Part shown: piece by piece, positions 1 through 64,000 of the stretch
How positions within the stretch are numbered: the stretch's first letter is position 1
Layout: the number at the start of each line of letters is the position of its first letter
DNA from: Basidiobolus meristosporus CBS 931.73
Taxonomy: Eukaryota > Basidiobolomycota > Basidiobolomycetes > Basidiobolales > Basidiobolaceae
Length of the DNA stretch: 64,000 nucleotides
Assembly: GCA_002104905.1 (NCBI GenBank)
Contig: MCFE01000146.1
Span: 1-64,000 of the forward strand
Direction: 5' to 3'
Position numbers and translations under genes: made by a program
The notes under the pieces: model-generated
The model's input: the letters and a program-made list of their open reading frames with translations, nothing else
The model's database searches: none
Told to the model about the DNA's origin: nothing

Positions 1-401
1 TTATCTAGAGATTCGTAGTTTGTTGCTTTTCTTTGTACCAGCCTACACTGAGCCGTAGACCAGGCTGAAATCATCATAGAAATTGAGAGCACTAGGTTCT
101 ATAGACATAATAGATACGAAACTTTGGTCTCGCCTCTCAATATCCGCTTACATCATATTCCCCAATCATAATAGGAGAGGGAGAGAATGAAAACTCAACA
201 TTTAACTAACTCGGCCCAGGCCATATTAATCAGCAAAAAACTGCGTACTCACCGACTCCACTCTTCCCACTCCCTTAACGAGCTTCGAAAAGGCACCGGC
301 CGCGTATTTTTTAGTAATACAGCTGGTCTACCATCAAACGATTACTTCACAACGCAAATTCGTCTCGAATTAATAGGTATTTCAACGATAACGCTCACTA
401 T

Positions 402-1172
402 ATGGTTTTTTCTATGGACTCGTCTCTTACTGTAATGTTAGAAATTGCTGAAGGGATAGTGAATACATTGTTCCAGTGTAATGGCCCTAGAGAGGACAAT
501 AACGACTATGAAACGCTTCCAAGACTCTCCGATTTTATGTTGAAAGTCATCCGACGAACCAACACTAGCCATTCCACACTCCTGATCGCACTCATGTATC
601 TGATTCGCCTGAAGCAAAGACACCCGGGGTGTAAAGGAACTTACGGTTCCGCACACCGGCTGTTGCTAGCGTCCATCATCGTAGCTTCGAAGTACCTTTA
701 TGACGATGCATATTACAATAAGACGTGGGCGTTAGTCAGCAATGGGATGTTTACTATTAAAGAAATTAACCAGATGGAGTTCGAGCTACTGTACTTCCTG
801 AATTTTAGATTACATATCAACACCGAACAATGGAACAATTTTGTGCGATTGATGGACGACAAGGTCACACGAATCTGGCTTAAATCCGGTCGACCAGATC
901 CTAATGGACTAGTTGAGAATGTATGCAGTAGACTCCAGGCAAGTAAGATCCACCAAAACGCTCTAGCTCAACAGCGCAAACTCTACACCCGCACTAAGAA
1001 GGCATCGGCGGCCCCACCGCAAGTCCCGCCAGGAAAATCTACTACGCTACCGGGCACTGTGGCGTCTTCGCGTTATCCTTTGCCCGACAAGGTTCACAAG
1101 CGCCTTAGCATGCCGGCACTGTCGCATGTATGGTCCCTCTTACCTCGATCGGTATATGTCACACCAAAGTAG
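402..1172 (+). CDS. PHO80/PCL-type cyclin
   Basis: A 256-residue single-exon ORF. Residues about 45-150 form a cyclin box of the PHO80/PCL class: a first helix with STLLIALMYLIRLK, then the family signature around LLLASIIVASKYLYDD, then NKTWALVSNG and INQMEFELLYFLNFRL. Proteins of this family bind Pho85-like cyclin-dependent kinases and direct them to substrates in phosphate, glycogen and cell-cycle control (family knowledge). The C-terminal 80 residues are basic, Ser/Pro-rich and look disordered. I chose the first ATG at 402; the ATG at 414 (MDSSLTV) is equally plausible. Which PCL subgroup it belongs to cannot be told from sequence alone. Confidence 0.85.
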   Translation: MVFSMDSSLTVMLEIAEGIVNTLFQCNGPREDNNDYETLPRLSDFMLKVIRRTNTSHSTLLIALMYLIRLKQRHPGCKGTYGSAHRLLLASIIVASKYLYDDAYYNKTWALVSNGMFTIKEINQMEFELLYFLNFRLHINTEQWNNFVRLMDDKVTRIWLKSGRPDPNGLVENVCSRLQASKIHQNALAQQRKLYTRTKKASAAPPQVPPGKSTTLPGTVASSRYPLPDKVHKRLSMPALSHVWSLLPRSVYVTPK

Positions 1173-2170
1173 CAAGACTTGGCGGGGTATGCTGCTGCCA
1201 CACAAGCACTCGATCAACGAACCACCATTTGATGCGGACAAGTACGGCTACCTATTCTCTATTATTGAATTTTGTCCTACACCCGCACATATCCATCTAT
1301 TGTACATACTGCTACCATGTCCAAGATAAAGCAATCATTTCAAGTTATACGTCAGCCTGCCGGTGGCTCCCTTTGATCGGCTTTTTCACTTTCGGCCCTA
1401 GCCCGTCAACTATGCAATAAACGTTGTTAGGTAAGAAGCCATGCAATCCCCGTGGAGTCGAAATTCAATTCCCGATGCAGCCTGCTGAGAGCATGTTCTA
1501 TGGCACTTAATTGCTTGCATGGACACCTAATATGAGATGGTAGCTTGGTAGGGGCATGAAGGTGTTCACAATTTGGAATCAACAATCATGCTTGATATAC
1601 GCGTCACCAGGTACCAAACCAAACCAGTTGAGTGCAAGCGTAGCATACGTCATCCAGACGTTATGCTACTCGTGATCCCAAATCCAGCAGAAGTCCTACA
1701 TTTGACCTTGCACGCCAGCTAACTGGTGTTATGCCATGTTCTAGAGATAACTGAGTTACGTGGTTATTTATGTGCCGTCTGGTGATGTGATATTTACGTA
1801 AGAATCTATCCACTAAACCACAGATACGCGTTAACCCGTCGAAATATTTATGGTGGTGTTTGAAGACCCAGCCTCATGACCTGGTTTTCGGATCTTTTGC
1901 AACTGTTATGCATATGAAACCCCAATTTGGCCTGAGGCCAAAGGGGAGGCCAGCATATGGGCACTTATGCAAAATTCTAAACACGGCGATTGCAGACCTC
2001 GCTGGCACGAGACCAAGGTAAGAATGAGATCCAGTTTTTCCACAACACCATCGAGAAGATCTACTCTTGGGCTTGCTGACAGAACCATCACCAATCAAAT
2101 TGGGTTGGGCGCCAAGGACGCCCTAAATTTACAATGGCTGATCTGGGTGAATCAATATAAAAAGTTTAGT

Positions 2171-2213
2171 CATGGTTTTGGAATTCCATTTAATGGAGTC
2201 TAGCAAAACCATG
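2171..2213. repeat. Perfect 10-bp inverted repeat (hairpin)
   Basis: catggttttg at 2171-2180 is the exact reverse complement of caaaaccatg at 2204-2213, with a 23-nt loop that has further partial symmetry (ttccat / atggag). It lies between convergent genes. It could be a small transposon remnant or a transcript-end structure; there is no other evidence. Confidence 0.5.
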
Positions 2214-2611
2214 AGGTCACCATTAGAACATTATCAACCCACTCTAGCTACCAAGATACTGGGTGGCTTCGGGTGACCTGGTTGTATTTACACCGTAGAG
2301 TGGTGGTTAGCCAGCTAAATATAGTTATGAGAATACTGCTCGAGGAGCCGAGACATCTACCAACCATGGCGCTGAAAGCCTGATTACTAGTCATTTGGGA
2401 GATTTTTATGTTCCTTGCCTAAAAGTACATATTAAAATCCAAGCGTCGCTCGATTTCGTCCATTCCACCAATGAAAATACAGTACGCCTCCCTCCATTTT
2501 GCTACCGATACGGGTACCATGTGGTTGAAGTCAATACTGGTATTCCATCCTACGCAAACCAGTCGATTCAAGCTCCATTAATCAACCAAAGCGCCATCAA
2601 CACTATGCATA

Positions 2612-2639
2612 TGGCTACGGCTACGGCTACGGCTACGGC
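2612..2639. repeat. GGCTAC hexanucleotide microsatellite
   Basis: Between four and five tandem copies of ggctac. The array is open in several frames, which creates short alternating Ala/Thr or Val/Ala stretches in otherwise unsupported ORFs. Confidence 0.8.
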
Positions 2640-3031
2640 CACTTTATTAATCAGGTGAAGTATGACATTGGTCCTAAGATGGTAATGATCATTTTTGAAC
2701 CAAAGGGGCACCATGTATATACAAAGTACTGGGGCAGTTGAGCAGATGAAATATGGAGATGAATTAACCGGATTAAATAGCTGGGTTTTAGATGATCGAT
2801 GGATATAGAATATGATTGTTACGGAATAGCCTATTTGCCTGTCCTCAAGTAAAAGTTGCATATGCGTCAATTATGTACAAGCGAGACTTCATAGGGAGAT
2901 GTTGAGTAGATAAGGCTGTGAAAGTATAACCCTCAATTATACAAAATGCTTATGCAAACCGGATAACCATTGGCGGTTAGTGCACTCAAGTGGATACCTA
3001 CTAACTCAAGTGGATAGCAGAACAAAAGAAA

Positions 3032-3883
3032 TCATTGTTCTGAATTAGCTTCGGCACGCGTCCGCCCATAAGGCTCCTCCACCTTTCTTCGCTCTTCTAT
3101 CGGCGCCATTAGCCCAGAGGATGAGCTTGATGCTTGTGACATCTCAATGCTAACATAGTTGTTGCTGTCGACTGATTGTGGTGGAGTGTTAGCCACTTGC
3201 TCCCTCAGATTTAAATTCGATCTTGCTCTGGTGGGCAATAGTGATGCATAGCTTGGTGTTAATAAGGGATTATGATATGCGGGTGGCTGAGCTGCAGCAG
3301 TGGCATATGTGGGGGGAGGAGGAGGTAGATACGTTGCTTCAACGTCCTGTCCCATTTCTACTCGACCCATTGATTGTTGTAGACTGACTTCCTCTCTATC
3401 GATGGCACGAATTCTATTTTTGAGAGTCTGAAAAGCATATTAGTAGGTGAAGTGTGATAAAGCATTGGAGTATAGATGTATACGTACAGCTATATATGCC
3501 AGGTTGAGAATCATAAGGATCATAGGAATGAAGACAAGCCACCACGGCAACCGAAGCGGGTCCACACCCAGAACCAAAATCAACACTACAAAGATTATCG
3601 ATACTCGCACAAACAAGCGTAGTCTAGCAGTAAGAATTTCGCGACTTGCTCGCAACATGACAAGTCTATCCCATAATGTTTGGTCACTATCAATTACAAG
3701 CACTGAGTTCCCAGCGTCTATTCTGCTCTGGGTGTCGGACCCATTGTGTGGCGAGTGGTGGCTTGTTTGTTCAGTTACTGTGCCGTTTTCCGGTTGAGAG
3801 GGCGACTGTTGATTTCTAGTTCTACTAAATGGAGCAACAAGGCGATTCGCTGGGCTTCGAACACTAGATATGGATTGGCCCAT
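3032..3883 (-). CDS. Hypothetical protein with two membrane segments, two exons
   Basis: Two exons, 3488-3883 and 3032-3427, joined across a 60-nt intron (donor GTACGT, branch-like CTACTAAT, acceptor TTTTCAG) give 263 residues in phase 0. The N-terminal 75 residues are Ser/Gln/Asn-rich. Around residues 92-130 lie two hydrophobic helices (VSIIFVVLILVLG and WWLVFIPMILMILNLAYIAV) separated by a DPLRLPWW turn, so this is a hairpin-type membrane protein. The C-terminal half is cytosolic-looking and Pro-rich (LPPPPPTYATAA) with PPxY-like tracts that WW-domain proteins could bind. I do not recognise the family. The start is the ATG of MGQSISS; a Gly at position 2 followed by Ser at position 6 is a possible N-myristoylation context. 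Confidence 0.75.
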
Positions 3884-5159
3884 AAGGGGAATGTGTGCAG
3901 AAGTGTAATGTAGAAATACGATTCAAGGTCACAAATTGTGAGGGAAGTAAAACGTTAGAGAGAGAGAAAACACAACAAATGATGTGGCAGTAGGGTTGGA
4001 TGCGGCTTTATATGACTCCAGATATCGAGTCAGCCAATTAAAAGCTTGATCCGATTACCGTCTGTAGATAATCCGAGGACTTGTCGTATTATGCTCTGAA
4101 CCAGGTTGTTATAATAGGTTATTGAATGGTCTAAAATAAGCACTATATGTATGGAGATATTAATAAAACCTATCCATTCTGCCAAAGCGAGTGGAACCAC
4201 ACGAGCCTATTGCGGGAGCTTAACTCTGCTGGATTAGATCTTTTGGACAATTATACACCATTTTATTCTTGGCATCCAGAAGTGATTTATCGGCAAGGCC
4301 TTTGTCATCACTGACCAATGGACGATGGGCAATGAGACATGCTCACTTTCCAGTGACTGATTGTGCAAATAACAATTACACCAAGATTAAGCTTCTGTCA
4401 ATACATCTTTGTACTATGTTCGCATGAGATGGTGAGTAAATGCCCATGTGAGGAAGATAGATGCAAAGTAGATGACTGTAGAGCGTGTGCTTCTCTGGTA
4501 AATAGGTTGACAATCATTTACTGCAGAATCACGCCATAGAATTCGATTGTTTCCATGAGACATTGCCTATGATCTAGCCGATACAATCGTGAGAACATGT
4601 GTCGGGTACCTCGCTATTTCGGATTCATTGAGTACTTCACAATATAATTGCCAATTATTGAACAAAAGTCCCGACTGGGTGATTAGGGCTTCGACCGATC
4701 AGCAACCTAATATCTGTGATTATCCAAGTCTCAATCGCCAGAGAATTGGCTGGTCACACCCATGTTTCCAACAGCACATTGGTCGAATAAAAGTCCTACT
4801 CAGATAGTATCAATGGGAGTAGCGGCCTTCTCTGGTCGGGCTATCGTCCCTGGCTGGCAAAACGACCATATCCTGTTGATCGCTGATAAATCCCGATGCT
4901 CTATCAAGACGGCTGGTTGATCTGGTCACAAGGACTAACGTGATGGGATATGAATATTTATTTGCAGGCTTTACAACGAGGACCAATCGTCTCGTTACTT
5001 AAAGTAAGTCTAACTTCTGACTAATACAGTTTGCAATTGCCGTAAAGAGTGATCTATTTACAACAGAAGTGGTATATACACAGCGGTAGTGGTAGAGTCT
5101 GAGGCAGTTCGGAGGCAACCCAGTCGTTGTTGGGTATGGCCCAGGATCATGGAGCGCTT
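3884..5159. other. Intergenic region
   Basis: This stretch holds the upstream region of the two-TM protein gene and the downstream region of the zinc-finger gene. The longest frame (4589-4807) has no domain and no splice partner that I can support. Confidence 0.5.
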
Positions 5160-10205
<5,046 letters not shown>

Positions 10206-10211
10206 TATAAA
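10206..10211 (+). promoter_or_regulatory. TATA box upstream of the 7TM-RGS gene
   Basis: TATAAA lies 33 nt before the ATG at 10244 and 54 nt before the in-frame ATG at 10265. This is a canonical TATA position if transcription begins near 10235. In that case the leader is very short and the later ATG (MDYNIHV) may be the real start. Confidence 0.45.
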
Positions 10212-10243
10212 GGAGACCACGCCACGTCGCCAGTGAATGGAAA

Positions 10244-11578
10244 TTGATGATTTTTCTTTCCCGGATGGATTACAACATTCATGTTCACCAGATAGCGAAT
10301 ATGAGTCTACTAGCCATCTGGCTACTGTTCACATTCATATCCACGGCGATGTTTTTACGTAATCGAAACCACGAGATGATCAAGTATCGAAGCGCCATGC
10401 TAACCATCGGAAGTGTTGCCTCCCTTAATATCCTGATTTCATACTTGATCACCAAGATCACCCGGGCCAGATTCCTTTGCAACCTTGCGATTTGGTTTGT
10501 TTCCATAGGCGGGGTAATCACCATACTGTCGGTGCTCCTGAAGTATCTCAAGCTGGCCATCCTGTTCTACGCCAGTGAGGCGAAACTCCATGCGGTGCGG
10601 CAAAGCTATTCCCAAGGATCCAACACCAAGATGCACCAGTTCGAAATCAAAGATCCCGGCAACGAGCACTTGGAGCTTATATTCGATACGGACACGATAT
10701 GCAGGGAGGAGCGTGTTTTGAATCAGATCCAGCTATTTCGGTATCAAATTCGATTGCCTTCCAAGTGGATCACGTACGGACTGGGTGCAGCGATCACCAT
10801 GCAGGTGGCCATCACTCTTATCATGACACTAACACACAAAGAGATCCATGACATTGGCTCCTCCGAAGAGTGCTTCAACCATGTCACATTCCTTCCCTTG
10901 AAGATCATTTGCTCGATCTATGCAGCGGTCATTGGTTTTTTCTGCCTGTACATGCTTCATGGAGTTCACGACGCCTTTGGGATTCGCAAGGAGCTCGTAT
11001 ACATCATCATCACGATAGTGGTTCTGCTGGGGGCATTTGTTGTTTACAACTTCGTGGGGGTATTTAAGCCGTACCATTCTGTGTTTGCGTCCAGTTACTT
11101 GCTCATCCTAGGATTGATGATCATCCAGATCATCATGATTAACATCCCGTTGCTAAAGGTCTACCGGAACACGCGGAATCAATGGAACTTGGAGAAGGGC
11201 CAGATCGGCTTTAACGAGGTGGTGGAGGATCCGTTGTTGTTCGAGCAATTCAAAGACTTCACCGTCAAGGAATTTAGCATAGAGAACCCGTTGTTTTTCG
11301 AGCGGTGTCAGCGCATGAAAAAGCTCCCCACCGCCTTGATCAGAGACGAGGCCTTGGCAATCTACGATACTTTCATTGTCCCAGGGGCCGCTCTACAGGT
11401 CAACCTGTGCAATGCCGTCGTTAAGGAGATCACCTTCAAGATCGTCGACAACCAGATCGACGACACTGTATTTGATCCGGCCATACGCGAGGTGGCTGAG
11501 ATCATGATGCGGCACACCTTCCCTCGTTTCCTCCGCTCTTGTAAGGGCCAAAGCTTCAAGTTTGCTCAGCTGTTCTAA
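10244..11578 (+). CDS. Seven-transmembrane protein with C-terminal RGS domain
   Basis: A single exon of 444 residues. Seven hydrophobic helices are visible in order, including SLLAIWLLFTFISTAMF, SVASLNILISYLI, LAIWFVSIGGVITILSVLL, LGAAITMQVAITLIMTL, CSIYAAVIGFFCLYML, IIITIVVLLGAFVVY and LLILGLMIIQIIMINIPLL. After the last helix comes an RGS domain (about residues 325-440): DPLLFEQFKDFTVKEFSIENPLFF at its start, AIYDTFIVPGAALQVNL in the middle and FPRFLRSC at its end. The family acts at the plasma membrane. The receptor part is expected to couple to a G-alpha protein and the RGS part to speed GTP hydrolysis (family knowledge). Fungal 7TM-RGS proteins are typified by Aspergillus GprK. The ligand is unknown. 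Confidence 0.85.
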   Translation: MMIFLSRMDYNIHVHQIANMSLLAIWLLFTFISTAMFLRNRNHEMIKYRSAMLTIGSVASLNILISYLITKITRARFLCNLAIWFVSIGGVITILSVLLKYLKLAILFYASEAKLHAVRQSYSQGSNTKMHQFEIKDPGNEHLELIFDTDTICREERVLNQIQLFRYQIRLPSKWITYGLGAAITMQVAITLIMTLTHKEIHDIGSSEECFNHVTFLPLKIICSIYAAVIGFFCLYMLHGVHDAFGIRKELVYIIITIVVLLGAFVVYNFVGVFKPYHSVFASSYLLILGLMIIQIIMINIPLLKVYRNTRNQWNLEKGQIGFNEVVEDPLLFEQFKDFTVKEFSIENPLFFERCQRMKKLPTALIRDEALAIYDTFIVPGAALQVNLCNAVVKEITFKIVDNQIDDTVFDPAIREVAEIMMRHTFPRFLRSCKGQSFKFAQLF

Positions 11579-12752
11579 GCAGCAGTCGGCGTGTCCAGCT
11601 TGAGCATTAATGTATTTAAAATCCATAACCTAGACTAGTCCATCCGTTTTATTGTTCTCATCACTATTCCAATATTCCCAATAACCTTATCCATACCGAA
11701 TCCCACCTGGTGTCCGATTGTACATTTTTGTGGATTGTGCTAAGCCATTTGGATATCATTAAATGCTAATTTCAAGCGAGGCACGCATGGCTGCAGGCCC
11801 AGCACACGCGTTGTGCCCTTGTTGCCCATATATTGCCACACCCAGGGCGGACCGGTTTCCTTGCCACCTGACACCCTGCTCAGCCAATTGGCGTGGGGTG
11901 CGTCATTAACCAGGAATGAGGCAACCTTCTGCGCAGGCTTTGTGGCAACCTATCCAGTGAGCACAAGGTTTCATCGAAGGTTGGGACCCAACACCGCCGA
12001 GATCCCTCCAAGTTGGCAATGATGCAGGAGCCGAAACCAAGGTAAGTGTTTGATCAGGAGCAGTGCTCCCGGAACACGGTAGATTTCACATGGTATCCGC
12101 CCTCTGATCGACGTTCTTTTCACACCCACCGCTGGTATCAGGAGGGCACCATCGTGTTGGAGAAGCCGATTTCCTGTTGCGTCAGTGGGCAGCGAGATGG
12201 CCATCGTGGAGCAAATGAGAGGACTTCGTTTTGTTTGGCAAGAGACTGCACTCAGGTTAGCCACTCACCCCGATTCTAATCATGAGCATCGGATTGCTGG
12301 GCTTGTCCCTGCTTCATCCTAGCCAAGATCTGGAAGTCGTCTGCGTCGATTGACGCCAAACGTGGATATTCAGTGCAGACAGCCGCTCCCAGCGATCCGC
12401 ACCATCAAAACCGGCTTCCTGTGCCATCATGACAGAAGCTTGACACCCTAGGCTGGATGGATCACATGAGAGGGAGGTGTGGGGCCAAGGCCAATATCAG
12501 TTTAATCTAGAAAATATTATCTGAAAGCAATTGACTGATGCTTGCGCACCGTGGGATAAACTAGCATGAATTGACAGGTAAACAAAAAGCATGGTTTGTG
12601 TGAATAGATAAATATTTCGAAATAAAAGGGTTATCCATTGCAAGATAGAAATTAACATCTAAGAAACTATACTTCTGTACAACATCCACCTCCAATATGC
12701 GTAGAAATGGAATTACCATCAGCTTTCCGAGCCTGCCTGCTGGTAGCGGAGC
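11579..12752. other. Intergenic region between convergent genes
   Basis: The 7TM-RGS gene and the CLIP-170-like gene end towards each other here. Several short frames (for example 11813-12022 and 12046-12279) have no domains. No RNA gene was seen. Confidence 0.5.
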
Positions 12753-15700
12753 CTAGAAAGTCTACGAAGAAGGGTTATTGCCCATTCTCATGGAACCGCC
12801 AACACGAAACCAGTTACCTCGTCTTGATTCGGGCATTCGTCGGTCCAGTGAAGATCGAATTCTTCACAGTTATCGCAATACTTTACAGAACCACTCGGTC
12901 AGAAGCTAATCCGTATTCAACATGACTCTGGAGCACTTACCATCCTGTCCGAATCACCTTCATACCCACCGTACCCGTTCATATCAATCGGATACATTGT
13001 GCAGGAAAGAATGTCATGGCCAACCGAGTCGCATAATTCACAGTATAGCTCCGCATCCTCATCGTCAGTTAAGGCCGCTGATAAAGAGCTGAATTTGGCC
13101 TTGGATGAGCCTGCACCTGGTTTCTCATCCAGACGCTTCTCTTCACCCTTAGGGCTGGTGGCTTCCGTGTGCGTATCCAGGTGCTCGACTTTCTTCTTGA
13201 GCTCAGTGATCTGCTCTTCCAGCTCTGCCTCGCGGAAGATCTTATGCTCCACTATGCTCTCCAGCTCGGCAATGTCCTTGGATTGCATCTCAATCTCTTT
13301 CTGCTTGGTGATCTCAAGATCAGTCATCCGCTTCTGAAGCTGCCGGATGTCGTCGCGGTACTGCTGCTTCATTTGGTTGATGATGGTTTGCTTTTCCGTA
13401 AGGACGCTGCGTAGACGGTTGACTTCAACATCGTCCGATTTGATCTCGTTTGCTTCATCCTCAGATTGGATCATCTCCTCCGAAGACGTGGGCAATATCA
13501 TGTCGCCCTCAAGCGATTCATTGTGGAGCCTCTCTACTTCATCCATTAACTTCAAGCACTCGGCCTCCATCTGTTTGTGGGCTTCCAAAAGACTGGCTTG
13601 CGCCTCCATCAAGGCGGAGTAATCCGACTGTAATCTTGTCTGCTGAGCCAATGATTGAGCATGTTCGGCCTTGAGCTCTTCGAACGATTGAAGGAGGGCG
13701 GCGTTGCCGTTGGCCTCATCTTGTGGAATGCCCTGCGACCCAGGCGCCGCGAGCTGTGAACGCAATGCCTCTATCTCAGATTTCAATTGAAGTATCTGCT
13801 CATCTTTCTCTTCCACAGCCTTCTCAAGCAATGAGGAATCTTCTTCAACGATAGCATGCAAGTCCTTGATGGTATCAGTAAGCTCGACGATTTCCGGATT
13901 ATCAATGCCTCGCTTACTAATCCCAGCGTCCTCATTGAGCAGCTTCTTGATGTTTTCCAGTTCGGCTTCTAGCTTACGCTTATCCGTGGCCCAGGTCTCT
14001 CGAGAAGAGAGCAGTTCTTGGTAAGAAGCCTGCGCGTGGCTAAGTTCCTCCTCCATTGTTGACACCTTGGAAGCAAGATCCTTTTGATGTTCGGTTAATT
14101 GCTGCTTCTCTTCCTCCAGAATTTTGGCTTTGCTTTGCAACTCTTCCAGCTCGGATAAGAGTCTTGTTTTCTCTTGATTGACTTGGTCCCCATTCTCTGC
14201 CTGACTTGCAGTCAGCCTATCTACTTCGGTCTTGAGCTTTTGAATCTCTTCTTTGCGCTTCCCGCTAGTAACTTGATAATTGTCAACGATTTCTTGGAGA
14301 GCATTGGTCTCATTTTTCAGCTCTTCCTCCCGAAGTTTGGCTTTCTCCAGCTCAAGTCTGAGAGCATCCGTCTCAGCTTCCAGTTCTCTTCCGGCCTCGA
14401 CAATGTTCTTGACTTGCTCCTGAAGTGAATGATTCTCTTCTTTAAGAGACTGAAGTTCTCGCTCATAGTGATCGAACGCTTCAGATCCGGCCGATCGCAG
14501 CTGATTTACCATCTGCTCTTGATCTTTGATAGTTCTCTCGTAATCCATCAACTGACTTTTGAGCGCGGATGCATCTGCTTGTTCTACAGCGGCGAGCTGC
14601 TCCTTGTATATCTGCATCCTCTCCGTCTCTTCCTGTTGAATTCTTGATATCGTTTCAACAAGCTGAGCCTTTTCTTTCTCGAAATCGGATTTCGTACGGT
14701 CGAGGCGAGCAGTGAGCTTGCCCACTTCGATGCTTTTATTCTCCAACTCCGTTTGCAGCGAGGCAATCAAATCTTGATTCGCCATTTCTCCTTCTCTTTG
14801 CAACTCCACCTTGGAGAGCCTCTCCCTGAGCTCCGACTCGGTGGCAGCTTTAAGCTTGAGCTCCATGTTGGCAGACTCGATGGCTTCTTGCAACTCTGCT
14901 ACCTGTGATACCTTACCGTCAAGCTCCTTGGCCAGCTTCTCCGTCGCCAAAGCTACCTCCGACTTGACCTGATTTTCGGATTCCAATAGGAGGCTTGCCT
15001 TCTCCTCCTTGACGAGATCAAGCTCTTTTAGATACAGGTCCACCTTGGTCTCCAGCTGAGTGATCAATTCCGATTGCTCGGACTTTTGAGTGGCCCATTG
15101 ATGCTCAAGGTCCTTCAATTGATCCACCTCCTTCTGGAGTTCATCGATCGGGAGTTGGGCAGTCTCGCTGGGGGCTTCGGCAGTCTCGTTTCGATTCTGT
15201 TGAGCCTCAAGTTTGAGGAATTTGGTTTCGGACTCCAGCATCTCGATCTGAAGCTGAAGGTTTTGGATTTTCGAATTCGCCTGCTCCAAGGAAAGCAACT
15301 CGCTCTTGCCGGAGGACTGGAAATCCTGCAAGGCGGCTTCTTCGTTGGCGGTCTCTGATGCCGGAGCGATGGCCCCGGAATGGACCGGTGAGTTGGATCT
15401 GGAGGGGGTTGGTGGGCCCTTCGGGGACGTTGGGGAAGGCGAGGGCGATGGAACGGAATAGCCAGGAGGCGATTTGGCGGAGCCATTTGTCTGGAGGGTC
15501 TTCAACGGAGGGAGGGACTTCCGGCTAGATTCTCGTTTACTCTCCAACGAAGCAGCGGCGGAATTGGGAGAGATCGGAGGGGCTGGAGACGAATTCACCT
15601 TTTTTAGTTGGGCAGCAGTCATACCAATATATCGCGAGGCCCTCGCACCAGTTACATTGGGAACTGGGTTTGTTGGGGATAAAAGTAACAACGATGATTT

Positions 15701-16628
15701 ATTGGTTGGTACGTCGGAGCTAGAAATGGAACTTGGAAGGGGGATGCCTCTTCTTTTAGAGACTGAAGGGGTGGTGTCTTTCACGGCCTCCTCTGTCGGG
15801 GCATCCTCGTGGGTGGGCTCCTCTTGAACCGGAGACTCGCCGGCTCGAACTCTCGTGAGTTTGTGTGCCAAAACAAACAACCCGGTCTTCGGGGGGCAAG
15901 TGAAGTATACAACCCTGTTGCACAAAACGGAGTGGTTCAGATTAGAATTCGCTGGGAAAGAAACAATCCAGAATAGAAAACAAACTGCACACGTACCCAT
16001 CCACGACGCCGTCGTTCTTTCCTGCTCCTTCAACATCCAACTCTATTCCAGCCCACGTTCCTGGCTTAAACTTGGTGGGCCCTAAGAATCTTAGGGTTCC
16101 GCTGATACCCATAGACTCGGCAGTAACCTTGTCGCCCACCTGGAATTGCCCCAATACGGCAGGAGAAGTGGGTCTTGGGAGTTGCTTCAAGGCACTAAGC
16201 CGCTTTGGAGACAACAACGCCGACCCGGTATGCTCAGTCCCCATAGCTGGTGAGGGAGCGTTCGATAGTGACGGCAGTTTGGAGGGGGGCTTGGGCGCTG
16301 GTGGTCTGGAAGAGGCTATGGGAGGTTTGTCGCCAGCCACTATATTGGGCGAACTGCTAACAGAAGAAGGCTTTGAGAGGCTTGGTTTACGGATACCGGA
16401 GCCACTTGAGATCCGCTTGTTGACTGCGTTCAAGGGTCCAGCAGGGGGGGGCGAGGGGGAAATTCGATCGGCGGACAAGGTCCCAGAGAAACGGCGACTC
16501 TCAGATGAAGCGTCGGAAGAAACTGACTCGCGGTCAGATGGGACATTGTTGCTCGTGGAAAGCCCAAAAGACTTGCGCTTAGTGGGAGGGGGCAAACCAG
16601 AGCCAGGCTTCGGTAACTTGGACATCAT
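12753..16628 (-). CDS. CLIP-170-like microtubule plus-end protein (CAP-Gly, coiled coil, zinc knuckles)
   Basis: Four exons: 15997-16628, 12941-15914, 12818-12880 and 12753-12761. All junctions are in phase and give 1,225 residues. A Ser/Pro-rich basic N-terminus, suited to microtubule binding, leads to a CAP-Gly domain at about residues 152-228 (GTLRFLGPTKFKPGTWAGIELD, GKNDG, then YFTCPPKTGLFV after intron 1). A coiled coil of roughly 700 residues follows. The C-terminus has two zinc knuckles: YCELCDSVGHDILSC and, on a separate exon of 21 codons, YCDNCEEFDLHWTDEC. The last exon has only three codons (Thr, Phe, stop), so the protein ends NQDETF, the EEY/F-type tail known from human CLIP-170 that binds CAP-Gly domains. 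Expected roles are plus-end tracking and dynein/dynactin recruitment. Confidence 0.92.
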
Positions 16629-17554
16629 TACTTGGGGCCGCTCTATGAGGTCAATTCAACTTGGGCGAAGATAAAGAGGCTTGGTGGGGGCAAGAACAGT
16701 TCCTATTGGCAACGTAGAAGAAGCACGGTTGGAGGGGGAGTTTGTAAGGAAGAAAACTGGTCAAGGCCCTGAGAGGTGTAGCGTATTTTCAATAGAATGG
16801 CTGAAAACCTAGTTGAAGATGGTTCCTCAAGAAAGAAAACCTGCAATGATCAGTTGGTGGATAGGGTAGAGTGCGAACTAGAAAAACAGGGTGTTGTTTC
16901 CAAAAATCATGGTACGGTGTACAGGCAAGCAAATTCCAGTGATCAAAAAAGAGGGCAAACAGCTCCCAAATAATAGCGGTGGTATTCTTGTACTAGGCAA
17001 TATGATGCTATAATCTACTAAAGAGTATCATTAAATGTGATGTAAGGCATCACAGCCAGCCTACGGTAGGGACATTTCAATGGCTATCTTAATTGTTTAA
17101 TTATCATGCACTACTGGAGATATGTATATAATAAATGGCTGGGACCTTTATTTGGATTTGTGATTCAGTGAAATTGGATCAGGATTCCGGTAGAACCGGG
17201 AGCTTATGCATGAGCCAATACATCAAATTGCCCTCTGTTCAGAGCAACCACGGCGCCCCATAGCTCTCGTCGGCCAATATGTTGGAGATGCTGAGAGTAC
17301 AAATAATCCCATCCTCCGTTTTCCGTGATTGCAGATAGATTGCCGCTTGGATATAATGCACCCCCCATGATCCCTTTGTTGGGTAAGTTTAGCTTTTTGT
17401 GTTAAATCCATTTGGATTGGCACCACACACAGTGACGAACATAGATAAGGCCCTGTACCAGATCTGGCAATTATTTTAGCCGAGGAATGATGTCAAATAC
17501 ACATAACTTGGTTGCTGCCTCAGCCATGCAAAGACTACCCAGAGAGCACCATGA
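16629..17554. other. Upstream region of the CLIP-170-like gene
   Basis: Nothing beyond short unsupported frames (for example 17223-17426, minus). Confidence 0.4.
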
Positions 17555-17848
17555 CTAGCCGCCCATGAGCCGAGAGGACACTGTAGGCTTTTGGGATCGA
17601 GAGATAGACGCGGACTGTGTGGACTGTGTGGACTGTGTCTGAAGACTGGGTGACCTGGATTGGTGGGCTCCGTGGCTGCTAGTTCTGGCGAGCATAGTTC
17701 TCAAGCACCAACTAGAGTCTGCTGATCCCTCAGTTGAAACCCTTTGGCCCTTCGGATCTCCAAGTGGTTTGTACCAAATCTCTGCGCTATTATCAACCCT
17801 GCTGATTCGCCCCGGCCTCGCCAATAGGATGCGGCCAGTGAGGGACAC
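17555..17848 (-). CDS. Possible small hypothetical protein
   Basis: A 97-codon frame. Its first 35 residues (MSLTGRILLARPGRISR...WYKPLGDPKGQRV) look protein-like, and its C-terminus is Ser/Gln-rich because of a 9-nt tandem repeat at about 17612-17638 (gactgtgtg units giving Thr-Gln-Ser repeats). There is no recognised domain. It lies divergently to the acetyltransferase gene and could be non-coding promoter sequence instead. Confidence 0.2.
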   Translation of the reverse strand: MSLTGRILLARPGRISRVDNSAEIWYKPLGDPKGQRVSTEGSADSSWCLRTMLARTSSHGAHQSRSPSLQTQSTQSTQSASISRSQKPTVSSRLMGG

Positions 17849-18085
17849 AGTATCGGCTAGAATGGAATTTAAGCCGATGTGCTTCCATTTGAGGTTGCGG
17901 TTGCCAGATTAGTCCATCGTATTTTCCACTTCAAGCAACCAGAGTGTTTTCGTGAGATCCATTTTTTGGACTGGTTTTACAAGATTCGCAATTCATCCGA
18001 TGAGGCGAGCAGCAATGATGCTAACCTTATCAACGGTCTTTTTGGATTATGCCATCTTCATTCTCCTTCCTAGCGCATTTCCACC

Positions 18086-19111
18086 ATGACTCAAGATACC
18101 GAGGAGCTAGTTTTGGTCAAAGCCACCCACGACCAGGTGCTCACCACCTGGCACAATACCCACGTAGAGTGGGGCGTAAAGCTAGACCTGGAGCAGTACC
18201 TCAAGCGTGAAAAGCTTCTGGCCAATCAGGAATTCACCTCGGAAAACATAACCGTATGGGCACTGGTCAGCAAGGACGATCCCAGCAACTCACAACCCTT
18301 GGCTCACTGTGAGACTTTTCGTCGCCCCGTCGTCATCAAAAGCTCAGGGAAGGTGGGTGACATCCAAGAGCGCGATTGCTACAGTATCGCCACGGTGTTT
18401 TGCCCCGCCCATAATCGCGGCAAAGGGTACGCCAGCAAAATGATGAAGCTGCTCTACCAGGAATTGAAAGAAACCGGCGCCGCGGTGTCAAACCTTTACT
18501 CCGATGTGGGGCCCACCTTTTACGCTCGGCTCGGCTGGAAGATTTACCCTGCGCTCGAGGGCCAGCTTACCGCCAAGAATACGCCAAAGGGAAGCCAGCT
18601 ACCAGGTCAGGTGTCGTGGTTGACTGCCAACTCGATCGACGAGATTGCCGAAGAAGATTGCGACCTACTTAGAGAAGAGCTCAAGAACTCCACCACCGCT
18701 GCGGTTGTCGTCCTACCAAGACGTATTGACTACGATTGGCACTGGGCCAGAAGCCGTTTCTACGCTGGGGTGTATGACAGGCCTGTGCCAGATAACTTGG
18801 GCGCTCGCATTCAGAGCAAGGAAGCCTCGGAATTCGTCGTCTGGACCCATGATTTTAGAGACAATCAGCTTCTCGTGCTTAGACTTCGTAGCACCAGCAA
18901 GGAGGCCACCCGACTACTCCTCGAAGCGGCCAAAATCGAGGCCTCCAACATGGGCATCTCTCAAGTGGTTGTTTGGAATCTTCCAGCCGAGCACACTCCG
19001 GAAGGGGTGACCATCGTTGAGCGGGACAGCTCGCTACCTTCCATGGCGTTTTTCGAATTCCCTGACGAGGAGTACGAGTGGTTGGGTAACGAGAAGTACG
19101 CCTGGGTCTAA
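18086..19111 (+). CDS. LYC1-like N-acetyltransferase
   Basis: A single exon of 341 residues. It resembles fungal LYC1 lysine N6-acetyltransferases: an N-terminal segment VLVKATHDQVLTTWHNTHVEWG, the acetyl-CoA loop NRGKGYASKMMKLLYQEL (about residues 110-128) and SDVGPTFYARLGWKIYP, which are GNAT-fold landmarks, then a C-terminal substrate half. In Yarrowia lipolytica Lyc1 acetylates free lysine in its catabolism (family knowledge). The substrate of this copy is inferred only from resemblance. The ATG at 18086 follows a good context (ccaccATGACT). The gene is intronless and has a visibly higher GC content than the surrounding intergenic DNA. Confidence 0.8.
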   Translation: MTQDTEELVLVKATHDQVLTTWHNTHVEWGVKLDLEQYLKREKLLANQEFTSENITVWALVSKDDPSNSQPLAHCETFRRPVVIKSSGKVGDIQERDCYSIATVFCPAHNRGKGYASKMMKLLYQELKETGAAVSNLYSDVGPTFYARLGWKIYPALEGQLTAKNTPKGSQLPGQVSWLTANSIDEIAEEDCDLLREELKNSTTAAVVVLPRRIDYDWHWARSRFYAGVYDRPVPDNLGARIQSKEASEFVVWTHDFRDNQLLVLRLRSTSKEATRLLLEAAKIEASNMGISQVVVWNLPAEHTPEGVTIVERDSSLPSMAFFEFPDEEYEWLGNEKYAWV

Positions 19112-19221
19112 TCACCAATAAATCACGGTTCATCACTGCTCATCACAGTACCTTTGAATTAGAATGGGGTCTTTTTATTTCGAGATCAATAGAAGGGTAG
19201 ATGTAGTGAGCCAGACATGAT

Positions 19222-20098
19222 TTAGTTCTTGGCGGCGCTGGCGTGTTGGGAGCTGAGTCTTCTCTTTCTGATCTCCTCCTTCTTCTCGCGTTGCTCCTTG
19301 ACACGTTGGGCAAGAAGCTTGGCGTATTCGGCAGCAGCCTCCTTGGAGGCTTGTGAGTTTTTGCGCTTGAGGGCAAGTCTGTGTCTCTTGCGTTGGAGGG
19401 TGAGGGGGGTGACAAGACGTTGGATCTTGGGGGCCTTGGTGTAAGGCTTCTTCTCGGCGTTCTTGGGTTGGATCTCACGACGAATGACGAACTTGCGAAC
19501 ATCATCTTCCTTTGTGAGATTGAACATCTTTCTAAGCTTGCTGGCTCTCTTGGGACCAAGACGCTTGGGAACAGTGGTGTCGGTCAATCCGGGGAGCTCT
19601 TGCTCGCCTTGCTTGACAATCACCAAAGAGAGGACGGAGAGGTCAGAGCCGACGATGCAACCGCGGACGGACTTTCTCTTGCGCTCACCGGTACGGCGGG
19701 GACGGTAGCAGGAGTGACCCTTGCTCAAGAGGAGACGGACACGGTGAGGAAGGAGAATACCTTGCTTCATGGGGAAACCTTGTTTGTCGTTACCACCGGT
19801 GATACGGAACACGTATCCCTTGAACTCATCACCAAGAGAATCTCCAGGAACCTCGGAGGACATACGTTTGTCGTAGAAGGCGCGGCTAAAAACCGAAGGG
19901 TGAGTCACGGGATGGATGTCTGGCGAATGCTTCGGGGTACTTACACCTTGCGTTCATCATCGATTTCGATGGTCTTTTGGCAGCCAGTGGCTGGGTTGGC
20001 GATATTCAACTAAAGAAGAGCACGGGAAATTGTCAATCCATGGTCAAGCATTTCACGAATGGATGTGGTGATGGTTGGATTGAAGTAACTACCTTCAT
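19222..20098 (-). CDS. RPS6: 40S ribosomal protein eS6
   Basis: Three exons: 20093-20098 (only ATG AAG), 19945-20009 and 19885 down to 19222. They give 244 residues beginning [23 protein letters not shown]. The conserved blocks [37 protein letters not shown] and [15 protein letters not shown] are all present. The C-terminal KRRLSS matches the S6-kinase phosphorylation site of the family. The protein belongs to the small ribosomal subunit. The splice sites are GTAGTT...TTTAG and GTAAGT...TTTTTAG, and the second intron sits inside a codon (AAG GT|C). A first coding exon of six bases is very short and easily missed by gene finders. Confidence 0.97.
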
Positions 20099-20804
20099 GT
20101 TGGATGTGCAGGTACCCGCTGAACGTGTGTGAAAGAGAGTGAAAAAATCCCTGTACTCTCCTTTTTATTATCCGATCGAAGAATCCATTGCCGGGTATCC
20201 AATCACCGGGCGCCATTGGGGTCGGCCGGTTTTTTTGGTTTTTTTTCATTTGCCCACATTTCCATGATAGGTCGCTCTTATTTGGCGCGGTTTGCGCCGG
20301 ACTGAGGTTTCGCGCATGTCCGATCTGGCTAGTTGGTCGAATGGCTCATGGCACCTTGGGGGCCTCCTCGTGCGATGTGTGAGGGAACTCTAATCCGCCT
20401 TGTACGACGGTTTTCGGCCCCGCAGCGCAGGGAATTCCACGGCCAGACCCCCTCCGGAGTTCAATCCAGCCAAGACTGTCCGATCGGTGGAGGCCGGCAT
20501 CAGTAAATACAGTGGCTATACTTGGTTTGGGAGATCTCCGACATGAACCTTGCTTCGACAGAGGGCTAGACCGGGGCATGGTCGTGACTGAGGATCGGTA
20601 TGTCCCTCGGCCGCCTGCTCCCATACACGGGTTGCACCCACTCCCCGGCGCCCGACGACAATGCCACACTTGAGCCACGGCTCTTGAATATTATAGATTT
20701 GGTTGCGAATAATGGAGCATGGTGTTTGGGAAACAGGTCTCGGGTTTTTAATGATATTCAGAATGCTTGGACTATGTGGAATGGAAGGTCAACTATGTTG
20801 GGGT
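20099..20804. other. Promoter region of RPS6 and 3' region of QCR7
   Basis: This interval is GC-rich compared with other gaps. The minus-strand frame at 20346-20678 has no domain and is probably chance. A run of T residues lies near 20227-20246. Confidence 0.4.
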
Positions 20805-21228
20805 TTAGTTACGGGTGGGTTTGAGACTATCGAATTGGGCACGCTCAGCATATTCGCGCTCGACGTCATCGATGATGGGTTGAAGGTAGCGGATGTCTTC
20901 TTCAGGCTTGGTCCATTTGGACTTGGGGAGCTCTGTGTGGGACAAGGAGCATTGCATGGCGACGCGAAGGCGGTAGGCTCTGTCGTAGGCTTCTCTTTCG
21001 GGGAGACGTCTCAAGGCTTCTCTTACGATGTCGCTCTCTTCGGCAATGATATCGTCATAACGCAAGCCTGCAAAAACAACCGGGGTTAGGAGAAATCCAA
21101 GCAAACAAACACAGTCAGCTGCAAGTACCTAGGCGTCTGTAGCCAGCAGCATTAGCATAGGCATTTCCCAAAGGAACAAAGATCTTTTTAAGGAAGGAGC
21201 TATTCTTGATGTAGTTGGCTAAAGACAT
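20805..21228 (-). CDS. QCR7: Cytochrome b-c1 complex subunit 7 (14 kDa, UQCRB/Qcr7)
   Basis: Exons 21129-21228 and 20805-21067 (61-nt intron, donor GTACTT, acceptor TTTGCAG, split Gly codon) give 120 residues. The sequence starts MSLANYIKNSSFLKKIFVPLGNAY. It contains the family signature AGYRRLGLRYDDIIAEE across the intron and then ALRRLPEREAYDRAYRLRVAMQCSL and KWTKPEEDIRYLQPII. The length and motif order match Qcr7/UQCRB. It is a matrix-facing subunit of mitochondrial complex III. Confidence 0.96.
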
Positions 21229-22025
21229 ATTCAACGGAGAGACTGCGGTGTGCCAGTGGTGGTAAACTTGACACCCACAACGCCGTGATGGTTTTAGAGA
21301 GCTGATTGTCTTACCCCAACCAAATGGATTTCCAGGAATTTATCAACGAATGGGGCCCCAAAATCCCAGCTCCCAATGCATCCTAGATTCATATTTGTGC
21401 AAATGTCATGAAACAGAGGAGCTTCGTGAGGATGTTTCACCTGGGTCACATGGAGCAGACCAATCCGAACATATGTCATTTTCTTCTAGCGTAAATTTAT
21501 ATTTTTGATGTAGCAAGAGCGAAGGGACCATTGCAATTGGCCGGGGATCCTTTCCACACGAATCAACTAAGTTCATATTTCCAATATTGTTTAAATCACG
21601 TCCCATGTAGGAACCTTCTACCTATGGTGGGTTGTGTCTCGCGCTTTGCAAGTGCTCGAAAACTGGTGTGCGGCTTATCAGGGGCTCGTTATGTTTATTG
21701 GCAAAATAATTTCCATGAATCATAGGTCCATGACTGGCATGCTGGCCAGGCTTGGTTTAGAATTGACAGCCTGGTGGTGTGGAAAATCTAAACTTTCAAG
21801 TTGGTAGATATGAAGGTCAGCAGTGTTGGCTTAATAGTACAAGGATATACCCGGTTGACACGAAAAAACGCAAGTAGAATACTCTTGATGCATTCCAACG
21901 GGTTGCCTACGGTACGATACTAGCTTGAAACAAGATACGTTTCAATGAGGTCTTGAGCAAAGAATCTGGGGAAGACCAGTCGGAACCTCCAAAATTTTGT
22001 GCTTCCCAGCTACCTTTCGTTCGAT
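21229..22025. other. Intergenic region
   Basis: Only short unsupported frames are present. The interval separates the QCR7 promoter from the 3' end of the Rho GEF gene on the same strand. Confidence 0.4.
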
Positions 22026-25000
22026 CTATTCCGAACAACGTAACCCCTCATTCAGGAGTTTCAACTTTGATACGGTCTGATAGTCAAGAATTGAGTCAGA
22101 AACACAATGAATAGCTGTGTTCTCAATACACAATGGGCGTAGGTTTTTGGCCGTGATTATTTGAACCAGCTCTCCGGTTTCAATGTCCCGGATCTCGAGG
22201 AACGCCTGATCAAAAGCAACCACATACGGGAATTGGAGAGCTAAAGACGAAGTTTTAGTGAAGATACACCTTCTCTCAACACAGCTGAAGAACAAACCAA
22301 AAGCAGAAGGTGTTCCCTCCCAGTTAATAATAAAATTGGTCCGAGCCCTTCGGCCATTCTTATTCACATAAAAGGCGAACTCTGTTTTATGGAAGAACTC
22401 AGTAGGCTATCCCTTTAGTGGATGATAAATAAACATACCGTCATAACATAGAAGGAAGTCACCATCCCGGATTCTGAAAATACTTATGGGTCTGACATTT
22501 TCCCTCTTCAAGACAAAGCCAAGGTTGTCATCGGAGGGATCCAACAAAGCTGTGGCAAATTCAACGTGATTAATACTCAATGCTAACTTTGTTGATGGTC
22601 TTTGCCAAACCTTGAGTGTTTAGTGACTCCAGGTCAACAATCTCAAATCCCTTGGTACACCCAACGCAAAGCTTAGATCGCAGGAAGTGAACCGATGTAG
22701 ATTCGGTCGGAATATAGAATTCCTATAGATAGAGACGAATGAGTAACCAGCGCAACGAAATATTTGGTGGGATCTATCGCTGACCTTGTATATTTTCATG
22801 CCGTCACCTCCACCTCTGATCAGCAGCCTGCCCAGAGAGCTTTTCTTCTTTATAGTGTCAACAGGGATTGGTTCATACGTCTTGATTGTTGAAGACAATG
22901 CGGTGGACTTGACTACACAGACTAACGTTCTTCCTAAGCACATTCCAACTTTGAAGAAGCTTACATGTGAGCTTATTTTTCGTGCTCTCTTGATAGTAAC
23001 GGGTTCTGATGACTCTAATAACGCTAAAGGAAAAGTAACAAGGACTTTGTCTAAATCGTTGCAGCTACTTAGAACTACTTCAAGGTAATAGGCAAATGTT
23101 GGGATTTACCGGCCAGGACAAGCAAAACGCTATAACTTTCTAGCACTGATATCTGGGAAACTCTCTCGATATCGACGACCTTTTTGAAACTCTTATGTGA
23201 CCCTTCAGTTCCAATATATACACCATCGTCCGTGCCAATAACGATTGTTTTGCTGAAATCTGTAATGGTACTCCGTTAGGCTATCTTTTGTGACATCGAA
23301 CGAGATTCCACTTACCAATAGTCGCCGAACAGGTGACCTTGTTTGTGGTGAACGATATATCCGTTAAGATTTCCATATCGAACCTTTTCTTCTTCTCCAC
23401 AATCAACGTCTGTTGTTCCTCGATTTTTTCCTTCCACATCTGTAAATCTGCTTGACTTGCCGCATAAAGTGTATGGCTACCACCATTTTTTCCAAGGTGT
23501 ACAATGGTGAGAGGGTGACCTCCCTTTCCCATGTCTGTAATGTATTTTGGCGCTGCAGCCCCGGGAAGGTGGGGTTTCCCCAGAAATACAGCACTAGAAC
23601 GTCTTGTAGTTGCTCTTGGAATAACATCGTCTCCAGACGATAGTGAGAGAAGCTCTAATGGTATTGGCTGAATCAGGATTTAGTTAAAGATATCGGATGG
23701 TGCTATTTCGGGCTGATAACTTACCTTTTTGTGAATCTTGTATTCATAAAAATCTGAGTCCTTGGTTTTCTTTTTCTTCGTCAATAGTAGCATATGGTCA
23801 AATAAGAACATGGTCAGCTCCACTTGCTCTACGCCTGAGCGCTTTTTAATGGGTCCATCTCTGATGAGCTGGCGATATTCGTCAAGTAGTCGCAGGCTCT
23901 TAACTTTATGTTAGATGTGGAGTTGAAGGAGGGGGCGAGGCGAAGTAAACATGATACCTTAACATCATTATTTTTGGAGAACAGAGCATCATTTAGCTTA
24001 TTCAAACGGAGTCTGTTGTCTGCTCGACCTGTCTCGATGTTAACCTGTGAGAGTAGCTCTTTGATAGATTTAATTACGACAGGTAAATCGCGTGTATCTG
24101 GGTGGCCTTCAGGGGTGTGTTTAATGACGGCTTCAAGAAGGAGGGGGTAACGCCCTAGTCGTGTGGTTGGACGTCCCAAGAAGCTGTGAATTGGAAGTTT
24201 CCTAGACTCTGGTAAGCGTTCCCTTTCCTAAAATGCATCGGGTTAGATCTTTTTTCCAGTGCGCAATGAAGGGTAAGGTTTACCTCCAAGAATTTGGCCA
24301 GCCTGAAGTTACGTTTGGCTTCCAACTCCAGACAATATTTAGAATAGACCTGATGAGCACCATAGCTAACAAAAGGTTTGAAGTTTCCAATATGCTTTAG
24401 GAAGACATCCCCTATTCGCTCAACAACCGCCTTTTCATTTTGTCTTTTGATAAGGTCGTCGCTCAGTTTGGATCCAACTGAATACACTTCCATGACATTG
24501 TAGAACACTTCCCGACCAAAGTTCTCTCTTCTCGTCTCTTCTATAACACTCCCATACATTAAAGGTGCAATATAGAGCTGCAAAACCCACCAGTTCAATA
24601 CCAATGTACGAGAAATATGCTACGATAACTCGTACCTCGTTTAGGATCTCAAGATCTCGGACAAAATCTCTTTCTGTGTAGATGATTTCAAAAATGATTT
24701 CCTGTCGTTTTTGCTCTTCTTTTGAAACCATGTCAACAATTTCTTTTGGAACCGAACCGATCCAAAGATTCTGATTTTCCTGGATATGTTTGTTAAGACA
24801 GCCATGGAGGCATTAAGAATAGTACGCAGTGCCTATACCTGTTTTTCATGGAGTGAAGAGCGGCTCTCCGCCCGTGATAAGCCGGCACTAGGTGTCATGT
24901 TCAATCTTGCTTGCTAAACTCGAAATTAATGGTCAGGAAACAAAGACTTGATCCGGTACTCAAATACCTGTTCAAGTCGTCTAGGACACGCAATGCTATA

Positions 25001-25924
25001 GCAAAGCTTATCGCGTGTACATGTTGGGGAGTAGCAATCTGCAAGCAAAGTAAATACACCATTTACGGTAGAGCCGGGCTCCATACTCTGCAAGGTAGTT
25101 GGGAGTTGATTTGGTAAGCTTTCGTCAAATGAGGGAACCAACAGCTCGTCAAACTTGTATAATTCATTAATGCTATCCCGCAATCTATGCTCATAAGTAA
25201 CATCATGAAACATCTTTTGCGCGTCCAAGGCACGCCCAAGAAGTAAGGCCAGATTTCTGTCTCTGGTTCTAACAATATAGCAGATTATATCCTAAAGAAT
25301 CGTGTTAGTAGACAAGCCCTCATCGGGTAAAAGATTCGTTACATACCACTGCCTCACGCCCTGTAAAGCAATCCTTGTATTCCAAAGAATCCTTCATGTG
25401 ATTCTGTAAAACAATCTTTTCACGGAAAATCTCAGCCACCCTTGAGAGCAACGCTGGATAAATCAGGATCTTCTTTTTAGGAATATTCATGGCGTCATCA
25501 GTACGAGACATTCTTGCGAACTCTCCGTCAGAATTGCTTCTGGCACGGTGACCCCGTATCAAAGGGTGCAGTGTGCCGTCTTTTGATATGATAGAATTCA
25601 AGGCTTAGACAAAGATTCACTTGGATACTCAGTATTATTCAAACCTTGACCAATAAATTCCGAGGAGGCTCTATTTTGTGACTTGTTCTCGAGTAAATGG
25701 CTTGTACTTGCTATGGAGTCCCTTGAGGGGGAAAGCCCATACTCACTGAAATCCTCATTTGGGCTAAAGGGGGGTAGAGAATTACAAGCGTCAATAGTTA
25801 TCTCCAGGGATTCTGGGGTATTTGGCAAGTCGAGTGTTGTTTGGGGGTCTCCCATGTGAAAAGCGGTCAGCAAAGGAATGCGTGAGCCCTCTGTGACCGG
25901 ATAAGGCAGTGATTCGCTGGTCAT
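22026..25924 (-). CDS. Rho1 guanine nucleotide exchange factor, Rom2-like (DEP-DH-PH-CNH)
   Basis: A many-exon gene read from about 25924 to the stop at 22026. In order: a Ser/Pro-rich N-terminus (from MTSESLPYPV); a DEP domain split by an intron near 25,340-25,280 (LLSRVAEIFREKIVLQNH, then DIICYIVRTRDRNLALLLGRALDAQKMF); the Rom2-family signature GVFTLLADCYSPTCTRDKLC and YSIACPRRLEQ; a RhoGEF (DH) domain (KRQEIIFEIIYTERDFVRDLE, YSKYCLELE, RPTTRLGRYPLLLEAVIKHT); a PH domain (FLFDHMLLLTKKKK...DFYEYKIHKK); and a CNH domain ending NKNGRRARTNFIINWEGTPSAF, YVVAFD and FLEIRDIETGELVQII. Rom2 proteins activate Rho1 at the plasma membrane in the cell-wall integrity pathway. Exon edges are approximate. 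The junction near 25,600 between the N-terminal and DEP exons is unclear: a short intron with a weak GTTTGA donor, or a frameshift. Confidence 0.88.
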
Positions 25925-27100
25925 GGAAGTTGTATGATTGAGCGGCTTTAGGCCAAGCTTGAGGTGGCAGCAGAGGTTGTGGTTAGATATATACAAGGCT
26001 ACCTGCTAAAGTAGTTCGTTGAGTCTAGTTGCGATGGCTCTGAGGCTGAAAGGTAAAATCCCAACCCAGGGAATTCTCTTGGGATATTGAGGGAAGGGCT
26101 AGTGTTCCTCAAGTTGGGAGAAAAGGAGATGCTGTGAAGGATGAAACACAGGTGAATGCGCTTGAAAAAGTCCAAATCCCCTCTATCAAGATTGTGCCTC
26201 CTTTGGCGCCTGATAAATAATCTATTGGAGCTGACGAACAAGGAAATAATTGAAGTAATATACACTACAATAGGCAAGATCTGAATGCAGAGCTGCTGTG
26301 GCTAGTTCAGAGAATATCCGCTCTTGGTTGCAAGCTGGATGTGAACGTGACAGGTTTTCTGTGATTTCCCTGGACATTTCTTGGCGCTAAGCGTACCCAC
26401 TTGATGGTGGGCATCAGGAGATGAGCGCCAATGAGATCCTTGCGGAGGGAATCAAATACAGATTCTGGGAAGGATTGTAAGCATACGACAACTGCTGTTT
26501 CACAAGAAACAGAGGGAACACTCTAAATGATGTGACACAGCAGGGATCTTAATTTATCTTTATTCGTAGACATGATGGTTGCGCTTCTTGCCCCACTTGC
26601 CAACCATGCATTTATTAGGAATAGATTTGTAGGTCGGGTTGTTTGGAGTGCACACTCCACATGCCTTATACTCTTATGGGACAGCGGTTCTTCTGGCGAC
26701 GTGCATGTGGTCGTTGTGTTTGGGGGTCGGTCAGCGGCAGCCGAACACCTTACCCGGTTGAGCTCAGACCTTGCATGCCCATTTGGCTCCCGCTGGCGAT
26801 ATCCATTCTCCTATATTCGGGTCGGGGCTCACTTTTATCGGTCTGCTGCCAGTCGGAATCCATCTCCTTTCCGAAATGGTATATTGGAAATCCGAGAATT
26901 GTTCATTCGCTTTGCTACTGTGGGTAAACCAATGAAGTATCGCACCATTGTTTTTCTCCTACCAAATTGATTTATCTCCGTTCCTATTTCTCCCTATTTT
27001 GCATCGATATTATTTAAAAGTACTTCCGGACGAACCTGTACCCACTTCAACTTGTACACAAGAGAGTAATGTGTTTAGGGATTAGTTCAATCCATCCTAA
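25925..27100. other. Divergent promoter region between the Rho GEF and methyltransferase genes
   Basis: The two flanking genes are transcribed away from each other. The plus frame at 26572-26970 and the minus frame at 25999-26277 carry no domains; the latter might be a non-coding leader or an upstream exon of the GEF. Confidence 0.45.
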
Positions 27101-30100
27101 ATGCTCTTAGAAACAATTAAAATAGATGAGCCCATAATAGGCCCTTGTGAACAGGATACAAAATCTCTGACAGAAATCGATCCACCAGTGAACAAAGCAG
27201 TAAAATGTTTGGCCCAAACTCTTCAGGCTGTAAAGGAGCATGTTCAGGCGTGTTTGATCGATCAGCCAAATGGTAAGCTTCTGGAACGAATGATCTCGCA
27301 CCACTTCGACTAACCTGCTTTTAGCTGAGATTCAGAGTTTACAAACACAAATTCTTAAGGAACTAAATCAGCTCCTGTATTCTGCTACCTCTAACCCAGA
27401 GAGTACTCCCTTACTCAGTACTCTTTCTGAGCTGAAGGAGATCCTGACTACGGAGGTTGAGGAGGATTCTCTTCATTTCGTAGTAGAGTTTTACTGCTTA
27501 ATGGTCGCCTTCACCACTGTATGCCAGCTATTTTTCGATAGACTTTTGAATGAATTGGTTGGCGAGATCCAGGCTGCTTACTCAAAAAGTAAGCACCCAT
27601 CCCAAATGTCCAGCTTTCAGCAACTCTTTCACGATGCCGATAATTACACCCGTCCTGGGTCCTTCAACTCTTATCTGTGGCACTATCACTTTCTTACCAT
27701 CACTGCCAACCAGAACTTCGGCCGGCTCCTAGAAAGCCTAATCCAAAAAGAGAGGATCAGTTTCACCAATCTAGACTACGTCGAGACCATCTACTCCACA
27801 TTCTACATGAGCCACTTTCTAAATGCATCTGCGCAGCAGCACCAAAAAGATAGGGGGCAGTTTTTTACCCCGCGTTCCGTCGTCAAGTTCATGTGGGACA
27901 GGGTGCTACGCTCGGAAAAAGGGAGGGTGATGGATTTAGCGAGGATCATAGCCGAGAACCGTGGTGAATACCTGATACTCCCGCCTACTCTTGATCCATG
28001 TATGGGTATTGGTGGGTTTTTGTGTGAATACATCAACCGAATCACCAAGTTCGCCAGTACCAACCCTATCATTTGGAATCAAAGCCTCAAGGTTGAGGAA
28101 GTGATGTCTGCCTGCGTGGAGTCAATGTGGGGGATTGAGATCGACCTGTTCACCAGCACTATTGGCAAACTCAATATCATGATCCACCTGGTGCCCCTTT
28201 ATAAGCGTTGGCTGGAGTTGCAGGTGGTAGCCAAGACACAAAAGCGCTTCAGACTTCCTCGGTTGAAGCTTTTCTGTAATGATACCCTCAAGCTCTATCT
28301 GCCCAACGATGGATCGGACCCCTGGACCAAGTATCATCTGAGTACGCTCCGGGATCCAGGCGGCGTGCGATTCCACTACATCCTCACTAACCCACCCTAC
28401 ATGATCCGCAAGACCGGGATAGTCTCCGAGCCCGACCCGGTTCTCTACGACACTACTGTCCTGTGCGGAAAAGGAACCCAGGCCTATAGCTACTTCATTT
28501 GGATCGCGCTTCAGAAATTGTCCAAGGCTGGTATCCTTTGCCTCATCACAGGTATGGACCCCTTATTATCGAGAGTTGGGCAGAATGCTGACTGTTGCAA
28601 TGTTTAGCTAGCCAATGGATGACCCTGGAGTTTGCTGACAAACTAAGGTAGATTTATCTTTGCTGGCCAAACAACCACGGGCACTTCTGATTTTTGAGAA
28701 CATAGGGCGTGGATGTGGAAGAACTGCTGGTTGCACGAATTTTACCAGTTCGAACCTTACAAGGTCTGGAGAAAGGTTCAGACCGACTCACTTATATTCG
28801 TGGTTCGCCGTAAGTCCGAGGACATGACTGACCGAAATCAGAATGATCAGATCATTTTCCTGCGGTATATGGATCGTAAGGCCTCGCTGGAGGAAACCCT
28901 TCTAGCCTATGAGACCTTCATCGCTGGCCCCAATAGAAAAGGCAATGCGCTAATGGAGTCGAAGTTATCAACCCAGGAGCAGAAGCTCAATGGCCGTTCG
29001 TTTTCATTTTTGATGCCCAACTCCCCGACCAGCACCTCCATCCATGCCCTGGTTAAGGGCCTAGCCGGTATCTGTGATGCTTCTGGGAAGGCTGCCCAGT
29101 GGTCAGACGATTGCCCGTTGATATGGCATCGTGGGCCCAATACTAATCCGGTGTACGCATTGGTGGTGCGAACCGAGTGGGGTCGAATGAAGTTTGGCGA
29201 AGAGAATTGTCGGAAATGGTTAAGGCCCGTCTTTTATTGGAATGGCATGGCCAACGGGCAAAAGGAGGTGAAGGAATATCGCTTCTGGGAGAACAAGGAC
29301 CCTTATCGGCTGAGCAAGAAAGAGGGCTCGCCGGCCGAATCCTACATGCCGGTAGAACCTCGGACAGACTACTCGCTAATAATGGTGGATAAGGCTGGGT
29401 CGAACACATTGATTGCCAATCAGCGCTCGAATCCCACCCCATTTTACCTATATCTGAAGGAGGCCCGTGAAAAGTTGCAACCAACGTTCGAGGACCGAGA
29501 GATTGCCTATTGCGGCACTCAGAAATGCGGGTAAGTACTGGCTCGTAGCTGATGCCCAGATTTCATGCGGTGCTGACCCTTGGTGTAGTGTAGACGTACC
29601 GACCAAAATCATCACTCCCATCAACTACGGCTACTTCTCCAAGAACCAGGTATGTGCGGATTCCCAGATTACTATCGGCAAACAGTCACTTATCAACGGG
29701 CCCATAGCCACGACAACGATTCTTCATCGACAAGAGCTCCGTGTGTGTCACGAATCAGGTATGCGACCGTACGAGGAATCGTTTTCCGGATCCAGACTGA
29801 CAGTGGTCCTTGGTTTATCGCCACAGTGCATTTATTTCACTGTAAAGCCTCACTTGGACATAGGCTATTCCTACTTTCTAGGGTTGTTGAACTCCTCTGT
29901 AATCCAATTTCTGATGGCGGAGCACTGTAAATACGATCAGCAAGGCCGGATGCGCTTGTTCAGAGAAAACATGGCCAAGCTACCCTACAAACCACCATCC
30001 AGTGAGCTCGTCGGATGGGTCGCGAAACTGGTGGGCAACATATCTGCGCTGAAGAGACTGATCTTCCAAGTACTGCATGTTCTATCGATCGCTCCGGATT

Positions 30101-30840
30101 CCTGGCTTGAGTATATGCGCCAAGGAAAATACCGGCTCAAACCCAGCGAATGCGAGGTGTTGCAAGCCAGGTTGTCGCAGTTTCATCTGAACTCCGGGGC
30201 CGTTGGAGAGGAGCATGGTTTACAGGAGAGGGTGGTTCGCCTGTTGGAGAGCTCGCTGTTCATGCTGAGTGCTCTACAATATGGACTGGATCAGGTTTTC
30301 TACTTGATATACGATGTCCGGATCGAGCTGCAAGTCGAGTTGGAGAATGAGCTCCGACTCGACGTCAACTCTTCGATCGTTGAAGAATATCCACGCCACG
30401 ACCGCCATCATTCTAAAATCGACACGTCCAGCAGAGAGTCCGATAGTCCTGTAGATACCACCCCACAGCCCACCGATGCACCTGTTTCTCTTGGCTTGGC
30501 TGAGAACAATGAGGTTCTGAAACTCCCTGTACTGTATTTTCCATCCATCAACCCACAAATTACTCTCCCGCCTTTTCGTGAACTCTTCCATATGCACATC
30601 AACCCCGACGCCTCGAGTTTGCAGTCCCTCGGCACGCATTCTGTCTCAAGCGCAACCTCGCTCGCCGAACAGCCGGTGGTCGAGCACAGGGCCGAACCTC
30701 ATGTAGATAATAGCGATATGGAGATAGAGATCGCCTTTCCGCCTTGGCTGGTTGAGCTTGTGGACAAATCAACCAGTACGTTGCGATCGGTTCAGGAGTT
30801 CCATGAATTTCTAACCAATTCCACTGGCACACCAGTCTAA
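27101..30840 (+). CDS. Spliced N6-adenine DNA methyltransferase with TaqI/Eco57I-like recognition region
   Basis: Seven exons (27101-27272, 27325-28551, 28608-28647, 28706-29530, 29589-29649, 29708-29758, 29827-30840) join in phase to 1,129 residues. A helical N-terminus of about 230 residues is followed by GQFFTPRSVVKFM (near 235), motif I LDPCMGIGGFL (near 280), GIEIDLFTSTIGKLNIMIH, and the catalytic TNPPYM (413-416, NPPY class of amino-methyltransferases). Exons 3-4 supply the SQWMTLEFADKLRAW...VWRKVQTDSLIFVV strand of the fold. Exons 5-7 give QRFFIDKSSVCVTNQ, then FLGLLNSSVIQFL and ENMAKLPYKPP, the hallmark of TaqI/Eco57I C-terminal specificity domains. I see no PD-(D/E)XK nuclease motif in the N-terminus. 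The family in bacteria transfers methyl from SAM to adenine N6 in restriction-modification systems. Six 52-68 nt introns show a resident eukaryotic gene, not contamination. Target site and role are unknown. Confidence 0.85.
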
Positions 30841-31259
30841 TTGAATCCCTAATTGAATCCCAGTCTAGACATACATATAGAGTAGGGTATAATCAATCCG
30901 TACATAATTCCTCGTTACTTGTTCGATTTAATGTGATTTTTACTAGTAAATTTTCCGGTTTTGTGATTCAACTCCCCGTAGAGCTAGTTGGGCTGGGCAT
31001 CGTGTTCGTTGGAGATTGATCCAATAAAGGCTTAGAACTTATAAGTAACTGGCTCGGATACCATGCAAATAAATAGAAGTTTATTGAACTCCACGGCGTG
31101 GGAAATCGCTAAGCAAATCAGAATCGGGCATAAAAGAATCAACATGAAGACATAGTAAAAGAAAAGCTATATTATATATATATATATGTGCGTGTGTGTG
31201 TGTGCGTGAGTGATGATAGTAGGCAATGATCCTCCAGGGAAAGTGTTAGCTCTAAGACT
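30841..31259. other. Convergent 3' region
   Basis: This is the gap between the methyltransferase gene and the KASH5-like gene, which point at each other. It contains a (TA)n(TG)n microsatellite at about 31172-31208. Confidence 0.5.
31172..31208. repeat. (TA)n-(TG)n microsatellite
   Basis: A run of about eight TA units passes directly into a TG-rich tract interrupted by CG. It lies in the 3' gap between convergent genes. Confidence 0.8.
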
Positions 31260-34155
31260 TCATGTAGGGACTTGAACCATGCTATGATCATCAGTGAAAA
31301 TGTCGAACCAGTGGCCAAGAAATTTGAACGTATTCAGGTCGGAATAATTCAATTCATCCGCACTGGGTTCGTGAAGTGTCCGCGATGGTTCAGAAACGTA
31401 TGGTGTGCTTCTGGTGGCTCTGGTGATGAATCCAAAATTGGTGGGAATGGTTGAATATATAAAGTTCGAAAGGACGAATAGAATGAATATGGCCAAGATG
31501 AGCGCGAGAGACTTCGAGATCCGCGAGGAGCGGGCGTCAAGCGTGTTGGCTTCAACGCCAGCTGACCGAGTGTCGTTGGTATACTTGGCTGGAGACTGAC
31601 ATTCTTCGGTAGCTATGGGTATTTTGTCTTGGGGTTGATGGTCATTGAGCGTAAGCAACTCGTTGATAATGGTCGTTTGGGCGTCTAATTGATCAGTTAA
31701 CTTGTTGAAATCCTCAACCAGTTGTTGGTGGGTTTCTAGGTCTACAATGTCGGCGTTGCATTGGGCACTGGTATCATTGGTACTAGGCGACTCTGTTTGT
31801 GTTTCCAGTTCTTTAGTGCGAGGGCCTTCATGTTGAATAGCAGCATCAGCCAATAAGGATGTCCGCTCAAACAGGTCACACTGAACATTCATGTCCTTGA
31901 GAGCGACCGGTTCTTTCATGGAGCTACGAAGAGTCTGGATTTCGGCCAAAAGCGCCCGTCGTTCTTCTTTGATTGCTGACTTGGCTTGCTTCAGTTGTTC
32001 TAATGCTAGACACTGGGTTATTTCCTGTAGATCGTGTATGCTAGTGTTTCAACAGGAACTAACCACTTATCCACTGATGACCACTGTCGTGCGCGTGAGC
32101 AAATGGGCGACCTGTCTCGACTGAGGACTGCTTAGAAATAGGGAATCGAAAATAATCAGTTTTGTGTAGTGGACTTAGAGTATCACCGAAGCTTACATCG
32201 TGGTCGGAATAATGGGCAGAGTTGGTGGATTCATCCTGTTCTGCGCTTAGCAGCAAGGGCGCTAATTCAGCATGTAGATTCTGAAGATAAACCGGGTTAG
32301 CTGAGCGCGCTAAGTGGAGCCAGTGGTGGATCTTGTACCTTGTTTGGAGAGATGTCGTACACTTCAATTTCTTTGGTTGTGCTCGTCTGAATACCCTTGA
32401 TAGCATCATTCAGATCGCTCCGCAAGTGGTCAACCACGTTCCTCAGATGCTGATTCTCCTCCCTCAGCTCGTTGACCTCCAGCTCAAGGGTTTGGGTGAA
32501 AGCGACTTCATGCTCCAGTCTTTCAATATGCTTCTCAAACGACATTCGGTCTTCTTGGAACTTGAGTGACAATTTCGTTAGGAATGGAATCAAGCCGGAT
32601 CTAGCAAGGTAGGTTCTTACTTTCTTCTGCTCAGAGGCTATCGAAAGGAGGTCCATTTCGACTTTGGCGAGCTCTTCCTCTTTGCTTTTCAACTGTTGCT
32701 GTAGCTTCTCATTGTCCACTATATGGAATGGTTATTATCCGAGCATAGGATGATGTTCAATTGGAAGCCATCCCAACCTCTCTTTTCCTCGCACTGTCTC
32801 TTGAGATCCGTATACAGATTCTTGTGTTGTGCCAACAACTTGGAAACGGAGAAGATTTCTGCCTCAAGCTATATAATCCCCGAAGATAAGCTACTGATTG
32901 GCCTACTAAATCACTTGCCGGACATACCATGCTTATCTGGGAGAGATGAGTTTTCTCACTGCCTTTCAACTCCTGAATATCTCGCTTCTTCATGGCGAGC
33001 TCGTCGTGCATTTCGTCAATGCGGTTTTGCAGGTCAGTGATGCGATCCTCGTGTTGACGAACGGAGGAACTCAAGTTCTTTTCCGCTTGTCTTAGTCGCT
33101 TGTTCAAGTCAACCGTGATTCTGGTAAGACGATTTATACGCAAAGCGTCGTCATCCTCATCCCCCTGTGGTAGCAAACAAGGTTTAGCAAGTGGATGTCG
33201 AGAGTGACTAATCCAGGCAGGCCTACCCTCAACTCGAACTCCTCTCCTTTGACTCTCTCGAAACTAACTTCTCCTTCGGAGGTGGACGATATCCAAGAGC
33301 TTGCCTCATACGAACGCTCGCGCCAAGACTCCACTGCATCTTGGTAGTGGCGCGATGATTTGGGAAACTCGAGAGTGTTTTCTCTTCTCAACTATATACA
33401 GACAATTAGTCCCAATGCCGCGACAGTGCTTGGTCTGAAAATCAATACCTGAAGCGGTGAGTCTAGGCTATCCATAGAATCGCTAAATGACCTATTGCGG
33501 CCATAAAAAATTGCCCCGTCTTCCTCAGTGATAGATTGTGGATAATTGGAGAAGTGTGGTGACTGTCTTTTCTCCTCCTTATCGAAGCAGAGCTTGGATG
33601 GGAACCCGCTTTGAGACAAACTTCTACGCCGCATGCTAGTTGCGGCCACTTTCCTGGTGCTAAGCGTCTTGGAAATAATCGGGGTGGTTCTTCTACGGGA
33701 TGACAGAGGGGACAATGGATGGACGTATCCTAGACTGCTCACATGAGACCGAGAAGGGGAGTTTATCTTAGGGGACATGGTGCGAACGTTCAGTGGAGAG
33801 GACAGCTGGGATATGAGGCGGTGTAGGTCATCAGCGGATAGCTCCAAATCTCGGTTTTTCTGACAAAATTTGTTGAGAAGTTCCTTGGGTTCTGAATCAA
33901 GGAGCGAAATGCCCTGCTCACGTTCAAATAAATCTAGTATGGGGAAGAGATCCTCTGCGACAATAGTGCCTTTGTTATCATGGTCGAACCTAGCGAAGAT
34001 TGCTTTGAGGTTGGATTGCAAAGAGGTGGGTGTTTTGGGCTCTGGCTGTATGTTCTACGAGGGTTGTGAATAAACAGTGTGTAGTAGGGTGCTGCGCAGC
34101 AACTTACCTTCCTTCGGGGACTTACAAAACACAAGTCGTTACTATAAAGTGACAT
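31260..34155 (-). CDS. EF-hand/coiled-coil protein with C-terminal membrane anchor, KASH5-like
   Basis: A nine-exon model (34108-34155, 33449-34045, 33227-33391, 33164-32928, 32868-32778, 32718-32621, 32560-32339, 32280-32197, 32024-31260) is in phase throughout and gives about 768 residues. Only the last intron is uncertain. Near residue 30 is an EF-hand loop (FDHDNKGTIVAEDLFPIL), followed by a second, degenerate helix-loop-helix. A Ser/Arg-rich linker leads to a long coiled coil (INRLTRITVDLNKRLRQAEKNL, HIERLEHEVAFTQTLELEVNEL, LALEQLKQAKSAIKEERR). Close to the C-terminus is one membrane helix (SLALILAIFILFVLSNFIY), then a tail of about 62 residues ending in Val-Pro-Thr. This order matches animal KASH5, a nuclear-envelope LINC protein and dynein adaptor. 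Assignment to KASH is inference; the tail lacks the usual PPPX ending. A generic coiled-coil membrane tether is the alternative. Confidence 0.75.
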
Positions 34156-35839
34156 TGCTGTACTGGGAAAAACAACTTCTAGGGGACAGTCAATGGAGGG
34201 AAATCGTTCTAATATGTTTTAACGCGTCAAGTGTCGCAAAAATGGAAATTTCACAGTACGTCAAGTTGAATAAATTTCCTTACAACCGTTATTGTTTATA
34301 TAATCGAACAGCGAGTTGCAATACAATTCGTTCGGGAGTTGTTTAGATTGTTTACTGCATGATCCAATTATCGTCATGGGCCCGTTGATTGGTTTCATGG
34401 AGTTTTGATCCTGTACAGTGATCATCAAAATCCACCTGCACCTTCTATTTTATACATAGAGCGTAAATTAACCATATATATACGTCAGGATATATATATA
34501 ATACTACCAAGTTACAATAGCGGCTCCCATTCAACGAGCGACTTTGTTTACCATTGCAACGTCCACTTGACTATCTTGAAGTCCCCTCGAGTACTGCGCT
34601 GTAGCACAACTCACCGAATTCACGTTTAGAAACGTTGAAGAACAATCATGTCTTGTAAACAATTAATCAAGTCTCTCGTTGCCATATATACTGGACATCA
34701 CTGTATTGATTGAGAGCGGTCGACAAGCAAAACCGCTTCCTTTTTCGTGCGTCACTGACAACCTCCAATCTGGCTAACTCTAGCAACTTCCGGTTTTCCA
34801 AGAACGCCTCCGCCCATTGACAATCCATGGTCCTATGGGTGCCCTCGTCTCAAACCCGCTTGCCAAACATCAAGCGGGTGCAAATAGGAAAAGCCACGAT
34901 CCATACACTGCATATGTGATTTAGCCTAGGATTTCAATCTCAACAAGGGTCGAGATGCAGGTGTCAATTATCTCCGTTTGAGTTAGATTGTCTGGTGCCA
35001 CGCCTAGCTGATTCAATATGGTGTCAGCAGCGTTCCCCGCTTCTGCCTTTGGCCAGTGCTCGCCAATAAGAGCGCTTCGTGGAGAAGTCGGATTCCCCGA
35101 GCAAGAGTATCCGTCTCCAGCCCTTCCAATGGCGCCATAATATCGGTGGGGTCAGTTGAGCCGCCCCTTGCTCAAACAAAGTCACAAGTGTGTGCTTACT
35201 ATGTGAAGTATGCAAACTGTTGGTTTGATGTATAAATATATCTCAGCCGAGGTTTCATCCGTGGTTGTTATTGGTGGCTGCCATGACTGATGTCCAATAC
35301 GCAGACGGTCATTCGATCAGACATGGTTGCATTGAGGATTTGACTTCAGAACGATTATTTTTATGTTTTACATGCGGCCAACGCTGGCCAAACATGGCGC
35401 TGCGACAAGAGAAAATCCCACCCGAGATTTCGTCGATAATAATGGAGTGGAGATGGTGAATTTTGCCCGATCCAAAGGGAGCTGCAGCGTCAACAGTCCG
35501 TTTATTCGCAGAAGCTGGAAGCGGCCATCCTCATTGGCCTGATAAATATCGGCACAGCCCTGATGTGGATAAATATAAGGCTTGGGTGGAAATGGATTTT
35601 AATATCCCGCGTTTCATTTCCCACAAGATAAAAATATCAGCACCTCAAGCCTACCATTCACTCATTAGCTCTGGTCATCTATTTTAATCTATCGAGTCTG
35701 TTGCTGTGGCGTATTTTAAGCTCTAAAGCCTAGGCTTAAATATCAACCATTGTCCCGAGGGAATTCATTGATGCTCCTCTGACCTAGTAATCCTCCGAAT
35801 CTGCAGACACCAGCTTCCAACTCTCAATTCATCCAAGTC
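34156..35839. other. Divergent intergenic region
   Basis: It separates the KASH5-like gene (-) from the F-box gene (+). Several short frames are present without domains. No RNA gene was recognised. Confidence 0.4.
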
Positions 35840-37553
35840 ATGGTCGCCCGTGATAATTCTCATTCCCACCATCTCTTGGCGCTATCAGAGATGCTGGCCC
35901 ACATTTTTGAGTTCCTGCGCTACAACAAGTACGACTTGTGGAGCTGCAGTCTAGTCAACAAGCAATGGTTGACTATAGTTAATCCGGTTTTGTGGAGGAA
36001 CCCAACATTTTCCTCCAAGAGGTCAATAAAAGCCTTTCAACGCGCCATCCTGGAGAATAAAGAGAGTACGTCCAATTGACACCCCACGCTCTGACATAAT
36101 CTAACCTCACTTCCCCACAGTTGCCAAATTGGTCATAGAGTTGAACACGGACAGATACAAAAGACACGAAATCCATCCCCTTGCTGAGCTGACTGCGCAC
36201 CTTCCGTGCCTTGAGCACATCCACTTCAGCGCTGCGCACTATACATCGATCTTGCCGTACAAACGCGAAGCGTCAAGCCTTACCAGCCTGAAGGGAATCC
36301 AGTATCTAGAAATATCGCCCAAAGACATAGGCTGGCGATCATTGATGATGGTGTTGATCAACAGCCCTCATCTGGAAAAGCTCGGGTTGCTGATCAATGG
36401 CGACCTGCATTTAACACTCGACACAATACCACTGGATTTTCCATGCCTTAGCGCTCTCTCCTCGCTGGACCTCCAGTACTTTCCACAGTCGGCGAGTTCA
36501 GAGTTCTTTCAACGCCTCTTTTCCTTTATGCCCAACTTGAGGCGCTTAAAGCTATATTCTTTCTTTATCTCGTCCGATATAGTCAAGGTAATAAGCCAGC
36601 ATTGCCATCATCTAGAGGCGCTCCATCTAATATCAGCCTTCATGCCAGACGACATAACTGCACATAAGATTTTTGATTATATTAGCACCAACCAATTTCG
36701 TCAGAACCTTCGTGAGTTCTGGCTCAACCTCGTCAACTACACCCAGTATATTGGCGCATTGGATATTCCATGCGAATTGATGAACCGATTTTGTGACACC
36801 TTATCTCATGTGGACGAGCTTCAGCTCTGTGGCATCACCTTCAACCACGGAACAATGAGGTACTTTGCAAGCAACATATCGAAGAATCTTCGCTCGTTCA
36901 AGCTGTCCAAAGTCTACTGTCGAGACATACAAGGGGTCTTCAGCACCCAGGTGTGGGACACTCTTTTCCACCGTTGCGGGGATCAGTTGGAGCATCTGGC
37001 AATAGAGTATCTCGAACTTCCCCCAACCATAGGGGAGATCATTGCTCACCGATGCGTGAACCTGCGCAGTCTTTGCTTCCGCTACACCACCGTCTCCGAC
37101 GACTCCATCCTGAACATTACCAGGGCGTTGGGCGGCAAGTTGCAGCATTTGGAGTTGCGGAACACCAGCCTATCCACCGCCGGGCTGAATTCGGTGTTCA
37201 GCCATTGTCAGCGCCTGGAGTACCTCGACGTCGGGGATCGCCTCACCAGACCTACCATTGGCGAGAACTTTTTCCGCGAGTTTATCCTTCGTTGTGGTGA
37301 TCTCCTGTCCCATATCAGCTTGATTGACTGTTGCATCACGAACAGTCATGTGGACTGCATCGCGCAGGTCTGCTGGAATCTCCATGTTTTCAAGCTGGCG
37401 AACCAACCAGCGCTCAGCGATGACGGCATCAACCGGTTGCTGAAGCGGTGTCGTCGTCTTGAGAGTCTGCAGATACTGCAAGAGCCCCACGTGAGCAACG
37501 GGTTGACCATTGAAACCATCACCAGAAGTAAGCATGATTTTATATGTTCATGA
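35840..37553 (+). CDS. F-box protein with leucine-rich repeats
   Basis: Exon 1 (35840-36065) encodes an F-box-like segment (LSEMLAHIFEFLRYNKYDLWSCSLVNKQWLTIVNPVLWRNP). After a 55-nt intron (GTACGT...CCCCACAG) exon 2 from 36121 carries about ten degenerate leucine-rich repeats, such as CVNLRSLCFRYTTVSDDSILNI, LQHLELRNTSLSTAGL and CWNLHVFKLANQPALSDDGI. F-box proteins of this type are substrate receptors of SCF ubiquitin ligases: the F-box binds Skp1 and the repeats bind the target. The end is ambiguous. Reading straight through stops at 37553, while a GTAAGC donor at about 37529 could splice to CCTCAG near 37608 and end a few codons later. Total length is about 550 residues either way. Confidence 0.85.
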
Positions 37554-38240
37554 CTTCCCCCTGCATGGACATGGCTTGTTCGGGATGGCATCTCTTGCGC
37601 CACCTCAGTCATATGTACTTACTCCAACATAATATGTAAATAATCGAGATGTGCCCAGGTGGGTGGAGGCGACCCTCGACCCCTACGCCTGGGCCAGAAC
37701 TGTTGTTGATTAAATAAAGAAATGGTTGGCCCTTTGATCTATTTATGAGCGCGAGTCAGGCTAATGCATGAGCCAACCGACTTATGCCTTAGTCCAGGGT
37801 GCACTGAGGATCGACATATTCGTTTGGCGCGCTACTGGAATGGTGCTTTAGTCGATCGTGTATATGACAAATGGCCCACGAGCCTAGTCACTCGGATTTT
37901 GAGCTGCCACTTTCCTGGTGAAATGAAAACCCTAATATGCGGTCTCGGAGTGATTTGCCCATTGCCCCAGATATGCAGCTATAACCTGGAGTATGGGTAG
38001 GTGGGGCTCCAAGTTACAACCCAGAAGCCCCTGCCAGTTCAATTTGGTGAATGACATGTGTTGTGGACGTAGTATGTACTCACTAATTGGAAAATTGCAT
38101 ACTAAGCCCCATACCAAATTTCTTCCAACTTGGCAAATATGTAATGCTATTGAACTAGATTCTGCAAAATCATATACGTATCTTACTCTCCTCTGCCTCT
38201 TTATGCATAGTTGCTCTCTACTTTTTGATGATGTAGGCTT
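37554..38240. other. Boundary between gene region and transposon block
   Basis: No gene was recognised. Sequence composition changes near 38,000 to the AT-rich, CG-poor state of the retrotransposon block. Confidence 0.4.
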
Positions 38241-38583
38241 TGTTGTAAGAGTTTTGGAGATATTGAATATGATTGGGAAATAAGTAGGTTATGTGGTTTT
38301 CACTTGATGATTTATTGGACAAAAAAGTAGTATATATACTTTATATGATCTTGGCAAGACAAGCAAGTAGGATATATTTAGCAAGGTCCCAAGAGCATGC
38401 GTGCAAAGTTTGGGGGTGTTTGGACAACTTATCAAAACTTCATGTTATGGGTGCTGATAGGCTGGTGAAAATATTCCAAATAAATCCCAACAAGAAATTT
38501 GATCAGAATTTTCTAGGATTTTTATGTAATGGTCTAAGTGACTAAGCTGGGTAAATATTAGGTTCAACTACAAAATCCCACAA
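38241..38583 (-). repeat. Copia LTR A (3' LTR of element 1)
   Basis: It begins TGTTGTAAGAG and ends near a decayed TACAACA equivalent. It is homologous to the LTRs at 39663, 41882 and 46581 over its whole length of about 345 bp. It lies at the 3' end of a minus-strand copia pol remnant. Confidence 0.8.
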
Positions 38584-39662
38584 TTCTCTTGCTCAACTAA
38601 ATACTCATATCAACTATTCCTAGTTGTGGTCTAAGATACTCAAATTTGTCTCTAGCTAATTGTTTGGTAAATATGTCAGCAATCATTTCAGCTATACAAT
38701 GGTAAGTTAGTAAGTTATCTGAGTTTACCCATCAGACTGGTCCACATACATGTCCTGATCAAGTTCTCCATTCAAAAATGCAGTTTTTACATCTATTTGA
38801 TGAATAAAATACTTATATTTGGCTGCAATAGCCTATATTAATCTAATGGAATTAAACTTGGCTACCGGTGCAAAGGTCTCAGTATGGTTAAGTCCTTTGG
38901 CTTGAGAGTATCCTTTGGCCACAAGTCTTGCTTTGTATCTTTCAATTGAACCTTCAACCTTGTATTTTGTCTTGAAGACCCATCTGCATCCAATTGATTT
39001 TTGGTTGATTGGCAATTTGACTAAGTCCCAAGTTTGATTTTCCATCAGGGTCTGATATTCCTCCATCATTGCAGATCTCCAAAACTTTGTCTGTGGGCTA
39101 TTTAGGGCCTCTTTTACAGTCTGGGGCTCATCAATACAGACTGAATAGGCATAGGCTAAGTTTGTACCCTCATTGATATATCAATTTGGGCCATTTCTTG
39201 ACTGATTGCATCTCCTGGCATTTGATACTGGAATGATCACTTCTGGGATATTCCTGGGCACTGATTCTGGCTGAACCACATTTGTAGAGTCCTCTGGAGT
39301 GAAAAAATCTTCATTGTTTTGCTCTGATTTGATCCTGACAATTGGTGGACTTGAAATCCCTTTTTGTCACCATCTGATGTCATTTTTTGTGAAACTTCTG
39401 AATTTTCATCAAACCACACATCCCAGGACTTGATTAGCTTCTTTGCTTTGGTATTGTAGAGTCTGTATGCTCTACTCTCATTGCAATAGCCCAAAAATAT
39501 GCATTTTACACTTTTTGGCTCAAATTTTGAATGATTTCTGGGCAGTTGCTTGGCATATGCTGTACACCCAAACATTCTTAGATGTTCTGCACTTGGTCTG
39601 TATCCATAACATGCTTCTGATGGAGTAGAATCATAAAGTATTCTATTGTTACTCCTACTTTT

Positions 39663-40011
39663 TGTTGTAAGAGTCTCGGAGATATTGGTAGTGATTGGGA
39701 GAACAAGTAGATTATGTGGTTTTTACTTAATGATTTATTGAATGTAAAAGTAGTATTTATATTTTTACCTGGTCTTGGCATTAAAAGCATGTAGAATACG
39801 TTAAGAAAGGTCCCAAGAACATGTGTGCAAAGTTTGGGGCTGTTTGGACAACTTATCAAATTTTCATGTTCTGGGTACCTGGTATTTTGGTGAAAATATT
39901 CTAAGTAAATCCCAACAAGGAATTTGGTCAGTATTCTCTAGGATTTGAGGGTAATGATCTAAGTGACTAAGTTAGGTGAATATTTAGGTGGAATTACAAA
40001 TTTTTACAACA
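39663..40011 (-). repeat. Solo copia LTR B nested in integrase of element 1
   Basis: It has TG...CA ends (TGTTGTAAGAG to TTACAACA), 349 bp. The flanks are cttttt-like on the left and ttttt on the right, a probable 5-bp target duplication with one mismatch. The uninterrupted equivalent is visible in element 2 near 44250 (actcctatttttaaggtata). Confidence 0.88.
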
Positions 40012-41870
40012 TTTTTAAGGTATACAACAGTGACAACTCATTCTGCCCATATATCATAGGATAATTTTTGATCATGAATCATAGATCTTGTCATATCAAT
40101 TATTGATCTGTTAGCATGTTCAGCTACTCCATTTAGCTGTGGGGAGTATGGTACAGTAGTCTCTTACTTTATCTCATGAACTTTGCAGAACTGGATGAAG
40201 TGTTTGGAGGTATATTCTCCACTATTATCAGAGCATATTTTCTTGATTTTTCCACCAGTTTCTCTCTCCACTGTGGCATTAGACTCCCTGAGCTTAGACA
40301 GGGCTTCTTCCTTTCTCTCCATGAAGTAGACTCATATGTATCTTGTATAAGAATCAATAAAAGTGATTAAATACTTGATCCTACCTAAGGATGAATTTTG
40401 CATAGGTCCACACAGATCTGAGTGAATTAGATCTAGTTTTTCTTATTTTTGATTAACCCAGAGCTCTTGAGCAGTTGTCTGGCTTGTGTCCCATATATGC
40501 ATGTTTCACAGTGCTCCAAATTAGCTGGGGATTAATTTTTACTCTGGAAATTAGCTGAACTTTGATCATTTTGCACATATAATCAAACTTGATGTGCCCA
40601 AATATCCTGTGCCAAAGCATTGGTGTTTCTTCATTTAAGTTACTTATATTGGCTTCCAAATATGATGGAGTATAAGTCAGCCTGTATAGGTTCTGATCTC
40701 TGATACCCAAAGCAATATGGGCACCATTTTTATCAGTGATCTTGCTTCCAGCATTGTCAATGCTGAAACTGAGTCCTTCTGCAGTGGCCTTTCTTACAGA
40801 TAGTAGGTTCTTGGCTATTTCTGGTACATAGAATACCTCTTTAAAGGTCAGTGTATGGCTACCCTCACTGCTTCTTAGGTTTACTTGGATAGTTCCTTCT
40901 CCCACTGCATCAAATGTTCTATGGTCACCCATGAAAGACTTCTTGATTGGTATTTCTTGATATTGGGTAAAAGTTCTTTTTGTTGTGTAAAGTGTCAAGA
41001 TGCTCCAGAGTCAATATACCACATCTGAGAATCCTTGTTTGTGGTCATGTTTAGTGCAGATATGAATAGTCTATCTTCAGTTGTTGGAGCGTTTCCATAT
41101 TCAGGCTTTTTCTGCTGCCTATCTTTCTTTTGAAGCACTGGTCTGATGTGTGTCCTTTCCTTTTGCAGTGGTTGCAAAACAGGATGCTGTTGTCTTTGTA
41201 GGGTCTTGGGTACCTCCTTTGTTGGTTATCATTGCTTATTAAAGCATTCTCTTCTTCCTTCTTATTGGTGCTTGATTTTCTTAGTTCTTCCTCCAGGAGC
41301 CTTCCATATACATAATATAAGGTTAAATCTTCAGTTCTGGACTCTAGGACTGATACAAGGCTCTGAAACATGTCTGTCAGGCTATTCAGCATGGTGACTA
41401 GCACATCCTCATCAGTAGCTGGTATACCCACAGATTTGATTTCATCTACCAGCAGGGTAATTCTGTTAATTAGATTTTTCATTTCTTCTCCTGGCAGCAT
41501 CTTTGTAGTAAAGATTTTTGTCTTGGTTACATTTTCCTAGCAGCTGAACATGACTGGTAGATGTCTTCTAATGCCTTCCAGGCATTCTTTGCCGTGTTTG
41601 CTCTTAAGCATCAAATTAGCAATTTGTCCTTAACATTAAGGCAAAGGCAGTTAAAGACACTTTGTTCTTTCTTATGGTACTTTAAGGCCTCTGCTCCCAC
41701 ATTTCTAGGAGGGCATTCTTCTCCCATGACAACATCCCAAAGGCCTCTTTCTTGTAGCAGCATCTTCATCTTCACCTTCCATACTTGGTAGTTAGATCCA
41801 TCCAACTTTTCAGTGGAGGGAAAAATTCCAGTAATAGCAGTTGTAGACATTGCAAAGCATGACAGCTTGA

Positions 41871-41881
41871 GGCTCATAACC
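41871..41881 (-). other. Primer binding site of copia element 1 (half-tRNA iMet)
   Basis: Directly next to LTR C stands ggctcataacc on the plus strand. This equals the anticodon stem-loop of fungal initiator tRNA-Met (GGGCTCATAACC), not a tRNA 3' end. Drosophila copia and yeast Ty5 are known to prime from such a half-tRNA. Confidence 0.75.
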
Positions 41882-42229
41882 TGTTGTAAGAGTCTTGGAG
41901 GTATTGGAAGTAATTGGGAGGACAAGTGGATTATCTGGTTTTCACTTAATGATTTATTTAATGTAAAAGTAGTATTTATAATTTTACCTGGTCTTGGCAT
42001 ACCAAACACATAAAGTAGGTGAAGCAAGACCCCAGGAGCATGTGTGTAAAGCTCAGGGCTGTTTGGACAGCTTTGAGAATTTTGATATTCTGGGTACCTG
42101 ATAATTTGGTGATAATATTCTAAGTAAATCCCAACAAGGAATTTGGTCAGTATTCTCTAGGAATTGAAGGTAATGCTCTAAGTGACTAAGTTAGGTGAAT
42201 ATTTAGGTGGAATTACAATTTTTACAACA
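41882..42229 (-). repeat. Copia LTR C, shared between elements 1 and 2
   Basis: 348 bp with ends TGTTG and CAACA. On its low side is the primer site and gag start of element 1. On its high side is the RNase H end of element 2 with a GAGTGGTAG purine tract against TGTTG. It therefore acts as 5' LTR for one element and 3' LTR for the other. Confidence 0.88.
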
Positions 42230-44589
42230 CTACCACTCAGCTAAATGTTCATACTGACTAGTCCTAATTTTGACATATGATATTCAATCTTGTGTCTAGC
42301 TAATTGCTTGGTAAATATGTCTGCAATCATTTCATCTGAAGGACAGTAAACTAAGCTAACTAAGTTATTGTCTATAGCTTCATGTATGATATGATGTCTA
42401 ATATCTATGTGCTTAGTTCTAGCATGAAAAGTTGGATTTCTACCTAATTGTATACATCCTTGATTATCTTGAAATAAATTAATAGGCGTTTTTTGACATA
42501 GGACTAAATCTGTATAAAGCTTTCTTAACCACATTACTTCTTTTGTAGCTTCACAGGCTGCCCTGCCTCTGTGGTGGAAAGTACTACAGTTGGTTGCTTT
42601 CTTGAATTCCATGAAATTGCTCCTTTACAGTAAAGAACGGTGTATCCTGTGGTGTATCTTCTGTCCTTTAAATATTGTCCCCAATCAGCATCAGAATATC
42701 CCACAAGATCCTGTTCTGAGTCAGTATAAGTGTATCTCAAGCAGATATCAGCAGTTCCTTTTAGGTATTTAAAAATCCACTTAACTGCTGCAATATGATC
42801 AGATCCATAGTTCTGATTATGCTGGCTGACAACTCCCACTGAATATGAGATATCTGAAAGTGCCTCAAGCATGATATATATCAGATTGTCAACCATAGAT
42901 TAATAAGGACTGTCAGGGCTTTCAGATGGCTCCAAGCTCTCTTGACCTAGTTGAGATTTGACCAAGGTAAGGTTTGTCACCATTGGTGTAGCTACCAGTT
43001 TACAGTCTTCCATTTGGTACTGCTTTAGTATATCTTGAGTATACTTGGATTGGCTTACAGTGATAGTCTGGGTATTTCTGTCTATGGAGAACTTTATCCC
43101 TAAGTAGTAACTGAGTTCTCCTAGATTGGTTATCTTGAACTCTTTATATAGGCTAGATTTAGTCTCTTCCAATGTTTTTAGTATATTGATGGCTATAATA
43201 AGATCATCCACATATAGAGCTAATAGAACTTGGTTTGCAATATCTGACTTATAGTATGTACCATAGTCAGCATTACTCCTTTTGATACTCAAGGATTTCA
43301 AATAAGAATATATCTTGCAATTCCAGGCTCTTGGTGATTGTTTGAGACCATATAGATATTTTAAGCTTGCAGACCAGATGGGGGTTATCTTGGTCAGCAA
43401 ACCCATCAGGCTGGTCCATATACATGTCCTCATCAAGCTCTCCATTCAAATATGCAGTTTTAACATCCATTTGATGTATAAAAAACTTGTATTTGGCAGC
43501 AATAGCCAATATCAATCTGATGGAATCAAACTTGGCCACCAGTGCAAAGCTCTCAGTATAGTCAAGTCATTGTGTTTGAGAGTATCCTTTGGCCACAAGT
43601 CTTGCTTTGTATTTTTTAATTTAACCATCAGCCTTGTATTTTGTCTCAAAGACCCATCTGCATCCAATTGCAGATCTCCAAAACTTTGTCTGAGGGCTAA
43701 TCAGGGCCTCTTTTACAGTGTGGGGCTCATCAATATGGACTGAATAGGCATAGGCTAAGTTTATACCCTCATTGATACAGTAATTTGCGCTATTTCTTGT
43801 CCAGCTGGATCTCCTGGTATTTGATACTTGAGTGATCACTTCTGGGATATTCCTGGGCACTGATTCAGGCTGAATCACATTTGCAGAGTCCTCTGGAGTG
43901 AAAAGGTTCTCATTGTTTTGCTCTAAATCAATCTTGACTATTGGTGGACATGAGATCAAATTTTTGTCATTATCTAATGTCATTTTTTGCGACAATTTTG
44001 AATTTTCACCATACAACACATCCATGGACTTAATCAGCTTCTTTGCTTTGGTATTGTAGAGTCTGTATGCCTTACTCTTGTTGCAGTAGCCCAAAAATAT
44101 GCACTTTACACTTTTTGGCTTAAATTTTGACTGATTTCCTTGGCATATACTTTACACCCAAACATTCTTAGATGTTCTGCACTTGGTCTGTAATCATACC
44201 ATGCTTCAAATGGAGTAGAATCACAAAGTATTCTGTTATAACTCCTATTTTTAAGGTATACAGCAGTGGTAACTGACTCTGCCCAAAATAATATGATATT
44301 TTTTGATCATAGATCATTCAGCTTGTCATATCAGTTATTGATCTATTTGCATGTTCCACTTGTCCATTTTGCCATGGGGAGTATGGTACAGTAGTCTCTT
44401 GCTTTATCCCATGAATTTTCCAGAAGTGGATGAAGAGTTCTGCGGTATATTCTCCACCAATGTCTGAGAATATTTTCATTATATTTTCACCAGTTTTCTC
44501 TCCACAATGGCTCTAAACTCCCTGAGCTTAGACAGAGCTTCATCCTTTTTCTCCATGAAGTAGACCCACATGAATCTTATATAACCATC

Positions 44590-45093
44590 TGTTATGAATA
44601 GACACAAGGCAGGAGGAAAAGCTAGGCACGGCAGGAAAGGACTTAGGTGTGGACCATCAAGGCAAGGCTGTTTATTCAAGACCTGTGTTTATCAGACTGA
44701 GGAATACTTAAGGGGGGATAGGACTATATATACTTTTTGGTTATACTGATGCCAAGAGATATTGGCAAATACTAATGGGGTTGTGGGGTGAGGCACAGTA
44801 ATGGTGCTGGGGATAATGACATAGATGACACAGCACTGAGACAGGATGGGGAAGTGGATTGGGTCACCTGATCATGTGACTAAGTCATGTGACCTGGTAA
44901 TTCCATATACGGTACTGGACTATGAAAAATACAATGGGAAGCTTCCATGGAATGTTCCATTGTGTAACAATGGTTTGGAATGGTCAGGAACTTTTGGGAA
45001 GGTGGTAGAAGGTTCCAGAAGGAATCTCTTAGAAATTGAGCTTGGAAGCTGAAACTTGGCATGGGTGTTTGTGGTTGTCATGTGATCATGACA
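44590..45093. repeat. Solo LTR of 504 bp inserted in copia element 2
   Basis: It has TG...CA ends (TGTTATGAATAG to GATCATGACA) flanked by a perfect 5-bp duplication ccatc at 44585-44589 and 45094-45098. The surrounding integrase sequence is continuous once it is removed. Read on the minus strand it begins TGTCATGATCACAT, like the LTR of gypsy element B at 63623, so it belongs to that group. An internal tatatata tract at about 44727 may be its promoter. Confidence 0.92.
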
Positions 45094-46567
45094 CCATCAA
45101 TAAGTGTGATTCAATACTTCATCTTGCCTAATGATAAATCTTGTGTAGGTCCACATAGATCTAAGTGAATTAGATCTAAATTTTTCTTAGTTTTGATTAG
45201 CCCTAAGCTTGTGAACAGTTGTCTGGCTTGTTTCTCATATTTGCAGGCTTTACAGTGCTCCAAACTAGCTGGGGGATCAATTTTTACTCCAGAAATTGGC
45301 TGATCTTTGATCATTTTGCGCAAATAATCAAAATCAATGTGTTGAAATCTTCTGTGTGAAAGCATTAGTGTTCTTCATTTAAGTTACTTATTTGGCTTCC
45401 AGATATACTGGAAGATAAGTCACCTTATATAGATTCCAATCTCTGATACCCAAAGCAATATTGGGACCATTTTGATCAGTGATCCTGTATCCAGAATTGT
45501 CAAAACTGGGACTGAGTCCTTCTGCAGTGGCCTTGCTTACAGATAGTAGGTTCCTGGCTATTTCTGGTACATAGAGTACTTATTCAAAGGTCAGTGTATG
45601 GCTTCCTTCACTGCTTCTAAGGTATACTTGAATAGTTCCTTCTCCCACTGCATCAAGTGTTCAACTGACACCCGTGAAAACCTTCTTGATTGGAATTTCT
45701 TCATATTGGGTAGAAAGTTCTTTTTGGTGTGTAAAGTGTTGGGATTCTCCAGAGTCAATGTAGCACATCTGAGAATCCTTGTTTGTGGTTGTATTTAGTA
45801 CAGATATGTATAGTCTGTTGCTGCAGTGTTTATATATTCAGGCTTTTCTTGCTAATTATCTCACTCTTTGCAACACTAGTCTGATGTGCATCCTTTCCTT
45901 TTGCAATAGTAGCAAAGCAGATTGCTGTTGCCTTTGTAGTGTCTTGGGTCCTCATTAGTTGGTTAACATTGCTTATTAAAGCATTTTCTTCTTCCTTCTT
46001 ATAGGTGCTTGAATTTCTTAATTCTTCATCCATATACATAATTTAAGGTCAAGTATTCAGTTCTAGACTCTAGGGCTGATACAGGCTCTGAAACTTGTCT
46101 GTCAGGCTATTCAGGATAGTAACTATCACATCCTCATTAGTAGTTAGTATGCCCACAGATTCCATCTCATCCACCAGCAGGGTAGTTCTGTAAATTAGAT
46201 TTTTCATTTCTTCTCCTGGCTGCAGCGTGTGTTTCAGAATTTTTGTCTTGGATACATTTTCTTAGCAGCTGAATATGACTGGCAGGTGTCTTCAAATGCC
46301 TTCCAGGTATTCTTTGCCATTTTTGTCTTTGACATTTAGGCATATGCAGCTGAAGGCACTTTGTTTATTCTTCTGGTACTTTAAGGATTCCCCTCCTATG
46401 TTTTTAGGAGGGCATTCTTCTCCCATAACAGAATCGCAAAGGCCTCTCTCTTGTAGCAGCATCTTCATCTTCAACTTTAACATGTGGTAGTTAGATCCAT
46501 CCAACTTTTCAGCAGAGGGGAAAAATCCAGTAAGTGCAGTGGTAGACATTGCAGAGAGTGACAACTT

Positions 46568-46580
46568 GGGGCTCATAACC
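46568..46580 (-). other. Primer binding site of copia element 2 (half-tRNA iMet)
   Basis: ggggctcataacc abuts LTR D and matches the initiator tRNA-Met anticodon stem-loop, as in element 1. Confidence 0.78.
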
Positions 46581-47097
46581 TGTTGTAAGTGTCTTGGAGA
46601 TATTGGAAGTGTTTGGGAGAACAAGTAGATTATGTGGTGTTCACTTAGTGATTTATTGAATGCCAAAGTAGTAGTTACACTTTATATAGTCTTGACACTA
46701 CAAGCATGTGGAGTAGGTTAAAGAAGGTCCCAAGAACATGTGTGCAAAGCTTAGGGCTGTTTGAACAACTTTGAGTATTTTCATGTACTGGGTACATGGT
46801 AATTTGGTGAAAATATTCCAAGTAAATTCCAACAAGGATTTTGGTCAGTATTGTCTAGGACTTGAAGGTGATGATTCAAGTGACTAAGCTAGATGAATAT
46901 CTAGGTGGAGTTACAAGCTTTACGGCATTTTGGATAACTTTGAGAAAGATCATACCCCAAGCATCTGAAAATTTGGTGAAAATATTCAAAGTAGATCCTC
47001 AGAAGAGAATTGGTCTGAATATAATGCTAATCAAACAGCAAGATCAATGTTGCTAAGTTAGCATGAATGTTTAGGTGACAACTTAATAGCTACAACA
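46581..47097 (-). repeat. Composite copia LTR D plus fragment of an older LTR
   Basis: Positions 46581 to about 46920 match LTRs A-C. From about 46921 to 47097 the sequence repeats the internal part of an LTR again (aactttgagaaagatcat onward, ending TACAACA) and resembles LTR E (48785-49115) more than A-C. Element 2 therefore seems to have inserted into, or recombined with, the 3' LTR of an older element. Confidence 0.65.
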
Positions 47098-48784
47098 CCA
47101 CCACTCAACAAACTATTCATAAGAAATAAATACACATTGAGAGTGTGCAATCTGTAATAAGCATATAAGACTTAATTGTGTTGCATATGGAACTAATATA
47201 TTATCCAGCAGTATACATATTTGTGCTCAGCTTAATTGAGCTAGTAACTTGTAATTCAATGTGCATATCTATTTTGTAGTATGCCTAAGAAATCTCATTG
47301 ATCTGATTGTAATACTAATCATCAACTTTAATTGGTTTTACAGGCTTAAGTAATGCGCTGTGTCTAATTGTCAGATTGTAATAATAATATATAGCCTCTG
47401 GGCTATCCAGTGCTTCTTATTTGAGCAAAATGTCCCACATTTGGTCAAGTTAAGGCTTTTTCATTTACAGTAGATTGGGAGTTTCCTTATTTCCAGGTAA
47501 AAGTCTAATTCATTTAGACAACTTCACTGTGTGTCCATATTAGCCTCAGGGTCAGTTACTTCCATCATATAGACACTAAATGAGGTAAGAGAAATGATTA
47601 ATATTGGGCCAAGTTAAGGTTTTGCATTTTATGCCTGATCCAGATTGTCCTCATTTCCTGGCACTGTGGCACATATCACAGGACCAAAGAAAAAGGTTTT
47701 TGCTCAACTCTGAGTTGGGATGGCCTACTCCCACTTGAAACATGCCTGTTTAGTGACTCAGATCCACAAAAAGAATCTAGATTGATCATCTTTGTATTCC
47801 TTAAGTAGCAATAACTTTCTCTGGACTTATTACTTCATTTACAGTAGATTCAAAGTATGTCCATTTGCCTCATGAATCACCCAGTTTGGTATCAAAAGTA
47901 CCGTAGATTGTTTGGTGGATATTTTCAGAGTGCTTCTACCAATTTGGACTTATACAGCTGCTTTTGTCTTATCAGAATATACTTGTGGGTACAAATATAT
48001 ATACTTGGCACCCACGTATATCAATTGTAGCTTTTGATACAGTAGACCATACTTGATCAAATAAACTGCATTTGAAAGTTAGTTTCATCTGTACTGGGTA
48101 TCAAACTCCAAAATATTAGCTTTTTGAGCAACAGAGCTTGGCATTCTTGCAATTGATTGTGTGGCACATAGTACTCCAGGTGGATATATATGTATTTTAT
48201 ATCTATAAGATCCTGGACAATTGGGGGAGCTTGCTTCTAAGATATTTGTTCTCTGATAAGTGGTCCAAAATGGCGGTTAACAGCTCCAGTATTTGCATTC
48301 TCAGCCTTATCTTGAGAAGCAACAAATTTGATATAATCTTCCTCCAGTGATCTTTAAATAATGATCTGTTTTTTTCTTGCAATTCAGGAAAATATTCCAC
48401 CCAAAAGCTTGTCCAACAGTCAATTGAGGTTGCATGGATATGTATAGCAGTACATTTCATTGCAGATCTGGACCCTCAATTGTTGGAATTATGCAATTTT
48501 CTTCAGTAGTGGTGGAGCACCAACATACTATATTTCTTGACATATTTACATGGCTGCTTGATATACTCTCCCTCATAACTAGCTTTAGTAGCTACCAAAG
48601 GGGTCTTTTGGAGGCATATCCATCTTCTCCGCAGCAATATCATCATGAGCAAAGTCCTTTTAACAGCAGTAGTCATCTTTAGCTTCAGCAGTGCAATGGT
48701 GCCAAGAATCTTTCTCCAGACTAGCAGAAGTACATTCAAGGCAAGGTAGACACCAAAAAGAGAGCAAGCTTGGGACTAATAACC
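47098..48784 (-). mobile_element. Degenerate internal region of an older copia relative (element 3)
   Basis: It is bounded by an LTR fragment (to 47097) and LTR E (from 48785), and has a decayed primer site gggactaataacc at 48772-48784. Minus-strand frames at 48503-48739 and 48203-48460 occupy the gag position but carry no clear domain. No pol could be recognised. At about 1.7 kb it is either a deleted remnant or a non-autonomous derivative. Confidence 0.5.
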
Positions 48785-49115
48785 TGTTGCACTATTCTAA
48801 GGAGTATTGGAAGAGGATTTACGTGTTATTCACTTGTAGATTTATAGATCAGAAGTATGGTATTTATACCTTTGATATATTAGGGCAAACAGGCATGTAG
48901 AGTTTGTTAAGTAAGGTCCCAAGAATATGTGTGCAAAGTTTGGGGGCTTTTGGGCAACTTTGAGAAGGATCATAATCTGGTACCTGATAATTTGGTGAGA
49001 ATATTCTAAGTAAATCCTAACAAAAAATTGGTCAGGACAGAATGCCAATAAAAGAGTAAGATCTATGTGACTTAGCTAGCATGAATATTTAGATGACAAC
49101 TTAAGATTTACCACA
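48785..49115 (-). repeat. Copia LTR E (older subfamily)
   Basis: It begins TGTTGCACTATTC and ends near TTTACCACA, about 331 bp. It aligns with LTRs A-D but is clearly more diverged. It is the 5' LTR of element 3. Confidence 0.7.
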
Positions 49116-49696
49116 TTTTTTAGCCTCACAGGCTGCTATTTATTCCACCTCTGTGGTGGAAAGTTATACAAATGGAGGCTAACTTGAGTTTGGTGAAATT
49201 GCTTCTTCACAGTAAAGGAAGGTGACTCCAGCAGCAGATATTCTGACCTCTAGATCTTGTCCCCAATCAGCAATCAATTATCCCAAAAGATCGTGATCTG
49301 AGCCCTGAAGCACAAGTATCACTGGTTCCTTTTAGATATCTAGAAATCTGCTTAACTGCTACAACAAAATTAGCTCTGTAGTTCTGATTAGGTCAACTGG
49401 CAACTACCACTGAAAACATGATATCTTGAGAAGCTCCTAGCATACTATATATGAAGTAACCTACCTTAGACTAGGAAGTGATGTCTAAGCTCTCATATGG
49501 CACCAGGCTTTCTTAATCTGGTTAAGTCTTAACCAAGTTATGATTTGTCTCCATTGAAGTGGCTGTAGTATTATAGTCTTCCATCTAGTACTTCTTAAGT
49601 ATACTGTGAGCATGTTTGGACTGGCTTAGGGTGATAGTGTGGGTACTTCTGTCCAGGGAGAACATTATCCTTAATTTGTTACTGAGCTCTCCTAGA
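49116..49696 (-). pseudogene. Truncated copia reverse transcriptase/RNase H remnant
   Basis: The sequence parallels 42543-43130 of element 2 (the cacaggctgc...cctctgtggtggaaag block, then the attatagtcttccat block) but with many stops. It lacks the last roughly 300 bp of RNase H before LTR E. Homology ends abruptly at about 49696 (ctcctagaccc). Confidence 0.7.
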
Positions 49697-50125
49697 CCCT
49701 GTGATAAATTATATGGTCCCACAGGAGGATCTATTCCAGGTCCACCATCAAGATCTTACAATGAGGCCATCATAATGCCAGCATTGTGGAATTATGGATC
49801 CTCCTCATGATATTTCAATGGGATTGTGATGATGTTTTGTTAATTTTACTACTAAATGGGCTAGCAAGCTTAGTGGTTCTTTAGCAGTCCTTTGGTAGGA
49901 TTTGCATGATATTCTGACAGTCTTATTACAGTCTACACTTACTTGAGTCAGCACAACCAGCCCATACATGCAAATGCCAAATATGGAAAAATATACAATG
50001 GTGATCTGATGGCCTCAATGCTGACATACATGGGCATTATAGCAGCAGTACAGCAGCCTACAGATAGTTATGTTCAATAATGCTAAGAATCTACCAAATG
50101 GGCTTTCCTTTAGCAACCTCCCCTT
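49697..50125. other. Unassigned AT-rich stretch between retroelements
   Basis: Nothing recognised. It may belong to the upstream flank of gypsy element B. Confidence 0.3.
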
Positions 50126-50479
50126 GTGCTATTGATATATTCCATTGTAGGATCACCGCAGCTTATTTCTAGCCCACTACAACCATGGGTATTCCACATA
50201 TGGTTTGAATCAAAAAATAAATACAGCCCCCTGCTTACTAGCCTCTGCATATGCACACACCTACTGCAATTGACACACTTCTATCACCTCAACTTTGTGG
50301 CATTTGCATTTGATACTTGCAAAGTTGCTATATACCTTATATTGCTGGTGACAAATTCATCTGGCAAACATATGCTTGGTTGCCACCACTTTTGCCATGA
50401 ATACCTCCTGAATATCCACAAAGAACTCTTTGTTACTTGGCTAATATATTCCTTCTCCCTACTGGATTCTAGTCCCCCT

Positions 50480-50945
50480 TGTAGATTCACCCTAGTTCTT
50501 GCTTGTATGAATTCAATATTGAGTGGTGGGGAGATTGGCTTGTACCCAATAGAAGCCTGGCACATTATGGTAAAGTTGTATCAATAAGAGTTAGTTGCTT
50601 GATGCATCTAACCAAACTTTATATTACTTAGCTGATTACCCACACATTGAGCTGCTTAGCTTCTTAATGTCATGATCACATGTCATCCCTGATCTCCAAT
50701 GTTCAAGCTAAATCAAGTTGGTGAAGAAATGTGTCTACTCATAAGAGTTTTATCAATCTACTCTTGTCTTACCTGTGGATCTCTGCCTTCTACCCAAGTT
50801 CTTGAGAAGAACTTCTAAAGTAATACCTACCATAGGTATCACCCTGAATCTTTCCCTAGTCATGTCCTCTAGAGGCAAAGATACTTTATCTATGTAATAT
50901 TATTGGCCAAAGCTGCATTCACTTTATTACCCTGCTGGTGTAGTT
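50480..50945 (+). mobile_element. Displaced 5' portion (LTR and leader) of gypsy element B
   Basis: At 50668 starts TGTCATGATCACATGTCATC, a near copy of the start of B's 3' LTR at 63623. The 150 bp before it resemble 63,810-63,930 (taaagttgt..., ctgattacccac, gctgcttagcttc). Positions 50941-50945 (tagtt) are duplicated at 58418-58422, where B's leader resumes, so gypsy A has split B here. The exact LTR ends are not resolved. Confidence 0.6.
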
Positions 50946-51317
50946 TGTGGGTTATTACTGACTGTACTTGGTGAGTGGGAGAGCTTATAGGTCAAGTCAG
51001 TACCACTTGGTTCAGAGTAGCTTCCAACAGAAGGTAGCAAGGTAATACAGACTTGTGTTTATTTTGTCCAGTATCCCCTTGTCTTGGTTAGATTGGGTAC
51101 ATATATATATCACTTGGGGGGGGCCTAGATAATAGTCAATATGTTATAAAATAGGGGTGTGAAAACCTTCCTGTTATGGTAAGTGTTCTAACTAGATAAG
51201 GGGAGGGATAGGAGGGAGGGTGCGTGGGGGAATCATAGGGAGGATACTGGGGGATTTTGGGTAGGACTCTGGGGAGAACTCTTGGGCAAAGAGTGGGTAC
51301 TGCATTTAGTACTCAAA
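50946..51317 (-). repeat. 3' LTR of gypsy element A
   Basis: 372 bp, closely matching 58047-58417. The outer end is TGTGGGTTATTACTGAC; the inner end has decayed from TGTGAG to TTTGAG on the element strand. It is preceded by the target duplication tagtt (50941-50945). Confidence 0.93.
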
Positions 51318-51362
51318 TGTCCCAGGGGTTAAGAGGGAGCTTTGTCCTGAAAGTTCTCTTGA

Positions 51363-52553
51363 CTAACTTGCTTCTCCAGGGTCAATTTTGTTCACAGAGC
51401 ATGGGGAGTCACCATAGTACCATTGCTGGTTATCACTTGCAAGGGGGTTGCAGGCAAATACTGATACCATTTGGCGGCAGAGTCGGGTGCAGCTTGCGTT
51501 GCTCAAGGGATATTTTCCACAGAGCCAAATAGTTGGCAAACCATAGGGTTCTGGGTAAGTTCCTTGGGAGGGTTGGAGAACAAGAAAAGGTGCAATAGCG
51601 CAATAAAGTCTTGCTTCTTTATCTTGCAAATGTTGTTGGGGCTTGTCCTTTTTGTGTTCAATATGATGGTGGGGGACCTTTTGAAGAGGACGTACACTTG
51701 GTTGGCAGTCACCCATTGTCGGTAACAAGTTTTGCTTCTTCCAAGATGTATTGTAATTCTTCTGTAGAAACTGTGGCGCAATTGAGGCGCTTTTGTACTT
51801 GCCTCATGGTTTCTACAGAGTCTGTGGTGGTTTCTTTGGCTTCTTAGAGTTGGACTTTGTACTGGTTCCTGAGTTGTCCTATGGTAAACCACTGTAATAG
51901 TTGTAAAACAGCAACTTGGTGAATGCATGGGTTAACTGGCCGGTGTATTTAATCTGTTTGCGTATCTTCTCTAAGATGGTTCCTTCTTGGAAATGTGGTT
52001 CAAGATGTTTGCGAATTTCTTGGAGGAGTCCTTCAATTGGGAGTTCTACTTCTGGTGCTCTTGCAGCTTGTACCAGGTCTGTGTATACCTCAACAACCGC
52101 GGTACCTATCAATGGCAAGTATGCAACAAAACAGGGGGGCTCTCAAGGTCTTATGAGGGCGCAACAGTTGATTCCTTGTGTCTTCTGTCTGACTGTGTCC
52201 AGTATGGATATGGGAATCAGTGCGGCGTCCTTCTCCTTAATGATTAAGGAACCTCCTATTAGGTGGTACATGGTCTTCTTGGGTAGTATCTCCATGCTTT
52301 GTATTGGCATGGGTAACTTGTCTTGTCCCTCTCTGATTGTGTCTTGTATCAACATGACTGCTCCAGCAAACAACTCTTCATAGGTGGCTCTTATTGCATG
52401 TAATGCTTGTACCATATCTCTCAACACTTGCAGGTTGGTTTCATTGTTGATATCATCTTGGTTCTTGCTGGTGGGAGGAGTATTGCCAGTTTTGGGTGAA
52501 CTGTTTCCTTTGGCGCTTTCTATATGCATTCTTTTGTTCTCCCCTTTGGGCAA
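51363..52553 (-). pseudogene. Additional ORF region downstream of integrase in gypsy A
   Basis: About 1.2 kb of partly open frames lie between the integrase C-terminal domain and the 3' LTR: 52553-52143 (NETNLQVLRDMVQALHAIRA, EELFAGAVMLIQDTIREGQD), 52118-51879 (PIEGLLQEIRKHLEPHFQEG) and 51928-51503. The region is rich in amphipathic helix. It is not a chromodomain and I see no signal peptide or TM pair typical of an envelope gene. It could be a third ORF of the element or captured host sequence. Confidence 0.45.
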
Positions 52554-53044
52554 ACTTCCTTGTGCATATCATTTGTGCCTATATTGACTAAAATCTCCTC
52601 TAATAAGCTTTGTATATATCCCGTGTCTTCCTCTATCCTTGTCCTGATAACTAATTAGTCACACTTTGGTTTCAGTGATGATTGGTGGATCATCATGAAA
52701 CGGTTTCAGATGGGCTGGCGCTACATTGCTGATTGTCTTGTTGTTCAGGGTAATGGTGTACTTTAGCCCGTGGTCCAAGCTAATGACGGTGCAAGGGCCA
52801 ATCTATTGAGGTGTAAATTGTGGGCAAAACTTGAGGCCTGCAACGGTTTGATTGTACCACACTTTATTGCCTGGTTTCCACTTTTGTCCTGTTAGTTCTC
52901 ATTTTTGGGTGGAGGGGGAAGGTGCTTGTCAACATTTTCAAATACTTTTATGTATAGGTGGGCAATACAGTGTATCAACCTTTCTACATAGTCATTATGT
53001 GTCATCAAGGGGACACCTTCCATTGTCAATCCAGTTTCTTCACG

Positions 53045-53482
53045 CTACTTGGGCCTTTGTTTGTTCAGAACTTTGTTTGGGGAGAAACCTGTTGTTTCAT
53101 TTGGTATTGTACGCATTGCTAGGAGTGTCAGTAGTAGTAACTTGGCCCATGATTGGGGTAGTTCCCAGTGGAGCTTCTCTAGTATGTGGCAACACATCTG
53201 GTTCATTCTCTTGGCTAATCTGTTGGTCTGGGGGTGATATGTGGCCATGAAGACCTGTTTCATGCCCATCATTTTGCACAACTGGGCCACGGTGTTGTTC
53301 AGGAAGGAGCCACCATTGTTGGACAAGAGTATCTGAGGATATCCGTGCCGGCAGATGAGGTGTTCTAGAATGAATTGGGCAGTTGTCTTCTGGTCTTTAT
53401 TTTGGATGGCTTGGGCTTCTACCCACTTTGAGAAATAATTGGTAGCAATTATTAGGTATTGTTCTCCTTTCTTTGTTTTCAT
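53045..53482 (-). pseudogene. Integrase core of gypsy A with altered catalytic sites
   Basis: Recognisable as rve-type integrase: TNYFSKWVEAQAI, LSNNGGSFLN, ATYHPQTNRLAKRMNQ. The family has Asp in the first two catalytic positions (TDYFSKW, SDNG), and both are Asn here (GAT to AAT, GAC to AAC), which should abolish catalysis. The frame continues into a GPF/Y-like C-terminal domain (IGPCTVISLDHGLKYT) near 52800. Confidence 0.85.
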
Positions 53483-54597
53483 AAAGGACCCAACAAAGTT
53501 GATCCCTACCCAATAGAAGGGTAGGTCAAGCGGTATTGGTGCATTGTCCCTATCTCTTGACTTTGGTTAAATCTTTTGCAGGTGGAGCATCTTTGTAGTG
53601 TATTCACAACATTGGTCATCATTTTTTCTCAATAAAACATCTTCCTTAACATCTTGTATGTTGTTAAAGGGTTAGCGTGTCCTAATGACATATGTCTTTC
53701 TTGTATGATTTCTTTGCAGGCAGTTATTGGGGGTACCTCAACTCTGAACTGTCCTTGGAGGAGCCATAATTGGTTTTCTTGTACTTTGTACTGACACCAT
53801 TTCTTTCAAAAGTCTCTCTTCTGCTTGTTTATAACAACGTGTTTGGGATACTTCCCTCTTCTTTTAAATCAGATTATGTCTTTGTAGTCATTGCTGATGC
53901 ATACTTGGCAAACAGGATAGCAACTGAGGAAGTCTGCATCTTGGTGTTTCTTGCCGGCGGGATGAATTATTTCAAGGTCGTATTCTTGTAGTTGGAGGGC
54001 CCAATGTGCTAGTTGACCGGTAAAGTCTTTAATTTTCATCAGCCAGACCAGTGCGCTGTGGTCTGTTACTATTGTGAATTGGCAACCATGTATGTATTTG
54101 TGGAATTATTTAATTGAATAAACAACAGCCAGACATTCTATCTTGTTAACGGGGTAGTGACGTTTGTGTTTGTTTAACAAACGGCTCACGTAACCAATTG
54201 GGTGGAATTCACCGGGTTGGTGGTATTGTCCCAGTACAGCGCCTATACTGGCAAGACTTCCATCAGAGTTAATAAAAAATCTTGCATCCCAATTGGGAAA
54301 ACGCAACACTGGCGGTGACGTCAGGGAATGTTTTGGCTGATTGAATGCTCTCTTTTGAGGCTCTGACCATACAAAACACTGGCCTTTTTATGTCAATTTG
54401 TATAGGGGGGCTGCTATTGTTGCAAAGTTTTTGTCAAAGCGGTGATAGTAGCTGGCTAATCCTAGGAATCCCAACACTGCATTAATATCCTGTGGTGCAG
54501 GTGTATCTTGAACAGCTTTCAGGAGTGAAGTAGATGGGTACATTCCATCTGCCAAGATCTTGTGGCCCAGGAACAACAATTTTGTATACAGGAAATG

Positions 54598-55140
54598 TCA
54601 CTTCTTGGGATGTAGTTTGAGTCGGTTTTTGAGGAGGGCTGTCAGGATACGTTGCACATAGTGTATATGTACCTCTACATTGGGGGAATATATTGTGATA
54701 TTGTCCAGATACACAAGAGCGCATTCCCATTGTAGATTTCCTAGCACCTTGTTGGTCATCCTTTGGAATGTAGCGGGGGCATTGCACAAGCCAAAGGGTA
54801 GTTGGTTCCATTTGTATAATCCCAATAATGTTATAAAAGCGGTTTTGGGTTAATCTTCCAGGGCTACTTCTACTTGCCAATACCCAGGGATTAAGTCAAG
54901 AGAGCAAAAATATTTAGCTCCGATTAATCTGTCCAACAGGTTGTCTATTTGCAGTAGTGTATGCACGTCCTTCCGGGTGATGGCATTCAATTTTTGGTAG
55001 TCAATGCAAAAGCATTGCTTTCCGTCTCTCTTTGGGACTATCACTACAGGGGAGGCCCACGGAGACTGGCTCTCTGTAATGATGTTGTCTTTCAATAAAG
55101 TTTCAATTGTCTCTTTGATATGGTCCATATCAATTTTCAA
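54598..55140 (-). pseudogene. Reverse transcriptase of gypsy A with YLDN in place of YLDD
   Basis: Motifs in order: IITESQSPWASPVVIVPKRDG, CIDYQKLNAITRKD, CSLDLIPGYWQV, a break near 54,850, LPFGLCNAPATFQR, and LVYLDNITIYSP. The second catalytic Asp of the YxDD box is Asn. RNase H follows at 54309-54106 (INSDGSLASIGAVLGQ). Confidence 0.88.
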
Positions 55141-55834
55141 GCTCTATAGGCTTTTTGCTTGATGGGGTATTTGTTGGTGAGGTGGATTTGGTGATATACC
55201 TCAGGTATATGACCAATTACTTGGTTCTTAGAGAATACTTGGGCAAGCGGGCGTATTCCTTCTAGGACCTTGTCTTGTAACACAGGCGGTAGACTGGGGT
55301 CCACATATAGTTTGGGGAGTTCTTCTTCTGGTTCCTTGTTTGTAGGTGGTTTTTGGTTGTTTCTGTCAACTTCCTCTAGGTTTAACAATGGTACTCCTCT
55401 AGGCAATGTCACTGTATGTCACCCATTGTTGACCACTAAGCACTTCGGACTTTGCGTTGCAAATTTTGGTGGTATCCATACTTGAGGGATCAAGATTCCT
55501 TCCAGTTGCTTGGATGCCTTTGCTGTGGTTATCATTCTTCCGCTTGTCAAATAAGCAATTGGTGTCTCTAATGAGATCACTGTCTCACTGGCGGATGTTA
55601 TTTTATCACCTTTTGTGTGATGATTGGGGACTCCAACAGTTTCACCTCTACAATTGTCACACTGTTGCTATGCACCTTGCTCTTGTTAGTGATATGAATC
55701 AGTGGGATACTCTCAGTATTCCACCTGAGTTCAGATGCACTGTAAAGTATATCCATCTTATGTTGGATAAACCAACTCTTGCCAATGAGTAAGTTGTTGG
55801 CAGCAACAGGTAGAACCATGACATCTTGGTATAG

Positions 55835-56570
55835 TAGACTTGTTCCGTTGGATGGTGCCACATTGAGCCATGAGTGCCAAATCATGCCATAGTGTGCCAG
55901 AGAGGCCAATTGTGCCTCAACCTGGCCACAGAGTGTGAAACATAGCTCCGCATCTTCATGAAAAGCAGCCCCTGTGTTTCACCCATTGCACAGGAGAAAA
56001 TTCATTTTTTGACCTTTTTTTTTGGATCAATGTTGTGCAGGATGTATTAGAGCACAAGCAGATTGAAGATATGCATCTGGCACTCAATACCCATGTCACT
56101 CTGAATCTAGCTCCGGTAGCTTGTATCATATCACAAAAATGAATGGCACTATCTTGGTCCACTGGTACTATATGGCACTATATTTAAATATTAGCCCTAA
56201 AGTAAGATCTATACAAAGCACTTATAGTGCCAGATAGTACCAGTGGACCAAGATAGTGCCATTCATTTTTGTGACATGATATAAGCTACAGGAGCTAGAT
56301 TCAGAGTGCCATGGGTAATGAGTACCAGATGCATATCTTCAGTTCTCCTGTGCTGTTACACATCCTGACCTACATTGATCCACAAAAAAAGGTCAAAAAA
56401 TGGATTTTCTCCTGCGCAATGGGTGAAACACAGGGGCTGCTTTACATGAAGATGCAGAGCTATGTTTCATACTCTGTGGCCAAGTATAGGCTCACTTGAC
56501 CTCTCTGGCACACTATGGCATCATTTGGCACTCATGGCTCAATGTGGCACTATCCAACGGAACAAGTCTA
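55835..56570. mobile_element. Fold-back MITE-like element inside gypsy A protease
   Basis: It is 736 bp and almost wholly palindromic. The left arm from TAGACTTGTTCCGTTGGA (55835) pairs with the right arm ending TCCAACGGAACAAGTCTA (56570) over about 350 bp, with a short AT-rich centre near 56,180-56,215. Arms include matching blocks such as cagcccctgtgtttcaccc (left) and its complement near 56,430. Flanking protease sequence continues on either side. There is no coding capacity of its own; a TA target duplication is possible but not certain. Confidence 0.85.
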
Positions 56571-58027
56571 TTATCAAGTTGCCTGACCAGATGGGGCAAT
56601 TAGGCACCACACCTACCGTTGTTTCCAGTTGGTCATTTGCTAGCCGTACTCAAATGGTGTTGTTGGGGACTATGTCTAATTTTAGACATTTCACTAATGA
56701 CTTGGACATGATCAATGTAGAGGATCCTGTGTCAATAAGGGCAAGAATCTCCTTATTCTCTATACATACCTTTACATATGTACCTTTATTTAGTTTTTGC
56801 AGGACCATCTGGTTGACATGAAGGGTTGTGATCTCCTTCAATCCCTCTATCAGTTCCTTGACTAGAGCCTGGGCAAGTCCCAGTAAATTGGTTATTGGGA
56901 GGGTTGCCTTGGTTTGCTCTAGTACCCTCATTATAGGGAATAGGCCATGGGAAGATGTGCTAGCGTTCTTTGTTTGCTTTAACACTTCTTCCCAAGGCTC
57001 ATTACGTACTTATTCACCTAATTCCACGTTCTTTCCTTTTGACAGAACCTCTACTACAAGTTCCTTTGCCTCCTCTCTAGAAGCACCATGTTGACGCTTC
57101 TTCTTCCTCACTTTGACTGTCCTGACCAGAGGGCTTAGATTGACTGAGTCCTGTTGGCCTCCTGGCAAGGGACTCTGTCTTTTGATGCCTTCTTCTCTTT
57201 TGTGTCCAGTATGGCTTCTTGTCAGTACTGTTTTTCACATTTGTGGGCCCGGTGACCTACTTTGCCACACACATAACACGGAGATTGTTGTTGCGGTTGT
57301 TACATCTGTTGGGTCAGGGCTTGTACCTGGGCCTTTAGATCTACAACAGCTTCCCAGAGTTTATCGCCTTCTTTGGGGACTTCTTGGACATTGTTGATCA
57401 AGAGTTCTTGGACCTTTTGCCATAACTCTTCTAACTCACAGTCTTTTGGGGAGGCAATTTTCCTTTCTTACAGGGGATCCCTGTCCTTCAATCACTTGTA
57501 TCACTCTAGGGTAGCCCCCATAGTAAGATGACCCCTTGCACTTGTTTGACCAACTCTTGCAGCATTTTACATCCCTGTTGTTCTTTGGATGCCCTACGTC
57601 TTATTTTGTTGTCTAAGCCCATGATGTAATACCTCATGAGCTGTTATTTGGCAGTTTTGTCCTTTGGGAGACATCAAACTTGTTGGAGAAACAGTTCAGT
57701 GTAGGCTTCATAGCTCTCACTGCTTTTCTTCTGTGAGGACAGTAGAAGGGCTTTGTAGTGGTATCCTTTGGCATATAGAAAGCATGTCTTGCAGGCTTCT
57801 TATAGTGCATCCCAGTTGTCTTTAACTGCATCTTCCAACCCATAATGCCATCACCATGCTGACCCTTCCATATGTCTTGCAAACTCCCTTACTTTCTTAT
57901 TGTTGTCCCATCCTGCATCAACCGCAACTCTCTCAAACTTACCAAACCACTCAAGGGCTTTCTCTCTCTTTCCCTTGTATGTTTTTAGTTTGATTGTAGT
58001 AGTCATTACATCACTTGTGCTTATTCT

Positions 58028-58042
58028 GCAGAGACGGCACCA
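58028..58042 (-). other. Primer binding site of gypsy A
   Basis: On the minus strand TGGTGCCGTCTCTGC starts four nucleotides inside the 5' LTR, complementary to a tRNA 3' end ending CGGCACCA. I cannot say which tRNA. Confidence 0.65.
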
Positions 58043-58046
58043 AATA

Positions 58047-58417
58047 TATGGGTTATTACTGACTGTACTTGGTGAGTGGGAGAGCTTATAGGTTAAGTTA
58101 GTACCACTTGGCTCAGAGTAGCTTCAAATAGAAGGTAGCAAGGTAATAAACACTTGTGTTTATTTTGTCCAGAATCCCCTTGTCTAGGTTAAATTGGGTA
58201 CATATATATATCACCAGGGGGGGCTTAGATAATAGTTAATGTGTGATAAAATAGGGGTGTGAACACCTTCCTGTTATGGTAAGTGTTCTAACTAGATAAG
58301 GGGAGGGATAGGAGGGAGGGCGTGTGGGGGAATCATAGGGAGGATACTGGGGGATTTTAGGTAGGACTCTGGGGAGAACTCTTGGGTGAAGAGTGGGTAT
58401 TGCATTTAGTACTCACA
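58047..58417 (-). repeat. 5' LTR of gypsy element A
   Basis: 371 bp, TATGGGTTATT (decayed TGTGGG) to ACTCACA, followed by the target duplication tagtt at 58418. Differences from the 3' LTR are mostly C/T and G/A exchanges. Confidence 0.93.
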
Positions 58418-58556
58418 TAGTTTACAGCTGTTACAGTATTGGAGCTTTGGTACAATACTCTAACAAAGGACTTTGAGCCAGTACCTTCTGAAGTGATGCA
58501 AATTTATTCATAATTTTGGATTATGGCTCAATAATTGTATTCTTGACAAACTAAAC

Positions 58557-59171
58557 ATGTCCAGTACAGAGTACAGCTTTGCAAGCATGATGGCTGCCTT
58601 TGCCCAGCTGCAACAAGACAATGCAGATTGCAGAAACACTGTTTCTCAGCTTCAGAGCCAAAATACTCAACAGCCTATCCATACTCCCTCCTACCATGAT
58701 CCCAAGATCACTTCCGCCACCAGGCTCAGTAGCTCCCAAAATGAGTTCAAAGGTCTCATCAACATAGTCAAACATCACTTGTTGCTACTCTGCAATTGGT
58801 TCCCAACAGATCAAGCAAAAGTTAGTTATATCTCTAACCTGCTCACTGGAACTACCCAGAAATGGTTCTCCCCTTTGGCAAAAATTAACTCCCCTCTACT
58901 TAGTGACTGCCATGCCTTCCTCACAGAAATGGAGCTAACATTTGGCAACATTGACCAAGTCAGAGCTGCTGCCAACAAGAGCAAGAACTTGAAGCAAGAA
59001 AACAGACCTGCATCTGCCTATGCTTCAGAGTCTTGGCTACTAGACAGTAACTTCAGCCTTTGGGGTGATGCTGCCTTAATTACTCAGTTTCAAGATGGAC
59101 TCAATTATGAAGTCAGTGACCTGCTACTCATACTCACTAACCCAACTACCTTTGGTGAAGCAGCAAGTTAA
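58557..59171 (+). pseudogene. Gag of gypsy element B
   Basis: 204 codons: a coiled start MMAAFAQLQQDNADCRNTVSQLQSQ, then the retrotransposon gag core (LLLLCNWFPTDQAKVSYISNLLTGTTQKWFSPL, FLTEMELTFGNIDQV). It stops at 59171 (AAS then TAA), and homologous-looking coding sequence continues afterwards (CFLQKKQKF), so the gag frame is truncated by mutation. No zinc knuckle survives. Confidence 0.8.
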
Positions 59172-59525
59172 GCAATCCAATATGATAATTGCTTTTTACA
59201 GAAGAAACAAAAGTTCCAACATACTTATCAGCTTACCTCCTTCCCAGTAATCCAGTTACCCAGTGCTAAGCCTGATAATCCTATTCAAATAAACAGTGCC
59301 AAATACAAGAAACTTACAACAGAAAAAAGATCCAGATGTTGATAGACAAACCTTGGCCTTTGCTGTGGCCAACCAGACCAATTTGCCAAGCCTTGTCCCA
59401 ACAAGAAGTCCAGCTTCAAACTCCTGCCATCAACTAGCAAACAGCCTTCTCCAGAACTCTACAGTGGCAGGCTTGCAACTGGACCCTCCAATCAATGTTT
59501 AACACATTCCAGAAACATCATATAC

Positions 59526-59738
59526 TAGACTTGTTCCATTGTGCCATTGACCATAGTGCCAGAGAGTGCTGTATATTTTGTTATTAGCTTGATATTTTAG
59601 GGTCATATGCATGTCAATTTTGATCCCAAATTGGCACTGTATGGCACCATCTGGCACTCTGTGGCAGGATCAGGCACCATCTGGCATGCTATGGCGCTAT
59701 TGGACGCCATGATCAGCTAGAATGATGGAATAAGTCTA
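59526..59738. mobile_element. Second MITE-like element, same termini as the one at 55835
   Basis: 213 bp from TAGACTTGTTCCATT to GATGGAATAAGTCTA, so the terminal inverted repeats match those of the 736-bp element. The interior has repeated tggcac/tggcacc words, as in the larger copy. It is inserted between gag and protease of gypsy B. Confidence 0.75.
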
Positions 59739-60134
59739 CCACCAAGTCCATCCAGTCCATAAGAATGCCTGTCAACATCCATATCCCGGAATCCAGTCCT
59801 GTCCATGTTTTTGCCCTCATAGATTCTAGTGCTTCCTCCTGTTTCATTGACTAGTCCTTTGTCCGTAAGCACAAGGTCCCCACTATCCTTAAGTCCTGTC
59901 ATATCCAAGTAGAAGTTATTGATCAAACATCCCTTTCCTCTGGTGCTAATGCCCATGAGACTGGTCTACTCCAGCTGTCCACTACTGGTCACCATCAGAC
60001 AATAGCCTTCAACATCATCAACTCTCCCCACTACCCCATAGTCCATGGAAGCTAATGGCTAAGTCACCATAACCCAGCTACCAACTGGAAGACCAAAGCC
60101 CTGACATTCTGTAGGGTCCATCAGGTCAACTCCA

Positions 60135-60750
60135 TTGAGTAAGATCACAATCAGGAACTGGTACCCTTTGCCCCTGATCAACACCCTGTTGGATCAACAC
60201 TCTACTGTCAAAGTGTTTATCAAAATTGACCTCAGAGGAGCTTACAACCTTGTTAGGATCAAGCCTGGCAATGAATGGAAAACTGCCTTTAGAACAAGAT
60301 ATGGTCACTTTGAGTATAAAGTTAAGCTATTTGGCCTCACCAATGCCCCAGCTGTCTTTAAGTAGTTGATGAATAACATATTCTGTGAGTACCTTGACCA
60401 ATTTATGGTTATCAACCCTGATGAAGCCCTGATCTACTCCAAGTCTCATGAAGAACATAATTTCCATATGAAGAAAGTCTTGACCAAGCATGACACCACT
60501 TGCCTCCATGCCAAGCTGACAAAATGTGAGTTTGACAAGACAGAGGTTGAGTTCCCAGGGGATCTTATAAGCTCAAATGGAACAAGAATGGACCCCCAGA
60601 AAGTAGAAGCCATCCAATCCTGGAAAACTCCCTCTTCTGTAAAAGAAGTGCAATCCTTCCTTGGATTTGCCAACTTACAATGTAGATTCATTGCTGACTA
60701 CTCCAAGATAGTCACTCCCTTGACAAAGCTCACCCAGAAAAATCTGCCTG
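60135..60750 (+). pseudogene. Reverse transcriptase fragment of gypsy B
   Basis: [39 protein letters not shown] and [11 protein letters not shown], then a stop. After it the YLDD box region is corrupted (MVINPDEALIYSKSHEEH). The connection domain follows: KLTKCEFDKTEVEFPGDLIS, VQSFLGFANLQCRFI, PLTKLTQKN. Catalytic function is lost. Confidence 0.88.
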
Positions 60751-60751
60751 T

Positions 60752-61555
60752 TGTGGTGGTGTAGAGGTACTCCTGGGAGAAGCTACACAACTCAAGGTGT
60801 GTGAGGTGTCTGATGGGTGCAATAACCTCTGTGTCTAAACTGCTGGCGTCTTTGTCAGTATGTCTCTATGGTAAAAGCTCCTGCTTCTCTAGCTTCCCAG
60901 GTGCTCCAAGTGTCTCCAAAGGCCTCTGTGTGTCTTGTGCACTACCCTGAAAAGCTCCTTGATGGCAGGTCTGAGATGTACTGTTGAAGGCAGGTGCAGT
61001 GATCAACTGCTAATCAATAAGGGAGAAGTGTTACTGATAGAAGGGATGATTTATTGATGAGGGATTGCTTTTGCTTAAATACTTTTCCTGCTTGCCAAGT
61101 GATTACTAATGACAAGGTTCTAGAAGATTCTAGGTATCAGTGGAACTCTTGATGACATCATTATGAGCTAAAAATATACCAATAATGTCCTGGAAGGTTC
61201 TAAAAGGCACAGCACGCTCAACCAATCAGGAATCAATAGTCTGCAACATGTGCAACATAGAAATACCATATATGATATTGAAATGGTAGGGATGGTAACA
61301 CAGACCTAGCTCATGTGTCATGGGTACTGATGCGGGTACTTGCCTTATGTAGATACATATACTGAGCACAAAGCTGAATAACATCTGAGATAACTAATGC
61401 TAATAACTAATCAGGGTAAGCATCATATGGGGATAAAACTGATAATATGGGCAAAAGAAGAATGGGATAATACTGATAAGATAAAATATGGATAAGTATA
61501 TCATAATGACTATATGAATAAACTTGTCTGTGGGAGGTATGTTTACCCTACCACA
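60752..61555. repeat. 804-bp insertion, probably a solo LTR, in gypsy B
   Basis: Coding sequence breaks after TQKNLP and resumes at NKEQLESF. The insert has TG...CA ends with short inverted similarity (TGTGGTGGTGTA / TACCCTACCACA). The flanking words cctgt and ccgtt are only loosely alike, so the target duplication is not clean. No ORF of note lies inside. Confidence 0.6.
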
Positions 61556-61563
61556 CCGTTGCC

Positions 61564-61935
61564 ATGAATAAAGAACAGCTTGAGTCCTTTGATTCTATCA
61601 AGAAATCCTTCTTGTATGCCCCACTGCTTGCCCACCCTGACGTTGCAAGACCTTTCATCATAGAAACCAATGCCTCTGATGTTACCCTTGGTACCACCCT
61701 TTCCTGCTATGATGACAAGAATGTGCTACACCCTATTGCATTCTATGCTCAAAAACTTACTCTAGCTAAAGTAAACTATGATATCTGTGACAAGGAGCTA
61801 TTTGCAATCATTGTTGCCTTTGAACAATGGAGACACTTTTTTGATGGTGCAGCCCTAAAGATAAAGATCTTTTGTGACCACAAAAGCCATGAATACTTTA
61901 CCACCTCAAAAGTACTGAACCAGAGACAGGTCTAA
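61564..61935 (+). pseudogene. RNase H domain of gypsy B
   Basis: LLAHPDVARPFIIETNASDVTLGTTLSCYDD, LHPIAFYAQKLTLAKVNYDICDKELFAIIVAFEQWRHFFDGA and IFCDHKSHEYF are classic Ty3/gypsy RNase H. The first catalytic position is Asn (ETNAS for the usual DAS/DASD). It ends at a stop at 61935. Confidence 0.88.
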
Positions 61936-62767
61936 TGGTCCCTCTTCCTGTCTAGCTTTGACTTTGTCATCACCTAAAGACCAGGTGTGAGACAAGGAAA
62001 ACCTGATGCCCTGTCCAGAAAGGTAGCTTATTCCCTTGAAGAAGGGGATGATGCCTGTTGGCAAATGAAAAACCCTGTACTTGACAAAAGACATTTTGAA
62101 CTCCTTGCAAACCAGTCCTCCAGTATTATAGCTTCTCTACTCCTTGAGAAAGTCAAGACTAGCTAAGCCACCAACTCCACAGCTGCAACAATCAAGAAGT
62201 ATCTCAAGTCTCCCACTGACACACCACCCAAGTTCCCTAACGTCCAACACCTATATCTAGTCAATGACATCATTTATCACCAGCACTAACAGTTTGTCCC
62301 AGACCTTGATACAATGTTGAATATCATCCATTCTAACCATGATTCAATGACTGCAGGACATTTTGGTACGGCCAGAACCGTGTATGCAATCAAGAGAGAC
62401 TTCTAGTGGCCCAAGATGAAATCCCTTGTTAAGGAGTAACTGCAATCCTGTGATACATGTAATTGTGCAAAATCTGCCTGACACAAGCCATCTGGACTTC
62501 TTCAACCCTTGCCAGTTCCTGACCAGCAATGGAAATCAATATCAATGGACTTCATAATCAACCTCCAGAATTCAACCAATTCAATTCAGTCCCCGTAGTG
62601 GCAGATAAACTCACATAGTTGGCTCACTTCATTCTCTGCTTCAAGAATATAGATGCCAAGGAGACTGCCCACCTAGTAATCAAGAACATGTTTAGCTCCA
62701 TAATATCCCAAGTGACATTGTATCTGATAGAGGACCCCAATTCATATCAAATTATTGGAATCACTTC

Positions 62768-63088
62768 ATGCAATATCTTGGTGTGATAGTCAAGCTCTCA
62801 AGCGCTTTTCATCCTCAGTCACATGGTCAGACAGAAAGAATCAACCAGATTCTTGAACAATACCTCTGGTGCTATATCAACTATCAGCAAGACACCTGGA
62901 CTCAGCTGTTAACACTTGCAGAACTTCCCTACAACAACTCATGTCAGAGTGCAACTGGTCTCACCCCATTCTATGCAAATTATGGTATTCATCTGCAATT
63001 TGATATTCAGATCCCAACAAAACCTGCAAGCCCCTCAGCAGGTGAACATGTGTTAACAATTTTAGAAATTCAAGAAACACTAAAGTAA
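62768..63088 (+). pseudogene. Integrase C-terminal half of gypsy B
   Basis: MQYLGVIVKLSSAFHPQSHGQTERINQILEQYL contains the HPQ-DGQTER-type block with the catalytic Glu, followed by YNNSCQSATGLTPFYANYG. The upstream part (HH-CC finger GHFGTARTVYAIKRDF, CDTCNCAKS) is present from 62,300 but interrupted by stops. Confidence 0.88.
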
Positions 63089-63300
63089 GAACTATCCTTA
63101 GCCCATGAAGGGCACAAGAAGTTTGCAGACAACAAATGGCAGCCTAGCCCTAAGCTTAATGAAGGAGATTCTGTATGGCTCTTAAGAAGTAACATTGTTA
63201 CCAGCCACCCTTGTAACAAATTAGACAACAAGAAGCTAGCGCCATTTAAGAGTAAGAAGAAGCTTAGTCCAGCTGTATACCACTACAGTCACCACCGAGT

Positions 63301-63540
63301 ATGAGAATCCATGACACATTCCATGTCTCCCTCCTAGAACCACTCCATGAAAGTACTCTACCCAGCTTGCACCTAGTTAATCCCCCAGCCATTCAAGTGT
63401 ACAGACACCAAGCATTTGAATTTCAGCAAGTGTTGGATTCAACATACATCAGATCCCAACTTCACTATCAGGTATACCAGGTTGGTTACAGTCCAAATGA
63501 TTAAACTTGGAAACCAGCAGCAAATATCACAAACTGACAA
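63301..63540 (+). pseudogene. Chromodomain-like C-terminus of gypsy B integrase
   Basis: IHDTFHVSLLEPLHESTLP leads to FEFQQVLDSTYIRSQLHYQVYQVGYSPND, a stop, then TWKPAANI. This matches the chromovirus pattern (FHVSLLEP, ILDSR, QYLVKWKGY, TWEP), with the usual KWKGY reduced to QVGY. Chromodomains guide integration to marked chromatin (family knowledge). Confidence 0.85.
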
Positions 63541-63622
63541 GATCTAGTTGCACAATTTCACTAGACATACCCCAACAAGCCAAAGCCATAAGCTTGAGGA
63601 GAGCCCCAAAAGAGGAGAATAG

Positions 63623-64000
63623 TGTCATGATCACATTACATCCCTGGTCTCCAATGTTCTACCTAAATCTGTTTTTGGTTCAAAATATCAGGTGCAATGT
63701 TTGATGGAAGTAATGGGCAGCTGATTACCAAATTTGGTATGGATGCTAGTTGGCCTAGTCTCCACCTGAGGAATCTGTTTACTTGCCTGCCCATAGGTAA
63801 CTGGCTTGTGGCCAAGAGAGACCCAGCGTACTATAGTAAAGTTGTCCAACTAAAACTAAGATGCATATTGCACCCAACCCAACTTTACAATACTCAACTG
63901 ATTATCCACTTCTTGAGGCTGCTTAGCTTCATAATGCCAAAGGCATATGTGTCTCCATGTACCATCTGTCCTCTATGTTTTCCAACCCTTCATGGCCGTC
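63623..64000 (+). repeat. 3' LTR of gypsy B, cut by the window end
   Basis: It starts TGTCATGATCACATTACATC directly after a purine tract. The same start occurs at 50668 and, on the opposite strand, at the end of the solo LTR 44590-45093. Its end lies beyond the window. Confidence 0.8.

Follow-up and report, generated by a model that had tools for sequence, protein, structure and literature searches.

What is a gene with the motifs of a bacterial adenine methylase doing in the genome of the fungus Basidiobolus meristosporus CBS 931.73, and which sites in the DNA might it methylate? We have studied it in the window, by which we mean the whole stretch of 64,000 nucleotides analysed. Our main reading, to which we give a probability of about 0.87, is that this gene, metB, is nuclear, is present in one copy and codes for a stand-alone DNA N6-adenine methyltransferase, descended from bacterial one-chain restriction-modification or BREX-type enzymes, which reads a non-palindromic site and methylates one strand. 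The basis for this reading is the gene model, the family membership, the predicted fold of an orthologue, sequence conservation and the co-occurrence with MT-A70 genes.

The family itself is already known: it was named MetB in early-diverging fungi by Lax et al. in 2024 (PMC11258239). The sections of that paper which deal with MetB report that deletion of metB in Mucor lowers 6mA by 70–75%, mainly at asymmetric sites, and that the AAA6mACA motif is gone. They also propose an ancient transfer of MetB from bacteria, and a second transfer into Glomeromycota. The holders of MetB outside Mucoromycota named there are Conidiobolus coronatus and Paraphysoderma sedebokerense, Basidiobolus not being among them; the text mentions the genus once, in a passage of the reference list. 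The parts concerned of a 2025 paper describe MetB as an asymmetric writer gained by lateral transfer (PMC12695648), and those of a 2026 review restate the Mucor findings (PMC13297926). Our literature search, which covered the text of papers, found no paper on MetB in Basidiobolus. The original prediction started from the premise that the 6mA enzymes described in eukaryotes are of MT-A70 type, which does not hold, as Mucor MetB was already known as the main asymmetric writer; nor does the implied novelty of a bacterial-type adenine methylase in a fungus, published as MetB (PMC11258239). Its interpretation is partly supported: correct in outline, and already published for the family. What is added here is the Basidiobolus case, with a single copy placed among fungal genes and beside MT-A70 genes, and the conservation of the recognition domain; the kind of enzyme is known.

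Gene structure and domains

The gene occupies positions 27101–30840 of the window on the forward strand. It has seven exons and six GT-AG introns of 52–68 nt, which splice in phase into a protein of 1129 aa; the coding sequence is the join of the seven exons and has 3390 nt with its stop codon (30838–30840). Its features are the following:

27101..27272 (+): exon 1, with the start codon and N-terminal helical region (gene model, aligned to P0001)
27273..27324 (+): intron 1, 52 nt, GT-AG
27325..28551 (+): exon 2, rest of the helical region and most of the methyltransferase domain
27855..27872 (+): motif X, GQFFTP, aa 235–240 (exon map position)
27993..28022 (+): SAM-binding motif I, DPCMGIGGFL, aa 281–290 (exon map position)
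28389..28400 (+): catalytic motif IV, NPPY, aa 413–416
28552..28607 (+): intron 2, 56 nt
28608..28647 (+): exon 3, 40 nt (gene model)
28648..28705 (+): intron 3, 58 nt
28706..29530 (+): exon 4, end of the methyltransferase domain and beginning of the recognition domain (gene model)
28947..30000 (+): target-recognition region, aa 561–850; the span takes in introns 4–6 and its borders were chosen from conservation and fold
29531..29588 (+): intron 4, 58 nt
29589..29649 (+): exon 5, with conserved PINYGYF (gene model, alignment)
29650..29707 (+): intron 5, 58 nt
29708..29758 (+): exon 6, PRQRFFIDKSSVCVTNQ (gene model, alignment)
29759..29826 (+): intron 6, 68 nt
29827..30840 (+): exon 7, TaqI_C-like end of the recognition domain, C-terminal helices, variable tail and stop

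Coordinates, exon count and motifs are all as had been claimed. A branch-site-like match to CTRAY is found in five of the six introns, all except intron 5. Introns 2–6 split the conserved motifs LITASQW, KLRAWMW, KCGVD, NQPRQRFF and TNQCIYF, which splicing restores as the original prediction had stated; the spliced protein is collinear with the homologues of other fungi across each junction (17-row alignment). The gene is confirmed as real, far beyond chance, because single exon frames match N6_Mtase and Eco57I and a B. ranarum protein matches over the full length; from its sequence it also looks intact. A 12-base direct repeat, CTAATTGAATCC, lies across the stop codon in 2.1 copies (window 30837–30861).

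Pfam scans of single exon frames bear out a bacterial-type N6-adenine methylase: in the frame of exon 2 N6_Mtase is found at 4.3e-13 and Eco57I at 4.6e-9, and the PF02384 methylase domain scores 49.7 bits, above its curated cut-off of 20.4. TaqI_C, the third profile suggested for this gene, stays below the Pfam cut-off in the frame of exon 7 (E 0.0035); it appears at E ≤ 0.01 in 18 of 24 family members. PF20466, the domain given in the MetB passages of PMC11258239, is absent from the Pfam scans of window frames and family members. The proposed absence of a visible nuclease agrees with our results: none of the 24 members has a nuclease family at E ≤ 0.01, and in the predicted model of P0001, built on the sequence of the B. 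ranarum orthologue and not on the spliced letters of the window, residues 27–230 form helices only and 996–1102 are disordered. The enzyme was also expected to carry its own recognition region. A conserved domain is indeed found downstream of the methylase (aa 561–850), and CamA, BseCI and BrxX align through it.

Family and recognition domain

A protein search returned 84 proteins, 79 with an organism name. All of the latter come from early-diverging fungi: Mucoromycota sensu lato, Glomeromycota, Mortierellomycota, Calcarisporiella, one Blastocladiomycota and B. ranarum, with no Ascomycota or Basidiomycota among the 79. None of the 84 is at least 90% identical to the protein of the window. The only high full-length match is B. 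ranarum, with 75% identity over 100% of the length; its two functional domains reach 85.5% and 86.6%, its C-terminus 60.3%. For Mucor circinelloides P0033 the match spans 81% of the query at 37% identity, and identity rises to 46.6% within the methylase and 47.4% within the recognition window. A profile search returned 109 proteins, which separate into 51 of fungal type (at least 453 bits) and 58 of bacterial type (at most 70 bits); two of these 58 have an organism name and both are bacterial. Each search scored roughly 8000 candidates, those with most shared words in a set of 5.8 billion proteins, and among them the top bacterial-type scores were 74 bits (P0084) and 70 bits (P0091). This gap is consistent with the identities between bacterial and fungal proteins, often below 30%, in the published account of the family (MetB sections of PMC11258239). 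There is one copy of metB in this genome of 89.0 Mb (1311 contigs). We assign the gene as the Basidiobolus member of MetB, the PF02384 methylase family of early-diverging fungi. Another protein, P0055, comes from a metagenome (1051 aa) and is a divergent MetB with 34% identity, on a long branch beside the Mortierella rows (94, quick tree); it may point to a further lineage of fungi that carries metB.

In fungi the recognition and catalytic domains are conserved to the same degree. Mean identity to the window in the 20 fungal rows outside Basidiobolus is 51.6% for recognition vs 50.5% for the methylase, and in the fungal rows 64 of 290 columns are invariant vs 43 of 289. Conservation is weak at the N-terminus and in the C-terminal tail: identity in the two ends is 23.2% (17 rows) and 19.8% (9 rows), rows with less than 60% coverage being dropped. 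When the window and 21 rows chosen from the 84 proteins are compared in pairs, 201 of the 231 pairs have a ratio of recognition to methylase identity of 0.95 or more; this ratio never falls below 0.85 and has a mean by bin of 0.98–1.37. Bacterial relatives (127 rows, aligned under different MAFFT settings, with a recognition window placed by distance from NPPY and not by known structure) reach 0.95 in just 101 of the 7943 pairs which pass coverage, with a mean by bin of 0.53–0.82. The bacterial sample favours similar recognition domains, since 117 of its rows are from the 120 listed of 1507 matches in a full-length search with P0093. Recognition identity is less than half of methylase identity in 266 of the 7943 pairs; these are not independent, as 247 involve P0142, P0252, P0246 or P0243. 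Without these four rows the bacterial mean by bin is still 0.62–0.80. A control with fixed windows was dropped for its long inserts (1186 fungal pairs in the 25–35% bin, mean 22%), suspected to come from Mortierella rows, and for having only 9 of 59 bacterial rows usable; the comparison of alignment columns replaced it.

Given this equal conservation of the two domains, the simplest reading predicts one conserved, fixed target site for fungal MetB. We would tentatively go further, at slightly less than even odds: metB may have been transferred close to the base of the terrestrial fungi and Blastocladiomycota, and one non-palindromic site may have stayed frozen ever since in all the fungi which kept the gene. 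In Basidiobolus MetB would provide a second 6mA layer, strand-specific and template-free, beside that of Mta1/Mta9, with two codes in each nucleus over phylum-level time. To carry AAA6mACA over from Mucor as the Basidiobolus target is a guess by analogy, because identity with Mucor circinelloides is only 37% overall. That same figure would fit an enzyme which is catalytically alive and recognises another site in Basidiobolus than in Mucor, as would the sharp differences found in the recognition region of some bacterial relatives, mostly through four rows; however, the fungal averages, invariant columns and pair ratios given above all go against such a change of site, and we consider it unlikely, although it is the likeliest of the alternatives. 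With one fixed site, conservation turns a motif known from one species into a prediction for every fungus with metB. As 6mA levels have already been measured in Basidiobolomycota, reportedly by single-molecule sequencing, the prediction may be testable on existing data.

In the main reading, a bacterial one-chain restriction-modification or BREX-type enzyme would have entered an early fungal ancestor, its nuclease being lost or never present. The class I methylase domain would hold SAM via motifs X and I; one adenine would be flipped into an aromatic cage and methylated through NPPY, while the domain after the methylase would read a non-palindromic site, so that only one strand would be methylated. 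Such an asymmetric mark would have no hemimethylated template after replication and would be set anew each round, in contrast with the symmetric mark which the Mta1/Mta9 complex sets at ApT. Genes for that complex are also present in this genome. We infer this activity, target and replication behaviour for Basidiobolus, with DNA as the predicted substrate. A methylase which has lost methylation and keeps its fold to bind DNA or to serve as a scaffold is very improbable. No restriction partner was found in an exon-by-exon genome search for PF04313 and PF13588, and both ends are poorly conserved, as might be expected from decay; but NPPY is present in 50 of 50 fungal-type rows, motifs X, I and IV and the aromatic cage are kept in every row with letters (E329 is once D), and the functional domains are much closer to B. 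ranarum than the C-terminus. Besides, the Mucor member is required for most 6mA in vivo, according to the deletion results in PMC11258239.

Descent and genomic setting

A careful tree of 20 rows, hand-chosen without P0055 and most bacterial rows, sets 17 fungal proteins apart from 3 bacterial ones with 100/100 support; a quick tree gives the same split (24 fungal and 7 bacterial rows), with a long-branch warning. In the careful tree the two Basidiobolus proteins group with Paraphysoderma (a 712-aa protein) at 99/99, and Mucoromycota sensu lato as a single clade is not rejected (p-AU 0.298). The unrooted branching matches what vertical descent predicts. The bacterial outgroup is very distant, with two inner branches of 5 changes per column, which leaves the root unsure and the transfer beyond dating or sourcing. 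The protein of the window falls within the single fungal clade. The old lateral acquisition that had been suggested is supported, and for the family an ancient transfer has been proposed in the passages cited (PMC11258239). An endosymbiont donor is a published idea for the ancient transfer. Profile scans gave 53 pattern stretches in GTDB genomes and 48 in IMG/VR contigs, with no confirmed bacterial relative or viral match; the patterns represent the recognition domain, so that these scans cover close copies of that domain only.

The gene lies on a contig of 154.6 kb, where neighbouring frames code for a cyclin, an RGS/7-transmembrane receptor, a LYC1-like acetyltransferase and DEP and EF-hand proteins (of the 10 open frames scanned, 3 have no Pfam match at E ≤ 0.001). 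The receptor frame, at 10211–11578 (+) of the window, has a 7tm_3-like stretch and an RGS domain. An open frame of 1041 aa from stop to stop (12917–16042, −) has no Pfam match at E ≤ 0.001, and a retrotransposon gag-like fragment (DUF4939, Retrotrans_gag) is found at 58497–59171 (+), about 28 kb from metB. A viral or mobile-element origin of the gene was also considered; all that bears on it is this fragment and the viral scan, which gave no confirmed match. Bacterial contamination or a recent separate transfer, suggested by the bacterial-type domains and by the second transfer proposed for Glomeromycota (PMC11258239, in part), can be practically dismissed given six short introns, these neighbours, the grouping with fungal rows in both trees and a best bacterial-type score of 74 or 70 bits against at least 453 for the fungal type.

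MT-A70 genes are also present. A whole-genome search with PF05063 gave six exon matches at four places, which correspond to four genes:

contig C516: L002
contig C47: L003 and L007
contig C396: L004 and L005
contig C407: L006

Among solved structures L003 is closest to the catalytic ciliate subunit, which we take to be MTA1/AMT1 (1e-10 vs 2e-4 for METTL3). L006 is closest to MTA9/AMT7 (7.6e-9 vs 6.6e-8 for the catalytic subunit and 1.5e-6 for METTL14) and has DPPL at the position of DPPW in L003. L004 is closest to METTL14, and the DPPW exon at L002 is presumably METTL3-like, judging from its sequence. Putative genes of symmetric (Mta1-like, Mta9-like) and asymmetric 6mA writers thus coexist in one genome. 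B. meristosporus appears among the MT-A70 proteins of a published survey (PMC8298701, in part), and MT-A70 enzymes (Mta1/AMT1, Mta9) are described as responsible for symmetric ApT methylation in the relevant passages of PMC11258239 and PMC12695648. MetB may contribute only a small share of 6mA in Basidiobolomycota, because these fungi are 6mA-rich (0.8–3.8%, PMC11258239) and high levels are tied to symmetric methylation in the abstract of the same paper.

Comparison with known systems

Several known systems do not fit. MT-A70 enzymes also write 6mA, yet they form a different family with catalytic motif DPPW; metB has NPPY, and PF05063 has no match in window frames or family members. A type I system would need an HsdR-type subunit, but PF04313 and PF13588 have no match at E ≤ 0.001 in the 89-Mb genome, searched exon by exon, where very short exons could escape; as a control, they were detected in 9 and 4 of 14 genomes. 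A type IIG/IIL restriction-modification enzyme is rejected by the absence of a same-chain nuclease family at E ≤ 0.01 in the 24 members and by the P0001 model, and BREX PglX by its NCBIfam profile (BREX_1_MTaseX, 30.3 bits vs a cut-off of 500). PglX acts together with other BREX proteins.

BrxX/PglX and the type IIG/IIL enzymes DrdV, MmeI and BpuSI align through the N-terminal helical domain too, over 693 residues for BrxX and 630 for DrdV. The alignment begins at residue 151 of DrdV and 159 of MmeI, the nuclease presumably lying before these positions. The predicted fold and the aromatic cage resemble those of CamA, but CamA has 18% identity and about half the length, and aligns only from model residue 206–233 onward; it therefore lacks the N-terminal helical domain and the tail. 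It is an orphan adenine methylase of Clostridioides difficile with target CAAAAA (PMC8187626, in the part concerned).

MetB of Mucor lusitanicus and other early-diverging fungi, as presented in the sections cited of PMC11258239, shares PF02384, the recognition domain, a fungal clade and the lack of any nuclease found, and P0033 of M. circinelloides aligns with the protein of the window through both the methylase and recognition domains. The Basidiobolus protein differs by a longer, variable C-terminal tail. With it Basidiobolus joins a family where a methylase of bacteria has turned into an epigenetic writer of eukaryotes; its remaining interest is the Basidiobolus case itself, the missing donor and the frozen recognition domain.
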